Positions 1-64,000 of a stretch of 64,000 nt of DNA are shown here, in pieces. Source of the DNA: a virus. Within the stretch, counting starts at the first letter, position 1. Each line of letters opens with the position of its first letter. A model generated the notes under the pieces. It did no database searches and was not told where the DNA came from. It worked only from the letters and a program-made list of their open reading frames with translations. The translations under genes were made by a program, and so were the position numbers. The DNA is taken from positions 1-64,000 of IMG/VR virus record IMGVR_UViG_3300046660_000510. One strand, given 5' to 3'.

Positions 1-80
1 CCCGGCTTGGCGGCCGGGGTCCAGCCGTTCACGGACTCCAGACCCGCAAGTCGGGCGCCTGTAGCCGGGGCGGTAGTCAT
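1..80 (-). CDS. 5' end of an unidentified gene, cut by the window edge
   Basis: Only the first 26 codons lie inside the window, starting MTTAPATGARLAGL. The ATG at 80 is preceded by CCACCGGAAGGA, the same linker and ribosome binding site found before the next two genes in the minus-strand direction. No domain can be seen in this fragment. It is the last visible member of a minus-strand run that begins at 1655. Confidence 0.6.
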   Translation of the reverse strand, partial: MTTAPATGARLAGLESVNGWTPAAKP

Positions 81-123
81 CGGGATCGGTTCCTTCCGGT
101 GGTTCGGGCGGGGCGGTCTGGGG

Positions 124-336
124 TCAGTGGCTGTGGTGGATGGTGGGCTGGAGGACGGTGTCGGGGGCGGTGTTGGCGGCGAGGGCCTCGAGGGCGTCGG
201 CGATCCGGTCCAGGGCGGTCGCGGTGGCGAGGTGGGCGTGGACGTCGGCCTCGTGGAGCTGGCCGGCGCTGGGCCGGTTGAAGCCGTCGCGGGGGATGAG
301 GGCGAGGGCGGCGTTGCGGGCGTGGTCGTTGCTCAT
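124..336 (-). CDS. Small hypothetical protein, 70 aa
   Basis: A 70-residue protein starting MSNDHARNAALAL, with a predicted helical middle rich in Ala and Leu (residues about 30-55). No signal peptide, membrane segment or known motif is visible. The site CCACCGGAAGGA lies upstream of the ATG, spaced a little long. It belongs to the minus-strand run from 1655 to the window start. Function unknown. Confidence 0.65.
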   Translation of the reverse strand: MSNDHARNAALALIPRDGFNRPSAGQLHEADVHAHLATATALDRIADALEALAANTAPDTVLQPTIHHSH

Positions 337-360
337 GGGGTACGGGTGTCCTTCCGGTGG

Positions 361-552
361 TCAGGCGGCGGGGGTCGTCTGCGGGTCGGTGGGGGCCGTG
401 ACGGGCTGGTCGGCCCATACGGCGGCGGCCCGGATCAGGTTGTTGCGCCATCCGCCGGTCCAGGTGTGGTCGATGTCGGATCCGAGGATTTGGAAGGCCC
501 GCATGCGTGCCTCGTTGTCGGTGATGGTCGTCAGGTCGGTGGTGGTGGCCAT
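361..552 (-). CDS. Small hypothetical protein, 63 aa
   Basis: The ATG at 552 was chosen over upstream in-frame starts because GAAGGAG lies seven bases before it, inside the CCACCGGAAGGA linker shared with the two genes downstream. The protein begins MATTTDLTTITDNEAR and has Trp residues in its middle (HTWTGGWRNN). No recognised domain. It sits in the same minus-strand run as its neighbours. Function unknown. Confidence 0.65.
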   Translation of the reverse strand: MATTTDLTTITDNEARMRAFQILGSDIDHTWTGGWRNNLIRAAAVWADQPVTAPTDPQTTPAA

Positions 553-642
553 GGCGGGCTCCTTCCGGTGGTGCGGGGCGGGTGGTTGCTGGTCGTGCTC
601 GGCACCGGGCCACCGTGGCGGCTGACCCAGCACCGGGCGCGG

Positions 643-1017
643 TCAGAGCGGGTTGAGGGAGGGGCGATGGCTGATGGCTGCGCTGGTCTCTGCTGCGGGG
701 GTGCGAAGGTCCGAGTCGAGGAGCAGGAACGCGGCCTGCTCACCCCACTGCTGGACGTCCTTCTGCTGCTGGTCGGGGAGTTCGGCGATCGCGGGCTGGT
801 GCGGGGAGGCCAGGTTCTGGATGGCGAGGCCGATCGCGCCGACTCCGTCGGTGCCGTCGTGGATGCCGGCCAGACAGGCGATGACGGTCTGGATGCGGTC
901 GGCGGTGTGAGGGGTGGTGACCAGGTCGCGGATGGCGCCGCAGAACGGGACCAGCTCGGGAACCTCGGCCAGTTCCTGCAGCAGGCCGTCCAGGTCGGGG
1001 CCGATAGTGGCGCCCAT
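643..1017 (-). CDS. Hypothetical protein, 124 aa
   Basis: The ATG at 1017 overlaps the stop of the upstream gene as TGATG, which suggests translational coupling. A GTG one codon earlier is an alternative start. The protein is acidic and mostly helical (GLLQELAEVPELVPF near the N-terminus), with no Cys pairs or membrane segment. It is the third gene of the minus-strand run that starts at 1655. No family recognised. Confidence 0.75.
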   Translation of the reverse strand: MGATIGPDLDGLLQELAEVPELVPFCGAIRDLVTTPHTADRIQTVIACLAGIHDGTDGVGAIGLAIQNLASPHQPAIAELPDQQQKDVQQWGEQAAFLLLDSDLRTPAAETSAAISHRPSLNPL

Positions 1018-1355
1018 CACGCCTGGCCACCGTTCTTGAGGAACGCCTCGGCCTCGTCGCCGATGGACTCGATCTCGTCCTCGTCAATCGGAAGCGGGGC
1101 CGCGGCCGGCTCGCCGTCGAGGAGACGGCGTTCGGCAGGCACCACGAGCGCGATACCCATGGCGGCGTCGGCCAGGTTCTTCACGTCCTCCGCAGACAGC
1201 TTCACGTCGCCCGCGTACTGCCCGTTCGGCAGACGCAGAGTGAGGCGGAGGGCGAAGTCGCCGTCGTCGACGCTCATGTTGACGAGCTGGTGGTACAGCT
1301 CCAGCGCGGCGAGCTCTTCGCTGCTCGGCGGGACGTCGGGGATCTCGTCGGCCAT
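1017..1355 (-). CDS. Hypothetical acidic protein, 112 aa
   Basis: It starts MADEIPDVPPSSEEL directly after the stop of the upstream gene, with no gap, and overlaps the next gene as TGATG. The middle alternates hydrophobic and charged residues (DFALRLTLRLPNGQYAGDV), which suggests a beta-rich fold. The C-terminus is acidic (IDEDEIESIGDEAEAF). No catalytic motif seen. Probably made together with both flanking genes. Confidence 0.8.
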   Translation of the reverse strand: MADEIPDVPPSSEELAALELYHQLVNMSVDDGDFALRLTLRLPNGQYAGDVKLSAEDVKNLADAAMGIALVVPAERRLLDGEPAAAPLPIDEDEIESIGDEAEAFLKNGGQA

Positions 1356-1655
1356 CTACGCCACCGCCTTCAGGACGCGGTCGCTGCCGGTCCAGACGGC
1401 GCCCGTGTAGTGGGCGGTGCCGGCGTGGAGGTCGACAACCTCGATGGCGAACTGAGCGGCGTTGCGGCGGAGGATGCGGCGGGCCTCGGACGGGTCGGTG
1501 ACGACCTGGAGGACCTCGAAGATGCCGGACGCGTTGTCGTAGACAGTGCCGGCCTGCCGCGGACCAATCTGGTCGGCGACCGGGCTGGGTGCGTCCTTGT
1601 GGACGAAGTCGCTGGGGTCGGCTGTGCGGGTTGCCATATGGCGGATACGATCCAT
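1356..1655 (-). CDS. Hypothetical protein, 99 aa, first gene of the leftmost minus-strand run
   Basis: The ATG at 1655 has AGGGAGG about ten bases upstream; another ATG at 1637 is possible. The C-terminal half (VYDNASGIFEVLQVVTDPS, then HAGTAHYTGAVWTGS) looks like a small alpha/beta domain without catalytic residues. It is the first gene after the divergent intergenic region that it shares with the HTH gene at 1840, so that gene product may regulate it. Function unknown. Confidence 0.75.
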   Translation of the reverse strand: MDRIRHMATRTADPSDFVHKDAPSPVADQIGPRQAGTVYDNASGIFEVLQVVTDPSEARRILRRNAAQFAIEVVDLHAGTAHYTGAVWTGSDRVLKAVA

Positions 1656-1782
1656 AGCGGATCGGCCTCCCTGATATGTGCAGGTGGGCGGGTTCTTGTC
1701 CGTGGCGGTGTAGGAGCCGCTTCGGGACACGCGGCCCCGGTCCGGCAATTGCTGGCCGGGGTCGTTTCGTTGTGCTGATACG

Positions 1783-1811
1783 AGAGTCCCGCACCCCGTG
1801 GACTTTGTCAA
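1783..1811 (-). promoter_or_regulatory. Candidate promoter of the leftmost minus-strand run
   Basis: On the minus strand a consensus -35 TTGACA (1806-1811) lies 17 bases from GACTCT (1783-1788), a weak -10. It points at the genes from 1655 leftward and lies just upstream of the divergent HTH gene at 1840. A protein bound here could control both directions. The -10 is the weak part of the call. Confidence 0.4.
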
Positions 1812-1839
1812 CAAGGTGCGGCATGATGAAGGAGAAGCG

Positions 1840-2109
1840 TTGACCAACGAGGAAGAGGAGGAGCCCCGCTTGCTGACCATTCCGGAGATCGCGGCGGACC
1901 GCGGTGTCAGTCGCCAACTGGTCCACCGGATCGCACAGTCAGATCCGGAGTTCCCTCCCCCCGTGATCACGCCAGGAAGCACGCGGGCGAAGTACCCGGC
2001 CGACAAGGTCGCCGAGTTCTTCGAGAACCGGGTGATCCGTCCGGGCCGGCGTACAGACCTGGAAGTCAGGCAGAGACGGGAGGACCCGAGATCGGACGAC
2101 AAGGACTGA
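1840..2109 (+). CDS. Small helix-turn-helix DNA-binding protein, 89 aa
   Basis: The TTG at 1840 was chosen because GGAG lies five bases upstream (1831-1834); an in-frame GTG at 1798 has no ribosome binding site. Residues about 12-60 read as a helix-turn-helix of the MerR or excisionase size (TIPEIAADRGVSRQLVHRI), followed by a wing (FPPPVITPGSTRAKYP) and DKVAEFFENR. The same layout occurs in the 119 aa protein at 3643. It is divergent from the minus-strand run at 1655. It could be a local regulator or a recombination directionality factor; the sequence does not decide. Confidence 0.75.
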   Translation: MTNEEEEEPRLLTIPEIAADRGVSRQLVHRIAQSDPEFPPPVITPGSTRAKYPADKVAEFFENRVIRPGRRTDLEVRQRREDPRSDDKD

Positions 2110-2194
2110 CGAGTCGTCTGCATGGCCCCTCCGGTTTCGTCGATCAGTGCTGACCCCATGCCAGCACCAGCCGCACTCCCTGGGGTTGAGGCCA

Positions 2195-2230
2195 CTGTTG
2201 GCAATCAGGCCCACGACGATTTGCCAACAG
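2195..2230. promoter_or_regulatory. Inverted-repeat operator upstream of the XRE/TPR regulator
   Basis: CTGTTGGCAA (2195-2204) and TTGCCAACAG (2221-2230) form a perfect 10-bp inverted repeat with a 16-bp spacer. It lies 65 bases before the start of the regulator at 2295. The size and position fit an autoregulatory operator, but a stem-loop in the leader RNA is also possible. Confidence 0.55.
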
Positions 2231-2294
2231 ACAAAGACCACGAACAGGGCACCAAGCCCTCCCGGCGAGATGAGAGAGGAGGAAGACTCGGCGC

Positions 2295-3500
2295 ATGACG
2301 ACCTTCCCGGAACTGCTCCGCGAGTGGCGCCTGGCTGCCCACATGTCCCTTGCGGACCTGGCCCAGCGCGTCCGCTACGACCGCACGTCGCTGCACAACT
2401 TCGAGACCGGCCGTCGGCCGACCCCGCGGTGTGTGGCGGAGGCCGCGGACGAGGCGACCGGAGCGAACGGCGCGCTGGTGGAGGCGTGGAACCGGGAGGA
2501 CTTGCAGCGGCGGGAGGCTGCGGCGACGCACCGGGTGAGGGCTGCGGCCCTGGCCATGACGCGGGATCTGACCGCACTGGCGGACCTGGACATCGCGGAG
2601 CTGCAGGACGGTGTGGCCGTTACGGCGGTCGACTATCTGGCGTCTCCCCCGGGTCCGATGATGGACCGGGCGCACGTGCTGCGCGGTGAGGCGTTCGAGC
2701 GGATCCGGTCTGGGCATCACCGCCCGGCTGACCGGTCCGATCTGTACGTGGCCGCGGGCAGGTTGTCCGGGGTGCTGTCGTACGCGCTGCTGGATATGGG
2801 CGACGCGGAGGAGGCGCTCGAGCACGCCACCGCGGCGGGCCGGTGCGCCGAGTTTGCCGGGGACGCCGAGCTGGCGGCCTGGGTGGCCGGGACGAAGTCG
2901 CTGATCGCTCGCTTCCAGGGCGACTACGGGCGCGCCCTGGAGTATGTGCGGGACGGCTACCAGTGGGTCGGTGCCGGGCACGGCACCGGTGAGGCGCGTC
3001 TGCGCTGTGGTGAGGCCCAGTGCCTCGCGAACCTCGGTGACAGCCGGGCCGCGAACCAGGCCCTGGACGGCGCCGAAGCAGCGCGCGAGCGGATCCGCAG
3101 GCCGGACACCCTGGAGGGACTGTTCGGGTTCTCGAGGGCGAAGCAGTCTTACTACGCCGGAAGCAGTCTGATCTGGCTGCAGGGCGGGCATGACGCGGAG
3201 CGTGCGGCGCGGGAAGCCCTCGAGGCGATCGCGCTGTGGCAGTCCGGTCCGGTGGAGGAACGGTCGCTGGATGACGAGCGGCTCGCCCACATCTACCTCG
3301 CCACCGCGCGGGTGCAGCTCGATGACGTGGAGGGCGCGGCCGATGCCCTGATCCCGGTCCTGTCGTTGCCAGTGGAAGACCAGATTTCGTGGATCGTGAA
3401 GCGCATGGACCGGATCGCGGGAATGCTCGGTGCTCCCCGGTACGCCGGTAACCAGACCGCTTCCGAGACGGTCGAACAGATCAACGCCCTCGCGGCGTGA
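2295..3500 (+). CDS. XRE-family regulator with C-terminal TPR-like region, 401 aa
   Basis: Residues 1-60 form a lambda-repressor-type HTH (LADLAQRVRYDRTSLHNFE, then TGRRPTP). The rest is a run of Ala-rich helical pairs typical of TPR regulators in Streptomyces (for example LLDMGDAEEALEHATAAGR and ANLGDSRAANQALDGAEAA). Members of this family often respond to a peptide or partner protein through the TPR part. Length and layout are normal. The start has AGAGGAGGAAG upstream. The inverted repeat at 2195-2230 may be its own operator. It is the best single candidate for a lysogeny or plasmid-state regulator in this window, but its target site is not known. Confidence 0.88.
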   Translation: MTTFPELLREWRLAAHMSLADLAQRVRYDRTSLHNFETGRRPTPRCVAEAADEATGANGALVEAWNREDLQRREAAATHRVRAAALAMTRDLTALADLDIAELQDGVAVTAVDYLASPPGPMMDRAHVLRGEAFERIRSGHHRPADRSDLYVAAGRLSGVLSYALLDMGDAEEALEHATAAGRCAEFAGDAELAAWVAGTKSLIARFQGDYGRALEYVRDGYQWVGAGHGTGEARLRCGEAQCLANLGDSRAANQALDGAEAARERIRRPDTLEGLFGFSRAKQSYYAGSSLIWLQGGHDAERAAREALEAIALWQSGPVEERSLDDERLAHIYLATARVQLDDVEGAADALIPVLSLPVEDQISWIVKRMDRIAGMLGAPRYAGNQTASETVEQINALAA

Positions 3501-3642
3501 GAGGAGAGGACAAGGTGCGATCACCGCCCTGAACAGCAGAAACGGCCGCTCGGTGGCTAGACCGACGACCGTTCCCGCGCCGGCGTACTGCGAATACGAC
3601 ACGGCGATGACAGCCCAATCCTCTGCAAGGAAGGCAGCCGAG

Positions 3643-4002
3643 ATGACTCTACTTGTTGGCGATCCTCCCGCGCTGCCCCCGTTCGCTCCGGGGAGGAGCG
3701 CGTTGAAGCAGCCTGATCCGAGAACGGTGGACGCCATCCCGCCCGTCGTGACGTTCGCAACCGGAGCCGACCTCTTGGTCCGCCTCGGCCTCGCGAAGAA
3801 CATGACCCGCGAGGGCGTACGCCGCGTCTCCAAGCACCCCGAGTGGCCGTTCGGACCGGACCGCCCGTACCCGTACTGGGATCTGGCGAACGCCGACGTC
3901 ATGGAGACCGAGCCGTTCCTGAAGTTCTTCCGGGACCACCCCGTCGTGGGGCGCGGCCCGGACAAGGAGCCACGCCGCAGCAAGGCCACTGGCCAGCAAT
4001 AA
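3643..4002 (+). CDS. Small HTH-containing protein, 119 aa
   Basis: The ATG at 3643 follows AAGGAAGG with an eight-base gap; an earlier ATG at 3607 lacks a site. The core (ADLLVRLGLAKNMTREGVRR, then PEWPFGPDRPYPYWDLANA) has the HTH-plus-wing pattern of excisionase or AlpA-like proteins and resembles the 89 aa protein at 1840. The C-terminus is basic (GPDKEPRRSKATGQQ). It follows the XRE regulator and precedes a winged-helix protein, so this is a regulatory cluster. A recombination directionality role for the integrase at 49.3-50.3 kb is possible but not shown. Confidence 0.75.
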   Translation: MTLLVGDPPALPPFAPGRSALKQPDPRTVDAIPPVVTFATGADLLVRLGLAKNMTREGVRRVSKHPEWPFGPDRPYPYWDLANADVMETEPFLKFFRDHPVVGRGPDKEPRRSKATGQQ

Positions 4003-4054
4003 AGGTCGCGTACTCCGATCAGCTCAGATCGCAGCCTGAGCCCGGAAACGCCGA

Positions 4055-4161
4055 ACGGCCGGCTAGAGGTCGCAGCGCCTCATACCGGCCGTCCAAAGCA
4101 CAACCAGCGGATTGGCGTCCGCTGGCCAAATGAAGCACCACATGTCGGAACGAGGCTTCAT
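4055..4161. other. Three inverted repeats in the 246-bp gap before the 446 aa gene
   Basis: Three perfect inverted repeats follow one another: ACGGCCGG/CCGGCCGT (4055-4062, 4085-4092), CCAGCGGA/TCCGCTGG (4104-4111, 4118-4125, loop of six) and ATGAAGC/GCTTCAT (4130-4136, 4155-4161). No T-run follows on either strand. They could be a structured leader of the gene at 4249, a terminator without U-tract for the gene ending at 4002, or protein-binding sites. Confidence 0.45.
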
Positions 4162-4248
4162 GCCCAGAGTAGCGGCTACCGGCGTATCGCCAAGTAGTCA
4201 CCCCCAGCAGATGCGCCAAGAAAGCCCCACGGTGTCGGAGGTGACACG

Positions 4249-5589
4249 GTGAGGAAGCGCGTCTCTCGCCCCTACCGTTTCGCGGCCGTCGAGAACGCCG
4301 CAATCGACGCTCTCCCGTCCATCCTGAGCATCGGCCTGCTGACCCGCCTCATCCGCGCCCAGGACGGCGACGACGTCACCGTCGAGTCTCTGTCCACCGA
4401 CTACGACGAGGGCGAGAAGGCCCTCACGAAGGCTATGCGGGCGCTCGTCGAAGACGCCTACGTCGTCAAGTTCAAGATCCAGCGCGCCACCACGGAGAAG
4501 ATCCTCGAGGACGGCCAGGAGATCGTCAAGCGCGGGGGGTCCTGGTACACGACGTTCAGCGTGGACTCTGTCCCGTTCAGCGCCGAGGACGTCGCCGAGA
4601 TGCTGAAGGCGATCTACGCGGAGGGCAACGTGAAGAGCCACCGGGTGGAACCTACCCGCCTGGACCCTCGAGGCAGGCCCCCGCTTCCTGCTCCGCGACC
4701 GACACCGCCTTTGGGGGGTGTCGGTGCGACCTGCGGAAACGAGGTAAACCCGCAGGTGCGACCGACACCCCCTTCACCGGGGGTCGGTCAGGGGGGTGCT
4801 CATATAAGGAAGAAGACTTCTTTGCCGGGAGACGAGGAAGAGAAAGACGATGCGCCTTCAGCGCGGAGCGCTGTGGACGTCCGTAGGACTTCTTCTACCG
4901 GTAGTAGCGCGTGTGAGGCTGAAGGCGGCTTCGCCGCGTCCAGCAAAGATCACCCATCCTCGGAGCCGCAGGACAGTCAGGCGCAGGCCAAGACAAGCAG
5001 CAGCAAGGCCAGGCACACCAGGCAGCAGTTGGACGTCGTACGGGCCGTACGCGCCCTCTTCCCGACCGATCTGCTCGCCGCTCCCCTGCCCGACGTACCC
5101 GTCCTGTCGCAGGCGATCCTGGACGCACTCGCAGGAGACGTCCCGGCCGCGGACCGGACGGTGGAGCAGCTCGGCAAGCGCATCGAGCAGCGGTGGAACC
5201 ACCACGGCTGGGCGAGCAAGTTCTACGCCGGGCAGGTCGACAGTCTGGTCGGTGCCGCGGTGGCGATGGTGCGGCCGCTGAAGCCCACGGACCGGGACGG
5301 GTGCGGGAACCCGCGCTGCGAGGCCGGGAAGGACGTCGACACGGGCGTGGACTGCCACGTGTGCCCCGAGCGGATCGCCGCCCGGAAGCGGGCCCGTAAG
5401 GCCGACGCTGCACCGGAAGCGCCCGGTCCGTTGCCGACGCCTCGAACTCCCGTGCAGGTCGTGACGTTCCGGGAGTGCGCCTGCCGCAACCCGATCCCGA
5501 AGAACAGCGACGACACCCTGTGCCGGGAATGCCGGCGGGAGGCTGACCAGGGCGCCCTCGTGGGTGTTCAGGGACCTGCACCGTTCTGA
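4249..5589 (+). CDS. Winged-helix DNA-binding protein with C-terminal zinc-type Cys clusters, 446 aa
   Basis: The GTG at 4249 has GGAGG seven bases upstream. Residues about 15-110 fit a winged helix (VTVESLSTDYDEGEKALTKA, ALVEDAYVVKFKIQ) of the kind seen in Streptomyces element replication and regulatory proteins. A long low-complexity Pro/Ser region follows (about 140-260). A helical domain (VVRAVRALFPTDLLAAPLPD) precedes two Cys clusters: CGNPRCEAG...CHVCPERI and CACRNPIPKN...CRECRRE. The architecture suggests DNA binding or replication. The catalytic role, if any, is unknown. Confidence 0.7.
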   Translation: MRKRVSRPYRFAAVENAAIDALPSILSIGLLTRLIRAQDGDDVTVESLSTDYDEGEKALTKAMRALVEDAYVVKFKIQRATTEKILEDGQEIVKRGGSWYTTFSVDSVPFSAEDVAEMLKAIYAEGNVKSHRVEPTRLDPRGRPPLPAPRPTPPLGGVGATCGNEVNPQVRPTPPSPGVGQGGAHIRKKTSLPGDEEEKDDAPSARSAVDVRRTSSTGSSACEAEGGFAASSKDHPSSEPQDSQAQAKTSSSKARHTRQQLDVVRAVRALFPTDLLAAPLPDVPVLSQAILDALAGDVPAADRTVEQLGKRIEQRWNHHGWASKFYAGQVDSLVGAAVAMVRPLKPTDRDGCGNPRCEAGKDVDTGVDCHVCPERIAARKRARKADAAPEAPGPLPTPRTPVQVVTFRECACRNPIPKNSDDTLCRECRREADQGALVGVQGPAPF

Positions 5590-5658
5590 TAAGGACCAGC
5601 AGTGCGGGGCGCACGCAGGTGCGCCCCGCTGAACACCATCTTCTAGGGGGGATCAGTC

Positions 5659-6741
5659 ATGGCTGTAACGAAGAGGCTGCGATACGAGATTCTGCGGCGG
5701 GACAACCACACCTGCCGCTACTGCGGGGCATCGGCACCCGACGTGAAGCTGACCGTCGATCACGTGATCCCCCAGGCTTTGGGCGGCAGCGATGAGCCGT
5801 CCAACCTGGTGACGGCATGCGATCCCTGCAACAGCGGGAAAACCTCAATCCCCGCCGACGCGCCCATCGTCGCCAACGTGGCGGACGACGCTCTCCGCTG
5901 GGCGGCCGCCATAGACAGGGCAGCCGAGCTTGCCCACGAGAAGTACCAGGTTCGTCTGGACTACCGGAACACCTTCCGCCAGGCGTGGGACGACTGGAAG
6001 ACCGGTCCCGAGAAAGAGCAGAAGTCTGTCCCGCTAGACGCCAACTGGGAGACCAGCCTGGACAACTTCTATGAGGCCGGCCTGCCCGACTGGGAATTGA
6101 CGGAGGCCGTGCGGGCCGCGATGACCAACCAGAAGGTCGTCCCAGACAACACCTTCCGGTACTTCGCTGGGATCTGCTGGACGAAGATCCGACAGATGCA
6201 GGACCAAGCCCGCCAGATCATCGACTCCAGCCCGGTCCCGCCCGGCCGTGCGGTGATCAACAAGGTCGTCGACGAGACTGCCCAGCTTTGGCTCGCCGCC
6301 TACCAGGCCAGATGCAAGGACAAGGACATCGACTGCTCCAACGTGACCAGCGACGGTGCTGCGCAGGTCGTAGCGGCTCTCCTCGAACAGGGCTACTCCG
6401 CCGATCGGGTTTCGAAAGCCGCCGAACAGGCAGGCGAGCGGCTCACAACCAACCTGGCGGAGCACCTCCACGGCAGTCAGGGGGACTTCACCATGGACGC
6501 CATGACTGCCTGGGTAGCGGCGTGGAATGACGCCGATACGGAAGGCCCGCGGTGGCGTTCGTGGGTCCCCCCTGTGAAGGCGTGGGCCGACTTCAAGATT
6601 GAACTTCAGGGGGCCATTTCTGCTGGCTTGCTGGACGAAGACATTCTGACGGCCTGCAATGCAGCTGGGGGGAGGCACGAGGCCCTACTGCTTGGCCTTC
6701 CCGACTGGGACGGACGCTGGGAGAGGCTTGGAGTGGCCTGA
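5659..6741 (+). CDS. HNH endonuclease with long C-terminal extension, 360 aa
   Basis: Residues 10-61 form a standard HNH domain: zinc Cys pairs C19/C22 (CRYC) and C54/C57 (CDPC), the catalytic DH at 34-35 in LTVDHVIPQALGG, and N49/N58 (SNLVTACDPCNSGK). The remaining 300 residues are helical (for example QAWDDWKTGPEKEQ and ICWTKIRQMQDQARQ) and are probably the substrate or partner domain. HNH proteins of phages act in packaging, homing or defence. This one is far from any terminase, so a homing or accessory role is more likely. The ATG at 5659 follows AGGGGGGATC. Confidence 0.88.
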   Translation: MAVTKRLRYEILRRDNHTCRYCGASAPDVKLTVDHVIPQALGGSDEPSNLVTACDPCNSGKTSIPADAPIVANVADDALRWAAAIDRAAELAHEKYQVRLDYRNTFRQAWDDWKTGPEKEQKSVPLDANWETSLDNFYEAGLPDWELTEAVRAAMTNQKVVPDNTFRYFAGICWTKIRQMQDQARQIIDSSPVPPGRAVINKVVDETAQLWLAAYQARCKDKDIDCSNVTSDGAAQVVAALLEQGYSADRVSKAAEQAGERLTTNLAEHLHGSQGDFTMDAMTAWVAAWNDADTEGPRWRSWVPPVKAWADFKIELQGAISAGLLDEDILTACNAAGGRHEALLLGLPDWDGRWERLGVA

Positions 6742-6784
6742 CCAACCGTCCACGGCGCCCCAGGCTTCGGGTCTGGGACGTCGG

Positions 6785-6946
6785 TCAGGCTTCGGTCCAG
6801 GGCGGGTCCGGCGTGATGTTGATGGAGCCACAGTGCCAGCAGGCCCATTCATCATCGACGCGATACAGCTCCCGCCAAAATCCGGCCGGCCTTCCCCATA
6901 CGGTGCAGTCCGCCTCGCACCACCAGCACACGAACAGGAAGTACAC
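6785..6946 (-). CDS. Small two-CxxC zinc-ribbon protein, about 53 aa
   Basis: The frame reads FVCWWCEADCTVWGRPAGFW and then DEWACWHCGSINITPD, giving CWWC and CWHC pairs as in small zinc ribbons. The GTG at 6946 is preceded by AAAGGGGG; a GTG at 6976 would add ten residues. It lies opposite in direction to the HNH gene and to the operon starting at 7220, and its start is 38 bases from the palindromic promoter at 6984-7019. Other small zinc proteins occur across the window. Function unknown. Confidence 0.6.
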   Translation of the reverse strand: MYFLFVCWWCEADCTVWGRPAGFWRELYRVDDEWACWHCGSINITPDPPWTEA

Positions 6947-6983
6947 CCGGCCCCCTTTGTGCGTGGCCCACGCCACACCCGCT

Positions 6984-7019
6984 CTTGTATTGCGTACGTA
7001 ATAGAAGATGGGCTAGAGT
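6984..7019 (+). promoter_or_regulatory. Palindromic promoter, copy 1
   Basis: The near-palindrome TATTGCGTACGTAATA (6988-7003) overlaps the -35 TTGCGT (6990-6995). An 18-base spacer leads to the -10 TAGAGT (7014-7019). Four more copies of this unit occur at 9771, 24390, 31504 and 45796 with the same layout. It drives the plus-strand genes from 7220. The leader between promoter and gene is about 200 bases. Confidence 0.8.
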
Positions 7020-7219
7020 CTTACCCGTACCCAGAACCAGCCGAACGGCCCGCCCCCACGATAGGAGACCTTCCCAAAACCCCCAACCCCCCACAACCCC
7101 ACCAGCAGGGCCCACCCGTCACCCCCCGGGTGGGCCCTCCCGCTTTCCGGGGGAGCGTTGTCAGTCCCGTACAGCACCATAAATCCCGAGAACGCCCAAC
7201 ACCGGCTTGGAGGCCAGCA

Positions 7220-7936
7220 TTGGACGCAGCAGACTTCTCCGCCCTCACCGACGACCAGTACTCCGACATCCTGTCCGGCCAGGTCCACCCGAAGTTCCGC
7301 GACCCGGCCGTGTGGAGCGCGCTCACCAGCCCCGGGAACTTCGAACGCACTCGCACCGTGCTGGTGAACATCCACCAGCGGACCGAGAACACGCTGCGGC
7401 GGAAGAAGTCCGAGCGGGATGCGTTCGAGCAGGAGTGCCGGGCCCGCGGCGCGGCAGGCAAAGCCGCATGGTTTGAGAGCCGGCCCGCGTACGAGGATTC
7501 CCGGCGCAAGACCGCCGCGTTCCATCAGAAGGTGCTGGCCGCGATCTCTGAACTGGGCAAGCTGAGCAAGGACCGCAACCGGGCGGACAACCACAAGAAC
7601 ATCAACGAGGCCCGGGAGACGCTGCGGAAAATGGCGGTGCAGGTGCAGCGGCACCAGGCGATGCACGCCAAGTCGGGGACGATCGCCGGTCAGGAGGACT
7701 ACGAGTTGTGGCAGCTCCTGGACCGTCTCACCGTGCCGTACGGCCCGAACCGGGAGCCCACCAGCTTGCGGACGATGCTCGACTTCTACTGGACCGACGT
7801 GGAACCGACGACGCCGTCCAGTGAGGAGCGGGCGGCCGCGGAGCGCACGATGCGGCAGGCGCCGGCCGGGCGCTCCGCCCAGTACGCGGGCGTTCCGCGG
7901 GCTCGGCACGTCGGCAGCGACAAGCCCCTCACCTAG
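7220..7936 (+). CDS. Hypothetical helical protein, 238 aa
   Basis: The TTG at 7220 follows GGAGG with six bases between. The protein begins LDAADFSALTDDQYSD in the reading frame and is highly charged and helical through residues 50-150 (TLRRKKSERDAFEQECRARG, SELGKLSKDRNRADNHKN), which suggests a coiled coil. No catalytic motif. It is the first gene behind promoter copy 1. The 478 bases before it contain that promoter and the minus-strand zinc-ribbon gene. Function unknown. Confidence 0.75.
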   Translation: MDAADFSALTDDQYSDILSGQVHPKFRDPAVWSALTSPGNFERTRTVLVNIHQRTENTLRRKKSERDAFEQECRARGAAGKAAWFESRPAYEDSRRKTAAFHQKVLAAISELGKLSKDRNRADNHKNINEARETLRKMAVQVQRHQAMHAKSGTIAGQEDYELWQLLDRLTVPYGPNREPTSLRTMLDFYWTDVEPTTPSSEERAAAERTMRQAPAGRSAQYAGVPRARHVGSDKPLT

Positions 7937-8086
7937 CCAGTCCCGGCCCGGCCATCGTCCTGTGCGGTGTCCGGGCCGCTGTACGCCCCGTGGGGCGTCT
8001 CGAGTCGGCTCCCGCCACCCGATCCCCCGCCGTCCCGGCCGGTTCGCGCTCTACCCCCGCCCAGTCCGCTCGTTGACCCTCGAACC

Positions 8087-8344
8087 ATGGGCGCTGGGGA
8101 GCAGCTCAACACGTGCGAGGGATGCGGGAAGCCGGACGGGCATGCCCGCCGGGTCCGAGACCTCGGCCTGCCGAACCCGCTCGCACTGTGCGGGGACTGC
8201 CTCGAGCACGCCCTGCGGTCGTGGACGGGTGCCGATCCGGTGCCGTTGACGACGTCCGAGGTGGAGCGGGCAGCCGCGGCGGGGATGGACCCGCGGATGC
8301 TGCGCCGGCGCCTCGACACCGCCCGCAAGGGCGATACCGCCTGA
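8087..8344 (+). CDS. Small zinc-finger-like protein, 85 aa
   Basis: It starts MGAGEQLNTCEGCGKPDGH and has a second Cys pair (ALCGDCLEHAL), giving CxxC-x20-CxxC, a compact zinc ribbon. The C-terminus is helical and basic (DPRMLRRRLDTARKGDTA). The ATG at 8087 has no clear ribosome binding site. It is in the operon from promoter copy 1. Function unknown. Confidence 0.7.
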   Translation: MGAGEQLNTCEGCGKPDGHARRVRDLGLPNPLALCGDCLEHALRSWTGADPVPLTTSEVERAAAAGMDPRMLRRRLDTARKGDTA

Positions 8345-8433
8345 ACCGGGCCAGGTGTCCGGTTCGCGTCCTACCGGCTGACGTTCGGCGCGCGCATTCT
8401 GACCGCGGGGAAGCAGCAGGCGGAGGGGCGGGG

Positions 8434-8556
8434 ATGGCGAAGCGACGGCGGCCGCAACCACGAGACAACCGGGGCCGGTTCACGAAGACGGGCTTCCCGG
8501 CGTGGCTGGCCGTTCTGGTGGCTGTGGTCCTGGTGGCCTACGTCGTCGGGAAGTAG
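8434..8556 (+). CDS. Very small single-pass membrane protein, 40 aa
   Basis: GGAGGGG lies just upstream of the ATG at 8434. The first 20 residues are basic (MAKRRRPQPRDNRGRF). Residues 22-40 form one hydrophobic helix (PAWLAVLVAVVLVAYVVGK). The basic N-terminus predicts cytoplasmic location of that end. No family recognised. Confidence 0.65.
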   Translation: MAKRRRPQPRDNRGRFTKTGFPAWLAVLVAVVLVAYVVGK

Positions 8557-8611
8557 CCGGGGATCTCGGAGTTCGCCCGCGTTGTCGGTGGCCGCTGCCA
8601 GACTGGCCGCC

Positions 8612-8896
8612 ATGAACGAAATCCCCCTGGATCCTGCCGCGGCCGCCACGGTGCACTACGTTGATCGACGCGTTCGCCAACTCGCCGAAGCACGGTGGCG
8701 CCTCAAAACCGGCGGCACACGCGACGCATGGCTGGCCCTCGGCAAGGACAACCCCGAGGCGCTGATCAGAGAGGCGCGCGACTGGATGCGGGCCGCCGTA
8801 GGCGCCGGCCTGCTCCCACCACCCGAGCCGAACCCGACCTTCGCCCTGTACGACCAGATGAAGGCCGACCAGGCCGCCGGACGGGAGCAGCGCTGA
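8612..8896 (+). CDS. Hypothetical protein, 94 aa
   Basis: The frame opens MNEIPLDPAAAATVHYVDRR and reads as an all-helical protein with several Trp and Arg residues (EARWRLKTGGTRDAWLALG). Its stop overlaps the start of the next gene as TGATG, so the two are probably coupled. No ribosome binding site is obvious. No family recognised. Confidence 0.7.
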   Translation: MNEIPLDPAAAATVHYVDRRVRQLAEARWRLKTGGTRDAWLALGKDNPEALIREARDWMRAAVGAGLLPPPEPNPTFALYDQMKADQAAGREQR

Positions 8897-9294
8897 TGGA
8901 CCTGAACCGCACCCCTGCCGAGATCGCGAGCGCAGCCGCGGAGGAGGTCCGCGCCCTCAACCACAGGACCCTGGACCCGAAGGCGTTCACGCAGCCCGGG
9001 GACGTGTCCGACGTTGCCGACGCGGTCGCCACCCTCGTGCAACGCCTCCCGCAGACGCTGAAACAGTTGGAAGCCGGCCTACGCGCCCTGGACGACCGTG
9101 ACGCGATCCGCCTGGACGACATCCGGGAGGGGTACGCGTCCCAGAAGGACATCAGCGACCGGGTGTCCGCCGTCCTCAGCGCACTCCGGGACGCCAGCGA
9201 GGACCTGTCACAGGCGCACGCCACGCTGCAGCGTGCGACCAGCCCCCTGTCCCACATGGGCGGCCAGTGGGAAGACGAGGACGACGAAGCCTGA
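8896..9294 (+). CDS. Hypothetical coiled-coil protein, 132 aa
   Basis: The gene is coupled to the previous one by a one-base overlap. The sequence is heptad-like over residues 40-120 (VATLVQRLPQTLKQLEAGLR, VSAVLSALRDASEDLSQAH) and ends in an acidic tail (WEDEDDEA). It may form an oligomer or bind a basic partner. Last gene of the operon from promoter copy 1. Function unknown. Confidence 0.75.
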   Translation: MDLNRTPAEIASAAAEEVRALNHRTLDPKAFTQPGDVSDVADAVATLVQRLPQTLKQLEAGLRALDDRDAIRLDDIREGYASQKDISDRVSAVLSALRDASEDLSQAHATLQRATSPLSHMGGQWEDEDDEA

Positions 9295-9352
9295 TCCGGC
9301 TCCAAGGAAACGCTGGTTGACCGCCCTCAGGCTCTACGGTCTGGGGGCGTCG

Positions 9353-9547
9353 TCATGCCGCGGTGTCGTCGTCCGCAGTCGGGAGGTCGTTGTGGCCCTC
9401 CGACCAGTGGTTCACCCACCCACACAGGCAAGAGTAGCGCCCGTTGATTCCGGAGATCTGCGTGCCGCAGCCGCGGCAGTCCGTCGTGGTGATCTCCTGC
9501 CCGCTCAGGAACTCCGCGGCCGGCGTGCCGGGTGGGGTGACTGTCAT
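9353..9547 (-). CDS. Small zinc-ribbon protein, 64 aa
   Basis: Two Cys pairs, DCRGCGTQISGINGRY and CLCGWVNHW, give a zinc-ribbon pattern, with an acidic C-terminus (LPTADDDTAA). The ATG at 9547 overlaps the stop of the upstream 41 aa gene as ATGA, which fixes the start and implies coupling. The pair is convergent with the operon ending at 9294 and divergent from the one starting at 9841. Function unknown. Confidence 0.7.
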   Translation of the reverse strand: MTVTPPGTPAAEFLSGQEITTTDCRGCGTQISGINGRYSCLCGWVNHWSEGHNDLPTADDDTAA

Positions 9548-9669
9548 GGGCGGCACCCTACCTTCGGGCCGGGCGCGGTACCGGAGATGGGGCCGCACAG
9601 AGGGCACAGCCACGATCCGTCAGGGCCTTGCTGTCCGGCGCCTCCGCACTTTGTGCACTGCACGGCCAC
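9544..9669 (-). CDS. Very small zinc-ribbon protein, 41 aa
   Basis: The frame reads VAVQCTKCGGAGQQGPDG and then WLCPLCGPISG, a CxxC-x15-CxxC ribbon. GAGAGGA precedes the GTG at 9669. Its stop overlaps the start of the 64 aa zinc-ribbon gene by four bases. The two form a minus-strand pair of tiny zinc proteins next to promoter copy 2. Function unknown. Confidence 0.6.
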   Translation of the reverse strand: MAVQCTKCGGAGQQGPDGSWLCPLCGPISGTAPGPKVGCRP

Positions 9670-9770
9670 CAGTCCTCTCGCGGTCGGGGTGGGTCACCCC
9701 TTCAGAGTGCTCTGGTTGGCAGGCGGGCGGTAGATGGCGGGCCCTGGCGGGTCGGGGCCCCTTCCCCATC

Positions 9771-9806
9771 TCTTGTATTGCGTACGTAATAGAAGATGGG
9801 TAGGGT
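9771..9806 (+). promoter_or_regulatory. Palindromic promoter, copy 2
   Basis: TATTGCGTACGTAATA (9776-9791) overlaps the -35 TTGCGT (9778-9783). A 17-base spacer leads to the -10 TAGGGT (9801-9806). The stretch from TCTTGTATT to AGAAGATGGG is identical to copy 1. It drives the plus-strand run starting at 9841, with a leader of about 30 bases. Confidence 0.82.
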
Positions 9807-9840
9807 GGACCCCACACCAACACCCAGGGGGACACCCGCC

Positions 9841-10434
9841 ATGACCGCCGGACAGGCCTACGCCACCCACCTGCGCACCCTCTTCGCCCTCATCCCCGAA
9901 ACGACCCGCTTCTCCGGCGGCCGAGACCAGCACCGCCACATCACCCACACCATCCGCGACGTCCGAAACAACCTCGGCCGCGGAAACGACTCCGCGACCG
10001 ATGAACTCACCGCCACCGGCATGATCGCCGCCCTGGCCTGGACCATGTACATCAACAACGAGAAGGCCCACGCCACGGTCATCGACCACGTCAACAACCT
10101 CACCCCGTGGGACTTCTGCGCCTTCCTCGGCGACCTCGTCGACGCCAACCCGCGCACCGCCGCAGCCCAGGCCGACCACTTCGCCGCCATGGGCGAGCGC
10201 CTCGAGGCCGCCGGCCCCACCGTCTGGCTGATCACGTCCGGCGAGGACTACGGCTCCAACAACACCGAGGACGTCTTCCTCGACGAGACGGCCGCCCGCA
10301 AGGCCTTCGCCACCCGGGCCCTCGGCTTCACCGTCAAGGAGATCCAGGAGGAGACCCTCGGCGACGTCCGCGTTCTCCGGTACCGCAACGGATCCGACTG
10401 GATCGCCCTCGAGGCCCACACCGCCACCGCCTGA
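9841..10434 (+). CDS. Hypothetical protein, 197 aa, first gene behind promoter copy 2
   Basis: The ATG at 9841 has AGGGGGACACC upstream. The N-terminal two thirds are helical (AYATHLRTLFALIPETTRF, MIAALAWTMYINNEKAH). The C-terminal 60 residues look alpha/beta (DVFLDETAARKAFATRALGF, RVLRYRNGSDWIALEAH). No catalytic signature. Being first behind a shared promoter suggests an early or controlled function. No family recognised. Confidence 0.8.
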   Translation: MTAGQAYATHLRTLFALIPETTRFSGGRDQHRHITHTIRDVRNNLGRGNDSATDELTATGMIAALAWTMYINNEKAHATVIDHVNNLTPWDFCAFLGDLVDANPRTAAAQADHFAAMGERLEAAGPTVWLITSGEDYGSNNTEDVFLDETAARKAFATRALGFTVKEIQEETLGDVRVLRYRNGSDWIALEAHTATA

Positions 10435-10529
10435 CCCCCACCGCCCCGGCCACTCAGGCCGGGGCAATGCCGTGCCCGATCCGCGCCAGGCTGGACCTGG
10501 ACCCGCCTCCCCGCCCCTGGAGCCGTCTC

Positions 10530-10943
10530 ATGACCGACCAGAAGCCCGCGATGACGATGCGGGAGATCCGCGAAGCCCTCGGCCACAAGACGCCGCCGCC
10601 CAGTGTTCCCGAGCCGACCGTCCTGCCGACCGCCTACGTCGTGTCCTGCCTGCCCCTCGGCCACGACGAGCGGTGGGAGTTCACGATCAACGTTCGGCAC
10701 CAGCAAGGCGGCCTGTACGCCGTGCAGCACGGGCTCAGCTACTGGGGCACCGACGGGCGTTGGTCCCTCCAGCCCGGCGAGATCAGCGAGGACGACGAGC
10801 CCGACGATCCGGCCACCGTCGAGTGGGAGGCGGCGCACCGCTTCGACAACGAGACGGCGCTGCGGCTGGCCCGCGAGTTGGCGCCGCGGCTCACGTACCA
10901 CGGCCGGACTGTCGCCGACGCGCTGGCCGCCCCCACCCCGTGA
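10530..10943 (+). CDS. Hypothetical protein, 137 aa
   Basis: The ATG at 10530 follows TGGAG by about seven bases. The middle is beta-rich (TAYVVSCLPLGHDERWEFTI, GLYAVQHGLSYWGTDGRW), followed by an acidic segment (EISEDDEPDDPATVEW) and a C-terminal helix. No motif of known function. It is the second gene in the operon from promoter copy 2. Confidence 0.78.
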   Translation: MTDQKPAMTMREIREALGHKTPPPSVPEPTVLPTAYVVSCLPLGHDERWEFTINVRHQQGGLYAVQHGLSYWGTDGRWSLQPGEISEDDEPDDPATVEWEAAHRFDNETALRLARELAPRLTYHGRTVADALAAPTP

Positions 10944-11025
10944 CAACGCAGCACCGGTCGCCGCCTGTCGGTAGCAGGCGGCGGCCGGCCCCCCCAATCC
11001 TCTCGCACGATCAAGGAGCAGCAGC

Positions 11026-11547
11026 ATGACCGAGACCACCCCGCCCGCCGACCGGGCCGCGATCCTCAATGAGGCTGCCGACGTGCTGGCCGCCCTCCGC
11101 GAGAAGACGGACGTGAACGTCGCCGAGTACGCCCGGTACGACTTCCGGCAGCGGATCGCTCTGAGCGACGGCATCTCCCGGCTGCGCCGCATGGCCGTCG
11201 AGGCGCAGCAGCCCGCGTCGACCGCACCGCTCGCCGCCAACCTCCCACTCGTCAAGGGCCGTTGCCCCGCCTGCTACGGGGCCAGCCTGTTCCTCGGTGA
11301 TGGCGGCTACGTGACGTGCAGCCGCATCGACTGCCCCGAGCCTGACGCTGCGAGCACCGCACTGGAGCAGCCCGCCGTCGAGGCGCAGCAGCCCGAGACG
11401 CAGGGCGGGTGCAGCCAGTGCGGGCATCGCGCCTGCATGGGGCGAGGGCGCCGCTGTGGCGTGGTCATGACGTCGGAGGCAGGCATCGTGCGGCCCCCGT
11501 GCCAGTGCCTCGGCGCCGCCGTGTCCCAGCCCGGCAAGGAGGCCTGA
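11026..11547 (+). CDS. Hypothetical protein with two Cys-rich regions, 173 aa
   Basis: AAGGAG precedes the ATG. Residues 1-58 are a helical segment common in Streptomyces element proteins (RAAILNEAADVLAALREK, RIALSDGISRLRRMA). The segment MAVEAQQP is repeated as PAVEAQQP. Cys groups follow (RCPACYGAS...CSRIDCPE and CSQCGHRACMGRGRRC...CQCLG). Probably a zinc-binding accessory protein. The end of the gene carries a sequence repeated at 11788. Confidence 0.72.
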   Translation: MTETTPPADRAAILNEAADVLAALREKTDVNVAEYARYDFRQRIALSDGISRLRRMAVEAQQPASTAPLAANLPLVKGRCPACYGASLFLGDGGYVTCSRIDCPEPDAASTALEQPAVEAQQPETQGGCSQCGHRACMGRGRRCGVVMTSEAGIVRPPCQCLGAAVSQPGKEA

Positions 11548-11549
11548 CC

Positions 11550-11735
11550 GTGGCCACCGTCGACCGGAAGAAGCTGCTACGCCAACTCGAAGGCCGCATA
11601 CGACGGGGAATCGCCCTCACCGACACACGCTGGCAGCTCAGGGACACCGGCATGACAGCAGACGAAGTGTGGGCGTTCGAACTGCCGATCCGACGTCGCA
11701 TCCGCGAGGAACGAGCAGGAAGGAAGTCCGCGTGA
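11550..11735 (+). CDS. Small basic protein, 61 aa
   Basis: AAGGAGG sits seven bases before the GTG at 11550, inside the end of the previous gene. The protein is very basic and helical (DRKKLLRQLEGRIRRGIALT, LPIRRRIREERAGRKSA), which suggests nucleic-acid contact. No HTH can be assigned with confidence. Its stop overlaps a possible GTG start at 11732. Confidence 0.68.
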   Translation: MATVDRKKLLRQLEGRIRRGIALTDTRWQLRDTGMTADEVWAFELPIRRRIREERAGRKSA

Positions 11736-11806
11736 CCACCAACCCACAGCAGCTGGAAGCATCCGCACGCCGCGCCCTCGACGTCCCAGCCCGGCAAGGA
11801 GACCTG

Positions 11807-12196
11807 ATGCCGCAGCGAGTCCAGCGCAAGCGCACCCCCGGATGGACGCTGGCCGACTCCACCACGAACCCCCTCGGGGCGGTCATCGTCAGTCGGCCCA
11901 GCCGATTCGGGAACCCCTTCACCATCGCTGCTGCCATCGAAGCCGAGTGGAGCAACCCCCGCAGCGCCGTCACCGAGATGTACCGCGAGTGGCTACGCGT
12001 CGGCACCGAAGGCGGCTGGTACGAGGAGACCTACCGCATCGGCAAGCAGACCTTCGACCGGCGCCGCATCCTCGCCGACCTCCACCTGCTCCGCGGCAAA
12101 GACCTCGCCTGCACCTGCCCCCTCCCCGAGCCCGGACAGCCCGACCTGTGCCATGCCGCCGTCCTACTGCGGTTGGCGGCCCAGGCGAACGGATGA
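11807..12196 (+). CDS. DUF4326 family protein, 129 aa
   Basis: The motif VIVSRPSRFGNPFTI is the signature of DUF4326, followed by TEMYREWLR and a Cys-rich end (DLACTCPLPEPGQPDLCHA) also typical of that family. The ATG at 11807 has AAGGAG five bases upstream. The frame stays open to a GTG at 11732 that overlaps the previous stop, so a 154 aa form is possible. The family is common in actinobacterial phages; its biochemical role is unknown. Confidence 0.82.
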   Translation: MPQRVQRKRTPGWTLADSTTNPLGAVIVSRPSRFGNPFTIAAAIEAEWSNPRSAVTEMYREWLRVGTEGGWYEETYRIGKQTFDRRRILADLHLLRGKDLACTCPLPEPGQPDLCHAAVLLRLAAQANG

Positions 12197-12399
12197 GCGA
12201 CGTCAAGCGGTGCCGTGAATGCCACCGTCCTCTGCCCCGCAACAGCGGCGACATCGGCCCGGTCTGCGCCCGCCGCCTGACCGGGCCCACATCGCGCCGA
12301 TCCCGCCGGCCCGCACCCGTACCGGCCGCCCCGGACTCTCTCCCAGGCCAGGACCAGATTGCCCTCTTCTACTTCCAAGCGACCCTAGAAGGAATCTGA
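12193..12399 (+). CDS. DUF6011-like small zinc protein, 68 aa
   Basis: The N-terminus CRECHRPLPRNSGDIGPVC matches the CxxC...GIGPVC pattern of DUF6011-type small zinc proteins. The C-terminus is Pro- and Arg-rich. The ATG at 12193 overlaps the previous stop as ATGA and its own stop overlaps the next start. It is part of a tightly packed plus-strand operon. Function unknown. Confidence 0.75.
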   Translation: MSDVKRCRECHRPLPRNSGDIGPVCARRLTGPTSRRSRRPAPVPAAPDSLPGQDQIALFYFQATLEGI

Positions 12400-12650
12400 T
12401 GCCCGAGCGCAGCATCGCGGAGCAGCTCCGTGCAGCCGCTGACAAGGTGGCGCCCGCCTCCACCATCACGCCCGACCTCACCACCGAGTACCCGGACCTC
12501 GAGGCCGCCCACGCTCACCTCCTGCGCAGCGTCGCCTACGAGATGGACCTTGCCGAGGGAACCGAGTACCGGGCCAAGGGAGACGAGACGGACCCCATCA
12601 CCTGGCAGCAGGCCCTCAAGTCCGCCCAGCAGATCAACGGATCAGCGTGA
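12399..12650 (+). CDS. Hypothetical protein, 83 aa
   Basis: AAGGA lies five bases before the ATG at 12399, which also overlaps the previous stop. The sequence (IAEQLRAAADKVAPASTITP, AHLLRSVAYEMDLAEG) is helical and acidic. No motif of known function. Coupled to the genes on both sides. Confidence 0.72.
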   Translation: MPERSIAEQLRAAADKVAPASTITPDLTTEYPDLEAAHAHLLRSVAYEMDLAEGTEYRAKGDETDPITWQQALKSAQQINGSA

Positions 12651-12766
12651 TAGCCGACCTGCTGTCCGCCCTGGCCATCGTCGTCCTGGTCGTCGCGTGG
12701 ACGTTCCTTGCCACCGTCCGCTGGGCGCGTTTCGACCGCACCCCACCCGAGAGGACCCGACCGTGA
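12647..12766 (+). CDS. Very small membrane protein, 39 aa
   Basis: The GTG at 12647 overlaps the previous stop as GTGA, and the stop overlaps the next GTG in the same way. Residues 2-25 form one membrane helix (IADLLSALAIVVLVVAWTFL), followed by a basic tail (RWARFDRTPPERTRP). The double coupling is the main evidence that this short frame is a gene. Confidence 0.62.
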   Translation: MIADLLSALAIVVLVVAWTFLATVRWARFDRTPPERTRP

Positions 12767-13341
12767 CCGGCCCGGACGATCCCGCCTGGCGGTGGGAGTT
12801 CCGCTGCGAGGACTTCGTGTACGCCCGCCTCGCCGAAGACCAGACCACAGCCGAACAGATGCCACCCGGCTCCGCCCGCGATGCGGAACTGAACCGCGTC
12901 GACTCCCTCTACCTCATCGCCAACCAGCACAACATCTGGATCGACGCCCGCGGCCGCTCCTCAGCAACCTGCGTCACCTGCACCGGAGCCGCTGGCGTCC
13001 CCTGCACCACCATGCGCGGCCTCGCCCGCATCTGGCGCACCCACCCGGACTACGTGCCCGGCTGGAACGAGAACATCGACGACCCCCGCTGCCGCAGCAA
13101 CATCTACAAGGACTACACGAAGCGCACCACGATCTACCAGGAACGGAAAGCCGAGCTGGACGCCTTCTACGGCCGTTTCGACCTCGAAGAAGCCGACGGC
13201 GGCGAACGGTGGCGCTGCAAGACGTGCGGAGCGCACGGCGAGACGTGGAAGCCCTTCCCCGGCGCCTACGACTACCCCCACGCCATCGGTACAGCCGCCC
13301 ACCGACACCCCACATGCGCAGAGCAGAAGGGACCGAAGTGA
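12763..13341 (+). CDS. Hypothetical protein resembling DUF6221 at its N-terminus, 192 aa
   Basis: The N-terminal helix (FVYARLAEDQTTAEQMPPGS) resembles the start of DUF6221 proteins. Cys pairs follow at TCVTCTGAAGVPC and near the end at RCKTCGAHGE, with HPTC at the C-terminus, which suggests one or two zinc sites. It is coupled to both neighbours by GTGA overlaps. Function unknown. Confidence 0.72.
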   Translation: MTGPDDPAWRWEFRCEDFVYARLAEDQTTAEQMPPGSARDAELNRVDSLYLIANQHNIWIDARGRSSATCVTCTGAAGVPCTTMRGLARIWRTHPDYVPGWNENIDDPRCRSNIYKDYTKRTTIYQERKAELDAFYGRFDLEEADGGERWRCKTCGAHGETWKPFPGAYDYPHAIGTAAHRHPTCAEQKGPK

Positions 13342-14159
13342 CCGACGAGCCGACTCTGGCCACGTTGACCAACCAACTGGCCGAGATGAAATCCGAACTT
13401 GCCATGCTTCGCATCTCCAGCAGCCTGCGAACCTGCCTGGTCCCGGCCTGCCTGCGCCAGTACGACAGCACTACCCACATGCTCGGCCGGCCCCCGGTAC
13501 GTCCTGAGTGGTCCGGGCAGGGCTGGCACAAGGTCACCCGCGGTGTCGCCAACGGCGACCTCTGCCCCGACCACGTCGACATCGTCACCGCGCACCTGCC
13601 CCGCACCATCGACCTGCCCAACGGCCGGTGGACCGTGCACTGCGCGTGCGGCTGGGAGACGACCCCGCAGGCCTGGGGCGGTCTTCTGCGCCCGCTGTGG
13701 GAGCAGCACCTCCTCACCGCCATGGGCACGCTGCCAGAGCCTCCAGCGCACGATGAGACGCTCGAGCGGCTGCCGCTGGCCCACCACACCGAGGCCACGC
13801 TCACCGAGTTGTACGACGCCCTCGACGACACCGAGTACGACCGCCGGGAGACCCGCGAAGCGGCGCAGGCCATGTTCCGCGCCTGGGACTGGCACCGGAA
13901 CACCCTCGGCGGCGTATCCCGCGCCGTAGTGGCCGTGTGCAACATGATGCGGACGTCGGCCAACTTCCTGGACCGCTGCGACTGGACGGCAGACCGGATC
14001 GACGCCTACCTGTGGGCCGTCCTCATCGGCTGGCACGACGACACCCTCCAGGAGGTCGCGGCCAAGCACCGGTGGAACGAGCACCGCGTGAAGTACGTAC
14101 GCGAGATGCGCGCCCTCCTCGCCCCCATCACCGACCCGCAGCAGCCGAAGGAGGACTGA
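13338..14159 (+). CDS. Hypothetical protein, 273 aa
   Basis: A short coiled coil opens the protein (LATLTNQLAEMKSELAMLR). A Cys/His region follows (CLVPACLRQYD, LCPDHVDIV, HCACGWE). The C-terminal half is helical and ends in a possible HTH (LQEVAAKHRWNEHRVKYVRE). The GTG start overlaps the previous stop. A DNA-binding role is possible but unproven. Confidence 0.74.
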   Translation: MTDEPTLATLTNQLAEMKSELAMLRISSSLRTCLVPACLRQYDSTTHMLGRPPVRPEWSGQGWHKVTRGVANGDLCPDHVDIVTAHLPRTIDLPNGRWTVHCACGWETTPQAWGGLLRPLWEQHLLTAMGTLPEPPAHDETLERLPLAHHTEATLTELYDALDDTEYDRRETREAAQAMFRAWDWHRNTLGGVSRAVVAVCNMMRTSANFLDRCDWTADRIDAYLWAVLIGWHDDTLQEVAAKHRWNEHRVKYVREMRALLAPITDPQQPKED

Positions 14160-14160
14160 C

Positions 14161-14985
14161 GTGGGAGCAGCACTGCACCTTGCGCACGTGCACCAGCCGA
14201 GCCCGCCGAAGCGCCGGCCCAAGCGGAAGGGAGGCGGCGACGGAGGGAAGTTCTCCGAGTACGCGCAACGCATCTACCAGGACGACCGGGCGACCAGTGA
14301 GACCCGCAGCCTCCTTCTGGCCATCGCCTACGTCATCACGATGCAGCGCACCGACGACCCGAAGGAGCAGTGGCGCAACCTCCGCAAGGCGCTGGGCCGC
14401 AGCGAGAAGCACCGGTACACGGACTTCCTGCGCGATCTGGTCGAGCACGACCGGCCCCGCTACATACCGCCGGAGGATCGGCCCGGCGGCTACGACCCGT
14501 CCAAGCGGCTCTGTGTCGGCCCGCGTCTCCGCCCGTTCAAGGAGCGCCCCTACAAGGCGGAGCAGATGTCCCTGCCCGCCCGCGTCGAGCAGACCAAGCG
14601 GGACGCTGAGGACTTCCGCAACACCGACAACGTGTGCGGCGCCCCCGGCAAGGACCGCGTCCTCGAGAAGCTGCCCGCCACCGGATGGTACCGGTGGCAC
14701 TGGTTCTGCCAACGGCACCGCGACCACGCCCAGCGGGTGAAGGAGCAGGTGAAGGCACAGAACGCGGCCGCGCCCGACCCCATTCCGAACGCGGGCGGGC
14801 TGATGCCTTGCTACTTCGAAGCGGACTGGGTGCGCCTGTACCGGCACTACACGTGGGACACCTGGGAGCCGCCCGTGTACGGCGTCCGCGCCGACGACTG
14901 GCCCATCCCCGGCAAGCAGCCCGTTCCGCAGCGCGCCCGGCTCAGCCTGGTCATTGGCGGAGGGCTGGAGGATCCGGATGAGTGA
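14161..14985 (+). CDS. Hypothetical basic protein, 274 aa
   Basis: AAGGAGG precedes the GTG at 14161. The N-terminus is strongly basic (PPKRRPKRKGGGDGGKF). The next 70 residues are helical with a possible HTH (SLLLAIAYVITMQRTDDP, WRNLRKALGRSEKHRYTDFL). The C-terminal half has Trp- and Tyr-rich segments with Cys and His residues (WYRWHWFCQRHRDHAQ). Function unknown; nucleic-acid binding is an inference from charge. Confidence 0.74.
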   Translation: MGAALHLAHVHQPSPPKRRPKRKGGGDGGKFSEYAQRIYQDDRATSETRSLLLAIAYVITMQRTDDPKEQWRNLRKALGRSEKHRYTDFLRDLVEHDRPRYIPPEDRPGGYDPSKRLCVGPRLRPFKERPYKAEQMSLPARVEQTKRDAEDFRNTDNVCGAPGKDRVLEKLPATGWYRWHWFCQRHRDHAQRVKEQVKAQNAAAPDPIPNAGGLMPCYFEADWVRLYRHYTWDTWEPPVYGVRADDWPIPGKQPVPQRARLSLVIGGGLEDPDE

Positions 14986-15466
14986 CGAGGAGCGCCTGGC
15001 CAGACTGACGGAAGAGCTCTGCCACGCCTACCACTACGGCGTCGGCCTGGACGAACTCGACGAGGAAGACCCCGACCAGGCCCGCGCACACCGGCGGGCC
15101 GCACGGCGCTTCCTCCGCTGGCTCGAGAACGCTCCCGAGGAGGAGTTGAGCCAGGAGAGGCGGGCAGCCTTCCGGCGGGGCTACGACCGCGGCGCCGAGA
15201 ACGCGAAGAAGTCGGCCGCCGAACAGATCCAGCACCTCGAGGCGGAAGTCGCCGAGCTCCGCCAGGACCGGGACCCGGACGGGCTGCGGGCCCGTATCGC
15301 CGACCTGCAGTACGTGAACCGCGGGTACTCCCGCATCGTCATGGGCGGTTCGGACCTGCGTGCGGACCTGGTGGACTCCCTGCGTCGGCTCGAGGCCGTG
15401 CAGCGGGAGCTGGCCGTGCTGAAGGGCGTGCAGCCGTCCAACGCCACCGGTGAGCGGCCGTCCTGA
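14978..15466 (+). CDS. Coiled-coil protein, 162 aa
   Basis: The ATG at 14978 overlaps the previous gene by eight bases. Residues 45-120 form a charged coiled coil (ARAHRRAARRFLRWLENAP, SAAEQIQHLEAEVAELRQDR), with a second one near the C-terminus (SLRRLEAVQRELAVLKG). It is the last gene of the plus-strand run from promoter copy 2 and meets the LuxR-type gene end to end with four bases between. Confidence 0.76.
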   Translation: MSDEERLARLTEELCHAYHYGVGLDELDEEDPDQARAHRRAARRFLRWLENAPEEELSQERRAAFRRGYDRGAENAKKSAAEQIQHLEAEVAELRQDRDPDGLRARIADLQYVNRGYSRIVMGGSDLRADLVDSLRRLEAVQRELAVLKGVQPSNATGERPS

Positions 15467-15470
15467 CCGT

Positions 15471-16607
15471 TCAGACCGCCGTGTCCGCGGCAGGCGCGCT
15501 GTCGTTGACGAGATGGTCCGGCGACAGGGCCCACTGATAGATCAGCTCGTTCAGCGTCGACACCCCCCACAATCCCTTCAGCGCGGCGATCCGCTCCTCC
15601 AGCTTCCGCTTCGACACCCCGATCCGGCGGGCGATCGCCGGCTGCGAAACTCCAGCCGACAGGTAGCGGAGGATTTCCCGGTCCCGTTTCGACGTGCGTA
15701 CCCCGGTGGCACCGGACACGGTGTCCACGGCGGCGCTGCCACGCGCACGGAGTTCCCCGGTCCAGGGCTGCGCGTACATCCACGTGGTGTCATACAGCCT
15801 TGCGAGAATCGCTATTACGGCGCGGTCGGTGACATGCCAGGCGCCGTGCTCGGGGCCACCGGTGATGTGGTCGGATATGAAAGCCTGTTCCCGATCCACA
15901 ATGATCATTCGTTCGAAGGCGCCAGGCAGCGTCCGGTACTGCGCAGTCGACACCGTCGCATGTGTCGCCATGGTCCGCGCATACTCGGCCGTCACCGGAT
16001 GATCCCGCACCGTGTCCCGGTATATCGTCCGCATGCTCACACCCCGCTCCAGCGCGGAAGCGTCCCGGTCGACCGCCATCGCTAAAACCGTCTTGTCGCG
16101 GGGGCCGCCCGGCTGCGCGGCAAGGATCTCCCGTTTCGCACCGGCAACGACGTCCTGAATGCGCGCGTTCACGGTGGCCTGATCGCCGAGGTACTCGGAG
16201 GCACGCCCGGAACGGGACGAGGTGGCCGTGTACTGGCCGGCCAGCTGGTCCACGAGGCCCGGGAGGGCGGACATGAACGCGACGCGCCGTCTGGCCTCCT
16301 CGATCTGGGAGAACAGGACGTTTTCGAGGGCTTGCCGCGGATTCCTTACTACGGGCTTGCCGGGTCGGTCCGGGTCTTCGTGGATAAGTCCGAACGCGTC
16401 GAGTTCGCCGTATGCGTCCGGGTACTCGGCGGTAATATTTTCAGCCTGCACCCAGTCCTGCCGGGCATAAGCCCCAAACAGGCGGAACGCACCCGACGAC
16501 AACAAATCCCCGTCACTGCGCGCTATACCTGTGGTCAAAGGATGATCCCCCGTCAAACACCCTAGATCAACTGCGAGTTCCCGCACCGCGAACTCACGCA
16601 CGATCAA
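15471..16607 (-). CDS. LuxR-type HTH transcriptional regulator, 378 aa or shorter
   Basis: The C-terminal 65 residues form a LuxR/GerE HTH (EILRYLSAGVSQPAIARRIG, VSKRKLEERIAALKGLWGVS). Residues 90-280 match the central domain of Streptomyces LuxR-like regulators with an N-terminal TrmB-type segment (VRDHPVTAEYARTMATHATV, MIIVDREQAFISD). These bind DNA as dimers; the ligand is unknown. The start is uncertain: the TTG at 16607 has no clear binding site and several GTG or TTG codons follow. The palindrome at 16779 may be its target. Confidence 0.82.
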   Translation of the reverse strand: MIVREFAVRELAVDLGCLTGDHPLTTGIARSDGDLLSSGAFRLFGAYARQDWVQAENITAEYPDAYGELDAFGLIHEDPDRPGKPVVRNPRQALENVLFSQIEEARRRVAFMSALPGLVDQLAGQYTATSSRSGRASEYLGDQATVNARIQDVVAGAKREILAAQPGGPRDKTVLAMAVDRDASALERGVSMRTIYRDTVRDHPVTAEYARTMATHATVSTAQYRTLPGAFERMIIVDREQAFISDHITGGPEHGAWHVTDRAVIAILARLYDTTWMYAQPWTGELRARGSAAVDTVSGATGVRTSKRDREILRYLSAGVSQPAIARRIGVSKRKLEERIAALKGLWGVSTLNELIYQWALSPDHLVNDSAPAADTAV

Positions 16608-16778
16608 AACGTTGAGAACACAAACAGCCTACGGCAACGTAGTCCCGGGGCGTCCCCCGACGCTCGTACACCGCATCCTCCCCACGCACCGCACACGTCT
16701 ACTGCCAGAACTTCGGTTCGGTGCCAGGGGATCGCAGCAGGAAGCGGACCACGAGAATTCGGGCCAGGGCGCCCCGTT

Positions 16779-16795
16779 ATCGTTTCCGAAACGAT
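16779..16795. promoter_or_regulatory. Perfect palindrome next to the secreted-peptide gene
   Basis: ATCGTTTC-C-GAAACGAT is a perfect 17-bp palindrome that ends 15 bases before the ATG at 16810. It lies in the divergent 202-bp gap between the LuxR-type gene and the secreted-peptide gene. Its position would block transcription or translation start of the peptide gene when bound. The binding protein is unknown; the adjacent LuxR-type product is a candidate. Confidence 0.5.
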
Positions 16796-16809
16796 CGAGG
16801 GGACCCGTC

Positions 16810-17013
16810 ATGCCAAGTAAATGGCGTCATATCGCCGCCGGCCTCACCATCGCGGCCGCAGCAGCAACGGTCGGACTGACCGCAACGGAATCCGCAGCAG
16901 CACCCCACGCCAGGACGGTTGCCGATACCGGCTGGGGATCCCTGCCCGTTGACCTGCCCGTCACCCCACCGGTTGACCTGCCCGTGCTCCCGCTCGACAC
17001 CGCCTGGGGCTGA
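16810..17013 (+). CDS. Small secreted peptide, 67 aa
   Basis: A basic start (MPSKWRHIAAG), a hydrophobic stretch (LTIAAAAATVGLTATESAAA) and Ala-X-Ala give a classic secretion signal with cleavage near residue 31. The mature part is about 36 residues and repeats VDLPV (LPVDLPVTPPVDLPVLPLD), ending in DTAWG; WGSLP occurs earlier. AGGGG precedes the ATG. A bacteriocin-like, signal or surface role is conceivable, but nothing in the sequence identifies it. Confidence 0.75.
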   Translation: MPSKWRHIAAGLTIAAAAATVGLTATESAAAPHARTVADTGWGSLPVDLPVTPPVDLPVLPLDTAWG

Positions 17014-17114
17014 CCCGGCCCGGCCTGGCACGGCATGCCCAAGGGGGGACACCCCGTGCCAGGCCCGCACCAACCCGGGGGAACACCCGCCGCGATCCGC
17101 GGGAACGTTGACGC

Positions 17115-17369
17115 ATGGATGCCCCCGCCAAGCCCACCACTACAGCCCTGCCCGACCCGTTCATCACCACCGGTCCGGCCCTTTTCTACGTCACCACCCA
17201 GCAGGCCGATGCGACTCAGAGCGTGCAGCGCATCGACCTCGACTACACCGGTGATCCCCGCGAACGCGCCATCTGCCGCGCCTTGCTCCACCACGCCCTC
17301 GCCCTCCTGGACGCCAGCGAACCCGCACGCCGCGCACCCAGCGGGCCTGTTGAGGGCCGGAGGATCTGA
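17115..17369 (+). CDS. Hypothetical protein, 84 aa
   Basis: It starts MDAPAKPTTTALPDPFITTG, reads as a small alpha/beta protein (ALFYVTTQQADATQSVQRID, then a helix AICRALLHHALALLDA) and ends coupled to the next gene by a one-base TGATG overlap. No family recognised. It probably forms an operon with the secreted peptide upstream and the 135 aa gene downstream. Confidence 0.72.
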   Translation: MDAPAKPTTTALPDPFITTGPALFYVTTQQADATQSVQRIDLDYTGDPRERAICRALLHHALALLDASEPARRAPSGPVEGRRI

Positions 17370-17776
17370 TGGCCAAGAACTCGAGCAGCGAACGGATCGA
17401 AGCACTTAGGGCCTGGCTCACCGCCAACGGCATCAACCCCAACAACGTCCCCCTGGACGCCGACATGACCATCAGCGAAGGCACCGCAGGCCGCTTCCTC
17501 TGCTGCGAAGTCTTCGACCTCACTGCCGATGGCCACCGCCAGGTCGACGAACGCGGCACCAAGGCCGCCGTCACGGTCATCGCCATGCCCCTGAAGGTCG
17601 AACCCCCGGAGTGGTGGCAGCCGTACGAGAAGCCGACCCGGGATCAGCTCCTGGAGACCCTGGAACGGGTGCAGCAGCTCGCCGAGCGGTGGAAGTACAC
17701 CGGCGACCGGAAGAACGGGCCGCGGCAGGAACTCCTTCGGGCACTCGGCGAGCAGACCACGCCCTGGGCTCCCTGA
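17369..17776 (+). CDS. Hypothetical protein, 135 aa
   Basis: The first two thirds read alpha/beta (IEALRAWLTANGINPNNVPL, GRFLCCEVFDLTADGHRQVD). The C-terminus is helical (QLLETLERVQQLAERWKYTG). No catalytic motif. The start is coupled to the previous gene. A strong stem-loop at 17907-17945 follows about 130 bases after the stop. Confidence 0.75.
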   Translation: MAKNSSSERIEALRAWLTANGINPNNVPLDADMTISEGTAGRFLCCEVFDLTADGHRQVDERGTKAAVTVIAMPLKVEPPEWWQPYEKPTRDQLLETLERVQQLAERWKYTGDRKNGPRQELLRALGEQTTPWAP

Positions 17777-17906
17777 CACCGCTGAACGCCTCCGTCCGCT
17801 CGCGGTGGCATGGGAGACTCGCCGTGGTGCTGATGCCGTGAACGTCCCCCGTGGCGGCACCACGCCAGCTCGCTCCAGGCCGCGATCCGCAATCCGGTCC
17901 GGAAAC

Positions 17907-17945
17907 CCTGTGGCCCGCGTCTCTGAGGAGACTGCGGGCCACAGG
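17907..17945. terminator. Strong stem-loop between convergent genes
   Basis: CCTGTGGCCCGC (17907-17918) pairs perfectly with GCGGGCCACAGG (17934-17945), and TCTC/GAGA extends the stem near the loop. A second stem, GCCCGTCC/GGACGGGC, lies at 17998-18025 next to the stop of the convergent gene. Neither has a T-run. Terminators without U-tract are common in actinobacteria, so these probably end transcription from both sides. Confidence 0.6.
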
Positions 17946-18025
17946 CATGCCCGGCCCCGTTGTCAGTGGGCCGTGCCAGTCTGGCGTGAGCGCAACGGCC
18001 CGTCCTTCGTCGGCGAGGGACGGGC

Positions 18026-18367
18026 TCATCCCTCGAGGTAGCCCAGCTCCGAGTCCGGCCGGCAATGCGAACACGCGGCAACGCCCTCCACCAGCGCCCG
18101 CAGTGCCGCATCCCGCGGTACGCCCTTCGAGCGTTTCCCCGCCATGTGGCAGCCGCCGACGTGCACGTACACGGGCGGCGTGTCCCGGCCCAGCGCCTGC
18201 TCGACAAGCCAGTCCGGGACCGGCGGTCGCGCCCGCTCCCCCTGCTGCCGCTCCTGCTCGCGGCGCAGCAGGTCCGCCTTCTTCTCCCGCACCCGGCCCA
18301 GGGCAACCACCAGATACGTCTCGATCGCCTCGAGGCGTGGCAGGTCAGGCGGCAGATCATCGTGCAT
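18026..18367 (-). CDS. Hypothetical protein, 113 aa
   Basis: The ATG at 18367 opens MHDDLPPDLPRLEAIETYL, then a basic coiled coil (VREKKADLLRREQERQQGE) and a C-terminal part with His and Cys (VYVHVGGCHMAGKRS, ACSHCRPDSELGYLEG). It lies directly downstream of a rho-independent terminator, so it needs its own promoter or terminator read-through. No family recognised. Confidence 0.72.
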   Translation of the reverse strand: MHDDLPPDLPRLEAIETYLVVALGRVREKKADLLRREQERQQGERARPPVPDWLVEQALGRDTPPVYVHVGGCHMAGKRSKGVPRDAALRALVEGVAACSHCRPDSELGYLEG

Positions 18368-18385
18368 GTGTTCGAGTGTAGGCAC

Positions 18386-18425
18386 AAAAAAAGAGGGCCC
18401 CCTCGCTCCGAAGAACGAGGAGGCC
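18386..18425 (-). terminator. Rho-independent terminator of the 24.4-18.5 kb operon
   Basis: On the minus strand GGCCTCCTCG and CGAGGGGGCC form a 10-bp stem (one G-T pair) around a ten-base loop, followed by CTC and seven T residues (plus-strand 18386-18392). It is a textbook intrinsic terminator on this strand only. It lies 41 bases past the stop of the NERD gene and closes the operon that begins at promoter copy 3. Confidence 0.88.
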
Positions 18426-18466
18426 ATCTCCTATCGATGCCCCCAGGCGTGTTCTCACCGTACGTC

Positions 18467-19126
18467 TCACTGCCGGTGCGGTGGAAGAACCGCGGTCACA
18501 CGCCGAGCCAGGACACCCGCGGCCGCCGGATCCATGCCCCGCGCGGCCTTCACCAGCTCCGGGACCAGGCGCTCCACGGACAGCACGTGCACCACCCCGC
18601 CCCCGGCCACCGGCGCGGGCAGGTACCCGCCGCGGATGCGTGAGCCGTGGATGACGAGCAGCGGCCACACCGCCACCCCCGGCATCCCCAGCACCCGATC
18701 CACGCGAGCCGCATACCGGGCCACCGCCTCTATCTGGTCGTGCCGGTCCTCGAGCCCGCAGTGCACCCGACCGTCCTTCAACTCGATGTCCTGCTGGAAG
18801 TGCCAGCGTTTCGTGTCCAGCACCACGACCGCAGTTCCGGTCGGCGGCACCAGGACGTGATCCAGGTCCGAGGAGTAGCCGGGGACCCGCCGGCCGTGAA
18901 GGACGTACCAGCCCCGGGACTCGAGGACACGCAGCTCCGCACCGGTCCGCTTCTCCGCCTCCGCCCCGCGGGCTACACGTGCGGTCAGGGCGTCCGCACG
19001 CTTAGCCGCCGGGTTCAACCCCACCCAGGCTGTGACGCGCCGCCGTACGCCCTTCCTGGCCTTCCGGCGCTCCCGCGCAGCCCACTCCAATGGAGACTGG
19101 CCCGCAGCGTTCCCAGAGCGCTTCAC
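18467..19126 (-). CDS. NERD-domain protein, predicted nuclease-related, 219 aa
   Basis: Residues about 55-125 carry the NERD pattern: GAEAEKRTGAELRVLESRG, SSDLDHVLVPP and VVVLDTKRWHFQ, equal to the E...D-x-D...D-x-K layout of this nuclease-like fold. A basic N-terminus (RKARKGVRRRVTAW) precedes it. The GTG at 19126 has GAGGGGG upstream and overlaps the preceding stop. NERD proteins are linked to DNA processing, but activity has been shown for few. It is the last gene before the terminator. Confidence 0.82.
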   Translation of the reverse strand: MKRSGNAAGQSPLEWAARERRKARKGVRRRVTAWVGLNPAAKRADALTARVARGAEAEKRTGAELRVLESRGWYVLHGRRVPGYSSDLDHVLVPPTGTAVVVLDTKRWHFQQDIELKDGRVHCGLEDRHDQIEAVARYAARVDRVLGMPGVAVWPLLVIHGSRIRGGYLPAPVAGGGVVHVLSVERLVPELVKAARGMDPAAAGVLARRVTAVLPPHRQ

Positions 19127-20256
19127 CGGTCCCCCTCCAGCCTCTTCAGGAATGCTTCCCGCGCAGCCGGGCCCTCGAAATGGTGGATAGCCCACGCCAA
19201 GGAGGTCCGGATGCCAGCGGCGATGCCTCCCTGAGTGGCCCGGCCCTCCTCCGCGCCCGGCCTCGGCGGCTGCGCAGCGCACGCGGCCATCTTCTTCAGG
19301 TCGGCCTCGAACTGGGCCTTCAGCCGCACGTACTCAGCCGGAACGGTCCCCCGCGTCGTCCCGGACTGGCCCGGTTCCGCCTCCTTCGCCCGGTCCATGG
19401 CCTCGAGCAGCCGGTCCGCGTAGTCGACGGACACGCCGTGCGGGGAGCAGAAGTCCCGCATCTCGGCCGCGAACTTGCGGGCCGCCGCCACCTCCGCCTT
19501 GAGACGGCCGATCTCCTCGCAGAGCAGATCCGTCGTCGGGCCCGTCACGTACGCCACCTTCTCGTCCGTCAGCAGACGCAGCCGCTCCCTGAGACGCCCA
19601 CTCTCCCCCTGGACGTCCTCGCCCGCCTGCCGGATCACGTCAGCCAGATCGGCGTGCGCGTAAGGGTCGTCGTCCTCCATGAACCCGGCATCGCACAGGG
19701 CCCGTCGGATGTCGTCGAGTTGGTGTTCCTTCACTCGGCGGGCCGAGTGGGCCAGGCGCAGCTTCTCCTGCAACTTCCCGACCTGCTCGGGCGCCTCGGC
19801 AACGAACTTGGCCTTCGCGGCGCGTACCAGGGCAGCCACCGCTTCCTGGCCCTCCTCGGTGAGGTCGCCTGATCCGCGAACCCGAACGGTCTCTCCGTCG
19901 ACCTCTACCGGACGACAGACGTCCTGCTCGCCGTGGTCAGCGGAGACGGGCCGGATCTCCTTCTGGTCGACGATCGCCTGCACGCGGCCCACCAGCCGCT
20001 CCGCCGCCGCCAGGCTGTACGACATTCGGCAGCCGCACGGTTCGTTCACCACCAGCCTGTTGTCGATATCCAGAGGCCCCGACAGGGGGCCGATCATCTG
20101 CTCCCGCACGTTCGCTGCGCACAGAGCACACGGCGGGACCGGGTAGACCAGGAGCTTGTGGCCGCGGCGCCGCTTCCGGTTCCGGTACTCGCTGGCCACC
20201 ATCAGGGTCAGCAACTGTTCGTCGGTGAGTTCGGGGGTCTCGGTTCGGTCGCTCAT
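19123..20256 (-). CDS. Coiled-coil protein with N-terminal Cys cluster, 377 aa
   Basis: An N-terminal zinc-type cluster (PPCALCAANV, NEPCGCRM) is followed by long charged helices (LVRAAKAKFVAEAPEQVGKL, SGRLRERLRLLTDEKVA, EEIGRLKAEVAAARKFAAEM), consistent with extended coiled coils. No ATPase or nuclease motif is visible. It overlaps the NERD gene by four bases, so the two are probably made together and may interact. Function unknown. Confidence 0.75.
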   Translation of the reverse strand: MSDRTETPELTDEQLLTLMVASEYRNRKRRRGHKLLVYPVPPCALCAANVREQMIGPLSGPLDIDNRLVVNEPCGCRMSYSLAAAERLVGRVQAIVDQKEIRPVSADHGEQDVCRPVEVDGETVRVRGSGDLTEEGQEAVAALVRAAKAKFVAEAPEQVGKLQEKLRLAHSARRVKEHQLDDIRRALCDAGFMEDDDPYAHADLADVIRQAGEDVQGESGRLRERLRLLTDEKVAYVTGPTTDLLCEEIGRLKAEVAAARKFAAEMRDFCSPHGVSVDYADRLLEAMDRAKEAEPGQSGTTRGTVPAEYVRLKAQFEADLKKMAACAAQPPRPGAEEGRATQGGIAAGIRTSLAWAIHHFEGPAAREAFLKRLEGDR

Positions 20257-20459
20257 GCCACTCCTTCAAGGGCGGTGGGGTTCCAGGTGTCGGGTCCGGG
20301 GATGGTGCGGACACGGCGGCCGCGGTGCCGAGTCGGCCAGAGCCGACCCAGAGGCCTGCCCGAGCGAGGGCAAGGCGGATTGCCGTGCCGGGACAGCCAG
20401 CCACTGGCGGACAGCGCAGTCGGCTTCTGGCAATCCGGGCACGGAATACGGATCGTCAT
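20253..20459 (-). CDS. Small Cys-containing basic protein, 68 aa
   Basis: The N-terminus IRIPCPDCQKPTALSASG holds a CxxC pair; NPPCPRSGRP gives a third Cys. The rest is basic (RLWPTRHRGRRVRTIPG). A small zinc ribbon is possible. Overlaps of four bases link it to the genes on both sides. Confidence 0.68.
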   Translation of the reverse strand: MTIRIPCPDCQKPTALSASGWLSRHGNPPCPRSGRPLGRLWPTRHRGRRVRTIPGPDTWNPTALEGVA

Positions 20460-20551
20460 CGGGTGCCCCCCGTCCGGTAGAACCCGCCCGAGATGGTCAG
20501 GGCGACGGGCCGTTTGCAGATCGTGCACACGGCCTTGACGCGGGCCGTCAT
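20456..20551 (-). CDS. Very small zinc-type protein, 31 aa
   Basis: The frame reads MTARVKAVCTICKRPVALT and ends YRTGGTR. It has one CxxC pair and overlaps both neighbours by four bases, the coupling pattern used throughout this operon. It resembles the start of the 68 aa neighbour (CPDCQKPTAL against CTICKRPVAL), which suggests a local duplication. Confidence 0.6.
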   Translation of the reverse strand: MTARVKAVCTICKRPVALTISGGFYRTGGTR

Positions 20552-20781
20552 CGTGCTGCCGCCCTTCCGTGGCGGGGAACGGTGCGCCTGGACTGGGCCC
20601 GGGCGGTGAAGGCGTGCTCGAGGAGCGTCGCCACGCCCATCACGGCGGCCGCGGCGAGTGGGTTGACCCACAGCGGGGGCCGGTACGTGCCGGTGACGGC
20701 TATCCAGGCGCCAGCGAACAGCCCGGCGAGGGCGACGATGACGCCGATCTGATCGAAGAGGGTGCGGAGACGTGGAGGCAT
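20548..20781 (-). CDS. Two-helix membrane protein, 77 aa
   Basis: GGAGGG lies three bases before the ATG at 20781. Two hydrophobic helices are visible (IGVIVALAGLFAGAWIAVTG and WVNPLAAAAVMGVATLLEH), followed by a basic C-terminus. Probably an inner-membrane protein. The operon shows no secretion or lysis partner, so its role is unknown. Confidence 0.7.
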   Translation of the reverse strand: MPPRLRTLFDQIGVIVALAGLFAGAWIAVTGTYRPPLWVNPLAAAAVMGVATLLEHAFTARAQSRRTVPRHGRAAAR

Positions 20782-20878
20782 CAGCCCTCCCAAGACGATG
20801 TGACGGTGGGTAGTTGCCCGCCTGGGGGCAGAGGAGACTTTCAACGGGATTTCGTCACGCTGCGTTGACTGAATTGGG

Positions 20879-21325
20879 CTACGGATGCCGTTCCGACAGG
20901 GCAGCCAGCACAGAAAGGCCCGCCTGGCGTTTCGCCGGAATGTGAATCCACCGAGTGGCCAGCTCTGTCACCCGATGCACGGAGTCCTCGGCGCGAGCGT
21001 CAACCGGCTGGGCAGTCCGAACGTCAGCCGGCCCGACAGGCCCCGCGCCTTGCGCGGTAGCCCTCCGCTTCCACTTCCACGCCAGATGGCGAGCGTTCAT
21101 ATACTTCCTGCGCAGCTCCGTGTCGTCCACCTCGTCCGAACGGACCTTGGCAAGCTGCAGGATCCCGTCGCGCAGCCGGCGCCCCTCGATGTAGTCCAGG
21201 CCGCCCTTACGTTCAGCACGGGCAACGAGGATGAGCAGCTGCTCAAGGGTCGGCGGGTTTTGGTGCCTGGACGGGACGGGCCCGCCACCGTGAGGCGACG
21301 GGCCCACCTGCACCGGGGCGGTCAT
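20879..21325 (-). CDS. Hypothetical protein, 148 aa
   Basis: The first 25 residues are Pro- and Gly-rich. The centre is a charged helical domain (LEQLLILVARAERKGGLDYI, VRSDEVDDTELRRKYMNARH). The end contains ATRWIHIPAKRQAGLS. The ATG overlaps the stop of the DUF1643 gene as ATGA. No family recognised. Confidence 0.72.
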   Translation of the reverse strand: MTAPVQVGPSPHGGGPVPSRHQNPPTLEQLLILVARAERKGGLDYIEGRRLRDGILQLAKVRSDEVDDTELRRKYMNARHLAWKWKRRATAQGAGPVGPADVRTAQPVDARAEDSVHRVTELATRWIHIPAKRQAGLSVLAALSERHP

Positions 21326-21888
21326 GATGCGGCTCCGTACGGCTCGAGGACGGCCGCACCGGGCAGGTACAGCGGATGCCGCGGCTGGCCCGTCGACGTC
21401 TGCCCGAGGCACTGCAGGCGGACGCCGCGCGCCCGCAGGGTCTCCGCCACGTGGGTGCCACGTCCGTTGTGCTCGACACCGGCCGCACCCCACGCCGCGA
21501 CCACTGTGCTCGCGCCCCCGGTGGCGCGCCGTATGAACGCGTCGTTCAACGGGCCGACCGGGTCCGGGTGGTGACGCAGCGCCCGCGGGTCGGTGGAGCA
21601 CAGGCCGAACAGGTTCACCACCACCAGGCCCCCGGCACCCTCGCGGCGTGCGAAGGACGTGCACCGGCGGATCGTCGGGTCGTCGTCCATGGCGTCCGCT
21701 GTGCTCGGGTTGAGCATGACGAATACGGCCGGCTTCACCGTCGGGTCCCAGATCCGCGTCAGCAGCAACCGGTAGGTGCGGGCCGGGCTGTCGAACACGG
21801 CGGCCGCGATACCCCCGGCCAGGTCCTGCTTCTGCTCCACGTGCACGGACAACTCGGTATCCGACGGCAGCAAGGTCAGAACGCTCAC
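21322..21888 (-). CDS. DUF1643 family protein, 188 aa
   Basis: The sequence has the DUF1643 hallmarks: VFVMLNPSTADAMDDDPTIR, RRCTSFARREGAGGLVVVNL and FGLCSTDPRALRHHPDP. Members occur in many phages and mobile elements; the biochemical function is not established. Length is normal for the family. It overlaps the upstream and downstream genes by four bases. Confidence 0.88.
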   Translation of the reverse strand: MSVLTLLPSDTELSVHVEQKQDLAGGIAAAVFDSPARTYRLLLTRIWDPTVKPAVFVMLNPSTADAMDDDPTIRRCTSFARREGAGGLVVVNLFGLCSTDPRALRHHPDPVGPLNDAFIRRATGGASTVVAAWGAAGVEHNGRGTHVAETLRARGVRLQCLGQTSTGQPRHPLYLPGAAVLEPYGAAS

Positions 21889-22469
21889 TCGCCACCGTCC
21901 AGGCGCGGCTCCACACGGGCACGGCCACGGTTGTAGTGCGGCACCGGGTCCTTGCCCGGCATGAACCCGTACGAGTCGCCGTCCAGCTCCTCACCGTCCG
22001 AGAGACGCCGGTACGCGGTGTCCGGGCCGTGCCCCATGTCGTCGTCCCCGGTGACCTCGATGCAGGCCGCGTACAGCTCCGACTCGGTCATGTCCCGAAG
22101 CAGGTTCTCCTTGCCCGCGGTGACGTCGTACACGTCGGCCTGCGGGACGTGCGCGAACGCCTCCTCCAGCGTCTTCAACAGCGCCACGAACTTCGCCTGC
22201 CACTCCTGCGGCATCGACTGCAGCAGAGTGCGCGGGAGGACCAGGTAGTTGGCGTACGACAAGCCGAAGTGCTTGTGGATCGCATCGTGCTCGATCTGGC
22301 CGACCGAGGAACGGTAGGAGGCGGCAAGGCGTTCGATCGCGTCGAGGTGCTCCAACGCCTCGGTCGTGCTGCCAGCCTTGGCGTTCGCGTAGGCGTACCC
22401 GCCCTGCTGCTGGAGGCCAGCGAGCCAGAGGTGCGGCTTGTCGGCGGTGGTTTCGGGTGTGGCGGTCAT
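21885..22469 (-). CDS. Hypothetical protein, 194 aa
   Basis: It opens MTATPETTADKPHLWLAGL and is mainly helical in the middle (GSTTEALEHLDAIERLAASY, AKFVALLKTLEEAFAHV), with an acidic patch (EVTGDDDMGHGPD). No catalytic motif. It overlaps the DUF1643 gene by four bases. Confidence 0.74.
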   Translation of the reverse strand: MTATPETTADKPHLWLAGLQQQGGYAYANAKAGSTTEALEHLDAIERLAASYRSSVGQIEHDAIHKHFGLSYANYLVLPRTLLQSMPQEWQAKFVALLKTLEEAFAHVPQADVYDVTAGKENLLRDMTESELYAACIEVTGDDDMGHGPDTAYRRLSDGEELDGDSYGFMPGKDPVPHYNRGRARVEPRLDGGE

Positions 22470-22483
22470 GCGGTGGTGCCTCC

Positions 22484-23044
22484 TTAGGCGGGCAGGTAGT
22501 GGATGCGGATGGCCTGGTCGTCGCCCTCGGCGGCGTCCCAGCGGACGGTCCACGGCGATTCGGCGTCCTCGGGCTCCCACTCGAAGACCGCCCAATAGGG
22601 CTGCAGGTCCTTGGCGTTGATCCAGGCCAGGTCCACGCCGACTTCCGTGGCGTACGCCTGCGCGGCCGCGTACGCCTTGGCGCGGTCATCGGTGACGAAG
22701 ACCCAGTCCTCGCCGTCCTCGCCGATCGCGGCGAAGAGGACGCCCTCCTTCTCGTAGAGGCCGTTCGTGTCGCTGCGCTCGGGCGTGAAGCGGCCCATCG
22801 GCAGGTCCGGCACCGGGACGACCTCGTCCAGGTAGGTCAGGCCCTCGTAGTCGACGGGCGGGGTGAGGGTGGAACGTGTGCCGTCGAGCCGCACCCGGGC
22901 CAGGAGCTTTCCGTTCACGGCAGTCTCAGTACCGGTGATGATCCCGGGGGTGTAGAGGGTCTCGGAGTCGGCGTGCAGGCTGCGGTAGTAGGCGAACTCG
23001 ACACGGCGGCCGACGACCGCCTTCTCCGTCAGGGTGCTCGTCAT
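22484..23044 (-). CDS. Hypothetical acidic protein, 186 aa
   Basis: A beta-rich N-terminus (RVEFAYYRSLHADSETLYTP, NGKLLARVRLDGTRSTLTPP) leads into a mixed domain with several Trp residues (EDWVFVTDDRAKAYAAAQAY, YWAVFEWEPEDAESPWTVRW). The start overlaps the previous stop by one base. No family recognised. Confidence 0.74.
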   Translation of the reverse strand: MTSTLTEKAVVGRRVEFAYYRSLHADSETLYTPGIITGTETAVNGKLLARVRLDGTRSTLTPPVDYEGLTYLDEVVPVPDLPMGRFTPERSDTNGLYEKEGVLFAAIGEDGEDWVFVTDDRAKAYAAAQAYATEVGVDLAWINAKDLQPYWAVFEWEPEDAESPWTVRWDAAEGDDQAIRIHYLPA

Positions 23045-23334
23045 CAGTCGTCGTCCTCGCTGTCGTCGTCTTCCTCGGCCTTGGCGAGCGCCTGGGCGCA
23101 CTGGGATTCGTCGTCACCCAGGAAGTCGATGTCGCATCCGGTCCCGCAGTCGGGGCAGCCGTAGCCGTTGCAGCCGGGGGCCTCGCAGCCGGAGTCGTAG
23201 GCGTCCTGGCCGCACCCGTGACAGCCACGCTCGTCGGGGGTGTCCAGCAGGCGAGGGCGGTCTGGATCGAGGATCTCGATGTGGGTGATGGTGCCCGCGG
23301 TCAGCTCGATCGGATTGATCGGGATCAGGGTCAT
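23044..23334 (-). CDS. Cys-rich acidic protein, 96 aa
   Basis: Eleven Cys residues crowd the middle (RGCHGCGQDAYDSGCEAPGC and then GYGCPDCGTGCDI), enough for two or three zinc sites. The tail is very acidic (KAEEDDDSEDDD). The ATG overlaps the stop of a 33 aa frame as ATGA. The Cys spacing does not match a family I can name. Confidence 0.72.
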   Translation of the reverse strand: MTLIPINPIELTAGTITHIEILDPDRPRLLDTPDERGCHGCGQDAYDSGCEAPGCNGYGCPDCGTGCDIDFLGDDESQCAQALAKAEEDDDSEDDD

Positions 23335-23432
23335 GACGTGGTGTTCTCCTTGGTGAGGGTGCGGTGCAGGTGGTGGAGGGTGCGGGGTGTGAGCTGCCAG
23401 ACGGCCAGCGGCCACCGGAGGAACGCGCTCAC
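23331..23432 (-). CDS. Very small protein, 33 aa, coupled on both sides
   Basis: The GTG at 23432 overlaps the stop of the 131 aa gene, and its TGA overlaps the ATG of the Cys-rich gene. The frame reads VSAFLRWPLAVWQLTPRTLH and ends NTTS, with a short amphipathic Trp-rich helix. The double overlap is the only evidence that it is translated. Confidence 0.5.
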   Translation of the reverse strand: MSAFLRWPLAVWQLTPRTLHHLHRTLTKENTTS

Positions 23433-23824
23433 CACGGCGGCTCGTCGCCTCCCCAGCCGCCGCCGACGGCCGTACGGTTGCGGCGAATCCGGAGCGGCAT
23501 TCCCCAGCGCTGCTGGTCCAAGCGGGCCTGGATACGGAGCCAGCGGTGGCAGACGTCGGTCTTGCAGTCCGCGCAGTACGGGTCAGCGCTCTCACCGGTG
23601 TGATCGGCGGCCCAGGCGGTGGTGGCGTGGTACTTCACGGGCTCCACGGCCAGACGGGCGGCGCGGCGCCGCAGCATCCGGTTCAGGATGGTTGCCTGAT
23701 CCGGCTTCTCCCAGGTGTGCGTGTCGCTGAGAGCAGGCGCCCAGCGGCGGCCGTGGCTGTCCTGCTCGGTTCCACACCAGAGGCAGCCATACGGCGCGTC
23801 GAAGGTCAGGCGCTTGACGGTCAC
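23429..23824 (-). CDS. Zinc-finger-like protein, 131 aa
   Basis: Two Cys groups, GCLWCGTEQDSHG and DPYCADCKTDVCHRWLR, bracket a helical middle (ATILNRMLRRRAARLAVEPV) and fit one zinc-binding domain. The GTG at 23824 was chosen because upstream residues are Pro-rich and lie in the stem-loop region. It is the first gene after three tandem hairpins. Confidence 0.72.
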   Translation of the reverse strand: MTVKRLTFDAPYGCLWCGTEQDSHGRRWAPALSDTHTWEKPDQATILNRMLRRRAARLAVEPVKYHATTAWAADHTGESADPYCADCKTDVCHRWLRIQARLDQQRWGMPLRIRRNRTAVGGGWGGDEPPW

Positions 23825-23855
23825 GGGTGGTGCCTTCCGATCGTGGATAAGGGAA

Positions 23856-23975
23856 GGGCCGCCCGCCGGCTGGCAGTGCGTGGCGGGCGGCCCGGACAAG
23901 GTGGGGGGATGGGGTCCTGCCCCGGTGTTGGGGGCGGGGCAGGACCCCTGGTGGCCTCCGAGGGGGGCGGAGGCC
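23856..23975. other. Three tandem perfect stem-loops between two genes
   Basis: Perfect inverted repeats follow one another: 12 bp (23856-23867 with 23882-23893), 13 bp (23911-23923 with 23936-23948) and 8 bp (23953-23960 with 23968-23975), with loops of 14, 12 and 7. They fill the 162-bp gap between the 79 aa and 131 aa genes. No T-run follows on either strand. Attenuation, RNA processing, a cluster of protein sites or a single-strand origin are all possible. Confidence 0.7.
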
Positions 23976-23986
23976 GGGAAGGTGGC

Positions 23987-24226
23987 TCAGGAGGCCAGCG
24001 CGACCTGGCGGGGGGCGTCAGCGAGGACGGTGACGGTCTGCGCCTGGCCCATCGGCGCGAGCTGCGCACTGGTGGCCAGGTGCACGCGGGAACCGGTGCT
24101 GCACTGGAAGTGGATGACTCCGTTGGCCGCGACGCCGAGGACGGTGCCGGTCTTGAGGAAGACCGTGCGACGGCCAGCGGTGCGGTGGACTCGGATGCGG
24201 GTGCCCGCGGTGAGGTTGGTGGTCAT
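23987..24226 (-). CDS. Hypothetical small beta-rich protein, 79 aa
   Basis: The sequence alternates as in a small beta barrel (TRIRVHRTAGRRTVFLKTG, VLGVAANGVIHFQCSTGSRV). No membrane segment. It is the second gene behind promoter copy 3 and is separated from the rest of the operon by the three stem-loops, so it may be expressed at a higher level. Function unknown. Confidence 0.74.
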   Translation of the reverse strand: MTTNLTAGTRIRVHRTAGRRTVFLKTGTVLGVAANGVIHFQCSTGSRVHLATSAQLAPMGQAQTVTVLADAPRQVALAS

Positions 24227-24239
24227 GGGGCGTTCCTCT

Positions 24240-24353
24240 CTACTGGCCGTAGTGGTCGGACGGGTCGTCGGGTGCGCCGTCCAGGGAGGCGCAGCCGTCG
24301 TAGTGGATGCCGGCCGCTACGTCTTCCGGGTGGGCGCCGCAGTCGCAGTGCAT
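24240..24353 (-). CDS. Very small Cys/His protein, 37 aa, first gene behind promoter copy 3
   Basis: The frame reads MHCDCGAHPEDVAAGIHYD and ends DDPSDHYGQ. Cys and His residues at the N-terminus could bind a metal. GGGGG lies five bases before the ATG. The start is 37 bases from the -10 of promoter copy 3, where a first gene would be expected. Confidence 0.6.
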   Translation of the reverse strand: MHCDCGAHPEDVAAGIHYDGCASLDGAPDDPSDHYGQ

Positions 24354-24389
24354 GAAGTCCCCCGGGGTGGTGGTTGGTGCGGTGTGTCC

Positions 24390-24421
24390 ACTCTAGGGCA
24401 TCTTCTATTACGCGCGCAATA
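24390..24421 (-). promoter_or_regulatory. Palindromic promoter, copy 3
   Basis: On the minus strand TATTGCGCGCGTAATA (24406-24421) overlaps the -35 TTGCGC (24414-24419), with an 18-base spacer to TAGAGT (24390-24395). The flanks (CTCTTGTATT, AGAAGAT) match copies 1 and 2. It drives the minus-strand operon that ends at the terminator at 18386. Confidence 0.83.
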
Positions 24422-24490
24422 CAAGAGGCGGTGGAATCACGACACAGGGGCCCGACCCGAAGGCCAGACCCCTACGCCGAACACCCGCCC

Positions 24491-25003
24491 CTAGAACGGC
24501 GGAGCGTCGTCCCAGCCGCCACCCGCGGCCTGCCCCGCCTGCTGCGCCGCCGCACCCCACGGATCACCCGACCCCGCAGACTGCTGCTGACGCGCCTGCG
24601 CGTACTCCTGCCGACCCGAACCCCCACCGCTCGAGCTAGCCTTCGTCACCTTCGCCGTCGCCATCTTCAGCGACGGGCCGATTTCGTCGACCTCCATCTC
24701 AAAGACGGTCCTCTTCACCCCCTCCCGGTCTTCATAGGACCGCTGCTTCAGCCGGCCCTGCAGGATCACCCTCATGCCCTTCTGAAGGGTCTCGGCACAG
24801 TGCTCTGCCTGCTGCCGCCACACCTGGCAGCTCAGGAACAGGCTGCCGTCCTTGTCGTCCTCCCACGCGTTCGTCTCGCGGTTGAACTTCCGTGGCGTCG
24901 ACGCGACACGGAACTTGGCAACCGCGGCCCCGCTCGGAGTGAATCTGAGTTCCACCTCATCGACCAGGTTCCCGATGAGGGTCATGACGTTCTCTCCGGC
25001 CAT
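24491..25003 (-). CDS. ssb: Single-stranded DNA-binding protein, 170 aa
   Basis: Residues 1-110 form an SSB-type OB fold ([57 protein letters not shown]). A Gly/Gln-rich linker follows, and the protein ends in the acidic tip DDAPPF, the normal docking site for partner proteins. Length and layout are typical. It is the last gene of the minus-strand run from promoter copy 4, downstream of RusA and WhiB, so it probably serves replication or recombination of the element. Confidence 0.95.
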
Positions 25004-25004
25004 G

Positions 25005-25928
25005 TCAGGCCACCTCTTCCATCTCGTTCTGGTTCAGGTTTCGTTCACGCGGTACGTACACGCGTCGCCACACACGCCGGCCGTCGGCCTTCGCCTTCTC
25101 CTTGATGCGCTCCCACTGCCGTTCCGCAGCGTCCGGGGTCATGTCGAGCTTCGCCGCGATCTCATCCATGGTGTCGTTGGTCCACTCGAACAGGTGCTGC
25201 AGGACTTCCCGTCGGTCGATACGGCCGAGGATCACCGACTCGCCCATCAGCCAGCGGGACGCGATGTTCTCGCCCTCCGTCGTGACCGGCTCCAGGGCGT
25301 CCGTGAGCGGTACCGTCTTCGGGTCGTCGATCGTTTCGTCGTCCCACGCCAGCGGACCGTGGAGGCCAGCGGACGCCGCCTGCTTTCGTGTTCGGTTTGC
25401 AAGCTGACCTTGTACACCGTGGTCCTCCGGCTTCTGCGACCACAGCCGGTCGTACAGGGACGCCACCTTCCGCGCGAATCGTGCAGATACGCGCTGGCCA
25501 CGGAGACAGGTGTTGAAGTTGTCCTTGCCCATTCCGATCTCACGGGCCAGGCGGGCCCCCGACCAGCCCAGTACAGCCAGTGCTTCCGTCCGACGCCGCG
25601 TGCCAGTCGCGTCGATCAACGCCGTGTCCGGGAAGTCATCCAGGGTCGGCCAGTAAGCCAGGACAGCTTCCGCGGTCTCCCGTAGAACCGTCCGCCCAGG
25701 GGGCCTGCCGTTGGCGCCGCGCATTACGTTCTTCAGAGCAGACTGAGGGAGGTTCAGGCGACTGATCACGGCGGCCTCCGACATACCGGCCTCACGCAAG
25801 GCCAACACGTGCGCGCGGACCGGTGCTGCGTCCACATCCGGAGACTGCCACTGGCCAATCGCCTGCAACCGGCGTCGCCGTTTCTGCATGTGCTGGCGTG
25901 CAGCGCGCTGCGAGACCGAGGCGCTCAT
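25005..25928 (-). CDS. Multi-HTH DNA-binding protein, 307 aa
   Basis: At least three HTH-like segments can be read: [40 protein letters not shown] and [20 protein letters not shown]. Basic ends surround them ([25 protein letters not shown]). It lies one base from SSB and overlaps the WhiB gene by four, so the three are co-made. A role in regulating recombination genes or in replication is plausible. No named family. Confidence 0.75.
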
Positions 25929-26386
25929 ACCGTCACCCCCTGGACGGCAGCGGCCTGCTCCCGCTCCGCGTTGAACAGGCTGACCGCCTTCGACATCGCG
26001 GTCTTGTTCACGCCCAGCTGTCGTGCAATCTCGTTCTGGCTGACCCCGCGGGCGAGCTGCTTCTCAATCCACGCCCGCTGGCTGAGGCACCTGTCCAGGT
26101 ACGTTGGCCGCGACCGGTGCATCTCCTTCCGCTGGCGTGCCGACTTGCCGCCCCACACCCCTGCCGTCTGTCCGGTCTTCAGGGCCCACTCCAGGCAGGC
26201 CTCCCGCACCGGGCAGCCGCCACAGACCTTCTTGGCTTCCTGGGTCTGCTTACGCCAGCCGGGCGTGTTGGCGATCGGGAAGTGCAGGTCACGGTCGCCG
26301 TACTGGCAGGCGGCGTTGGCGCGCCAGTTCTTGTCGGACGCGGCGGGTGTCGTAAGGCGGCGCGTCTCGGTCGCGGTGACGGTCAT
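25925..26386 (-). CDS. WhiB-family Fe-S transcription factor with extra C-terminal HTH, 153 aa
   Basis: The four cluster Cys are C27, C55, C58 and C64 (RANAACQYG, VCGGCPVREACLEW), followed by the GVWGG turn at 76-80 and the basic segment SARQRKEMHRSRP, all as in Wbl proteins. Residues 115-138 add an HTH (SQNEIARQLGVNKTAMSKAV) that most Wbl proteins lack. Wbl proteins bind the sigma factor and redirect RNA polymerase; phage versions can block host WhiB proteins. The gene overlaps both neighbours. Confidence 0.92.
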   Translation of the reverse strand: MTVTATETRRLTTPAASDKNWRANAACQYGDRDLHFPIANTPGWRKQTQEAKKVCGGCPVREACLEWALKTGQTAGVWGGKSARQRKEMHRSRPTYLDRCLSQRAWIEKQLARGVSQNEIARQLGVNKTAMSKAVSLFNAEREQAAAVQGVTV

Positions 26387-26889
26387 GCGGTGGCTCCGGG
26401 AAGGGTGTAGAGGCGGATGATGGCGCCCGGCTCGGGCAGGGCTTCGGGGTGCTCGAGGGGGAAGGCCTTCGTGGCGGTGACGCGGATGATGCGGGAGTCA
26501 TCGGCTACGGCCTGGGCGTCTGCGATGCCGTCGAATGTCGACCTGAGGAGCTTGTCGAGGTCGCCGCTGTCGCGGGTGTTGGGCCAGGTGCGGCGCCGCT
26601 TGGGTGCGCTGGCGGGCTTCCTGACGGTGAACACGATCTCGGCCTCGAGTGGCCCGTCCAGGGGCTTGGCGATGTGGGTGGCGGTCATGGCCAGGCGGCT
26701 GGCCTGAGTGACGAGGGCTCGCCAGGGCTTGACTCGCTTGGACTGCTCCACGAGGACGGCGGAGACGCGGCCGGATGCGGAGTTGAGGCGGTGCCCGGCG
26801 TACTTCTTGCTGCCCTGCGGTGCTGGCCGGCCGTGGACGACGATGGTGAGGCGGAGTTGTCGTTCGGTGTCGGGGGCGGTGATGGTCAC
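26383..26889 (-). CDS. rusA: RusA-family Holliday junction resolvase, 168 aa
   Basis: The core matches RusA: an N-terminal strand (LRLTIVVHGRPAPQGSKKY), the acidic active-site run DSGDLDKLLRSTFDGIAD (residues 107-124) and DDSRI. RusA dimers cut four-way junctions at symmetrical sites. The GTG at 26889 was chosen at the edge of the conserved domain. It shares an operon with SSB and WhiB, which fits a recombination module together with the Rad52-type protein at 44.1 kb. Confidence 0.9.
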   Translation of the reverse strand: MTITAPDTERQLRLTIVVHGRPAPQGSKKYAGHRLNSASGRVSAVLVEQSKRVKPWRALVTQASRLAMTATHIAKPLDGPLEAEIVFTVRKPASAPKRRRTWPNTRDSGDLDKLLRSTFDGIADAQAVADDSRIIRVTATKAFPLEHPEALPEPGAIIRLYTLPGATA

Positions 26890-26906
26890 GGTGGGTGGTC
26901 TCCTGG

Positions 26907-27401
26907 TCAGGCGGCGCGGGATAGGGCGGCTTGGGTGCGGAGTTGCTGGCATTCGGTGAGGCAGAGGTCGATCTGGTTGCGGTAGAACTCGGCTTTCGCT
27001 CTCCACGTCTGCATCTGGGGGGTGTCGGGGTTGGTGGCGAGTTGGCGGGTGACGTCGGTCCGCAGGTCTTTGAGGGCCCACCGCCAGCGGGTGAGGTTGT
27101 CGGGGTGGCGGAGGGCGAGCCGGTCGGGAAGGTCTGCGGTGCGTTTCACGTCGGCGTCGACCAGGTTGGTGAAGTCGCGCATGGTGAGGGTGCGGAGGCG
27201 TGCGACGGCGTCTGCGGGTGCGGTCTCGTAGGCGGGGAGGGTTCCTGCGTCGTTACGGGTGAGGTGCCACAGGCCGCAGATGCAGAGGTAGGTGTAGAGG
27301 GCTGTTCCGTAGCGGAAGCCGTCTTGGGTGCGCTGGATTTCGGCGTCGTCTTCGGTGGCGTGCTTCTTCTTGTGTGGGGTGGGGCAGGGCCGCGTGATCA
27401 C
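26907..27401 (-). CDS. Hypothetical protein, 164 aa
   Basis: The GTG at 27401 shares one base with the stop of the DUF5131 gene. An N-terminal Cys/His part (RPCPTPHKKKHATE, LCICGLWHLTR) is followed by a helical region (NLTRWRWALKDLRTDVTRQL, FYRNQIDLCLTECQQLRTQA). Zinc binding is possible. Function unknown. Confidence 0.74.
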   Translation of the reverse strand: MITRPCPTPHKKKHATEDDAEIQRTQDGFRYGTALYTYLCICGLWHLTRNDAGTLPAYETAPADAVARLRTLTMRDFTNLVDADVKRTADLPDRLALRHPDNLTRWRWALKDLRTDVTRQLATNPDTPQMQTWRAKAEFYRNQIDLCLTECQQLRTQAALSRAA

Positions 27402-28405
27402 TAGGGCACCGCCGGGAAGGCGTCGTGGGTGCGGCCGTCCAGGACACGTCCGGCGTTCTTCTTGCCGACGCGGGCGAGCTCGACGCGGTGGCCGAGGTCG
27501 TCGACGGGGTCGCCGGCGAGGAGCGTTCCCTTGCTGGTGGCGCCGATGACGAGGTAGCCCGTGGGGGCGTACTCGCCGAACTGCTTGAAGAAGAACGGGA
27601 TGTGGTCTTGCTTGCACTGGTCGCGGAGGCTGGTGGCCCACTGGGGGGCCATCGGCCTGGCGCTTCGGCCGGACTCGCCGCCGACGATGACCCAGTCGAG
27701 CTTGCGGATGTGGCCCGAATCGCAGTGGCTGTCGGCGCACCTGGCGCACGCCTCGCCGTGTCCTTCGCCTTCGCAGCAGGGGCAGGTCTGCCAGACGTGG
27801 TCGCTGATCCAGACGGGGCCGAGGAGCGGCTCGCAGGACAGGAAGCGGACGGCCGCGGGGGTGTCGACGAGTGCCGGGATGCGGAGGTCGGCGCGCTTCT
27901 GGTCCTCGACACTCACGCCCAGCCAGACGTTCGGCAGCGGCCAGCCCGCCTTGGGTAGCGGCCAGGAGCGTCGGATCAGCTTCGGGTCAGCGAACGGCGG
28001 GAAGTGCAGCAGCTCGTAGTCGACCTGCTTCTCGAACTCCGGGTTGCCGAGCAGGGCCCGCATGCGGCCGTGCCGCTTGGTGAGGATCTGGTAGGTGTGC
28101 TGCGGCGTCAGTGCCATGACGGCGAACGTGCGGGCGATGAACTCGTCGGGGATGTCCTTGTGGAACAGGTCGCTCATAGAGTTCACAAAGACGCGCTTCT
28201 TCTTGCGCCACTTCAGCGGGAGCGTCAAACGCTCCGGGCGGAGGGTGACGTCGAAGCCGGTCTCGAAGTGGTGCCCGGGGATCCCGCGCCAGCGCTCGGC
28301 GAACGTCCGGGCATAACACGAGTCGCACCCCGGCGATACCTCGTCGCAGCCGGTCACGACGTTCCATGTGGCGTCTGTCCACTCGATCTTTGAGCTGTCA
28401 GCCAT
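27401..28405 (-). CDS. DUF5131 (phage Gp37/Gp68) family protein, 334 aa
   Basis: The N-terminus KIEWTDATWNVVTGCDEVSP, then GCDSCYARTFAERW, is diagnostic for this family, with the three-Cys motif C-x6-C-x2-C. Further family marks are RVFVNSMSDLFHKDIPD, WLGVSVEDQ and WVIVGGESGRSARPM. It is believed to have a radical-SAM-like fold; substrate unknown. A second Cys group (TCPCCEGEGH...CARCADSHC) adds a zinc ribbon. Many relatives sit beside the partner TcmP, which I do not see here. Confidence 0.9.
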   Translation of the reverse strand: MADSSKIEWTDATWNVVTGCDEVSPGCDSCYARTFAERWRGIPGHHFETGFDVTLRPERLTLPLKWRKKKRVFVNSMSDLFHKDIPDEFIARTFAVMALTPQHTYQILTKRHGRMRALLGNPEFEKQVDYELLHFPPFADPKLIRRSWPLPKAGWPLPNVWLGVSVEDQKRADLRIPALVDTPAAVRFLSCEPLLGPVWISDHVWQTCPCCEGEGHGEACARCADSHCDSGHIRKLDWVIVGGESGRSARPMAPQWATSLRDQCKQDHIPFFFKQFGEYAPTGYLVIGATSKGTLLAGDPVDDLGHRVELARVGKKNAGRVLDGRTHDAFPAVP

Positions 28406-28736
28406 GGTCTGCTGCTTCCTCGATGGGGGCGTTGGCGGGCTTTTCGGTGCTGGAGTCGGTGAGCTCGGCGGCGAGCTTGTGGATGTAGGCGGTCTCGGCT
28501 TCCATCTCGGCTGCGGCGAGGGCGGCCGTGTAGCCGGGCGTCGTCTCGGGCCGGTCTGCCTCCTGGGGCGTGTAGCTCTGTACGCCAGCCGCGGTGAGGA
28601 CGGCTTCGACGACGTGCTGGAGGATTTCCTCCGGGTCGCCCTGGAGGACGATCGCCATGGCGGCGGCCGGGCAGAGCTGGTTGAGGGCGCCGGCTGCCAC
28701 GTCGGTGAGGCGGGTGGCCTGGTCGGTGTCGGTCAC
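28398..28736 (-). CDS. Hypothetical protein, 112 aa
   Basis: It opens VTDTDQATRLTDVAAGALNQ and is Ala-rich and helical (AAMAIVLQGDPEEILQHVVE, TAALAAAEMEAETAYIHKLA). It overlaps the DUF5131 gene by eight bases and the next gene by four. No motif seen. Confidence 0.72.
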   Translation of the reverse strand: MTDTDQATRLTDVAAGALNQLCPAAAMAIVLQGDPEEILQHVVEAVLTAAGVQSYTPQEADRPETTPGYTAALAAAEMEAETAYIHKLAAELTDSSTEKPANAPIEEAADHG

Positions 28737-29374
28737 GGCTCGGGGTGCTCCTTCGGGGTCTCGTCATCGGCGGGGCGTGCGGCGGGGAGGTCGGCCTGCT
28801 TGAGGGGCTGGGTTTCGGCGGTGGCGGTCCTGGCGCGGGTGAGGCCGTCACCGAGGGCACGCACGGACGGATTCGGGGTGGGGTCGCCGGGGGCTTTGTC
28901 GGTGCGCTGGTCGCACTGGATGGTGAGGATCCGGGCGCGGTGGAGGTCTTGGGCGGTGTGGATGGTGTAGGCGTGTACGGCGCCGTGGGGGCAGCGGATT
29001 GCTGCGTGGAAGGTGGGGGTGCGGTCGGTGGTGGCGTGGGGCGGGGTGTGGGTGAGGACGGTGCCGTCGGCCAGTTGGGCGTGGGGGCCGGTCCAGGCGG
29101 AGACGGGGACGGGGAGGCGGGCGGCGGCGGAGGCGAGGGCGGCGCGTATGGCGGCTTGCTCGGTGACGCCCATGGGGCCGACGAACACCTTCCGGCGGAC
29201 GGGGAGCGGGCGGCGGAAGTCGACGACGGTGCCGTTGTTGACCGGGGCGGTCTTCGGGAGGGCCTTTTTAGCGGCCGGCTTGCGGGCCGGGCTGGCCGTC
29301 TTCTTCGCGGGCGGCTTTGCTGCGGTCTTCTTCGCCGGGGTGGTCTTGCGGGCGCTGTTGGTTCTGGCGGCCAT
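28733..29374 (-). CDS. Protein with histone-H1-like basic N-terminus, 213 aa
   Basis: Residues 1-45 are a Lys/Ala/Pro tail of the histone H1 or HupS type (ARKTTPAKKTAAKPPAKKTA, SPARKPAAKKALPKTA). A globular part follows (VTEQAAIRAALASAAARLPV, PTFHAAIRCPHGAVHAYTIH). Such tails bind DNA non-specifically. GGAGG lies six bases before the ATG. The globular domain is not one I recognise. Confidence 0.76.
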   Translation of the reverse strand: MAARTNSARKTTPAKKTAAKPPAKKTASPARKPAAKKALPKTAPVNNGTVVDFRRPLPVRRKVFVGPMGVTEQAAIRAALASAAARLPVPVSAWTGPHAQLADGTVLTHTPPHATTDRTPTFHAAIRCPHGAVHAYTIHTAQDLHRARILTIQCDQRTDKAPGDPTPNPSVRALGDGLTRARTATAETQPLKQADLPAARPADDETPKEHPEP

Positions 29375-29492
29375 GTCCGGCCTCCGTCCTGTGCAGGGTT
29401 CTGGTGGTGCTCCGGGTCTGGTGCTGGTGGAGGGTGATGAGGAGTGCGCTGGTGGCGCTGAGGGCTGCGGCGATCCAGTCGGGCCAGGTCAC
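29268..29492 (-). CDS. Possible small membrane protein, 74 aa, overlapping its neighbour
   Basis: The GTG at 29492 overlaps the stop of the metzincin gene as GTGA, the coupling used across this operon. Residues 1-22 form a membrane helix (WPDWIAAALSATSALLITLH). The frame then runs 107 bases into the next gene, which is long for a phage overlap. The C-terminal part may therefore be only the opposite reading of the histone-like tail. Confidence 0.42.
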   Translation of the reverse strand: MTWPDWIAAALSATSALLITLHQHQTRSTTRTLHRTEAGHGRQNQQRPQDHPGEEDRSKAAREEDGQPGPQAGR

Positions 29493-30169
29493 GGCAGGGT
29501 GGGCGGGTAGTAGGCCCGGTTGGTGATGAGGTGGCGGAACGCGGTGGCCTCGAAGGACGAGTAGCGGCGGGTGCTGAGGGACCGGTAGGTGTTGACGTCG
29601 CACATCAGGGGCTTGCGGCCGTACCGGTCCGTGGGGCACGTGTTGGGGTGGGCGAGGCCGACGGCGTGCGCGCTTTCGTGCCAGATGACGTTCATGCGGA
29701 CGCCTTCGTGGAAGCGTCGTCCGGGCGCCCAGTAGTCGCTGTTGATGTAGACCGTGGCGCTGTATGGGGCGCTCTTGTAGGAGCAGGGGGCGGTGAAGGA
29801 CCGGTTGGGGTAGGCCGGGTCGGGCTTGCTCATGTACCGGTAGGAGATGACGTGGCTGGTGACGCATTTGCCGCGGGTGATGGGCACGATCTTCGTGGTG
29901 ACGGTGAACTTGACGCCCAGGTACGAGGTGAGCTCCGCGGCCGTGTTCTTCAGGTACGGCGTCAACTTGGCGCGGCTGGTGGTGTCGTGGAATGCGATCT
30001 GCCACGGCTGGGTGTCGATGTGGGTGATGGCCGGCGCGTTGAGCTTCCAGCCGTTTCCGGAGACGACCGGGCCGACGGTGGCACTGTGGGCGCGGCTGGG
30101 GGTGGCGACGACGACGGCCGCCGCGGTGAGGGTGAGGGCGAACGAGGCGGCGGCTATTCGGATTCTCAT
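29489..30169 (-). CDS. Secreted metzincin-type zinc metalloprotease, 226 aa
   Basis: A signal peptide is clear (MRIRIAAASFALTLTAAAVV, cleavage near SRAHSA). The zinc motif HESAHAVGLAH (164-174) fits HExxHxxGxxH, and PLMCD at 187-191 is the expected Met-turn, so this is a metzincin. Two to four Cys (KCVTSH, APCSYKS, NTCPTD, LMCDV) could form disulphides outside the cell. AGGAG lies six bases before the ATG. A secreted protease between zinc-ribbon genes is unusual cargo for a phage. Confidence 0.88.
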   Translation of the reverse strand: MRIRIAAASFALTLTAAAVVVATPSRAHSATVGPVVSGNGWKLNAPAITHIDTQPWQIAFHDTTSRAKLTPYLKNTAAELTSYLGVKFTVTTKIVPITRGKCVTSHVISYRYMSKPDPAYPNRSFTAPCSYKSAPYSATVYINSDYWAPGRRFHEGVRMNVIWHESAHAVGLAHPNTCPTDRYGRKPLMCDVNTYRSLSTRRYSSFEATAFRHLITNRAYYPPTLP

Positions 30170-30444
30170 ACGACGCTCCTGTGGCGGCGGGTGATGGCCG
30201 ACGCGAAGCCGGCCAGTTCCTTCTTGATGGCGGCGAGCTCGGTCGTGGCCTGGTCGATCTGCTGCTGGATTTCGCTGCGGGGTGCCCATCCGGCGGCGCG
30301 CAGGGCGGCCACGTAGCGGCTGCGGCACTGCTCGCAGCCTGGGCAGGTGCGGTCTCCGGGCTGGTTGCCGCAGACTCCGCACTGGGCGCCTTCGTTGCTG
30401 AGGATCTGGATGGCCTGGTCGTCGAGGGGGTTGGGCTGTGTCAT
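30166..30444 (-). CDS. Zinc-ribbon protein, 92 aa
   Basis: CGVCGNQPGDRTCPGCEQC has a CxxC-x8-CxxC spacing for one zinc, followed by a coiled coil (SEIQQQIDQATTELAAIKKE). Both ends are coupled to neighbours by four-base overlaps. It precedes the metzincin gene in the operon. Function unknown. Confidence 0.76.
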   Translation of the reverse strand: MTQPNPLDDQAIQILSNEGAQCGVCGNQPGDRTCPGCEQCRSRYVAALRAAGWAPRSEIQQQIDQATTELAAIKKELAGFASAITRRHRSVV

Positions 30445-30683
30445 CGGCTGGCCTCGCTGTCCTGTGGCTGGTTGAGGGCGGCGTTGCGGGCGATCTCGTC
30501 GAGGTAGCCGTCGGCGTATCCCTGGGCCCACAGCGGGTCGTACTCGTCGGCCATGGCGGCGCGGGCGATGGCGCGGCGGGCGGGGAGCTTGGAGATGGCG
30601 GCAATTTCGCCGTCGCTGTAGCCGGCGTTGTACGGGTTGTCGCCGGGCTCGGTGGTGGCCGAGGAGAAGGTCATGGTCGTCAT
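30441..30683 (-). CDS. Hypothetical protein, 80 aa
   Basis: The sequence PYNAGYSDGEIAAISKLPAR and then LWAQGYADGYLDEIARN contains two related AGYxDG motifs, perhaps an internal repeat of about 40 residues. Helical, no Cys. A second ATG three codons in is an alternative start. Coupled to the zinc-ribbon gene downstream. Confidence 0.73.
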   Translation of the reverse strand: MTTMTFSSATTEPGDNPYNAGYSDGEIAAISKLPARRAIARAAMADEYDPLWAQGYADGYLDEIARNAALNQPQDSEASR

Positions 30684-30705
30684 GGGGTGGGGTTCCGTTT
30701 CGGTG

Positions 30706-31023
30706 TCAGGCGACGGTGGGGGCGATGTCGGCGTCGATCTGGTCGGTGTCCAGGGCGAGGGCGTGGACCTGGATGGGCACGGGGTAGACGGAGCCCAGTG
30801 CGGCGTGGAGGGTCCACAGGACGACTCCGGTGCCGGCGGGCTGCTGGGTGATTCGGCAGCCGATGGGCATGAACCAGCGGGCCCACTGCTCGAGTTCGGC
30901 CAGGTCCGCGGTGAAGACGTGGGCGGTTCCGTTGTGGCCGGTGATCCGTCCGTGCGGGAGACCGTTCAGGTCGGCGGCTACTTCGGCCTTGTCGGCCAGG
31001 GTCAGGCTGCGGGTGGGCTGCAT
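30706..31023 (-). CDS. Hypothetical protein, 105 aa
   Basis: A compact alpha/beta sequence (VAADLNGLPHGRITGHNGTA, HVFTADLAELEQWARWFMPI, RITQQPAGTGVVLWTLHAAL) without catalytic residues. It follows the first gene of the operon by 45 bases and sits in the promoter-proximal part. No family recognised. Confidence 0.76.
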   Translation of the reverse strand: MQPTRSLTLADKAEVAADLNGLPHGRITGHNGTAHVFTADLAELEQWARWFMPIGCRITQQPAGTGVVLWTLHAALGSVYPVPIQVHALALDTDQIDADIAPTVA

Positions 31024-31068
31024 GGGGTCTCCCCTGGTGGTGTTCGGCCGGGGCGCGCAGAGCGCGGG

Positions 31069-31437
31069 TCATGCGCGGCCCGGCCTGTCTGTGGGTTTGG
31101 CGGGGGGGGGGGCGGGGTGCCGGTCGGCGCAGGTGGGGCACTGGCGGATCGGCAGGTTGAACCCGGCGGACTCTTCGATGGTTCGGGCGTCCGGGTCGGC
31201 GTTGTCGAAGATGGCGGGGCAGACGCAGGTGCAGGAGCACTTGAGGACTTCGCCGCCGCGCTCGATGTGGATGCCGGCGAGGAAGGCCGCGGCGAGCATC
31301 AGGGAGTTGTACTGGCCTGCGCTGGTGGTGTCGTCGGCGAGGTCCATAACCAGGTCGAACTGGGTTTGCTGGGTGGCGGTGAGGTCGCGGTAGTCGACGC
31401 TGGTGGGCTGCGTGCGGGCGTGCGTCATCACGGCCAT
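31069..31437 (-). CDS. Hypothetical protein with Cys clusters, 122 aa, first gene behind promoter copy 4
   Basis: CCGGAG precedes the ATG at 31437 by six bases. A helical N-terminal half (QTQFDLVMDLADDTTSAGQY, SLMLAAAFLAGIHIERG) is followed by KCSCTCVCPAIFDN and RQCPTCADRH, six Cys that could bind one or two zinc ions. It begins the minus-strand operon that includes the metzincin, DUF5131, RusA, WhiB and SSB genes. Confidence 0.76.
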   Translation of the reverse strand: MAVMTHARTQPTSVDYRDLTATQQTQFDLVMDLADDTTSAGQYNSLMLAAAFLAGIHIERGGEVLKCSCTCVCPAIFDNADPDARTIEESAGFNLPIRQCPTCADRHPAPPPAKPTDRPGRA

Positions 31438-31503
31438 GGCGGGCTCCGGGAAGTCAGGAAGGGTGCACGGTGCGCCGGTTGGGGCGTTGTGTGCTGTGTG
31501 ACC

Positions 31504-31535
31504 ACCATACCCATTCATCTATTGCGCGCGCAATA
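31504..31535 (-). promoter_or_regulatory. Palindromic promoter, copy 4
   Basis: The perfect palindrome TATTGCGCGCGCAATA (31520-31535) overlaps the minus-strand -35 TTGCGC (31528-31533). An 18-base spacer leads to TATGGT (31504-31509). Flanks match the other copies (CTCTTGTATT upstream). It drives the operon from 31437 towards SSB at 24491. Confidence 0.84.
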
Positions 31536-31557
31536 CAAGAGCGGGTGCGGGCATGAG

Positions 31558-31590
31558 AAAACCCCCGCCCCGGGTTCTCGGGCAGGGGTT
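31558..31590 (-). terminator. Rho-independent terminator after the small HTH gene
   Basis: On the minus strand an 11-bp stem (31580-31590 with 31560-31570, one T-G pair) around a nine-base loop ends in GGGTTTT. It lies 22 bases past the stop of the HTH gene at 31612 and just upstream of promoter copy 4, so it insulates the two units. Confidence 0.72.
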
Positions 31591-31611
31591 CAGCTCACAG
31601 GGGGTGGACGC

Positions 31612-31842
31612 TCAGGCGTCGCGGGATCTGACGACCTCGGCGTGCACCTCGAGGAGATCGGAGTACGACACATAGTCGGTGCCCGCGACGCGCTCGACGG
31701 CGCATCCCTTGGCGCGCGCCCGGCGGATCAGCGTGTTCTTGGACACGGGGTGTCCGGTCTCCCGGAAGATTTCGACGGCCTCTTTGAAAGTGACCGGGTC
31801 GGGGATGCTGGCGGGGATCGGCGAGAAGGACGTGGCGGCCAT
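31612..31842 (-). CDS. Small HTH protein, excisionase-like, 76 aa
   Basis: The ATG at 31842 has GGGAGG seven bases upstream; the ATG at 31857 would add five residues. The fold reads as a small MerR or excisionase-like HTH (TFKEAVEIFRETGHPVSKNT, LIRRARAKGCAVERVAG, DYVSYSDLLEVHAE). It has its own terminator and sits upstream of promoter copy 4. It could be a recombination directionality factor or the binder of the nearby palindrome; neither is proven. Confidence 0.76.
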   Translation of the reverse strand: MAATSFSPIPASIPDPVTFKEAVEIFRETGHPVSKNTLIRRARAKGCAVERVAGTDYVSYSDLLEVHAEVVRSRDA

Positions 31843-31974
31843 CGGGAAGCCTCCCATGATCGACGGCCACAGTTCGCAGCTCCGGCGGCCGATGACGGGT
31901 GGATTCGGGGAATCCGGTTGTGATCAACGTGTGTTCAATTGCGGGTGTTTCTAAGTAGACCGCTGTATGGCCGT

Positions 31975-32511
31975 TCAGGTTGCACGGCGCACGGAACTTT
32001 TCTGAGAGGTGACGGCTTGCGTGGCCAGGCGGGCGAGTGTCCAGGTCCGGCCCATTCCATGCCGGTCGAGGCACTTGCGGTTCCAGCAGTCGGCCCGGCT
32101 GGTGTTCCGGTTCCAGTGCAGGCCCCATGTCCGGCAGGCCGGGCAGAGGTGGGTGCGGATCACACGGTCCTCACCGAGCCTGATCTTGTGCTCGAGGCGC
32201 TGACGCTCGATCACGATGTCACGGCGGAGCTGGACTTCGGGGGCCGCGTCCGCGGTGCTGTCGATCCACCATTCGTAGATGCCGGCGACGCGCGGCGGTA
32301 GCGGCTTGACCGGGCCGGGTGCGGCGGCGCGGACGTGGTCGACGGCCTCCTGCACGGTCTCGCTGATGTGGTCGACGATGCCGATGTTCAGCGGGGTGCC
32401 GGGGGTGGTGCTGGCGGGGCGGCGTGTGGAGGGTCCGGTGACGGCGGGGGTGCGGAAGTGCGTGTCCAGCAGGTGGAGGCTGGCTGCTGCATCGTCACTG
32501 TCACGGCCCAT
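31975..32511 (-). CDS. Protein with C-terminal zinc ribbon, 178 aa
   Basis: Residues 115-160 hold HLCPACRTWGLHWNRNTSRA, then DCWNRKCLDRHG, a CxxC-x16-CxxxxC cluster. A helical region comes before it (RRDIVIERQRLEHKIRLGED). Zinc-ribbon proteins of this shape are common beside phage HTH genes. It could be transcribed together with the HTH gene at 31612. Function unknown. Confidence 0.76.
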   Translation of the reverse strand: MGRDSDDAAASLHLLDTHFRTPAVTGPSTRRPASTTPGTPLNIGIVDHISETVQEAVDHVRAAAPGPVKPLPPRVAGIYEWWIDSTADAAPEVQLRRDIVIERQRLEHKIRLGEDRVIRTHLCPACRTWGLHWNRNTSRADCWNRKCLDRHGMGRTWTLARLATQAVTSQKSSVRRAT

Positions 32512-32620
32512 GGTGTCCCCTGCCCCTCAGCGGCCGCCGGGGGCGCGGGACGTCCATGCTGGTGCTGGGGCGCGCGCCGGTGGCCGGAAAGTGTGATTCC
32601 GGTGGGTATCCGGACGCCCC

Positions 32621-32649
32621 ACTATGGCACGTGAGCTACGGGAGGTGAA
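32621..32649 (-). promoter_or_regulatory. Candidate promoter for the zinc-ribbon and HTH genes
   Basis: On the minus strand TTCACC (32644-32649) is followed after 17 bases by CATAGT (32621-32626). It lies in the 232-bp gap before the gene at 32511, which has no other visible content. The match to consensus is moderate. Confidence 0.35.
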
Positions 32650-32743
32650 CGTTCCGTAAGAAAGGATCAATGCCTGGGGCACGGGAGTTACCGGTCGGTG
32701 ACCTTTGTGAAGATGAAACAACCCCCGGCATATTCAGGCAAAT

Positions 32744-33097
32744 TCACAGGAGTTCGGGGGCCGTCCTCAACCCGTCGATCATGGCGTGAAGTTCCATCCC
32801 CGTCTCCTCGTCCACCACTCCGTTCACCCGGGCGCCCCCGAACAATTCGGCGACCAGGCCCAGCGTGATCAGATACGCCTCGCGTGTATCCGGATCGGTC
32901 AGGGTGCGGTCGCACCCCAGGAATGCCGCCTCCACCCGGTCGGCGAGGCGCTGGTGCAGTGACGAGTCACCAGGGTCCTGCTCCACGGGTTCCTCCCTGC
33001 GGCGCTTGGTCAGGCGCACGGAAGGGCGGTGCGGGAATCGGAGGACAGTGGCGCGGCCACCGTCCGGCCCGGGGTGGGCAGACTCTGCTACGGACAT
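32744..33097 (-). CDS. Hypothetical protein, 117 aa
   Basis: A basic N-terminal region (FPHRPSVRLTKRRREEPV) is followed by a helical domain (LHQRLADRVEAAFLGCDRTL, EAYLITLGLVAELFGGARVN) and an acidic end. No motif of known function. The ATG at 33097 is preceded by a G-rich GGAGGAGCGGAG segment. Confidence 0.68.
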   Translation of the reverse strand: MSVAESAHPGPDGGRATVLRFPHRPSVRLTKRRREEPVEQDPGDSSLHQRLADRVEAAFLGCDRTLTDPDTREAYLITLGLVAELFGGARVNGVVDEETGMELHAMIDGLRTAPELL

Positions 33098-33772
33098 CGG
33101 GGCGTCTCCGCTCCTCCGGCAGAAAGGGAAGGGTCCTCGTACGCCCGGCCGGTGTCGGCGTTCCGCCCGGGCCCCCCGCGCGTCCGGCTGCCAGTCCAGA
33201 TGCGTGGACTTGTCACTGTGGCATCGATACCAGGCGGTCGGTAAGGCACTGCCGAGTATTGACGGCCTACTGACATTTATTCGATACGGTTTTGCCCAGA
33301 GGGTGACTGAGAGACTACATCCGGGTACGGAATGCGTCCCTGTGCGGCCAGATGGTTCAGCCGCATCGAGGAGCTTCGGAGAGCCTGGCGGGCATGCCCG
33401 TTCGGTGACGGCAGTCTAATCCGGGAACTCCCCATGCAGGTAGACGCGTTCCCCTACTTCTCTACGGGCCCGCGATGTGGGTGGCGGTTGAGCGCGGCCA
33501 GGGGAGCCTGCGGAGGGCTGCGAACCGCTGTCCCGGAGGGCTGCGAACCACGCGAAGGCCCCCCGGCCGTGCGGCCGCCGGCCTGGGGGACCGGCAACAC
33601 CGCTACCCAAGGCGCATATATGCGTGCGGGGAAGAGGCCCGCACAGAGATCACCCAGGTGAGTGATGGAGAAACCGCGCCATCCCGCACGCATTCGACCG
33701 ATTCTGATCGGTGCACGACGTGGCCCCGTTCCCCCACCGCGCGGGCGGGAGGAACGGGGCCTCGGTCCTCGG
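33098..33772. other. 675-bp region without a convincing gene
   Basis: No frame with a binding site or recognisable protein stands out on either strand. It contains an AT-richer stretch around 33255-33300 that could hold promoters, a 23-bp segment at 33428-33450 nearly repeated at 47110-47132, a direct repeat of 16 bp (33511-33526 and 33534-33549) and the 12-bp palindrome CGCATATATGCG (33613-33624). It ends with a stem-loop beside parB. Confidence 0.55.
33722..33761. terminator. Stem-loop downstream of parB
   Basis: GGCCCCGTTCC (33722-33732) pairs perfectly with GGAACGGGGCC (33751-33761) around an 18-base loop. It starts 12 bases beyond the parB stop in the minus direction. No T-run follows. 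A terminator without U-tract is the likely role. Confidence 0.6.
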
Positions 33773-34927
33773 TCAGCCGGACACGGACGAGGACACCTCG
33801 AGGCCGTTCTCCACGGCGTACTCGTTCAGTACGCGCAGCGTCTTGACCAGCTCGCCCGTGGGCATCTTCCGGATGAGGTGCTGGCCGATGAAGTTCCCGT
33901 CGTCGTACGGCAAGGTACGCCCGCTGGGCAATGGCGCCTCGATTCCCTGCTCGGTGTGGCGAGGCTCGGGAATGACCTCCACTGCTGGCGAATCCGTTAC
34001 GGGCTCCGTACGTGCGGGCGGGACCGGTTCGGGGACGCTGACGGACTGCCGCGCAGCGGTACGCGGCTCGGGGGGTTTTACGGCCGTAAAACTCTCCGGC
34101 CGGGTCTGGGCCGGTGCCGCCCTCGCGGCAGACGCGGCAACCGGGATCGGCTCGGCAGGAAGTGTCACGGGAGCGGCAGGCGTCGGGGGTGCCTGCTTGG
34201 CTTCCCTCCGGGCGGCCGTACGGGCGGCGGCGGCCGCGGCCTTGCGCCCCTGCTCCTCTTCCCACCACTGCAACTGCTCCTGGACGCCCCAGGCCTTGTC
34301 ACGGGCCAGCTTCCCAAGGGACCTGGCCGACTCGAGGGGAAGAGCCTTCTTGCGGACCAGGTGCTGAACATCGGGCGCCAGGTGCGTCAGGAGGATGCGC
34401 TGGGTGACCCAGCCGTCGACGCGTTCGAAGTGCTGGGCGACCGCCCGGTTGGAGCCGAACTCGGCGACCAGGGCCTGTACGGCGTAGGCCTCTTCGATGG
34501 GGTCGAAGTTCTGCCGGTCGACGTTCTCGGAGACGACCGCTTCCATGAACGCCTTGCGGCTGACCGCGAAGTCGTCGTCGATCACGCAGTTGAGCATTGG
34601 GAGACCGACGACTGTGGCAGCACGGTAGCGGCGCTCGCCGCTGACGATGACGACGTCCACGTCACCGACGCGGTCCTCGTGATCGGGCCACAGTTTCAGG
34701 TACGCGGCCCGGGTGACGACGGGGCAGGGCTGGTTCTGGCGCCGTGCCAGGCTCTTACCGAAGTCGATCAGGTCGTCCTCGGTGCCGAAGTCCTTTCGCG
34801 GGTTGACCTGGTTCGGTGAGATCCGGGAGAGGGGAACCCGCAGCAGCCGGCCCGCAGCCTTCGTGTCGAGACGAGCGGCGTCCTCGTCGTCGTCGAAGAA
34901 GTCATCGAACTCGTTCCGGGAAGCCAC
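33773..34927 (-). CDS. parB: ParB-family partition protein, 384 aa
   Basis: The N-terminal nuclease-like domain has the GERRYRA box (97-103), where ParB proteins bind CTP, and ENVDRQNFDPIEEA after it. An HTH follows (FGSNRAVAQHFERVDGWVTQ). The centre from about 220 to 330 is low-complexity Ala/Pro. The C-terminus (GNFIGQHLIRKMPTGELVKT, LRVLNEYAVENGLE) probably dimerises. It starts directly after parA. A perfect palindrome lies inside the gene at 34075-34092, and a second copy lies before parA, as expected for parS. Confidence 0.92.
   Translation of the reverse strand: MASRNEFDDFFDDDEDAARLDTKAAGRLLRVPLSRISPNQVNPRKDFGTEDDLIDFGKSLARRQNQPCPVVTRAAYLKLWPDHEDRVGDVDVVIVSGERRYRAATVVGLPMLNCVIDDDFAVSRKAFMEAVVSENVDRQNFDPIEEAYAVQALVAEFGSNRAVAQHFERVDGWVTQRILLTHLAPDVQHLVRKKALPLESARSLGKLARDKAWGVQEQLQWWEEEQGRKAAAAAARTAARREAKQAPPTPAAPVTLPAEPIPVAASAARAAPAQTRPESFTAVKPPEPRTAARQSVSVPEPVPPARTEPVTDSPAVEVIPEPRHTEQGIEAPLPSGRTLPYDDGNFIGQHLIRKMPTGELVKTLRVLNEYAVENGLEVSSSVSG
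34075..34092. promoter_or_regulatory. parS: Candidate parS site 1, inside parB
   Basis: GTTTTACGGCCGTAAAAC is an 18-bp perfect palindrome. The same sequence occurs at 35763-35780 upstream of parA. It is AT-rich at both ends, unlike the surrounding coding DNA, where it encodes FTAVK. Palindromes of 14-18 bp in or near parAB are the usual ParB loading sites. Confidence 0.72.
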
Positions 34928-35661
34928 TACTTGCCCCCCGCGTACCGCTGGCGGCGCAGCTGGTGCTCGAGGGCCAGGGCGAGGAAGTCCTGCTTGGCTT
35001 TCGTGGCGGTGTGGTTGCTCTCGTACTGCGTGCAGAAGCGTCCGTCAGTGATGCCGCGGGCGTGCAGTTTGTAGCGGCGGATGGTGGAGCTGTAGAGCGA
35101 CCATCCGCGCTTGGTCACCATGCTGCGGGTTCGCTCGAGGTCCGCTTTGCTGTCGCGGGGGTCCCAGTTGGAGAGGACGACTCCGTAGGGGAGCTGGCGA
35201 GGGATGACGACCTGCTCGATGGTCGTCTTGGTGGGGGTGAACCCGGGGCCGTCTGTTTCGAGGGGGACGATGACGTCGTCGGCGACATCGAGGATGGCGC
35301 GCAGGGAGTCACCAACGGTTCCGTCGCCGAGTGGGTCGATGGAGTCGGCTACCCCGTTGAGGGGGAGGAAGCCGGGGGTGTCGACGATGATGATGTCGGC
35401 TTTGGCGCGGCGCAGGCGGCGCAGGTTGTCCACGTTGGAGCTGGCGTCGACCACGCGGAAGGGGACGGGGCGGCCGGCCTTTTCGACCCTGGTCGCCCAT
35501 TCGATGCTGGTTCCCTGGGGGTCTATCGAGACGACGGCGACGGACTGGTCGCCGTTGCCGTTGTTGCCGAGGATCTCTGAGTAGACGGCGGCGAGGTTGA
35601 CCGTGATGGTCGATTTCCCAATGCCGCCCTTCTGGTTCAAGAGCACGGTGATGTAGGGCAT
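34927..35661 (-). CDS. parA: ParA-family partition ATPase, 244 aa
   Basis: The deviant Walker A is KGGIGKST (11-18). VAVVSIDPQGTSIEW and IIIVDTPGFLP mark the switch and Walker B regions. There is no N-terminal HTH, so it is a small (type Ib-like or chromosomal-type) ParA that relies on ParB for DNA specificity. Its stop overlaps the parB start. With parB and two parS-like palindromes it makes a complete partition system that moves the element at division. Confidence 0.93.
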   Translation of the reverse strand: MPYITVLLNQKGGIGKSTITVNLAAVYSEILGNNGNGDQSVAVVSIDPQGTSIEWATRVEKAGRPVPFRVVDASSNVDNLRRLRRAKADIIIVDTPGFLPLNGVADSIDPLGDGTVGDSLRAILDVADDVIVPLETDGPGFTPTKTTIEQVVIPRQLPYGVVLSNWDPRDSKADLERTRSMVTKRGWSLYSSTIRRYKLHARGITDGRFCTQYESNHTATKAKQDFLALALEHQLRRQRYAGGK

Positions 35662-35760
35662 GTTCTGTTCTCCGAGTGCTTCCCGATGTTCCGGTACTTC
35701 GGACGGGGAGCATCCTCTCAGACGCGCCAGCGGGTTCTGGAGAGGCGTGCGGAGTCCGGG

Positions 35761-35782
35761 GAGTTTTACGGCCGTAAAACTC
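35761..35782. promoter_or_regulatory. parS: Candidate parS site 2, upstream of parA
   Basis: GAGTTTTACGGCCGTAAAACTC is a perfect 22-bp palindrome containing the same 18-bp core as site 1. It lies 100 bases before parA and directly after the stop of the 49 aa gene. ParB binding here could also repress parAB. Confidence 0.75.
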
Positions 35783-35788
35783 GAGCGG

Positions 35789-35938
35789 CTACGCCTCGTC
35801 CTCGTCGTCCTCGTCGAGCAGGGCGAGGCCTTCGGGGTATACCGGCTCCTGGAACAGCTGGTGGCGCTCCCATGCGAGCGCGGGCCGGGTCTGCCGGAGC
35901 GAGGCGGTGGCTTGGGTCTTGGTGGCGGTCTGTGGCAT
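35789..35938 (-). CDS. Small protein, 49 aa
   Basis: GAGGAG precedes the ATG at 35938. The frame reads MPQTATKTQATASLRQTRPA, then ERHQLFQEPVYPEGL, ending DEDDEDEA. A basic, Thr-rich start and acidic tail suggest a binding peptide. It lies between the DciA-like gene cluster and parS site 2, upstream of parA. Function unknown. Confidence 0.6.
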   Translation of the reverse strand: MPQTATKTQATASLRQTRPALAWERHQLFQEPVYPEGLALLDEDDEDEA

Positions 35939-35948
35939 CGGGGGCTCC

Positions 35949-36089
35949 TCAGGCGGTGATGAGGTGTTGGGCGCGGGCGTAGTCGTCCAGCCAGGCCCGT
36001 TCCTCGCGCTCCTCCTGCCGGTGCCACTCGGGCGTGAACTCGGCGGGCGTCTCGGTGTCTTCGAGCGCGCGGGTCAGGGTCTCCAGCAT
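35949..36089 (-). CDS. Small charged protein, 46 aa
   Basis: ACGGAG lies six bases before the ATG at 36089. The sequence is MLETLTRALEDTETPAEFTP, then EREERAWLDDYARAQHLITA, mostly helical. An alternative in-frame ATG at 36161 overlaps the stop of the DciA-like gene as ATGA and would give 70 residues. Function unknown. Confidence 0.6.
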   Translation of the reverse strand: MLETLTRALEDTETPAEFTPEWHRQEEREERAWLDDYARAQHLITA

Positions 36090-36157
36090 GGTCGGCTCCG
36101 TTCGTGCGGGGTGATCGCGAACAGGCTGCCGCAGATCTTGCGGGGTGTTCCCTCCGC

Positions 36158-36943
36158 TCATGCGACGTCGAAGGCGCGGCGCACCGGTGCCGCGTCGCCA
36201 CCGCCGCGCTTCCGGGCGATCGCAGCCCGGCGGATCTGTTCGGCCCGGTCCACCGCGGGCGCCGTGAGGCGCTCGAGCTCGGCGACGGCGTCCGTGAACG
36301 CGGTCTCCGGCTCCCGATTGGCGGGGTGGGCCAGGACCTGGTTCTGTCGCTCGATGGCGTCGACGACGTGCGGATCGGTGGGCTCCCGGCTGGCCTTGGC
36401 GGCCTGGTGGGCCTCGAAGGTGCGGCGGAAGCCGGCGCTGGCGGTCTCCCTGGTGCGGACGGGCGCGGGCTCCGGAGCGGGTTCCTCTGCGGCAGGGGGC
36501 GGCGCAGCGGTGGCTCCGGCGGCCAGGACTCGAATCTTGCGGACCGCGGGCCGGCCCAGCCGGTCGTTGAGGTGCTTGGCCAGCTGCCGCTCGAAGAGAC
36601 GGATCTGCGTGGCGTATGCCGGACTCGAGGGCCGCAGGGTGAGTAGACCGTGTTCGGCGTCGTAGCTGACGGGCTGCACGGTGGTGGCGAGTTCGGTGGG
36701 GCAGATCTGCGTCCACTGGTCGATGAGTTCGCCGCCGCCGATGCTCTCCTTCCAGCCTTGTTCGGCGGTGAGGCGTTCGAGGATGCCGCCCAGCCCCATG
36801 GGGTCGCGGCCGCCGGTGCGGCTGTCTCGGACAGTGCGGCGGGTTTTGCGGACGGGTCCGGCCGGGCGGGTCTTCGCGGCCGCGCGGGCGGCGGCGAGGA
36901 CCTGGCGGGCGAGGTCGGCACCGGAAGCGGTGGGCTCAGCCAT
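36158..36943 (-). CDS. DciA-like (DUF721) protein, 261 aa
   Basis: Residues 45-140 match DUF721/DciA: RDPMGLGGILERLTAEQGWK, LIDQWTQICPTELATTVQPV, GLLTLRPSSPAYATQIRLFE and QLAKHLNDRLGRPAVRKIRV. DciA helps load the DnaB helicase on DNA in many bacteria, including Streptomyces, where its gene is near the chromosomal origin. The C-terminal 120 residues are an Ala/Pro linker and helices that chromosomal copies lack. It sits between parAB and rep, so a role in replication start is likely. Confidence 0.85.
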   Translation of the reverse strand: MAEPTASGADLARQVLAAARAAAKTRPAGPVRKTRRTVRDSRTGGRDPMGLGGILERLTAEQGWKESIGGGELIDQWTQICPTELATTVQPVSYDAEHGLLTLRPSSPAYATQIRLFERQLAKHLNDRLGRPAVRKIRVLAAGATAAPPPAAEEPAPEPAPVRTRETASAGFRRTFEAHQAAKASREPTDPHVVDAIERQNQVLAHPANREPETAFTDAVAELERLTAPAVDRAEQIRRAAIARKRGGGDAAPVRRAFDVA

Positions 36944-37454
36944 GGTGGTTCTCCACTCCGGAGTCGGGGAAGTCCCACCGGCCGCGGTCGTTCAGGTAGA
37001 TCGCGCCGAGCCGGTGCGCCTCGCGGACCGTGCCGACGCCGTCCGCAGCGTGATCGATGGGCCCCAAAGCTTCGATCTCCGCAAGCTCGCGGGCCTGCGC
37101 GTCGGTCATCGTGCCGGCGCTGGCGGCCAGGGAGGTGACGACCTGGTAGGTCATCTCCAGCAGTTCGCTGATCTGCTGCGCGGTGCACGTTGCGGGCCCG
37201 GTGAAGGGGTCGTCCATGACGAACGCGTCCTGGCGGATGCACTGCTCCAGCCGGAAGTCCGCGACCGTCAGGGGGCCCTCGTACTCGTCCTGGAGCCAGG
37301 CTGTGCCGTCCTCGCCAAACTCCTCGATCAGGAGGTCATCAGGGCACTGCTGGTCGTAGCCGGGGTGCTTCGGGCGGGCGGCGGGCATGGGGGCCGTGAA
37401 GGGGTTGCGGCGGCTCTTGTGCTTGGCGTTGCGGCGCTTCTTCGACTTGGGCAT
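36936..37454 (-). CDS. Hypothetical protein, 172 aa
   Basis: A very basic start (MPKSKKRRNAKHKSRRNPF) precedes an acidic, helical body (EEFGEDGTAWLQDEYEGPLT, ISELLEMTYQVVTSLAASAG). The gene overlaps the DciA-like gene by eight bases and follows rep by 11, so it is in the replication operon. It may be a DNA-bound accessory factor. No family recognised. Confidence 0.75.
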   Translation of the reverse strand: MPKSKKRRNAKHKSRRNPFTAPMPAARPKHPGYDQQCPDDLLIEEFGEDGTAWLQDEYEGPLTVADFRLEQCIRQDAFVMDDPFTGPATCTAQQISELLEMTYQVVTSLAASAGTMTDAQARELAEIEALGPIDHAADGVGTVREAHRLGAIYLNDRGRWDFPDSGVENHHG

Positions 37455-37465
37455 GTCGTGTCCTG

Positions 37466-38836
37466 TCAGATGCGGGAGTAGCTGGCGGTCCGGGCGTCCT
37501 GGCCGATGGCGTACTTGCACAGGGCCAGGCCGTACAGGTCGATGGCGTCGTCGGGGTCGTCCTCGTAGTGGGCGATGACCTCGGGCCAGTTGTTCCAGTC
37601 CATGCGGACCGCCTTGCGGTCTTCGTCGGTGCGCTCCGGTTCGGGCGCAGGCTGGGCGAACAGCGCAGCCAGGGAGGCGAGGTCCGCCAGCTCACGGGCC
37701 GCGGTGCTGTCCTCCCAGGCGACGGCCTGCGCCAGGTCGTCCTGCATCTGCCGGTCCTGCTCGAGGCGCTCCTGCGCGGCCTGCAACTCGGCGGCGAGGA
37801 GGCGGTGCGGGCGGTCGGGCTGCCAGGCGAACCCGGCGGCGCGGGTGTGCCCGGCTTCGACGGCGAACCGGACGGCCTGGTCCTCGGTCCACTGCTGCTC
37901 GCCCATGTCGGCGCACACCCACCGCAGCTGGTCATGGGTGGCCCGGCACATCCACGGAACGCGGCTGCGGATGGCCCTGGCGAGCTTGTCCCCGAGCTGC
38001 ATGCCCGCGGCGGTGACGGGGACTCCGAGGATCGTGGCCCGCTTCTTGCCGCTGGCGGTCTTGGTCGTTGCGGGGGAGTTGTTTCGCGACCGCGTTGCGG
38101 TAGTAGTAAAACCACCCACTAGATCAACCTGACCCACTTCCTTAACCACCGTTAGGGAAGGGGGCGCATGGCCCTCCGAACTGGAGTTATCCACAGGCGG
38201 GTTATCCACAGGCTTCTGCTGGTCCCGGAGGTCCACAACGATCCGCGCGGTGTACCCGGAGCCGACGATGCGGTGACCCATGGCGTGGTCGTACGAGGGC
38301 GGGATGACCGCGGCGTACACGGTGGCGGTGGCCGCGTATCCGGGGAGGCCGAGGATGGGGCGCACGTTGGTGCGGGTGCCGTGTTGGACCCATGCGAGGG
38401 CGCCCAGCTCCCGCAGGTACTTCACGTGGCGCTTCACGGTGGCCTTGTCGATGCCGAGGCGGGCCGCGGTCTCGAGCATGCAGTAGCGGGCGTGTCCGGT
38501 GTCGTAGTCCATGCGCGCCGCGAGGTCTTCGGCGACGCGCTGCGTGGTGGCGTTCGCGCGGCCGTGTAGGCCGGCTGCGATCAGCCACGCGACTGCGCGA
38601 AGCCACCGACGCGGGCCGCTCCGGCGCGAGGCAGTGCACGCCACCTCTTGGGCGGCGCCGCGGACGAGAGCAACCTGGCCTGCACTGTAATCGTTCGTGC
38701 GTTCGATTTCGACAGTAGGGACGTGCGTGTCGCGGGTGGATTCGGTGCACTGGGTGTCACCCGCGCGAGGGGAGATAAGCGGCGAATCACCCGGGCGGGG
38801 AGCGGGAAGCTGACAAACGGTCGTGCGGTGCTGCAC
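37466..38836 (-). CDS. Winged-helix replication initiation protein candidate, 456 aa
   Basis: The GTG at 38836 follows GAAGGCAGG by about seven bases; the frame also stays open to 38875. Residues about 60-170 read as helix-rich DNA-binding region with a winged helix (LETAARLGIDKATVKRHVKY, LRELGALAWVQHGTRTN). This layout resembles rep proteins of Streptomyces linear plasmids and phage-plasmids. The gene holds two consensus DnaA boxes and lies upstream of DciA and ParAB genes. No polymerase or primase motif is visible, so it would act as an initiator that recruits host proteins. Confidence 0.72.
   Translation of the reverse strand: MQHRTTVCQLPAPRPGDSPLISPRAGDTQCTESTRDTHVPTVEIERTNDYSAGQVALVRGAAQEVACTASRRSGPRRWLRAVAWLIAAGLHGRANATTQRVAEDLAARMDYDTGHARYCMLETAARLGIDKATVKRHVKYLRELGALAWVQHGTRTNVRPILGLPGYAATATVYAAVIPPSYDHAMGHRIVGSGYTARIVVDLRDQQKPVDNPPVDNSSSEGHAPPSLTVVKEVGQVDLVGGFTTTATRSRNNSPATTKTASGKKRATILGVPVTAAGMQLGDKLARAIRSRVPWMCRATHDQLRWVCADMGEQQWTEDQAVRFAVEAGHTRAAGFAWQPDRPHRLLAAELQAAQERLEQDRQMQDDLAQAVAWEDSTAARELADLASLAALFAQPAPEPERTDEDRKAVRMDWNNWPEVIAHYEDDPDDAIDLYGLALCKYAIGQDARTASYSRI
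38100..38210. other. Candidate replication origin: two consensus DnaA boxes and an AT-richer stretch
   Basis: TTATCCACA occurs twice (38187-38195, 38202-38210) as a 15-bp tandem repeat (GTTATCCACAGGC). It encodes PVDNPPVDN inside the rep gene. About 35-85 bases away lies a stretch with runs such as TAGTAGTAAAACC and CACTTCCTTAACC (38104-38150), AT-richer than its surroundings. An origin inside rep is common on Streptomyces plasmids. Confidence 0.62.
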
Positions 38837-38861
38837 TATGTACCTGCCTTCGTTGATGGCC

Positions 38862-38875
38862 TTGCGGGAACGCAA
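38862..38875. promoter_or_regulatory. Short inverted repeat just upstream of rep
   Basis: TTGCG-GGAA-CGCAA lies 26 bases before the rep start. It resembles the half sites of the shared promoter palindrome (TTGCG...CGCAA) but with a different spacing. It could be an operator for rep. The remaining 200 bases up to 39073 show no gene. Confidence 0.35.
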
Positions 38876-39073
38876 AAGCCCTCGTTGGCGGTGAAGTGGT
38901 TCGTGGAGAACCTGTAGGTCGCTCGAATCTCGGGCCGGTCGCCAAACCGGATCGAAGTTCGGGCCTTAGCTCCGAGCGTCAACTCGGGGCCGTGGCACGA
39001 AGGCCGCGCACGGTGCGCCAAACACCAGCGGCCAAGGCGGTAGAGGCAAAGGACCTCCCGCCCAGAACATGAG

Positions 39074-39454
39074 CTACGTCAACTGATCTCCCTCAATGGG
39101 TGAGGTCTGTTCAGTCCGCTCAACGATCTCGAAGCGAACTGGGCTCGGTAGAGATCCGCCGCTGGGATCTCCCGTCTCGAAGTACAGGGATTGCAGCAAG
39201 GAGGCGAGACTGCGTTCCTTGCTATCCAGGGCGAAACCGACCTGCTTCCCGGACACCTGCGTACGCAGACGAACTGTGCGCGCCGTCAGAGTGAGGGAGG
39301 TTCCGCGCGCGAAGAAGACCTCCACCGTGCGTTGCACTCGCTCTGGTTCCAGGTGCCAAGCCTGCTGCCGGGCAGGGACTCGCGGCTTGGGGCGGGGGCA
39401 GGAGATGGTGACATCCCAGACGCGGGCGCTCGGCGCTCCGCCCTGGGCGGTCAT
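39074..39454 (-). CDS. Hypothetical protein, 126 aa
   Basis: The middle looks beta-rich (RVQRTVEVFFARGTSLTLTA, RTVRLRTQVSGKQVGFALDS), followed by LASLLQSLYFETGDPSGGS and VRFEIVERTEQTSPIEG. The ATG overlaps the stop of a 39 aa gene as ATGA. The pair stands alone between rep and the WhiB cluster. No family recognised. Confidence 0.62.
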   Translation of the reverse strand: MTAQGGAPSARVWDVTISCPRPKPRVPARQQAWHLEPERVQRTVEVFFARGTSLTLTARTVRLRTQVSGKQVGFALDSKERSLASLLQSLYFETGDPSGGSLPSPVRFEIVERTEQTSPIEGDQLT

Positions 39455-39570
39455 GCGATGGAAGGGGTAGTGGTGACAGTGGCCGAAACGCTCAACGCCG
39501 GTGTGATCTTCACGGCGGAGGTTCGGGTCTCACTGTCTGATCGCCCGGGTGTCCGGGTAGTCTGAGCCAT
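39451..39570 (-). CDS. Very small Thr/Ser-rich protein, 39 aa
   Basis: AAAGG lies eight bases before the ATG. The frame reads MAQTTRTPGRSDSETRTSAV, then ITPALSVSATVTTTPSIA. It is coupled to the 126 aa gene by a four-base overlap. A two-gene unit of this size could be an accessory cassette. Function unknown. Confidence 0.55.
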   Translation of the reverse strand: MAQTTRTPGRSDSETRTSAVKITPALSVSATVTTTPSIA

Positions 39571-39808
39571 GTCGGCACCTTTACTTCGTCGCAAGCGTTG
39601 TGGTGTCGTCAGCCCTCGCGTTCCGGCTTCGCAAACCGGGACCGCCACCAAGGTGGCAGCGGGGGCTTCCGACTTTGTCGGAGTGCGTCCTCCGCGCAGC
39701 CTCGCAACTGACTGCACCTCAAACGCAAGGCTCAGCCTACCGTTTCGACTGGTCATCTGTCCCGGTCCCTTCCCTCCGTGTCTTACGTACTACTAGTCAC
39801 ACCGCAGT

Positions 39809-40228
39809 TCAGTGCTCCCGGGTCCCGCCCACCTCGTCGTCCGCGGGATGCGCGGCCGCAACCAGACGAAGCGAACGCCCCACCGTCGCGCCCATCGCCT
39901 CGAACCCGGCATCCTGCAACTGGCCCTGGAGACGCGTCAGCTCATCCCGATAGAACCTCGGAGACGCCGCGTACTGGGCCGCCTGCCACACCACCGCCGC
40001 CGCCCGATCCCAGATCTCCTGCACCAGCACCGGATCCGCGTCCGGGAAGAGGTCCATCGGCAACTTCCGAGGCGTACCAGCCGTCTTCAACTGGCCCGCC
40101 GCCATCAACCCGGACAGGTACTGAGCCGTCGACGCGTGACGGCCCCCGCACACAAAATCCGCAGCCGACGGCGGCACCTGCTCCTCGGACGCTCCGGCAG
40201 CGTGCTTGGGGAGAGAGGGAGTGGTCAT
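39809..40228 (-). CDS. Hypothetical protein, 139 aa
   Basis: The first half has a pattern like a small HTH (STAQYLSGLMAAGQLKTAG, TPRKLPMDLFPDADP). The second half is helical (IWDRAAAVVWQAAQYAASPR, RDELTRLQGQLQDAGFEAMG). It overlaps the large WhiB gene by four bases, so it may act with it. Function unknown. Confidence 0.72.
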   Translation of the reverse strand: MTTPSLPKHAAGASEEQVPPSAADFVCGGRHASTAQYLSGLMAAGQLKTAGTPRKLPMDLFPDADPVLVQEIWDRAAAVVWQAAQYAASPRFYRDELTRLQGQLQDAGFEAMGATVGRSLRLVAAAHPADDEVGGTREH

Positions 40229-41112
40229 GCGGCAGCCTCCAGCGGCGTGGCAGGGAACAGGGAACGAACATCGACGACCCGCGCAAGGCCGGCTTCCATC
40301 TCAGCGAGCAGCAAATCCAGCTGCCCGGGCACATCCACGAACCGGGCCCGCAACGGCGGCCGCCGCTCCCCCCTCCGCACCACGGGGGCCACCTCCTCCG
40401 TCACAGGCAGGCGGGCCAGGAGACGCTCGAACTCCACCGCCCACAACAGCAACTGGCCGTTCGGCTCGACCGTGTGGGTCTTCACCCCCGACGGGCACGC
40501 CGGCACCGTGCCGTCATCCGCGACCACCAGGTCGGCGTCGACCAGACCGCGTTCCACCGCCGCGGTGAGGAGCTCCATCCGCGACGCCGTCCGCGACAAG
40601 CCCATGAGCGTGACGATTGCCGACCGCTGCCAGCCCGCCGTCCGCACATCCATCCGCGCCGCGGCCGCCACCTCATACGGATCCGTGTGCGCCGCCAGCG
40701 CCCGCAGCACCGCCAACTTCTGCACAGTCCGCAACTGACGGTCCGGCGCCGGTGCTGTCACCTCGTGCCGCGTCTTCACGAACGCCCGATGCCGCTCCAG
40801 GGCAGTCATCCCACCGAGGATCGCGTACGGCTCCGCCAGCTTCCCGCCCACCGTCACCGACGACCCGTACGCCAGACACTGCAGCATCACCGGACAGCCC
40901 ACACACACCTCGACCGCCGCCGCCTCACGGGCACGCCGCTCGTGCTGCTCCTCCCCACCATCCACATCCGGGGCCTGCCACGCCCCCACCGGCAGAGCGT
41001 TGTCGCCGGCAGCCACAGCCGGGTTGTCCGGGTCGGGAGCGCAGCCCCGGTACCGGTAGTGGGAATGCTCGGTCAGCTGCTGCTGGGCGGTCGTCGGGTC
41101 CATCGTCTTCAT
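40225..41112 (-). CDS. Large WhiB-like protein, 295 aa
   Basis: Cluster Cys are C24 (YRGCAPD), C70, C73 and C79 (EVCVGCPVMLQCLAYG); the turn is ILGG at 98-101 followed by MTALERHR. The gap between the first two Cys (45 residues) is longer than in usual Wbl proteins. About 180 residues follow, helical with possible HTH segments (AVLRALAAHTDPYEVAAAAR, MDVRTAGWQRSAIVTLMGLS). At three times the usual length it probably binds DNA on its own. AAGGGGG precedes the ATG. Confidence 0.85.
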   Translation of the reverse strand: MKTMDPTTAQQQLTEHSHYRYRGCAPDPDNPAVAAGDNALPVGAWQAPDVDGGEEQHERRAREAAAVEVCVGCPVMLQCLAYGSSVTVGGKLAEPYAILGGMTALERHRAFVKTRHEVTAPAPDRQLRTVQKLAVLRALAAHTDPYEVAAAARMDVRTAGWQRSAIVTLMGLSRTASRMELLTAAVERGLVDADLVVADDGTVPACPSGVKTHTVEPNGQLLLWAVEFERLLARLPVTEEVAPVVRRGERRPPLRARFVDVPGQLDLLLAEMEAGLARVVDVRSLFPATPLEAAA

Positions 41113-41390
41113 GCGGATCCCCCTTCCGGGTCGTGATGGGTAGCGAGAGCGGAGTCCAGGACCAGATCCGCGGCATCCAACACCGCCCGGTCCTCGAGCA
41201 CCGCGTGAAAGCGGACACTGAACGCTTCGATGTCACGGATGTGAGCGGCGCCCTCGAGACGCCGAACGGCGCGCTCCGCGAGCAGAGCGCGCCGCAACTT
41301 GCGATGCCGGCGCACAGCGAGCGCACCGCACAGAGCCGCCGCGGTGAGGACCGCGGCAACGGCTATCGGACGAACAGACACGGCCTTCAC
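41109..41390 (-). CDS. Small membrane-anchored protein, 93 aa
   Basis: Residues 6-26 form one membrane helix (RPIAVAAVLTAAALCGALAV), followed by a basic stretch (RRHRKLRRALLAERAVRRLE) and an acidic helical part. It overlaps the WhiB-like gene by four bases. Function unknown. Confidence 0.7.
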   Translation of the reverse strand: MKAVSVRPIAVAAVLTAAALCGALAVRRHRKLRRALLAERAVRRLEGAAHIRDIEAFSVRFHAVLEDRAVLDAADLVLDSALATHHDPEGGSA

Positions 41391-41431
41391 CTCCAGGGCA
41401 GGGGCAGGGATGAACGGGGACGGGAGAGCAG

Positions 41432-41731
41432 TCAGGGGCGGAAGAGCGCGTTGACCTCGGTGGCACGCTCCACCGCCAGGCGAGCCGCGTCCTCCGCCCG
41501 CTCCCGCGCCTCCGCCCTGGCCCGCTCGAACGCGTCAGCCGCATCGAGCGCAGCCCCATCAGCAGCGGCCTGCTCCTGCGTGGAAAGGCGCCGCCACGCC
41601 CGCATCTGCTCGACATGGGCGGGAACGCTCGAGCGGCGCTTCTCCCGCCGCAGCATCCACGGGATGCCGAAGACAGCGATCAGCAGAAGCAGCAAGGGAA
41701 TCGACGCCCCAAGGATTCGGGCAGCAGGCAT
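41432..41731 (-). CDS. Small membrane-anchored coiled-coil protein, 99 aa
   Basis: An N-terminal helix (ILGASIPLLLLLIAVFGIPW) anchors the protein; a basic patch (MLRREKRRSS) and an Ala/Glu/Arg coiled coil follow (AADAFERARAEARERAEDAA). Its layout resembles that of the 93 aa neighbour. Function unknown. Confidence 0.7.
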   Translation of the reverse strand: MPAARILGASIPLLLLLIAVFGIPWMLRREKRRSSVPAHVEQMRAWRRLSTQEQAAADGAALDAADAFERARAEARERAEDAARLAVERATEVNALFRP

Positions 41732-41802
41732 GACGGAGCTCCGTTCGGCGGTGGCCGGATGTGGGATGTGGTGCGGAAGCCCCGTGGGGTAGGGCTGGAA
41801 GG

Positions 41803-42855
41803 TCAGGCGGCGGAACTGATCTCGTCCGCGCCATTCATCGGGATACCGAACCCGGCAGCGACAACGTGCTGGGCCAGCAAGCAGGGGACGGCGTTCCCGA
41901 TCTGTTCGAGCTGCTTGGTGCGGCTCCCCCGCCAGGCGTGATCAGCAGGGAAGGACTGGAGGGCGGCGGCGTCCTGGACGGACAGGCGGATCGTGTCCCG
42001 GCGACCTCCCCGATAGGCAGGCAGATCCTCCGCAGCCACCATGCGGGTGCACTCGATCCAGCGGCCCGCATCCCGCTCCCCGTACAACGTCGCCCGGGCG
42101 CCGGATCCACCGACGCACGAAGGGTCGGGCCCACCGGCCGCCGTACCGACCGCGACCGTCAGCGCCGGACGGGCCGTCATGCCCCAGCCGATCGCGTCGG
42201 CCATGGACACCCACGGCAGGAGACCAAAAGCCTCCTGGACCTCGGTGACACCCTTCCGGTAGCGCTGGTGGGTCGGCTCCGGAAGCCGTGCCTCGCCGTT
42301 CAAGGAGGCCACGAGAAACGCCCGCGCACGGGTCTGGGGGACGCCGTACTCCTCGGCGGACAGCCTGCCCGTCACGACGCTGTAGCCCTCCGCACGGAGG
42401 AGCTCCGCGAACGCCTCCCACACCGGGAGCACAGTGGGCACCTGCTCCAGCATCACCGTCCCGTACGGGCGCCCCGCATCCATTGCTTCCAGGGCCCAAC
42501 GCAGCGGCTCCAGCACCAGGCCCGTCCGCTCATCGTCGAACTCCTTCAGCGCCGGGGCGATGCTCTGCCGGGCGGCCAGCCGCTCCGAGAGGGCGAGGAC
42601 CGTGTCCAGCGCCGCGCGGCCCCGGCCCTTGCCCCCGACCGAGAACGGCTGACACGGAGGCGAGCCGATTACGTCCGTCGCCTCCGGGAAGTCGGACGGG
42701 CCGAAGTCCCGGACATCACCTTCCACAGTCGCCAGGCCGACCGCGCGGCGCGTCTCGCACGCCGCGTGATCCCGCTCGATACCGACCACCTCCAGGCCGA
42801 GCCGGGTAGCCCCGACGTCCCAACCACCGGGGCCGGCGAACAAGTCGACGATCAC
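41803..42855 (-). CDS. C5 cytosine DNA methyltransferase, 350 aa
   Basis: The ordered motifs of the family are present: I (VDLFAGPGGWDVGATRLG), IV with the catalytic Cys (GSPPCQPFSVGG), VI-like (LEQVPTVLPVWEAF), VIII (GVPQTRARAFLVAS) and X (EQIGNAVPCLLAQHV). Motif VI reads EQV where most enzymes have ENV. The target domain is short. The GTG at 42855 overlaps the stop of a second C5 enzyme. No restriction gene is adjacent, so it probably protects the element or controls expression. Confidence 0.93.
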   Translation of the reverse strand: MIVDLFAGPGGWDVGATRLGLEVVGIERDHAACETRRAVGLATVEGDVRDFGPSDFPEATDVIGSPPCQPFSVGGKGRGRAALDTVLALSERLAARQSIAPALKEFDDERTGLVLEPLRWALEAMDAGRPYGTVMLEQVPTVLPVWEAFAELLRAEGYSVVTGRLSAEEYGVPQTRARAFLVASLNGEARLPEPTHQRYRKGVTEVQEAFGLLPWVSMADAIGWGMTARPALTVAVGTAAGGPDPSCVGGSGARATLYGERDAGRWIECTRMVAAEDLPAYRGGRRDTIRLSVQDAAALQSFPADHAWRGSRTKQLEQIGNAVPCLLAQHVVAAGFGIPMNGADEISSAA

Positions 42856-44105
42856 GCCGCCACCTGCCACTCCATCATCGGCACACCCGAAACGGCGGAC
42901 ACCACGTGAGCGGCCAGCAGCGGCGGAACGGCATTGCCTATCTGCTCGAACTGCTTCGTCTTCGTCCCCTGCCACGGATAGTCGGCGGGAAAGGACTGCA
43001 ACACGGCGGCCTCGGCCTGCGTGATGCGGACCGTCTCCGGACTGGCGAACTGCGACTCCCCCTTGGCGGACCGGTCGCGGTGACCGGGCGGGGCGATCCG
43101 GTCGGTGGCACACACCGTGGTCGCGGGGCGCTGCTGGACCCACTCGATCCTGGCGGAGTTGTTTCCGAACGCCATCGTCGGGGCGGGCTCGTCTCCTGCA
43201 CGGATCGCCGCGTTCGGCTGGTTGCCATTCCGCAGGACCCACGACACGTCGTTGCAGCGGGCCCCCAAAAACAGCGTCCCGGCCGGCTCGTCCAGCTCGC
43301 GGACAGCGGCGTTCTTCTGCGTGCCGTTGCGCAGCGCCCACGACCGGGCCTTCTCCGTCAGGCACCATGACGGGCCGTCCGCCGGAAACTCGTTCCCGCC
43401 AGGCGTCTTCCGCTCGCCGCGCGTATTGACGAACAGACCGCCATCCCAGCCGAGCGCTTCAGCCATGGAAACCCAGCGGGCCCGGCCCGGCCCGAACAGA
43501 CCGGCATCCTCAGCGCGTTCGGCGTGCGTGGGCTCGGGCGCGGTCACAGACCGCACCCGGGAGGCGATCAGGATGGCCCGGCGACGGGTCTGCGGTACCC
43601 CGTAGTCGGCGGCGTTCAGGATGCCGACCCACACCGAGTAGCCCCAGCCACGGAGTGTCTCGGCGTACTGCTTCCACAACGGCAGCACGTCGGGCACCTC
43701 TTCCATGCAGACCCACTCGGGCCGCAGGTCGAACAGCCACCGCATCGGCTCGGCGGCGAGAATGCTCCGCTGGTCCTTGCACGCCGCCTTCAGCTCTGAC
43801 CGGGTGTCACGGCCATACGCGAGGTCGTGGACGGCCTGGTGAACAAGCGGCTGGTCCGCCAAACCGAGCCCCTTCCCGGCACGCGACCACGCCTGGCACG
43901 GGGGAGACCAGATCTGCTTCTTCGCCCGACCCTTGAACGGCGCGGTCGGGTACTGGGCGACGTCGCACTGGACAGTCAGATGGCCTGCGACAGCGCGCGT
44001 CTTGCACGCTGCGGTGTCCCATTCCAGTCCCACGTCACGGAGGCCCAGGAGGCGCAAGCCTTCCGACCAGCCTCCAGGACCCGCGAACCCGTCGAGGATC
44101 GTCAT
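42852..44105 (-). CDS. C5 cytosine DNA methyltransferase with internal repeats, 417 aa
   Basis: Motifs: I (LDGFAGPGGWSEGLRLLG), IV (WSPPCQAWSRAGKG), VI-like (CMEEVPDVLPLWKQY), VIII (GVPQTRRRAILIAS) and X (EQIGNAVPPLLAAHV). The target region holds two related segments, WALRNGTQKNAAVRELDEPA and WVLRNGNQPNAAIRAGDEPA, about 36 residues apart. Such repeats are seen in DNA methylases of large actinobacterial phages. The enzyme is closely related to its downstream neighbour, so the pair likely arose by duplication. Confidence 0.93.
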   Translation of the reverse strand: MTILDGFAGPGGWSEGLRLLGLRDVGLEWDTAACKTRAVAGHLTVQCDVAQYPTAPFKGRAKKQIWSPPCQAWSRAGKGLGLADQPLVHQAVHDLAYGRDTRSELKAACKDQRSILAAEPMRWLFDLRPEWVCMEEVPDVLPLWKQYAETLRGWGYSVWVGILNAADYGVPQTRRRAILIASRVRSVTAPEPTHAERAEDAGLFGPGRARWVSMAEALGWDGGLFVNTRGERKTPGGNEFPADGPSWCLTEKARSWALRNGTQKNAAVRELDEPAGTLFLGARCNDVSWVLRNGNQPNAAIRAGDEPAPTMAFGNNSARIEWVQQRPATTVCATDRIAPPGHRDRSAKGESQFASPETVRITQAEAAVLQSFPADYPWQGTKTKQFEQIGNAVPPLLAAHVVSAVSGVPMMEWQVAA

Positions 44106-45031
44106 CAGGCGGCCTGCCCTTCACCGGCGTCGGCCTGGACGGCCTGCTGCTTCAACTGGGCGATCCGGCGCGTCAGGAGGTCCTCGACACGCACGTCCAT
44201 CTCGCCGACCTTCACCGTCTCGTCCAGCAGACCGTGCTTCCGGGCGTCGGCAAGGTTCTGCTCACACGACAGGCGGTTCGACCAACCTGCATTGATCTTC
44301 CCCTTCAGTGCCTCCAGGGTCGTTCCGCCCGCCTGCTCCTGGCGGCGCGCGTCCTCACGCTGCTCCGCCGGCCCGGTCTGCTCCTGCTCCGGCGGGACGG
44401 TGTCCTCGGTGGGCTGCGATCCCGGCTCGGGCCGCACCGGGGCATCGTCCGGCTCCGGAAGCGGCGCCGCAACCTTCTCCCACTGCTCCGGCGGATGCGC
44501 GGCAGAGAAGTTGACCACCGGGGCCGGGGAGCCGTCGTTGTACAGGGACAGCCCGAACGCGTCCCCCAAGTGGGTAGCGGCCCGCTTGAACGCCTGAGAC
44601 GACGCGGTCTTCATCCCCATGTCGTGCGCGTCGGCCAGGTTCGGCAGGTTGTTGCCCGCCCCGGCCGCTTCGCCGTCCCAGTGCCCCAGCTCCCGTCCCT
44701 GCACGTCCTTCACGATCAGACGGACTTGCGCCCGGTACACGACCGTCCACTTGGAACGGTTCCCGTTGGGAGTCTCGATCTCCCTGACCAGAGCCAGCTC
44801 GCGGTTCTCGGTGTCGTAGCCGGCGAACCCGAACACGCGGAGCAGGTACCGCTTGATGTCCCAGGCCTGCATGTGCGCGAAGCCCTTGTCGTCCTTACCG
44901 ACACGCTTGGGGTCGACGGCCCGGTGCAGCAGCCGAAGCTGAGGCGCGGTGAAGCGGCTGACCTGGTTTTGGGTGTGCGGGGTGGGGCCCTCCGCCGTCG
45001 TGCTGGCGGGGGCCTCGGTGGCCGTGGCCAT
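44105..45031 (-). CDS. Rad52-type single-strand annealing recombinase, 308 aa
   Basis: Residues 25-175 match the Rad52/Rad22 fold: VSRFTAPQLRLLHRAVDPKR, AWDIKRYLLRVFGFAGYDTE, YRAQVRLIVKDVQGRELGHW and HDMGMKTASSQAFKRAATHL, GDAFGLSLYNDG. Phage proteins of this type anneal single strands for recombination. The C-terminal 130 residues are a Pro/Glu-rich linker and a short helical end. With SSB and RusA it completes a recombination pathway. The stop shares one base with the start of the second methyltransferase gene. Confidence 0.85.
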   Translation of the reverse strand: MATATEAPASTTAEGPTPHTQNQVSRFTAPQLRLLHRAVDPKRVGKDDKGFAHMQAWDIKRYLLRVFGFAGYDTENRELALVREIETPNGNRSKWTVVYRAQVRLIVKDVQGRELGHWDGEAAGAGNNLPNLADAHDMGMKTASSQAFKRAATHLGDAFGLSLYNDGSPAPVVNFSAAHPPEQWEKVAAPLPEPDDAPVRPEPGSQPTEDTVPPEQEQTGPAEQREDARRQEQAGGTTLEALKGKINAGWSNRLSCEQNLADARKHGLLDETVKVGEMDVRVEDLLTRRIAQLKQQAVQADAGEGQAA

Positions 45032-45111
45032 GAGGTCTCCTAGTGATGCGTGATGTGGCAGCCAGCCCGGGGAAGTCGTGGTCCTTCCGACCCGGGCTGG
45101 CCGCGCGGCCG

Positions 45112-45636
45112 CTACTCGGCGGCCGCCTCAGACTCTCCGGCCGCAGCCGGGTACTTGCGGGCGATCCACTGCACCGCGATCTGCCGGGCGTTCAGCTTGT
45201 ACCCGCGGCCCGTCGGCCAGTCCTTCTCAGCGACCATCCGGTCCGCCGCGGCCTCCACCTCGGCCACCTTCGCCTGCGGCGCCCGCACGTTCAGGACCGA
45301 CTTCGCCTGACCCGCCCCGTGCGCCGCACGCTGCGGCTTCTCCGGCACGAACTCGCCGGACAGGAACGCCTGCCAGCCCTCCAGGACATCCGCGCTCAGG
45401 TTGGCCGACCCCTCATAGGCGCGCAGGTGCAGCGCCGACTCGATCGGGATCGCCACGTTCGGATCTCCGCCCTGCGAAGAACGGGCCTCCGCCTGGCCGG
45501 CCGCGTTCAACGCGTACTCGAGAACGGTCTGCACCGCATCCGCCTGCCGTACGGCGCCACGCGAACGCAGCGACTCGATGGCCAGCTCAACCTGCGGGGC
45601 GGCTTCAGTGACGCGGGCGCGCTTGCTCGGGGGCAT
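45112..45636 (-). CDS. Hypothetical protein, 174 aa
   Basis: Helical N-terminal half (VTEAAPQVELAIESLRSRG, AVQTVLEYALNAAGQAEARS), then a charged middle and an acidic, Ala-rich end. The segment LNARQIAVQWIARKYPAAAG could be an HTH-like helix pair. It sits upstream of the Rad52-type gene and behind the degenerate operator at 45731. No family recognised. Confidence 0.74.
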   Translation of the reverse strand: MPPSKRARVTEAAPQVELAIESLRSRGAVRQADAVQTVLEYALNAAGQAEARSSQGGDPNVAIPIESALHLRAYEGSANLSADVLEGWQAFLSGEFVPEKPQRAAHGAGQAKSVLNVRAPQAKVAEVEAAADRMVAEKDWPTGRGYKLNARQIAVQWIARKYPAAAGESEAAAE

Positions 45637-45730
45637 GGGAACGGCGTGTCCTTCCGGTCGCCGGCGCCGCTCAGTGCGTCCGGGCGGGCGCCGCGTGTGG
45701 GGTGTGGGCACGCCTAGTCTCCTCCACTTT

Positions 45731-45745
45731 CTATTGCGCGCACAC
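45731..45745 (-). promoter_or_regulatory. Degenerate half of the shared palindromic operator
   Basis: TATTGCGCGC matches the left half of the palindrome exactly, but the right half is ACACC instead of GCAATA. It lies 70 bases from the intact copy 5 and faces the minus-strand gene at 45636. No good -10 sits at the expected distance. It may be an auxiliary binding site or a decayed promoter. Confidence 0.5.
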
Positions 45746-45795
45746 CGGGGGGTGTGTGCTCCCGGGCCGTTCCCGGTACCCCAGATCATACGCAC

Positions 45796-45832
45796 CCTTG
45801 TATTGCGCGCGCAATAGATAGATGGGTAAGGT
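45796..45832 (+). promoter_or_regulatory. Palindromic promoter, copy 5
   Basis: The perfect palindrome TATTGCGCGCGCAATA (45801-45816) overlaps the -35 TTGCGC (45803-45808). An 18-base spacer leads to TAAGGT (45827-45832). It drives the WYL-like and PP2C genes with a short leader of about 25 bases. It is identical in layout to copy 4, which points the other way 14 kb to the left. Confidence 0.84.
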
Positions 45833-45863
45833 GAGACCACACCACAGCGAGGGGGACCCCACC

Positions 45864-46313
45864 ATGAAGCACACCAAGAACCAGAACCGGGTCAAGACCC
45901 TCGCCGACCTCTACCGAGCCCTCGCCCGCCAGGAGGCCGTAACGATCACCTACCTGAAGCCCGACGAGACCGAGCCCACCATCCGCACCATCGAGATCAG
46001 CGAACTGCGCACCAGCAGCGTGAAGATTTCCAAGACCGGAGAGGTCGAGGGCGGCGACATCTACGTCATCGCCATGTGCCGCCTCCGCGGCCAGGCAAGG
46101 GAATTCGCGTTGTCCGGCATCATCAGCTACACGCTGCACCGCGTGGCGTACGTCCTGGAGCGTCCCGCCAACACCACCTACCAGACCCCCGAGCCCCAGC
46201 CGGCCGACGACGCGGACGCCTTGTTCTTCTACGAGCTGGCCCGCGACCAGGACGACGCCGACTACCGGCCGCGCCGCAAGCTCGCTCAGACCGACACCGA
46301 CCTCGCCGCATAA
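45864..46313 (+). CDS. WYL-like protein, 149 aa
   Basis: Residues 15-110 have the order of a WYL domain: AVTITYLKPDETEPTIRTIE, ISELRTSSVKISKTG, then YVIAMCRLRGQAREFALSGI. WYL domains sense nucleic acids or nucleotides and usually sit on regulators such as PafBC; here there is no HTH, only an acidic C-terminal tail (PQPADDADALFFYELARDQD). AGGGGGA precedes the ATG. It could tune a host or phage regulator by binding a partner or ligand. Confidence 0.68.
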   Translation: MKHTKNQNRVKTLADLYRALARQEAVTITYLKPDETEPTIRTIEISELRTSSVKISKTGEVEGGDIYVIAMCRLRGQAREFALSGIISYTLHRVAYVLERPANTTYQTPEPQPADDADALFFYELARDQDDADYRPRRKLAQTDTDLAA

Positions 46314-46322
46314 GGGGCCCTG

Positions 46323-47036
46323 ATGCGTACCCACGCCACCGCACAGCTCATCGGCGACCGCTCCCACCAGTGCGACGCCACCGCCACCTACACCCACAAC
46401 GGCATCCACGCCTACGCCCTCCTCGACGGCATCGGCTCCACCGACGAGATCCGCGACTGGACCCGCACCGCCGCCCGCCGTCTGGCCCGCACCGCCGCCG
46501 TCCACGCCGACGCCGAGGCCGGCCTGCGCGCCGTGTACGCCCGGTACGCCGCCGAACCCGACCGGCAGGACCCGTACAACCGGCTGCCGACAGCGTGCGC
46601 CGTCATCGCCGTCCACGCGCCGGGGAAGCCGCTCACGGTCGCCTGGTGCGGCGACGCCCGCGCCTACGTCCTCACCACCAGCGGCACCACGCTGCGGCTG
46701 ACCGAGGACCACAACCTGCGGCGCGTCTGGCCGCCTCACGGCAACCGCAACCGGATCACGTCGTGGCTGGGTTCGGAGCTGACGGACGAGCAGGTGAAGA
46801 GCGAAGTCGGGCACCCGGCGATCGAGACCGCGATCCGCCACCCGGTCCGTGAGCGTCTCCTTCTCGCCTCTGACGGCGCCTACGAGCCGCTCGAAGACAA
46901 CGGGCTCACCCTGTCCGACTACCTCACCGGCACCCCCGCAGAAGCCGTCCGCCGCTTCACCGAGTCCGCCATCGCCTTCGCCGGTGAGTACGCGGACAAC
47001 GCCACCGTCCTCATAGCCGACCTGGCGCACGCATGA
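46323..47036 (+). CDS. PP2C-type protein phosphatase, 237 aa
   Basis: PP2C metal and active-site motifs are visible: AYALLDGIGSTDEI, VAWCGDARAYVLTTSG, LLLASDGAYEPLEDNG and DNATVLIADL. The protein is short but complete, without extra domains. PP2C enzymes remove phosphate from Ser and Thr using two metal ions and oppose Pkn kinases. It lies nine bases after the WYL-like gene under promoter copy 5 and could alter host phospho-signalling. Confidence 0.85.
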   Translation: MRTHATAQLIGDRSHQCDATATYTHNGIHAYALLDGIGSTDEIRDWTRTAARRLARTAAVHADAEAGLRAVYARYAAEPDRQDPYNRLPTACAVIAVHAPGKPLTVAWCGDARAYVLTTSGTTLRLTEDHNLRRVWPPHGNRNRITSWLGSELTDEQVKSEVGHPAIETAIRHPVRERLLLASDGAYEPLEDNGLTLSDYLTGTPAEAVRRFTESAIAFAGEYADNATVLIADLAHA

Positions 47037-47379
47037 CGAAGGCCACCGACCCGAACCGGGTGGGTGGCCTGAGATCCACGAATGGCGCAAGCGCAGCTTA
47101 GCCGAACATCTCCCCATGCTGGTAGAGGCGTTGAGCAACTTCTGCACCACCCCGGCCCGCTCCCCGGAAAACGTCCGGGTTGTCAGCGGCCACCACTAGA
47201 CTTCCGATCCAGCGGCACGACGCGTACGCCGCCAGCCGAACACCCCACCGTCGCACCCACGCTGCGACACCGGGCAGGCGAAGGTCTCACGGGGCCCGCG
47301 AAGAACAGCACCCTTCCTGTCACGGCACCCTCTGTGCGGCGGAAGGCGTGGGCACCCGCCGAGAAACCGGAGACTCACC
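47037..47379. other. 343-bp gap with stem-loop, repeated element and damage promoter
   Basis: It holds a 14-bp stem-loop with one mismatch at 47040-47070 (AGGCCACC...GGTGGCCT) that should end transcription of the PP2C gene. It also holds a 23-bp segment (47110-47132) that matches 33428-33450 at 21 of 23 positions, and a DNA-damage-type promoter at 47180-47202. No gene is convincing, though a 27-codon frame from 47114 reads into the -10. Confidence 0.6.
47180..47202 (+). promoter_or_regulatory. RecA-independent DNA-damage (PafBC-type) promoter
   Basis: TTGTCAGCG (47180-47188), eight bases, then TAGACT (47197-47202) fits the RecA-NDp pattern TTGTCRGTG-N8-TANNNT used by PafBC in actinobacteria, with one change (C for T at position 8). 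It drives the 125 aa gene at 47380. Confidence 0.72.
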
Positions 47380-47757
47380 GTGCCGAAGAAGCAGTCGACC
47401 GCCGCGAAGAAGGCCCGCGCCGCCCAGCGCTTGGCCGGCGGCAAGCACACCGCCCTGCTGGCCGCGCAGGTGTGCGGCGAGCGCCTGGACCCGTTCCTTG
47501 AGTTCCCTGAGACCTGCGCCCGGGCGCCGCACTCCCCGTGGGAACCGCACTCCGAGGACCGGGACTTCGACATTGCCGCGTGGCGGGAGAAGGTGGCCGC
47601 CGAGCAGGCGGCGGAGGAAGCCCGTCGGGCCGCCCTCACTGACGAAGAGCGCGCCGAGGAGGATGAGCAGGCCCGGGAGTGGGAGTACGACGAGATGCGG
47701 GCGGCCGCAGCCGCCGAGTACCCGAACGACGAGAAGTACTACGGCGACGAGGACTGA
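47380..47757 (+). CDS. Hypothetical protein, 125 aa, predicted DNA-damage-inducible
   Basis: The GTG start opens a basic, Ala-rich N-terminus (PKKQSTAAKKARAAQRLAGG) and leads to an acidic helical C-terminus (WREKVAAEQAAEEARRAALT, ERAEEDEQAREWEYDEMRA). The two oppositely charged halves could let it link DNA and protein. It follows the PafBC-type promoter after a 170-base leader. No family recognised. Confidence 0.72.
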   Translation: MPKKQSTAAKKARAAQRLAGGKHTALLAAQVCGERLDPFLEFPETCARAPHSPWEPHSEDRDFDIAAWREKVAAEQAAEEARRAALTDEERAEEDEQAREWEYDEMRAAAAAEYPNDEKYYGDED

Positions 47758-47759
47758 CC

Positions 47760-47981
47760 GTGCCCAACACCCGCAACGTCGAAGAGATCGCCCGCGCCTC
47801 CGGCTATGAGAAGCACGGCACCACCTTCCTCGGCGGCAGCTTCGCCTCCTGTATCTGTCCGAAGAAGCCGTGCGGCGGTGTTGCATCGGACGATGAGCTG
47901 CAGGACTGTCCCGAGCATCGTCGGACGCCGACGCAGCTGTGGCACTGGGCTGCCGAATGCCCGGGAGACGCCGCCGTCTGA
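47760..47981 (+). CDS. Small Cys-rich protein, 73 aa
   Basis: Cys residues cluster (ASCICPKKPCGGVA, LQDCPEHRRTP, AAECPGDAA), with a His after them, suggesting zinc binding. GAGGACTGACC before the GTG includes the previous stop. A stem-loop with 8-bp arms (47990-47997, 48014-48021) follows and probably ends the unit. Confidence 0.7.
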   Translation: MPNTRNVEEIARASGYEKHGTTFLGGSFASCICPKKPCGGVASDDELQDCPEHRRTPTQLWHWAAECPGDAAV

Positions 47982-48397
47982 GCATGCCTGCGGGCCCGGC
48001 TGGTGGAGTGCGCGGGCCCGCGGCAGGGGCGGGAGCGCAATCAAGGGGGTACTCGCTGCGACCGCCGTCCGGGCACCGTACGTCCCCCAGCCCCCGTGAG
48101 GGAACACCCCGGACGTGCGGAACTCCGCCGGCTGACGCGCCGTGAGGGGAGCAGGGGCAACGTCCCGCCGCATCCGGCATAGGTTGCTGTCACGGCCCCC
48201 GGACACCGCCCCCGGATCCCGCCGATACCGCATCTGACCTGCAAACTTCCAAAACTTCGGCCCCCACCCTCCAACCCGCACACGCGCGCCGCCCACCCCG
48301 CACATTCCCGGGACCCGCACCACAAGCAGCACCTGGGCCGAGGCAGCTCAGAAGTTTTGTAATCGATCACCCGGGGGTTTTCGGGCAGGATAGGGGC
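47982..48397. other. 416-bp gap before the plus-strand recombinase
   Basis: After the stem-loop at 47990-48021 no gene is convincing. CAAAACTTC (about 48249) and GAAGTTTTG (about 48350) are inverted 9-mers about 100 bases apart, and an AT-richer stretch with TTTTGTAATCGATC lies just before the recombinase gene. The gap next to two recombinase genes is a natural place for their crossover site, but I cannot point to a core. Confidence 0.4.
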
Positions 48398-49261
48398 ATG
48401 GACCCCGAGGAACTGCTCAACGACTGGCTCGCCACCAGCGCCCTGCGGCCCTCCACCCGCGCCGAATACCACCGCGAAGTGAGCTCCTTCCTCACCTGGT
48501 GCGCCCGCCGGCCCCGGCCCGTCGACCCCATCGCGGCCCGACCCGCCGACATCGCCCAGTGGTCCCACGACACCTACCTCCGTGAACTCCTCGACGGCCG
48601 GCCCTTCGACGGACCCGACGCCCTCGGCTACCTCGCCGACCACCACCCCGACGCCGCCCGCACCCACGACCGCCGCATCACCGCCCTCACCGGCTACTAC
48701 GACGCCGCCACCGCCCGCCGCATCATCACCATCCCTCCCGACCTGAAAGTCCTGCGCTCCGGTGTCCCCCGGCCGCCCGGCGCCAAGAACCGGTTGACGC
48801 CCCGCGAACGCGCCGTCCTCCTCGCCTGCACCGGCGCCTGGGGACCCACCCGCTCGAAGCACTGGGAACGCGACCAACTGTGCGTCTACCTCCTCCTCGA
48901 GGGCCTCCGCCCGGCGCAGATCGTCCGCATCGACCGACGCCACCTCTACCCCCAGCCCGACGGCTCCTGGGACGTGCGCGCCCCCGACGACGCAGAGAAC
49001 GTCGGCAAAAAAATCACCCTGGACCCGCTCACCGGCGCGGCATTGAAGGCCTACCTGGCCGTACGCCTCGAGCCAGCCGACCCCGGCGAGCACACCCTCA
49101 TCCTCTCCAGCCGAGGAACCGCCACCTTCTCCCGCTGGCCCAACAAGCTCATAGGGCAGATCACCGCCACGCACCCGCTGCTCGCCGAACGCGACCCCGC
49201 CATCACCGCGGACGCCGTCGCCCACACGGGCCTGTGGGACACCCCCGGACAGGGCGACTAG
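48398..49261 (+). CDS. Tyrosine-recombinase-like protein without catalytic C-terminus, 287 aa
   Basis: The N-terminal SAM-like core-binding domain (LLNDWLATSALRPSTRAEYH, VSSFLTWCARRPRP) and the start of the catalytic fold with Arg at 171 (VYLLLEGLRPAQIVRIDRRH) are present. The protein then ends at residue 287 (LWDTPGQGD) with no HxxR box and no tyrosine nucleophile in the usual place. It is therefore probably not an active recombinase. It could act as a DNA-binding partner or inhibitor. It overlaps the convergent integrase gene by four bases. Confidence 0.75.
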   Translation: MDPEELLNDWLATSALRPSTRAEYHREVSSFLTWCARRPRPVDPIAARPADIAQWSHDTYLRELLDGRPFDGPDALGYLADHHPDAARTHDRRITALTGYYDAATARRIITIPPDLKVLRSGVPRPPGAKNRLTPRERAVLLACTGAWGPTRSKHWERDQLCVYLLLEGLRPAQIVRIDRRHLYPQPDGSWDVRAPDDAENVGKKITLDPLTGAALKAYLAVRLEPADPGEHTLILSSRGTATFSRWPNKLIGQITATHPLLAERDPAITADAVAHTGLWDTPGQGD

Positions 49262-50319
49262 GTCAGGTCGACCGTGGAGTTGTCGTCCCAGCCGTCCTCG
49301 ATCTGGAAGTAGCCGTTCATCGACCTCGAGTGCCGGGCCCACCCGCCCTGGTCGGCGATGACGATGGCGTCCTTGCCCTGCTTGCGGGCGGTGGAGGCGT
49401 GGCCGATGCGCAGGCTGTGGCCGGTCCAGGCGAGGTCGACGCCGGCGCGGGTGCTGATGCGTTTGATGGCGCGGGTGATGGAGTCGGGGACCATGCCGCC
49501 GGTAACGCGGCCGGAGCGGTGGATGCCGACGAACGCGGGCGCGTCCGGGGCCAGCCAGCGCGGGTCGGCCTCGGCGGCCATACGCTCGCGGTACGCCTTC
49601 CACGCTTGGACGGGGCAGATCTCAGGATCCTTCTGGTATCGGATCTTGGCGTCGCGGACGGAGTGCTTGGTCTTCCCGGTGAGGATGGAGATGACCAGGC
49701 CGCGCGGGTGCAGGGTGACGTCTCCCGCGAGCAGGCCGGCGGGGTCCTGGGCGCGGGCGGCGTAGTGGAAGCCGGTGAGGATGAGCGCCTTGTCGCGTGC
49801 GCCCGCCAATGTGTCGGGGCAGGCCCGTACGACGCGGTAGAGGTCGGGGACTTGGGCGGTGGATGCTTTGCCGCGGCCGCGGCGTTCCTTGTTCTGCAGC
49901 AGCTTGACGGTCAGGCCGTCGAGGGCGGCGCGCGCTTCGGCTTGGTCGTCGCGGCTGACGGTGACGTCTCGGTCGCGGAGTTCGACGACGGTTCCGGCGA
50001 GGATGGTGGAGGCCGAACTGGGGGCGTATCCGGTGCCGTTGGTCTGGCCTTGGCGGAGCATCCAGGCGACGTAGGCGACGAGCGCGCCGCGGGAGCCCTC
50101 GAGAAGTGGCAGGCCCTGGGAGCTGGTGAAGCGTTCCCACACGCGCCAGCTCTTGGTGTAGGTGTCGGTGGTGTTCTCGGGGGTGATCTCTCGTGCGACG
50201 GCGTCCGCGAGGTCTTCGGCCTGGGCGAGCCGGTGGGCAGTGTCGATACCGTGCCGGGCGGCCCACTTCTGGATGAGGGCCGCGCGTTCGGGGCTGGTGG
50301 TGGTGTCGAGTTCGGTCAC
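49258..50319 (-). CDS. Tyrosine recombinase, 353 aa
   Basis: The catalytic set is complete: R189 (GFHYAARAQD), K217 region (ISILTGKTKHS), H301-x-x-R304 (GHSLRIGHAS), W327/H330 (GGWARHSRSMNGYF) and the nucleophile Y337. An N-terminal core-binding domain covers residues 30-145. Length is normal for phage integrases and plasmid resolvases. With ParABS and rep in the element, it may resolve dimers or close a circle rather than integrate into the chromosome. The start overlaps the DUF6221 stop. Confidence 0.92.
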   Translation of the reverse strand: MTELDTTTSPERAALIQKWAARHGIDTAHRLAQAEDLADAVAREITPENTTDTYTKSWRVWERFTSSQGLPLLEGSRGALVAYVAWMLRQGQTNGTGYAPSSASTILAGTVVELRDRDVTVSRDDQAEARAALDGLTVKLLQNKERRGRGKASTAQVPDLYRVVRACPDTLAGARDKALILTGFHYAARAQDPAGLLAGDVTLHPRGLVISILTGKTKHSVRDAKIRYQKDPEICPVQAWKAYRERMAAEADPRWLAPDAPAFVGIHRSGRVTGGMVPDSITRAIKRISTRAGVDLAWTGHSLRIGHASTARKQGKDAIVIADQGGWARHSRSMNGYFQIEDGWDDNSTVDLT

Positions 50320-50690
50320 GGCCGCCAGTCCTCGCGGTAGCCGGGCCGGTCCGCGTAGGGAAGGGCGGCGTGCGCCACGGCGACGCGCAGCCCTTCCACC
50401 CGGCCGACGTCCACCATATCGGCGAACGAGCCGAGAGCCTCCTCGGACTCGGCGTACTCGGTAAGCAGCTTCCGCTTGGCGTCAAGCTCGCGCAGTCCGA
50501 AGCCGACGTCGCGGTATGGAGTCGCCCTGGCGGCTTCGAGGTGCAGTACGCACGAGTCGTACTCGTCGTAGGCGGCGGGGTCCTGGCCCTCGTAGTTGAT
50601 GCACGGACCGTCATGACCGTCGCGGTAGCGGAGGAGCGCGGCCCGGTCCTCGGCAAGTTGATCTCCGAGCCACTGCGCGATGTCTTCCAC
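50316..50690 (-). CDS. DUF6221 family protein, 124 aa
   Basis: The C-terminal pattern RELDAKRKLLTEYAESEEA, then HAALPYADRPGYREDWRP, is characteristic of this Streptomyces family, together with the N-terminal DIAQWLGDQLAEDRAALLRY. The role is unknown; members are frequent in actinobacterial mobile elements. It is the first gene of the integrase unit. An inverted repeat lies 21 bases before it. Confidence 0.85.
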   Translation of the reverse strand: MEDIAQWLGDQLAEDRAALLRYRDGHDGPCINYEGQDPAAYDEYDSCVLHLEAARATPYRDVGFGLRELDAKRKLLTEYAESEEALGSFADMVDVGRVEGLRVAVAHAALPYADRPGYREDWRP

Positions 50691-50710
50691 GGGTCCTCAC
50701 CTCTGTGTGA

Positions 50711-50733
50711 TCGGATAAGGAGAGGTTATCCGA
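50711..50733. promoter_or_regulatory. Inverted-repeat operator upstream of the DUF6221-integrase unit
   Basis: TCGGATAA (50711-50718) and TTATCCGA (50726-50733) are perfect inverted arms around GGAGAGG. The site lies directly before the minus-strand start at 50690, where a repressor could block expression of DUF6221 and the recombinase. The binding protein is unknown. Confidence 0.55.
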
Positions 50734-50811
50734 CGCCACACGCGATGATCCCTCCGCTCACCGGGCGCCGAACACACGTTAAGCGCTGCTGAGAGAGGGA
50801 TCCTGCCGGTT

Positions 50812-51039
50812 TCATCGGCGGTTCCCCCACACGACGAGGGCGATGCGGACACAGACGACCGGCCAGGCGATGAGGAGCACGGCCACGAGGAACGGCAGCT
50901 GGTCCTCGAGGTCCCACAGCAGGAACCCGGGATCGTCTTCCTCTGGGCAGGACTTGATGAATCGGATGATCTCGTAGGACGAGAGCATCCAGCCGAATAC
51001 CCAGACGAACGCCAGGACTAGGAAGGGAAGGGGCATCAT
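50812..51039 (-). CDS. Two-helix membrane protein, 75 aa
   Basis: Two membrane helices (LPFLVLAFVWVFGWMLSSYE and LPFLVAVLLIAWPVVCVRIA) are separated by an acidic loop (CPEEDDPGFLLWDLEDQ). It resembles small phage membrane proteins of unknown role, such as superinfection-exclusion factors. No partner is adjacent. Confidence 0.68.
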   Translation of the reverse strand: MMPLPFLVLAFVWVFGWMLSSYEIIRFIKSCPEEDDPGFLLWDLEDQLPFLVAVLLIAWPVVCVRIALVVWGNRR

Positions 51040-51153
51040 GCCGTCAGCGTGTCACCTTTGATCTGGCGTGTTCCCCACGGATCTGATCCCTGTCGGCCGG
51101 GGAAATATCCATTATCCGGAGCCAGGTGCACCGTTGCCCACGAGCGGCGTCGG

Positions 51154-51387
51154 TCAGACCTCCTCGACTGTGACGGTGACCGACGTTCGACGGCACGCCA
51201 GACGATGCTCGACAGACGACGCAGCCCACGACCGCAGCCGCCCCAGGCGCTCCATAGCCCGCGCGCGGTCCTCGTACCACTCGGTGGTCGTGTGCCAGTT
51301 CCCCTGGAAGCCGACCTGCACGGCCCACTCGGTGGACTCGGAGTCCTCGATGAGCACGGACGGGCTGGATATCTGATTCATGGCCAT
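51154..51387 (-). CDS. Hypothetical small protein, 77 aa
   Basis: The N-terminal half is beta-like (SPSVLIEDSESTEWAVQVGF, QGNWHTTTEWYEDRARAMER), with a helix and a final strand (RTSVTVTVEEV). No catalytic motif. Two ATG codons (MAM) are alternative starts. It is transcribed towards the 75 aa membrane protein gene. Confidence 0.66.
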   Translation of the reverse strand: MAMNQISSPSVLIEDSESTEWAVQVGFQGNWHTTTEWYEDRARAMERLGRLRSWAASSVEHRLACRRTSVTVTVEEV

Positions 51388-51549
51388 ATGTGAGCTTATC
51401 GGGAACCATGCGAGGCGTTCCGGTCCAACGACCCGTCAGCGTGCCGCCGCGTTCGAGCCGTTCGATTATTGCCCCAGATCGATCCTAAGCTCGGGCCGTT
51501 CCGAGCGTCCGGGCACTTCGGCTCAGTGACGCACGTTCGCGTGCACCTA

Positions 51550-51587
51550 TTGACGCATGCGTTAAACCCTGCGACCATTAACGCATG
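51550..51587 (+). promoter_or_regulatory. Leaderless promoter with palindromic operator of the RHH gene
   Basis: A -35 TTGACG (51550-51555), 17 bases, then GACCAT (51573-51578) puts the expected start of transcription at about the A of the ATG (51585), so the message should be leaderless. TTGACGCATGCGTTAA is an imperfect palindrome over the -35, and its half TTAACGCATG recurs at the start codon. Binding by the encoded RHH protein would shut the promoter. Confidence 0.68.
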
Positions 51588-51974
51588 TGGAAATCCGATG
51601 GCCGGAGGGGACGCCCCGTCGTGGGCCCCAAGGTAGAGACCCGGCTCCCTGAATCCGACCTCCAGAAGGTCGACGCCTTCGCGGCGCAGCACGACATGTC
51701 CCGGGCGGAAGCCCTCCGCCAACTGACCAGCGACGGTCTACTCCTTGCTGACGCCAGTACCCGAGAGACCATCGCACCGGACGCCGTTCAGAGCCAGAAG
51801 ATCGCGTCTGGCGCCGTCGAGTCCGGGAAGGTCGACCCGAACGACCCTCTGTTCGTACACACCCTGGTCGTGTGGGCATTGAAGAAGGTCGGCATGGGCC
51901 AGGAGGAAGCCGACCAGTACGCGACCGCCCATCAGCAGCACGCGGTAGACGCCTACCGCACCACCGAGAAGTGA
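51585..51974 (+). CDS. Ribbon-helix-helix repressor candidate, 129 aa
   Basis: Residues 15-50 read as an RHH domain: strand KVETRLPESDLQKVDAF, helices AQHDMSRAEALRQLTSDGL. The C-terminal 70 residues are helical with a repeated-looking IAPDAVQSQKIASGAVESGK. RHH dimers bind palindromic operators; the TTAACGCATG repeats over its own promoter fit that. There is no ribosome binding site, as expected for a leaderless transcript. It starts a chain of five small genes and could keep the whole block off in lysogeny. Confidence 0.82.
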   Translation: MWKSDGRRGRPVVGPKVETRLPESDLQKVDAFAAQHDMSRAEALRQLTSDGLLLADASTRETIAPDAVQSQKIASGAVESGKVDPNDPLFVHTLVVWALKKVGMGQEEADQYATAHQQHAVDAYRTTEK

Positions 51975-51985
51975 GGACACCGACC

Positions 51986-52207
51986 GTGAGCAAGCCCATC
52001 AGCCTCACCACGATCTCGCTGTCCGACGCGCACTGGGTGGACCTTCTGACCACCGCGCGGCTCCACGCCTATCGAGAGGTTCGGGAGATGCCCAACGTGA
52101 CAACCGCGCAGTGTCAGCAGATCGTGGCGGCGGCCGTCGCTGGGGTTCGCACGCAGATCGAAGAGTGGGCCGCACAGCAGACCACCGACAGCGCCACCGA
52201 GCAGTGA
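51986..52207 (+). CDS. Small hypothetical protein, 73 aa
   Basis: GTGAGGA before the GTG is part of the repeated gene junction. The sequence (ISLTTISLSDAHWVDLLTTA, QCQQIVAAAVAGVRTQIEEW) is mostly helical and ends TTDSATEQ, a diverged form of the TTEK end of its neighbours. Function unknown. Confidence 0.72.
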   Translation: MSKPISLTTISLSDAHWVDLLTTARLHAYREVREMPNVTTAQCQQIVAAAVAGVRTQIEEWAAQQTTDSATEQ

Positions 52208-52218
52208 GGGCACCGGCC

Positions 52219-52353
52219 ATGGAGCAGGATGAACTGGGCGCGCAGCAGGAGGAATTGCTCCGGGACCTGGACGACGTCCTGGACGTAGAGGCAGGTCTGG
52301 AGGACCTGCTCCGCAGGCTCGGCCCGCCCGCCGACCGAACCACCGAGAAGTGA
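52219..52353 (+). CDS. Very small acidic helical protein, 44 aa
   Basis: The frame reads MEQDELGAQQEELLRDLDDV, then AGLEDLLRRLGPPADRTTEK. A Leu-heptad pattern suggests a coiled coil. The start codon and binding site lie in the repeated junction. Function unknown. Confidence 0.68.
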   Translation: MEQDELGAQQEELLRDLDDVLDVEAGLEDLLRRLGPPADRTTEK

Positions 52354-52364
52354 GGACACCGACC

Positions 52365-52571
52365 ATGGCGGACGCGCAACCGCAGCCCACCTCCGGCGGG
52401 AGCATCCAGATCGGAGAACCGTCGCAGCTTCAGACTTTCGCGGTCCGCACTCAGGCGGACTGGGCCGACGTCGAGATCGAGCACTATCAGCAGACCGGCG
52501 AAACGCCTCTCGCTCGACTGCACCGCGAGAACCTCGACGCGCTCCACGCCGACCGCACCACCGAGAAGTGA
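52365..52571 (+). CDS. Small hypothetical protein, 68 aa
   Basis: The sequence (GSIQIGEPSQLQTFAVRTQA, DVEIEHYQQTGETPLARLHR) ends LHADRTTEK like the neighbour. Binding site GTGAGGA is inside the repeated junction. No motif of known function. Confidence 0.72.
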   Translation: MADAQPQPTSGGSIQIGEPSQLQTFAVRTQADWADVEIEHYQQTGETPLARLHRENLDALHADRTTEK

Positions 52572-52582
52572 GGAGCACGACC

Positions 52583-52759
52583 GTGAGTGCTGCCGCCTAC
52601 TCCACCTTCGCCACTGTTTTCGGCTTGATCGCATTCGGACACGGACTGCTCGCCTGGACCAACTGGCGGCGAGGGAAGCGTGGCGCCTCCTTCAACTACC
52701 TAGCCGCTGCTGCCGTGTTCTTCGCCGGGGTGGCCTCTTGGTGCGCCATGCTCGGGTAG
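52583..52759 (+). CDS. Two-helix membrane protein, 58 aa
   Basis: Two membrane helices (YSTFATVFGLIAFGHGLLAW and YLAAAAVFFAGVASWCAMLG) flank a basic loop (TNWRRGKRGASFN), so both ends should be outside. The start lies in the fourth repeated junction. A strong stem-loop follows the stop. Function unknown; a superinfection-exclusion role would be a guess. Confidence 0.7.
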   Translation: MSAAAYSTFATVFGLIAFGHGLLAWTNWRRGKRGASFNYLAAAAVFFAGVASWCAMLG

Positions 52760-52785
52760 TCATGGGAGCGCAGCACGAACGCAAC

Positions 52786-52818
52786 GGTGCCCCGGCTGAG
52801 GAAAGCAGCCGGGGCACC
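52786..52818. terminator. Two-way terminator between convergent genes
   Basis: A perfect 13-bp stem (GGTGCCCCGGCTG with CAGCCGGGGCACC) around the loop AGGAAAG sits between the genes ending at 52759 (+) and 52829 (-). No T-run follows on either side. Its position and strength make it the shared terminator of both units. Confidence 0.75.
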
Positions 52819-52828
52819 GGCGTGCACA

Positions 52829-53101
52829 TTACTTCAGCCGAACCTCAATGCCTTGGCCAGCCTGAATCTGCTCAGCGAACTGCGTAAGTTCCGGGTCCGT
52901 TACGCTACCGCCGGTGTGCTGAGCCCATATGCGCTGAATCTCAGGCTTGATCTGCGCCAGAGGCTTCCCCTGATAGCGCGCGGCAAGTGTGCCCAGCGCC
53001 CGTGTCAGATCGGAGGCCATGCTCGCGATCTCCTGGTTGACCGCCTTCTTCAGCGCCCGGTCATCAAAGTTGAAGTTGAACTCGATGTTGGACTTGGCCA
53101 C
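52829..53101 (-). CDS. Hypothetical protein, 90 aa, predicted DNA-damage-inducible
   Basis: The sequence starts MAKSNIEFNFNFDDRALKKA and continues with helices (EIASMASDLTRALGTLAARY, LAQIKPEIQRIWAQHTGG). It follows a good PafBC-type promoter at 53172-53194 with a leader of about 65 bases. It stands alone, ended by the two-way terminator. A damage-induced stand-alone gene beside late genes could act in induction or lysis timing; no motif supports a specific role. Confidence 0.76.
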   Translation of the reverse strand: MAKSNIEFNFNFDDRALKKAVNQEIASMASDLTRALGTLAARYQGKPLAQIKPEIQRIWAQHTGGSVTDPELTQFAEQIQAGQGIEVRLK

Positions 53102-53171
53102 GTGGGCCTCCTTGTGCAGGGACTCCCGCGCTCACAGAGCCCCGCGGCCCCCGGCAGTCCGAACTGCCTCA

Positions 53172-53194
53172 ACGGTACTAGGTGCCACTGACAA
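53172..53194 (-). promoter_or_regulatory. RecA-independent DNA-damage (PafBC-type) promoter
   Basis: On the minus strand TTGTCAGTG (53186-53194), eight bases, then TACCGT (53172-53177) matches TTGTCRGTG-N8-TANNNT exactly. It points at the 90 aa gene. It is the better of the two such promoters in the window. Confidence 0.8.
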
Positions 53195-53205
53195 CAGGCG
53201 TTCCG

Positions 53206-53376
53206 CTACTTCTTCGCCTGCCGCTCCCGTACTGGGCCCAGGCAGACGACGCACAGCGGGCAACCGCCCAGGCCGTACCGGTGGGTGGGGTGGCCGCAGC
53301 CCGCGCACGGGCCGACCTGGGCAGGCGCGCACGTCGGGGCAGGCGGCTTCGGGCGGGATGATGCTGGGGTGCTCAC
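53206..53376 (-). CDS. Small zinc-ribbon protein, 56 aa
   Basis: CAPAQVGPCAGCGHPTHRYG, then GCPLCVVCLG, holds paired Cys (CAGC, CPLC, CVVC) for one or two zinc ions. The GTG at 53376 follows the stop of the tail-fibre gene by 23 bases. It is the last gene of the tail module. Function unknown. Confidence 0.66.
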   Translation of the reverse strand: MSTPASSRPKPPAPTCAPAQVGPCAGCGHPTHRYGLGGCPLCVVCLGPVRERQAKK

Positions 53377-53399
53377 CGGATCATCGTACGTACGCCCGG

Positions 53400-55487
53400 T
53401 TACGCGCCGACTGCCACCCACGGACCGGCGATATCCGACCCCACATTCGACGACGGGGTGATCGACGACGGCAACGCGGTCAGTCCGGTCCCGTTCTTCG
53501 CAAACCGGTACGCCGACGCCGCCAGGCCCAGGTTCGCAGCCGTGTCGACGCCGGTCCAGCCGGACGCGCGGGTCAGTGTCGGTGTGACCGAGGCGTTGAA
53601 CAGCAGCGCGACCCAGTAGAACGATCCGGCCGACAGTGCCGTGGACGTGATGGTGGTGGTCTTCAGCGTGGCCGAGGAGAAGCCGGTGTCGACGTTGGTG
53701 GACGCCAGCAGCGTGCCAGCCGAGTTGTACAGACCGACCCAGTTCTGGTTGGTGGTGGCCCCGGATCCGGTGTTCGCCACCCACCAGTACAGTTTCGTGG
53801 CGTTCAGGGCGGCGGCGATGTTCACGCGGACCAGGTACAGCGTTCCGGCGGTCAGCTGCGTCGAGTTGACGGCCAGCGCCGGGTCGTAGCACCAGGCGGC
53901 CACCCCGTGGGCGGCCGGGAAGTTCTGTCCCAGTGCGTTGCCGGTGACGTTCAGGCTGCCGCTGATGGTGCCGCCCGCGGCCGGGAGGGCGCCGGTGATG
54001 CGGGCGTCGTCACCCGCGGCCACCGTGCCCGCTCCAGTGCCGACAGTCAGGGCCGGGGTGCCGTGGGTGTGGTCGCCCCGGGCGTAGGTAGCAGCGGATC
54101 CGGCCGCCGATGACTGTCCGAACGCTGTCTCAGCCGTGACGCTGCCGGACGCCGAGGGCGGTGCGGGCGGGCTGGTCCAGGTACCGGGTACCCCGCCCGC
54201 AGTGCACAGCCACCACACCCCGGCGGAGTCCTGGACGGCGTCCCCGGTGGCCCAGGTGCCCGTGGTGGGTGCTCCGGTGGTGGCGCGGCGCCCGCACAGC
54301 CTGATGTTGGTGAGGCCGTTCTTGGCGCCGAGGCTGGCTACGCCGGTGCCGGAGTCGATGTCGTGGACGTCGTCGAACGCGCCGGTGCCGAACTGAACGC
54401 GGCCAATCAGGTGCGGGCCCGTGGCTTCCCAGCGCATGACGTTGGTCTGGGTACCGGTGAAGTCGGGGTTCGTCCACTTGGAGACGAAGACGTCGAGGCC
54501 GGCGATCTCCAGGTCGAGGCCGCTGCCGGTGACGCGGAACCGGTAGGCGCCGGTATCGTCCGCGCGCTGCACGGTCAGGTTGTGGCCGTCGACGGTGACG
54601 TCGCCGGTGAAGGCCGCCCCGGAGAGTGGGGCGAGGGCGGCCAGGGCTGCGGGGAGTCCGCTGACCTGGGACTGGGATACGGACACCGGGTCGCTCCCGG
54701 CCGCCGCATGCGAGGAGGCGTGGGCCGTGGGGGTGCGGGAGTTGGTGGTGGTCGGGTCGTCGGAGCGCAGCGCGATGGTGGATCCTGCACCGGCGGCTCC
54801 GAGCGGCGGCTGCGAGCCGGTGGCGCCCGTGTCGCCCTTCGGGCCGGTCGCACCGGTGTCGCCCGTGGGGCCTTGGGCGCCGGTCGCGCCGGCGGGTCCT
54901 TGCGGGCCCTGGTCCCCGGTGTCCCCTTTAGGTCCCTGGGCGCCGGTTGCTCCGGCCGGCCCCGTGGCTCCTGCGGGTCCCTGCACTCCCGCCTCTCCCG
55001 GGTCTCCGGGGTCGCCCTTCGGTCCCTGGGCGCCAGTCGCTCCAGTCGCTCCCGTGGGGCCGGTAGCTCCGGCCGGTCCGGGCTCGCCCTGGGGGCCGGT
55101 GGAGCCGGTCTGCCCGGTGCCGAGGTAGACGACGGTTCCCTGCCCGGTCTGAGTGCTGGACAAGTCCGCGCGGATCGCCCCCACCCAGTACGTGCCGGTC
55201 TCCGGGACGACGATGTAGGTGAGGATCGGCGAGCCGTCGCGGGCGCGCCCCTCCTGGATGGCCCACAGGGTGTCGCCCGACTGGGATTCGATGAGCGTGT
55301 TGGCGGTCAGGGTGACCGTCCAGGTGCCGTCGCTGCCCGCCTGAATGGGGACGTCCTTGACCAGCTCGCCCGACACGGAGGCGACGTAGCCGACCGCGGG
55401 CTGCCCGGTCACGTCGACCAGGGTCGCCTTCATTTCCACCCGCTGCGGAGCGGACGCCCCGATCAGCTTCCCGTTCACGACAGTCAT
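53400..55487 (-). CDS. Tail fibre or tip protein with collagen-like region, 695 aa
   Basis: TAGGAG lies seven bases before the ATG. Residues 1-125 are a beta-rich head ([20 protein letters not shown]). About 130-240 is a Gly-x-y collagen-like run ([39 protein letters not shown]). Beta-rich fibre domains with TFGQSSAAG-type repeats follow, and a C-terminal domain of about 160 residues ([20 protein letters not shown]). Collagen-like stalks are usual in siphovirus fibres; the C-terminal domain is the likely receptor binder. Confidence 0.88.
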
Positions 55488-55497
55488 CGACGCACTC

Positions 55498-56178
55498 CTA
55501 GCTTCGGCGGTTGAGCAGGCCGAGCGGGAGCAGCGCGGACTGGCTGTCGCTCGGGGACGGTTGCTGGCTGGGGCTGGGAGACGGAGAAGGATCCGGGCTG
55601 GCGGTGCTGGTCTGCGTGCACCGGTAGCGCGGATGGTCCGGGTCGAAGTTGTCGGCGGGGACGCACTGGTAGGTGTTGCCGTCCTGGTCGGTGTACGTCC
55701 ACTCCGACGGCGGCGCCCCGCTCTTGCCGTCGCTGCCGTCCTTGCCGTCCGAGCCCGCCGCACCATCAGCGCCGGCCTGCCCTGCCGGACCGGTGGGACC
55801 GGGCACGGTGGAGTCGGCGCCCGGCGCCCCGGAAGGTCCCGGTGAACCGCTGGGTCCTGGGCTGCCGTCACTGCCGTCCTTGCCTGGCTTGCCGGATTCC
55901 CCCGACGAGCCCGACGGCCCGGACGGGCCGATCAACCCGGCCGCCCCGGTCTCCCCCCGTGGCCCGGCGACCGGGGTCCCTCCCATGTTCTCTACTTGCT
56001 GGGTGAGCAGGGCGACATCGCGGTGCGCGCTATCCAGTTGCCTGGACATGATCAGGAATCCGGTGACCACGCCGGCCAACGCGCAGGCGGCAAGGAGCAT
56101 CGCCGCAGCAGCGTTCAGGTTGCCGCGGCTGCGCCGCTTACGTGTTTCCGCCCGGCTGCCAGGCCTCGGGGGGTTCAC
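55498..56178 (-). CDS. Membrane-anchored collagen-like protein, 226 aa
   Basis: A basic N-terminus ([16 protein letters not shown]) and one membrane helix ([18 protein letters not shown]) precede a short coiled coil ([14 protein letters not shown]) and a Gly-x-y run ([40 protein letters not shown]). The end has [15 protein letters not shown] and a Pro/Ser tail. It shares one base with the previous stop. It is not a normal virion part; a surface protein in infected cells is possible. Confidence 0.8.
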
Positions 56179-56519
56179 TACTTGCCTCCTGCCATGAAAA
56201 GGATGACGGGCACGAGAATCCCGAGCAGGGAGATCACCGCGCCGACCAGCCAGCGCCGGGTCTGCGTGATCCGGTCAGCATCCTGGACGCGCTGTTCCTG
56301 GACGGCTGCCATGTCCCGGTCGTGCTTGGCGGACAACTGCTGATGCGCCTTCTCCAGATCGGACAGGTCTTTCAGCAGGGCCGCCTTTTCGACGGCGTAC
56401 ACGTCGATCGACACCAACCGATCAAGGCGGTTGTTGATCTGCGCGTAGTCATCGCGTACGTCGCCCCGAAGGGCCTGGATGAGCCGTCCGAGCTCTCCCA
56501 AAGACGGCTCATCGGCCAT
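56178..56519 (-). CDS. Holin-like or XhlA-like membrane protein, 113 aa
   Basis: A long coiled coil (IQALRGDVRDDYAQINNRLD, LLKDLSDLEKAHQQLSAKHD) is followed by one C-terminal membrane helix (WLVGAVISLLGILVPVILF). XhlA-type proteins with this shape help phage lysis. It stands next to a multi-pass membrane protein and the endolysin, so lysis is the likely role. Confidence 0.7.
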   Translation of the reverse strand: MADEPSLGELGRLIQALRGDVRDDYAQINNRLDRLVSIDVYAVEKAALLKDLSDLEKAHQQLSAKHDRDMAAVQEQRVQDADRITQTRRWLVGAVISLLGILVPVILFMAGGK

Positions 56520-56558
56520 TTGGTGCTCCGTGTGGGGGGCGTAATCGTGCGGGCAAGG

Positions 56559-56942
56559 TCAGGACACAGGCCGCGGCTTCACAGGGCTGGACTCCTCGAG
56601 CGGTGTGACCGGCACCGGCGCGGTGACCTGGGTCCGCTCGAACAGCGCCAGCAGCGCGGCGACCATCGCCATCACGAGGCCCTGCTTGTCCGCGGACCAG
56701 TCCAGGCCGAACCCGACGAACAGCGCCATCACCGTCTGCGCGAGCTGGATGAGGGCGGCCGCCCAGGCGCCGCTGTGGGCGACGATGGCGAGCCACACGC
56801 CGACAGCGGCGGCGAGGACGGCGTTGACGAGGGTCTGCTGATCCGCAGTGACGTCCATGCCGAACGCGGTGAGCAGCTTGAGGGCTGCGGCGGCGAAGCC
56901 AAGCAGCAGCGCCGGCTCTCGGCCGAAGATCTTCGGGGACAC
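56559..56942 (-). CDS. Holin candidate, 127 aa
   Basis: Three to four hydrophobic segments are visible (LLLGFAAAALKLLTAFG, LVNAVLAAAVGVWLAIVAHS, IQLAQTVMALFVGFGLD, LVMAMVAALLALFERT), then a Pro-rich polar end. Size, segment number and place next to the endolysin fit a phage holin that opens the membrane at lysis. No named holin family could be assigned. Confidence 0.75.
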   Translation of the reverse strand: MSPKIFGREPALLLGFAAAALKLLTAFGMDVTADQQTLVNAVLAAAVGVWLAIVAHSGAWAAALIQLAQTVMALFVGFGLDWSADKQGLVMAMVAALLALFERTQVTAPVPVTPLEESSPVKPRPVS

Positions 56943-56981
56943 AGTGGTCTCCTTCTGAGGGGTGGGTGTGGTGAGGGGTGG

Positions 56982-58259
56982 TCAGACCTTGGGGATCTTG
57001 AGCGCTGCCCAGGTCTTCGGGCCGGGGTAGCCGTCGGCGTCGCCCTTGAGGTCGGCGCGCGACAGCTGGAAGTCGCGGACGTTCTCCCGGTCGGCATTCG
57101 TCCAGTCCGGGCCCGGGCCGTGCTGGTAGTGCTTGCCGAAGCCGAGCTGGACCAGCCGACGGCCCATCGCGGTGATGATCGGGCTGTGGCGGCCGCCGTG
57201 GAAGAAACCGGCGCCAGGGAACGGCTCATAGACCGGCTGCGCAGGCTTCGGGGCGGGCTTCACGGCGGGCTTCTTCGGCAGGGAGCCGAGAAGCTTGACC
57301 AGGCTGGTCGCCCCGGGAACACCGTCGGCGTCCTGGCCGGCCGCGGTGCCCTTGAAGCCCAGGGACTTTTGGAAGTCAGAGAAGTTCCGGGTGTCGGCGT
57401 CCCCCCACGTCGTATCGGGGCCGTCGGTGTAGTGCTTCCCGAACCCGGCCTTCACCAGGGCCGTACCGACCGCGGTGACGTGCGCGCCCTTCGCCCCGTA
57501 CCCGTACTCCAGGCCGCCGATGGTCACCTTGTAGCGGGCCGGAGTCGTAGCGGTGACGCCGCCGACCGCGGGGTACTTGGGGCGGCCGAACCCGGCGATG
57601 TCGTGGACGACTCGGACGCGGCGGGCGCACACGTTCGCCGAGTTGCCCTCGATCGTGAACACGTTCTTGCCGTCGCTGGAGACGCTGGTCACGACACCGA
57701 CGTGGTCGATGCCCCCGATCTCCGAGGACCCGTCCCAGTCAAAGAAGATGACGTCACCGCGGCGGATACCGGACTTGAGGATGCCGTTGGTCATCGGGGT
57801 CCACTGGCCGGCGGCCTTGAAGGCTGCCGCGTGCGCGACGGTGTACGCCCAGTCCTTGCCGAAGCAGACGGCCTCGTAGTTGTCGGAGGCGAAAGCGGAG
57901 ATGGTGACGGTGGCGTCACACCAGGCGAAGTTCCCGGAGTAGTCCGCGCCGTTGCGCTCCCGGTACCAGGCCTGGATCGCATTCGGCTCGCCGGTGCCCA
58001 GCCACGCCTCCATGGCCTGGATCATCTTCTCGAGGCCGCCGGTGTTCCCGCCGAGCTTGCGCGGCCCGGCGCCGTCCTCGGGAGCGTCTTCGGAGTCGGT
58101 GTCGGGGGCGCCGTAGATACCGCGGGTGTCGGCCGGGCCGAACTCGGCAGCGAGGAGCTCTTCCTCGTTGTCGACGGTGGGCCCGTTGCTGGTACTGGTG
58201 AGCAGGGCGGCTTGCCGCTGCTGCGTGATGTCGTCCTCGATGGGGCGGGGCTCGCCCAT
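56982..58259 (-). CDS. CHAP-type endolysin with two C-terminal binding repeats, 425 aa
   Basis: AAAGGAG is seven bases before the ATG. The CHAP peptidase has C114 (NFAWCDATVTIS) and H186 (GGIDHVGVVTS), with RRGDVIFFDWDG between them. Two peptidoglycan-binding repeats follow (FGKHYTDGPDTTWGDADTRN and FGKHYQHGPGPDWTNADREN), each with a DFQ helix, joined by a Lys/Pro linker. It cuts cell-wall peptide bonds at lysis. It could also be virion-bound, since it sits among tail genes. Confidence 0.9.
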   Translation of the reverse strand: MGEPRPIEDDITQQRQAALLTSTSNGPTVDNEEELLAAEFGPADTRGIYGAPDTDSEDAPEDGAGPRKLGGNTGGLEKMIQAMEAWLGTGEPNAIQAWYRERNGADYSGNFAWCDATVTISAFASDNYEAVCFGKDWAYTVAHAAAFKAAGQWTPMTNGILKSGIRRGDVIFFDWDGSSEIGGIDHVGVVTSVSSDGKNVFTIEGNSANVCARRVRVVHDIAGFGRPKYPAVGGVTATTPARYKVTIGGLEYGYGAKGAHVTAVGTALVKAGFGKHYTDGPDTTWGDADTRNFSDFQKSLGFKGTAAGQDADGVPGATSLVKLLGSLPKKPAVKPAPKPAQPVYEPFPGAGFFHGGRHSPIITAMGRRLVQLGFGKHYQHGPGPDWTNADRENVRDFQLSRADLKGDADGYPGPKTWAALKIPKV

Positions 58260-58294
58260 GACCGGTCTCCTTTGTGGGGCGGGGGAAGGTGGGA

Positions 58295-59119
58295 TTACTG
58301 GCGGGTGGCGTCGAGGCGCGGCTGCACCAGGTCGATGTCGCTGCGTTCGGCCTGGTAGAGGGCTAGTGAGAAGCGGAAGCTGCCGGAGTCCCCCCAGGAG
58401 GAACTCCAGCTGTTTTGGGCGCGGAGGATGGTGTCGACGTAGTTGAGGGCTCCGGTGTCGTCGGTGACGACGTCCTCGAGGGCGGTGATGCAGACTTCGT
58501 GTCCGCCCTCGATCGGTGAGTTGGCCCATCCGGGGGCGGTGTCGATGAAGCCGTTGCTGTCCGGCTCGCTGAAGGCGGACCGCCAGGCCATGCCCATCAG
58601 GACCGGGCCGGTCTGGAGGAGCATGCACAGCTCTTCCGCGGTGGTGGCGTGGCCGTACTGGTCGACGAGGTTGAGGCTGCGCAGGGCCTTGGCTACGCCG
58701 AGCCCGGATGATCCGCAGTCGTTGGCGGGCCAGGCGGCGTCATGCCACTGGTCCTTGGTGGTCGCTTCGGCGTACAGGCCGATCGCCCACCGCTCCGCCG
58801 CCTCAGGGTCGACGACATTGAGGCCTGCGGCGGCGAGGGTGTCTGTGTCCTGGAGGACGGAGACCAGGGCGGTCGCGGCATTGGCCGTGCAGGAGCCGAG
58901 GGCGTCCACGTCGTCGACACCGTCGAACATCTGCGAGGTGTGAATGCCTTGCGCGATGAGGTCCTGCTGGTCCAGCACGGGGACCTTGGGGGCCCACTCG
59001 GTGGGCTTGAGGGGTTCGCCGTTGTAGCGGCGCCGGTAGGCCAGGCTCCGCGGGTCACGAACGAGGTGCCTGCCTAGCTGCGGCGTGACGTCGTACTGCT
59101 TGATGTCGAGGTCGGGCAC
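58295..59119 (-). CDS. Papain-like (C1-type) cysteine peptidase, 274 aa
   Basis: The GTG at 59119 follows AGGAG by nine bases. The catalytic triad can be read: C77 (DALGSCTANAATALVS), H208 (EGGHEVCITALED) and N236 (AQNSWSSSWGDSGSFRF), all in the C1 order. The region before C77 (VPVLDQQDLIAQGIHTSQ) is like the propeptide junction of such enzymes. It stands between tail genes and the endolysin, so it may process a virion protein or act on a host surface protein. Confidence 0.85.
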   Translation of the reverse strand: MPDLDIKQYDVTPQLGRHLVRDPRSLAYRRRYNGEPLKPTEWAPKVPVLDQQDLIAQGIHTSQMFDGVDDVDALGSCTANAATALVSVLQDTDTLAAAGLNVVDPEAAERWAIGLYAEATTKDQWHDAAWPANDCGSSGLGVAKALRSLNLVDQYGHATTAEELCMLLQTGPVLMGMAWRSAFSEPDSNGFIDTAPGWANSPIEGGHEVCITALEDVVTDDTGALNYVDTILRAQNSWSSSWGDSGSFRFSLALYQAERSDIDLVQPRLDATRQ

Positions 59120-59270
59120 TCGCCCGTGCTCCTGCACTCCCCGCGCCCAGAGCTGACGTTGTGGCGGACCGCTGTGGTGCGGTCGTCCCTCGGGGGTGTG
59201 GAGCGTGGGCGGGCGGAGGGTCGCCCGGCGATCTCAGGCTACGTGCTGGCGGGACTGGTGTTGCCCCCGC

Positions 59271-59558
59271 TCACGCCTCAGGTTCCGGGGCAGGCGGGGT
59301 GTAGAGAACTGCGCTGCCGTCGAAGATCTCGCCCTGCCAGCCGCGGTACATCTTGACCGTGTAGTCGGGGTGGTCAGCGATGATGCGCTTGACGATGACC
59401 TGGACCAGGTCATCGATGTCCTGGTCGGTGAGGGCGCCGATGGCGAAGTCTGGGAAGTCGAAGGTGATGGGGAACGAGTCCGCGGCGTCGTCGTTCGGGC
59501 CGCCGTTGATGTTCACGGTCATCCGGTGGAATGTTGCAGTGGTAGGCGTGGTGATCAT
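59271..59558 (-). CDS. Small hypothetical tail-region protein, 95 aa
   Basis: A beta-rich sequence (TATFHRMTVNINGGPND, SFPITFDFPDFAIGALTDQD), then a helix (DDLVQVIVKRIIADHPDYTV). It lies between the tail protein ending at 59574 and the papain-like gene. Function unknown, probably structural. Confidence 0.74.
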   Translation of the reverse strand: MITTPTTATFHRMTVNINGGPNDDAADSFPITFDFPDFAIGALTDQDIDDLVQVIVKRIIADHPDYTVKMYRGWQGEIFDGSAVLYTPPAPEPEA

Positions 59559-59573
59559 GCGTTCTCCTGTTTG

Positions 59574-61949
59574 CTAGTCCTGGATGAAGGTGATGTGCAG
59601 GCGTAGGTTGCGGCCCTGGCCGGCCTGGCTGGCGTCGCCAGTGATGTCGGCGTAGGCGGTGCGCAGGGTGCAGATGCCGTCTGTGCCGACGACCCAGCCG
59701 CCGAAGGTGGTGCCGTCGTCCCAGGCGCCGTTGATGGTGTTGTGGGTGGGGCGCCATCCGGCGGGCAGGGTTGCGATCGCGACGTCGGTGAGGTTTCCGC
59801 TGGTGGAGGTGATCGTGGTGCCGCTGCGGTGCATGTACAGGTCGATCGCAACGACCTTGCCGAACCGGTATCCGTAGAAGCCGCCGCTGTTGATGGTGAA
59901 GCCGCTGGCTGCGGTCAGCCCGGTCGTGGTCGACGATGAGGCGGCGGTGATGGTTCCGGCGGCGGTGGTGTTGCCGTCTTTGTCGACGGTCAGCTTGTCG
60001 ACTGCGGCAACACTCAGCCGTAGCAGGTTGCCGGTGTGTCCGCTGTCCGCCGTGGCGTACAAGGCGCTGCTACTTGAGGCGGGTGCGTAGACCTCGTACC
60101 GGGATTTCGACAGCTGGGTAACCCCGCTCGAGAACATGGTCAAGATGGCGTCCTGGGTGGCGGCTGTCGTGTCCTTGTAGCCGAAGGCGGCGGCCGCGTC
60201 GGTGAGGGCAATGCGGCCGCCGATTACGGTGTTGGTCGCGGAGTCCCGGACGCGTTCGGCAGTCCAGAAGTCGCTGGATCCGGACAGGCCGAAGAGGGTG
60301 CGCCACTTCATATCCGAGAACGAGCTGCCTGTGTAGATGCCGGAGTTGAGGCCCAGGACGGCGTTGGCGCCGGACACGTTGACGATGGCTGAGGCGGTCT
60401 GGCCGACGTTCGTCAGTTTCAGGTTGGGGAACGCATTGTTCGGGTCGAGCTGCAGGATGGCGCCGTTGGTGCCTTTGACGAGGAGTCCCGAGTCGGATAG
60501 TTCTCCGATCGCTGTCCCGCTCGAGTTGTAGACGAGGACCTTGTTGGCGGACGATTCGTTGAGGGTGATGCGCTGCCCGGTCGTGGCGGTCTGGATGAGG
60601 GCGCCGGTGATGGTGCCGCCGGTGATGGTCTTTCCGGTGATGGCGTTCGCTGCGAGCGCGGTCGCGTCGACGGCCCCGGCCTGGATTTTGCCGACGGTGA
60701 TGGCGTTCGCGGCGATCTCAGCAGCTGTGATGGTGAGGGCGGCGATCTCCCGGGCGGTCACAGCGTCGGCGGCGATCTTTCCTGCGGCGATCGCGTCCGC
60801 GGCTATGTTGCCCGCGAGGATCGTCAGGGCGGCAATCTCGGTAGCCGTGACGGACCCGGCGGCAATCATGCCGCCCGCTACCAGCGTGCGGACCTCCGCG
60901 TTGTCGAACCACGCCTCCCCCGCAGTCACCGCGGACGCTTCGACGACGAGGACGGCGGTCTTTGTGCCGGTGGGGGCCTGCACCTGGGCGGTGGCGCGGG
61001 CCCACGGGTCGCCAGGGGTGAACGTGTGATCGGCGACGCCGTAGCCGAGGACCGTGGCGGCCGCATCCTCGTAGCGGAACATCAGCTTGACGCCGCTGCC
61101 GTTGAAGGTGGCGGACGTCTTGTAGTCGACGGCCAGGTAGTGGCGTTCGCCGGGGAGGACGGGGTAGCGGGCGAGTTCGATGTTCTTCCAGGTGGTGAAC
61201 CCGCTGGTGCAGTCGACATGCAGGGCGTGTGCCGAGTTGTTGCCGGGGGCGGTGACGGACCAGTCGGCGTGTCCGGCGATCAGGGCCGCCGTGTAGGCGC
61301 CCTCGAAGGACGGGTCGGGGGCGAGGTTGCCTATACCGAGGGCAAGCTGGTCGGAGCCGATCGCGCCGACGGCGACCTTCGCCGCGGTGACTGCGTCGTC
61401 CGCCAGCTTCAGGGTGGTGACGATGCCGTCCACGAGGTCGTCGGCGACGACCGGGGTAGGTCCGAACGGGCCGATCGTCCCGGACGCAGTGGACGCGGCC
61501 CCGGAGGTGTTGCGGGCCACCAGGCGCACGTACACGGGCGTATCGCAGGGGACGACGACGGTGGCGCCCTGCGCGGTCTCGATGGTGCCCTGCAGCGTTG
61601 CGGGGGACGGATCGTAGACGGCGGTGATCGCGGCGTGGACTTCGACCCGGGCCCAGTCCAGCGGGATGACTGCGCCGCCGGCGAACTGGCCGTCCCAGGA
61701 GACGGTGACCCCGCCGAGGACGGACGCGACAATCGGGTCCGACGGCTGCGGCGGCGGGCCCCCGTTGACGATGTTCACCGCGGCAGTGCCATCCGCCTGG
61801 ACGCCGACAAGGCCCTTCAGGCCGCCCGTACTGTCGCGGATCTCCACCGACGTGTTGTCGATGGAAGCGTGCGACAGCCGCGGGGAGCGCTCCATGCGGG
61901 TCAGGCGGGCGTTGAGCTGCTGGAGTGCACGGCCGATGTCGATGCTCAC
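59574..61949 (-). CDS. Minor tail protein, 791 aa
   Basis: An N-terminal helix (GRALQQLNARLTRMERSPRL) and beta domains are followed by a fibronectin-like segment (VYVRLVARNTSGAASTASG), a carbohydrate-binding-like jelly roll (LAPDPSFEGAYTAALIAGHA) and Ala/Ile repeats of the form AAGKIAADAVTAREIAALTI that build a trimeric stalk. The C-terminus is again beta-rich. This is a typical siphovirus tip or side-fibre protein. It follows the baseplate-like protein by one base. Confidence 0.88.
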   Translation of the reverse strand: MSIDIGRALQQLNARLTRMERSPRLSHASIDNTSVEIRDSTGGLKGLVGVQADGTAAVNIVNGGPPPQPSDPIVASVLGGVTVSWDGQFAGGAVIPLDWARVEVHAAITAVYDPSPATLQGTIETAQGATVVVPCDTPVYVRLVARNTSGAASTASGTIGPFGPTPVVADDLVDGIVTTLKLADDAVTAAKVAVGAIGSDQLALGIGNLAPDPSFEGAYTAALIAGHADWSVTAPGNNSAHALHVDCTSGFTTWKNIELARYPVLPGERHYLAVDYKTSATFNGSGVKLMFRYEDAAATVLGYGVADHTFTPGDPWARATAQVQAPTGTKTAVLVVEASAVTAGEAWFDNAEVRTLVAGGMIAAGSVTATEIAALTILAGNIAADAIAAGKIAADAVTAREIAALTITAAEIAANAITVGKIQAGAVDATALAANAITGKTITGGTITGALIQTATTGQRITLNESSANKVLVYNSSGTAIGELSDSGLLVKGTNGAILQLDPNNAFPNLKLTNVGQTASAIVNVSGANAVLGLNSGIYTGSSFSDMKWRTLFGLSGSSDFWTAERVRDSATNTVIGGRIALTDAAAAFGYKDTTAATQDAILTMFSSGVTQLSKSRYEVYAPASSSSALYATADSGHTGNLLRLSVAAVDKLTVDKDGNTTAAGTITAASSSTTTGLTAASGFTINSGGFYGYRFGKVVAIDLYMHRSGTTITSTSGNLTDVAIATLPAGWRPTHNTINGAWDDGTTFGGWVVGTDGICTLRTAYADITGDASQAGQGRNLRLHITFIQD

Positions 61950-61950
61950 G

Positions 61951-63054
61951 TCACACGCCTCCGTACTGGTACATGGAGGCCGGCTTGAGGCTGATGACGG
62001 CCTGCGGCCCGCCCTGCGCGGTGGGCTTGATGGTCCAGCCGGTGATGCGGCACCAGCCGGTGTAGTCGGTCCACGCGTTGTGGATCCGCACGTAGATGTC
62101 GTCGCCGACCTGCCAGGACCCGAACGGTGCGGCGCTGGTGTTGCGGATGGTGACCTGCTCCACCGAGCCGAGGGTCTGCCGCCAGGCGCGCTCCCATTCC
62201 ACGCGCTGCTTGAGGACGTCGTTGCCGTTGATCTCCGGGTAGTCGACGGCGGCCTCGAGGCGCAGGCGTCCGTTGCGGACGGCGGAGATCTGCCGGAGTT
62301 TGGCGCTGCCGTCGCCGGCGCCGGAGCCGATGACGACCTGCGCGTAGTCGTCGCCCGCGAGGGCCTCTTCGGGCTCTTCGATGATGTTGACGCCGGACGC
62401 GATGGAGATGTCGGTGCGGCGCGCGCCGAGACGGGGCCAGCCGAGGCGGATCCGTTTCACCACATCCGTCTTGGCCGCGTTCCAGGCGGTGGCGCACGTG
62501 TAGTCGGGGGTGGCGTCGTCGGAGACGATCTCATCGACCTGGTCGCCGAGCGCTTTCATGTCGTACCAGAACGAGTTGTACGGCTCCGCCGGGGTGCCGA
62601 CTTTCGACGTGGACGTGGTGGAGTCGACGACGACGCCGAGGTTGCCGTCGGCAATGGACTGTGCGTACGTCCAGATGTTGCGGACCACGTCGCACCGGTC
62701 CGTGTAGACGTAGGGTCCGCGACCGCCGTGCTGGCCGTCCACGTCGAACCTCTTCTGCAGGTAAGACGACCACGAGGCGGCCTCAATGCTGTAGTCGTTG
62801 CCCTCGGCGCGGACGTCCCAGACGATGCCGCCCCACTGCAGCTGGCCGGACGATTCGACGTAGATGAGCGTGTTGCCGGGGTCGGCCAGGGCGGGGCTCG
62901 AGGCGACCAGGCGGGGCGACAGCTTCCCCGACAGGCTGCCGGGCCCGTTGAGTTCGTCGCCGTACTCCAGGTCCGTGACGGGCAGCGCGGTGGACAGCCA
63001 GGCGCCGGTGAGCGCGTTCTGCGTGAGGACCCGGTCGGGCAGGGGGGCCGTCAT
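61951..63054 (-). CDS. Minor tail (hub-like) protein, 367 aa
   Basis: The sequence order (LTGAWLSTALPVTDLEYGDE, NTLIYVESSGQLQWGGIVWD, SSYLQKRFDVDGQHGG, VIISLKP-like end PQAVISLKPASMYQYGG) matches the Gp37-like minor tail proteins of actinophages. These form the tail tip hub. The ATG overlaps the previous gene by four bases. Length is normal. Confidence 0.88.
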   Translation of the reverse strand: MTAPLPDRVLTQNALTGAWLSTALPVTDLEYGDELNGPGSLSGKLSPRLVASSPALADPGNTLIYVESSGQLQWGGIVWDVRAEGNDYSIEAASWSSYLQKRFDVDGQHGGRGPYVYTDRCDVVRNIWTYAQSIADGNLGVVVDSTTSTSKVGTPAEPYNSFWYDMKALGDQVDEIVSDDATPDYTCATAWNAAKTDVVKRIRLGWPRLGARRTDISIASGVNIIEEPEEALAGDDYAQVVIGSGAGDGSAKLRQISAVRNGRLRLEAAVDYPEINGNDVLKQRVEWERAWRQTLGSVEQVTIRNTSAAPFGSWQVGDDIYVRIHNAWTDYTGWCRITGWTIKPTAQGGPQAVISLKPASMYQYGGV

Positions 63055-63986
63055 CGGGGCGCCTCGAGGAACTCGATGTCGGCGATCAGGGTGGTGGACC
63101 CGTCGACACCGACCTTGCCTGCGTTGCCGGGAAACCCGCATGCCTGGAATCGCAGGGTCTGACTGGTGCCGCGGTAGGCGGACGGAATGGTGAGGGTGTC
63201 GCCGAGGACGATGGTGCCGCGGCGGGTGCCGGTCTGGTTGTCGTCGAGGTTGACGGACTGCACGGTCAGGGAGGCACCGAACGTGGCGCGCAGGCCGCCG
63301 AAGAACGCGGCGGTGTTGTAGCGGATCTGCCCCACGGACAGGGACAGGACGGCCTTGGTGGCCCAGGAGGGGATGGCCACCGACCAGCCGGCGGCGGTGG
63401 AGAAGTTGCTGTACGTGCCGGAGGTTCCGCTGATGTCGGTGGACAGGGCCGTCGGGGACTGGGTGAGGAGGGTCCGCTGGCGGCGCGGGTTCGCGACCTG
63501 CCGCAAGTCGGTGATCATCGCGTCTGTGATGGTGCTGGTGCTGGCGGGGATGTCGATCCGGGCCAGCGGAATCCCGGTCCGCCCGTCAGGGATGGCGGTT
63601 GCCGACGATGACACGTTGGAGATCACCTGGAAGTAGGTGACCTGGTCGACGGTCGGATCGAGGGTTCCCTCGTACTCGGGGTCTTCCACGCGCAGGATCA
63701 CCATGTCGGACCGTGCGGACCCGCCGGTGGCTGCGATGTCCACGTTGACGGCCCCGGTGTTGCACGCCGAGTAGTGCCCCTGGAAGGCGTTCACGCGGCC
63801 CTGAATGACCCCGGAGCCGTCGGCGACCGTGACTCCGGCACCGGGGGTTGAGCGCTGGGTGACCTTCAGGTCGTCGCCTTCGGTGATGCCTTCGGCGCCG
63901 CGCGCCAAGTCCCGGACCAACATGCGGAACTGCTGCGCCGAATGGGTGGCCCCGTTGGTGAGGATGGGCCGCGGAAACAAGGCCAT
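63051..63986 (-). CDS. Minor tail protein, 311 aa
   Basis: It opens MALFPRPILTNGATHSAQQF and has a beta-rich structure (VTVADGSGVIQGRVNAFQGH, MVILRVEDPEYEGTLDPTVD) with a C-terminal lectin-like part (ATFGASLTVQSVNLDDNQTG). Such proteins form part of the tail tip next to the hub. AGGAG precedes the ATG near the window edge. It shares four bases with the hub gene. Confidence 0.86.
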   Translation of the reverse strand: MALFPRPILTNGATHSAQQFRMLVRDLARGAEGITEGDDLKVTQRSTPGAGVTVADGSGVIQGRVNAFQGHYSACNTGAVNVDIAATGGSARSDMVILRVEDPEYEGTLDPTVDQVTYFQVISNVSSSATAIPDGRTGIPLARIDIPASTSTITDAMITDLRQVANPRRQRTLLTQSPTALSTDISGTSGTYSNFSTAAGWSVAIPSWATKAVLSLSVGQIRYNTAAFFGGLRATFGASLTVQSVNLDDNQTGTRRGTIVLGDTLTIPSAYRGTSQTLRFQACGFPGNAGKVGVDGSTTLIADIEFLEAPR

Positions 63987-64000
63987 AACTCGGCTCTCCT

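Follow-up and report, generated by a model that had tools for sequence, protein, structure and literature searches.

The window analysed in this study comprises bases 1–64,000 of a 74,926-bp IMG/VR virus record from a Streptomyces phage-plasmid related to pZL12. Its minus strand carries a run of replication and partition genes. Read in the direction of transcription, these encode a 456-aa initiator-like protein, Rep (37,466–38,836), a 173-aa product of unassigned function taken from the ORF list (36,936–37,457), a 261-aa DciA-like protein (36,158–36,943), a ParA-family partition ATPase (34,927–35,661) and a ParB-family partition protein (33,773–34,927). A preliminary description of this DNA had placed the DciA-like protein, ParA and ParB in one minus-strand run with rep, and all three were located there. 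Virion genes are found on the same molecule, namely a minor tail protein gene at 61,951–63,141 (2e-65) and genes for tail fibre proteins, and a Rad52-type recombinase, SSB and RusA are also encoded in the window. On the basis of the tail genes, the Rad52-type recombinase, SSB and RusA, and the rep-dciA-parA-parB run, the element was placed with pZL12 (phiZL12), described as a Streptomyces plasmid-phage (GQ919031; Zhong et al., 2010, as cited in PMC4487206). The homologous core lies in the same order as in the pZL12-type elements. Its kin also include many Streptomyces plasmids, mostly of 85–95 kb. Since the relatives are larger, the 74,926-bp record is probably a fragment. Several relatives were deposited as circular plasmids; the record itself is linear.

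Rep is a homolog of pZL12.20c with 54% identity. Its start codon is the GTG at 38,836, within CATAGTGC, which is common to all 23 homologs compared, and this shared start is in frame in each of them except L017. The predicted structure consists of a low-confidence N-terminal region, a winged helix, a disordered linker whose coding part holds the DnaA boxes, and a helical C-terminal half. The linker, residues 184–268, had a pLDDT below 50 and was predicted to be disordered. No Pfam or NCBIfam family matched Rep above the cut-off, and comparison with solved structures by sequence gave no significant match. A fold search with the Rep model returned weak winged-helix matches only (E at least 0.12), so no initiator family can be named. 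A PHROGs search gave no match for Rep, the DciA-like protein or the 173-aa ORF. The name rep is supported by the homology to pZL12.20c and by the anatomy of the protein, and comes without a family name.

A parS candidate, GAGTTTTACGGCCGTAAAACTC, lies upstream of parA (35,761–35,782) and a second candidate, TTTACGGCCGTAAA, in the C-terminal part of parB (34,077–34,090). The TTTACGGCCGTAAA palindrome was found upstream of parA and within parB both here and in several relatives, and TTTACCGCGGTAAA or TATACCGCGGTATA was found in others. No chromosomal parS, TGTTTCACGTGAAACA, was detected within 3 mismatches. The region had been described as copying the neighbourhood of a bacterial chromosomal origin. 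The initiator here is Rep and not DnaA, no chromosomal parS is present and the partition palindrome differs, which leaves the region with neither the DnaA-type initiator nor the parS of a chromosomal oriC. Among the dciA genes, only host copies lie between recF and gyrB. The likeness to a chromosomal origin is an analogy only.

Tandem DnaA boxes within rep

Exact copies of the DnaA box TTATCCACA occur only twice in the 64 kb, and both lie on the plus strand within the minus-strand rep ORF. In the reading direction of rep, the first is at 38,202–38,210 and the second at 38,187–38,195, 15 bp apart and in register, in agreement with the perfect tandem reported in the preliminary description. Both were examined by motif search, rep alignment and a codon test. 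In shuffled windows, 0.29 matches to the relaxed pattern TTWTNCACA are expected per window. A tandem TTRTCCACA pair was present in 17 of 24 related records or genomes. Plasmid and virus records contained at most one tandem pair each, at the rep locus, even in plasmids of 111 and 455 kb, and a backwards control pattern was found 0 times in every record searched.

The boxes occupied the same position of rep in nearly all of the 23 close Rep homologs, most of which had two. Elements such as L012, L018, L022 and L032 have a single full box and were thus missed by the tandem pattern, and in L019 the second box motif is one base off. Among more distant Reps (37–40% identity) the pair was kept in three of four (L024, L045 and L048), always in rep; it was not found in L023 (39% identity). 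At the third base, the E. coli-type DnaA box carries the other variant from the Streptomyces-type box, and in the boxes found here, read as TTRTCCACA, this base varies between A and G, that is, between the two types. The Streptomyces-type box is TTGTCCACA (PMC3583192).

In most homologs the boxes are read in frame as Val-Asp-Asn, and the tandem TTATCCACA could have arisen as a by-product of conservation in the protein, namely of Pro-Val-Asp-Asn repeats. Codon choice was examined in a rep alignment of 26 elements. Spelling a box demands that the preceding codon end in T, as 6% do elsewhere in these genes, and that Val be encoded by GTG (32%). As many as 38 of the 41 Val-Asp-Asn triplets in the linkers were spelled TGTGGA(T/C)AA, as a box, and none of the five found outside the linkers was, in counts that, like the conservation, are not independent because the homologs are related. 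The T before GTG was kept while the residue changed (CCT Pro, GCT Ala, CTT Leu). Moreover, the linker is predicted to be disordered and is otherwise variable, which argues against a conserved protein motif. Synonymous codon identity was 1.4–1.75 times the expected value over most of 38,030–38,209, with two windows at 1.1–1.3, and about 1.2 in most of the gene. The by-product reading was ruled out by the codon test, and we regard it as extremely improbable. As judged from codon usage, these results confirm that the boxes are under selection at the DNA level and are not a coding accident.

An AT-rich stretch beside the boxes and a structured rep leader

An AT-rich stretch in the linker-coding part (38,079–38,148; GC 0.50 against 0.70 for the gene) is a candidate unwinding element. 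In all 23 close homologs, the 70 bp of rep with the lowest GC content (0.46–0.54 against 0.66–0.72) started between −51 and +38 bp from the end of the last box. Synonymous codon identity within 38,079–38,148 was 1.1–1.75 times the expected value, mostly above the usual level of the gene of about 1.2. The locus thus has both the conserved boxes and the adjoining AT-rich element by which a DnaA-dependent origin is recognised on sequence criteria. Boxes and an AT-rich stretch under synonymous constraint would match the expectation for an intragenic origin, and we infer that the linker-coding part may be the working origin, with DnaA binding there. A TAGTAGTA repeat on the plus strand of the AT-rich stretch (38,096–38,112) recalls DnaA-trio motifs. 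The distance of about 80 bp from the boxes to this repeat is too great for the known DnaA-trio arrangement.

The 230 bp upstream of rep (38,837–39,066, minus strand) form a leader with a conserved array of hairpins, several of which have a TTGGCG-type loop. A leader occurs at the equivalent position in L002–L036. Some stem pairs were changed on both sides, as compensatory changes. Most elements use a single loop sequence. It is TTGGCG in one set of elements, the reverse complement CGCCAA in a second and TTGCC in a third, and it switches between elements with closely similar Reps (L007/L009, 87%; L003/L008, 86%). Folding the whole leader with RNAalifold gave a modest consensus (−20 kcal/mol, 6 pairs with double changes), since the elements vary in loop type and in how many hairpins they have. 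Rfam gave no credible match over 38.0–39.5 kb. In some elements, the last leader hairpin, immediately ahead of the ribosome site, is attenuator-like. The leader is a candidate region for the control of copy number or expression, and its pattern would be explained by an antisense RNA or attenuation mechanism through which incompatibility is set. At the 5' end of rep (38,720–38,836, minus strand), where TTGTCAGCTT and GGGCGATTCGC occur in the family, synonymous constraint was 1.4–1.6 times the expected value. This suggests that a second DNA element may lie within the start of the rep coding part.

The hairpin array is also another candidate origin. The boxes might then be regulatory or titration sites for DnaA, timing rep expression or sensing DnaA, and the DNA would open elsewhere, for example in the leader at 38,837–39,066. 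Such an arrangement would fit the conservation and structure of the leader and its inverted repeats, which are of a kind present in Streptomyces plasmid origins, and it would fit the raised synonymous constraint at 38,720–38,840. Iterons occur in the origins of the Streptomyces plasmids pFP1, pFP11 and pWTY27 (PMC3583192). However, rep has its most AT-rich stretch at the boxes or next to them, and loop types that switch between closely similar Reps are unlike an initiator-binding site. We therefore consider opening outside the linker-coding part unlikely, and prefer an origin within rep.

The DciA-like protein and its pairing with Rep

The product of the dciA-like gene matched the DciA family of Pfam (PF05258, 4.9e-16; 59.2 bits against a cut-off of 24) over residues 51–139, the KH/DUF721 domain. 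This domain is preceded by the actinobacterial N-terminal motif GxDLARxAL and followed by a helical arm (residues ~141–261). The best matches to the predicted fold were VcDciA (8a3v), which is V. cholerae DciA within a DnaB complex, and the D. radiodurans DUF721 protein (7ykm), the latter fitting the model at 1.8 Å over 69 columns. The mean pLDDT of the model was 67, which is low overall, with 75–88 in the KH part. By sequence, the only match to a solved structure was a sub-threshold one to 7ykm. With these matches, the protein counts as a genuine KH/DUF721 homolog.

The element copies resemble chromosomal DciA (PMC5109545, PMC5720831, PMC9912922) in the KH/DUF721 domain and in the N-terminal motif of actinobacteria, GxDLARxAL, which nearly all of them have in common with the host. 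They differ from it in context, in the tail and, for the most part, in one residue. Four host genomes each carry another dciA on the chromosome, flanked by recF and gyrB, whereas element copies follow rep; the recF-gyrB context, a usual but not universal trait of the family, is accordingly absent here. The C-terminal arm is about 93–139 residues long in the copies compared from plasmids and phages, against 25–26 in the four chromosomal copies. The position of mycobacterial Trp113, a residue required for full DciA function in mycobacteria (PMC5720831), is Trp in host copies and Tyr in most element copies. The arm probably docks the DciA-like protein to Rep, DnaB or DNA, and the protein may load DnaB.

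A search that started from DciA alone retrieved 27 viral contigs, and a Rep homolog was found upstream of dciA in 27/27. The two genes were no more than 0.9 kb apart in all contigs but L060, whose gap rests on an unreliable start placement, and overlaps of 4 or 8 bp recurred. In the sampled plasmids, a Rep-like gene preceded dciA in six of seven; in the seventh, L046, the annotated gene at this place is short, but a box pair lies just upstream. Large linear plasmids also keep the pair, with reading frames that overlap or nearly abut. The idea that DciA marks phage-plasmids only was dropped, because it stands beside rep on these plasmids. About 200 plasmid records have DciA matches, and so do many phage-plasmids. 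The slot between rep and dciA (36,936–37,457 here, with equivalents in L019, L026 and L002) varies among the relatives and contains genes unrelated to one another, namely a SLOG/DUF2493 gene, a DNA methyltransferase gene or other ORFs, or nothing.

DnaA boxes were present in 12 of the 27 DciA-selected viral contigs, and the rest belonged mostly to a box-less Rep subclade. As this subclade has the same rep-dciA pair, the core plan does not include DnaA boxes in all elements. In the contigs compared, DciA is thus tied to Rep, and the DnaA boxes are a subclade trait. The linkers of box-less Reps (L051, L053, L056, L057, L059, L062, L063, L066, L070 and L072) have a conserved GTTGCACCCnAATGnAGGG-type element, and several of these elements have an inverted GGGTGCAAC copy upstream of it. 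The GTTGCACCCnAATGnAGGG-type element is a candidate Rep-binding site that may replace the DnaA boxes.

No dciA was found near rep in L015, L021 and L033, which keep rep with boxes. Broken DciA relics with in-frame stops lie downstream of an intact rep in the plasmids L016 (8964–9353) and L020 (7342–7533), and they show that the loader was lost at a time when the pairing already existed. Because rep with boxes persists without an intact DciA, the loader seems dispensable in some hosts or contexts. Loss or breakage of DciA in some rep plasmids would also be expected if the protein served mainly in phage production or in competition with host replication by diverting host DnaB, and not in loading at the plasmid origin; the usual Tyr at the Trp113 position is compatible with the same idea. 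The retention of rep-dciA on several large linear plasmids speaks against it, linking DciA to Rep and not to phage genes. We judge such a role unlikely, somewhat more so than opening outside the linker-coding part, and favour loading at the plasmid origin. The earlier proposal that the element probably adds its own loader is supported by the real DciA homolog and its tie to rep in every viral contig retrieved, and has to be qualified by the relatives in which the gene is lost or broken.

Source of DnaA and DnaB

The C-terminal domain of DnaA (PF08299) was not found in this element and was absent from 21 non-host related records, and the same search detected the own DnaA of one host genome. Since these 21 elements encode no DnaA, host DnaA is the natural ligand of the boxes. 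No DnaB_C match was found in the 74.9-kb record, in complete pZL12 or in certain other complete plasmids. Among non-host records, 9 of 25 had a DnaB_C match, one of them partial. The preliminary description had seen no helicase and had proposed that host DnaA and DnaB are recruited. The first point holds for the 74.9-kb fragment and complete pZL12 but not for the nine relatives with a DnaB match, and the second is supported for DnaA in the related elements. These results suggest that the helicase is likely recruited from the host in pZL12-type elements. Host DnaA is expected to be used throughout the group and host DnaB in part of it.

Discussion

In this study, we found that the region resembles pZL12 in its homologous rep (pZL12.20c), DciA (pZL12.18c, deposited as 'Tra3-like'), ParA and ParB, in gene order and in tandem boxes. 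pZL12 also has a parS-like TTTACCGCGGTAAA and lacks a DnaB_C match. The two elements differ in sequence (54% Rep and 47% DciA identity), in box spacing (24 bp in pZL12, 15 here), in leader loops (CGCCAA in pZL12, TTGGCG here) and in the gene in the rep-dciA slot.

In lambda O-P, the origin lies inside the linker-coding part of the initiator gene, which adjoins a helicase-loader gene, and the host helicase is used. The intragenic origin proposed here, the adjoining loader gene and the use of a host helicase would parallel this system. Unlike here, the lambda loader P is unrelated to DciA and O binds iterons, not tandem DnaA boxes; in the present element, partition genes adjoin the pair. Neither PHROGs nor the O and P families of Pfam gave a match for Rep or the DciA-like protein, and the likeness to O and P is one of analogy. 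In repABC of alpha-proteobacteria, the origin lies within the initiator gene at an AT-rich stretch, and ParA/ParB-type genes are linked (PMC3155836). Its intragenic AT-rich origin and linked partition genes resemble the arrangement proposed here, and its antisense RNA control parallels the structured leader. However, repC has no DnaA boxes or iterons, the initiator is unrelated, DciA is absent and the gene order is different. The best reading is that the module would be a lambda O-P-like initiator-loader pair with a loader from the bacterial DciA family, belonging neither to lambda O-P nor to repABC.

We propose that Rep is the initiator and that the origin lies within rep, in the linker-coding part between the winged helix and the helical C-terminal half. 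Host DnaA, together with Rep, would bind the tandem boxes there, and the AT-rich stretch at 38,079–38,148 beside them would melt. The DciA-like protein, encoded co-directionally and usually close behind rep, would bring the replicative helicase to the opened strand. This helicase would be host DnaB in pZL12-like elements and, in some relatives, may be a DnaB that they encode themselves. ParA, ParB and the TTTACGGCCGTAAA sites would partition the copies. The stretch would thus serve a pZL12-type Streptomyces phage-plasmid as its core for replication and partition. This assignment is part of the joint reading of intragenic origin, host DnaA, DciA loader and partition, to which we give a probability of about 0.68.

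The literature searched, outside which lay most subscription papers, including the original pZL12 paper, contained no report of DciA on plasmids or phages. The pairing of rep and dciA across many Streptomyces plasmids seems not to have been described previously. In kind, the locus seems to be an initiator-loader module with a bacterial DciA-family loader. DciA is the ancestral chromosomal helicase loader, which has been displaced repeatedly by phage-derived DnaC/DnaI (PMC5109545). We consider the chances about even that DciA has here been turned into the initiator partner of plasmids and phages, that it gained an element-specific arm tying the loader to Rep at a rep-internal origin, and that the module is widespread in Streptomyces. 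If true, genes would here have moved against the direction known so far, in which loaders from phages took the place of bacterial DciA. With the compact rep-dciA module, initiator, origin, loader and helicase could be tested independently of the essential chromosome. The module would also be evidence that DciA was acquired by mobile elements, and would explain how pZL12-type elements replicate.
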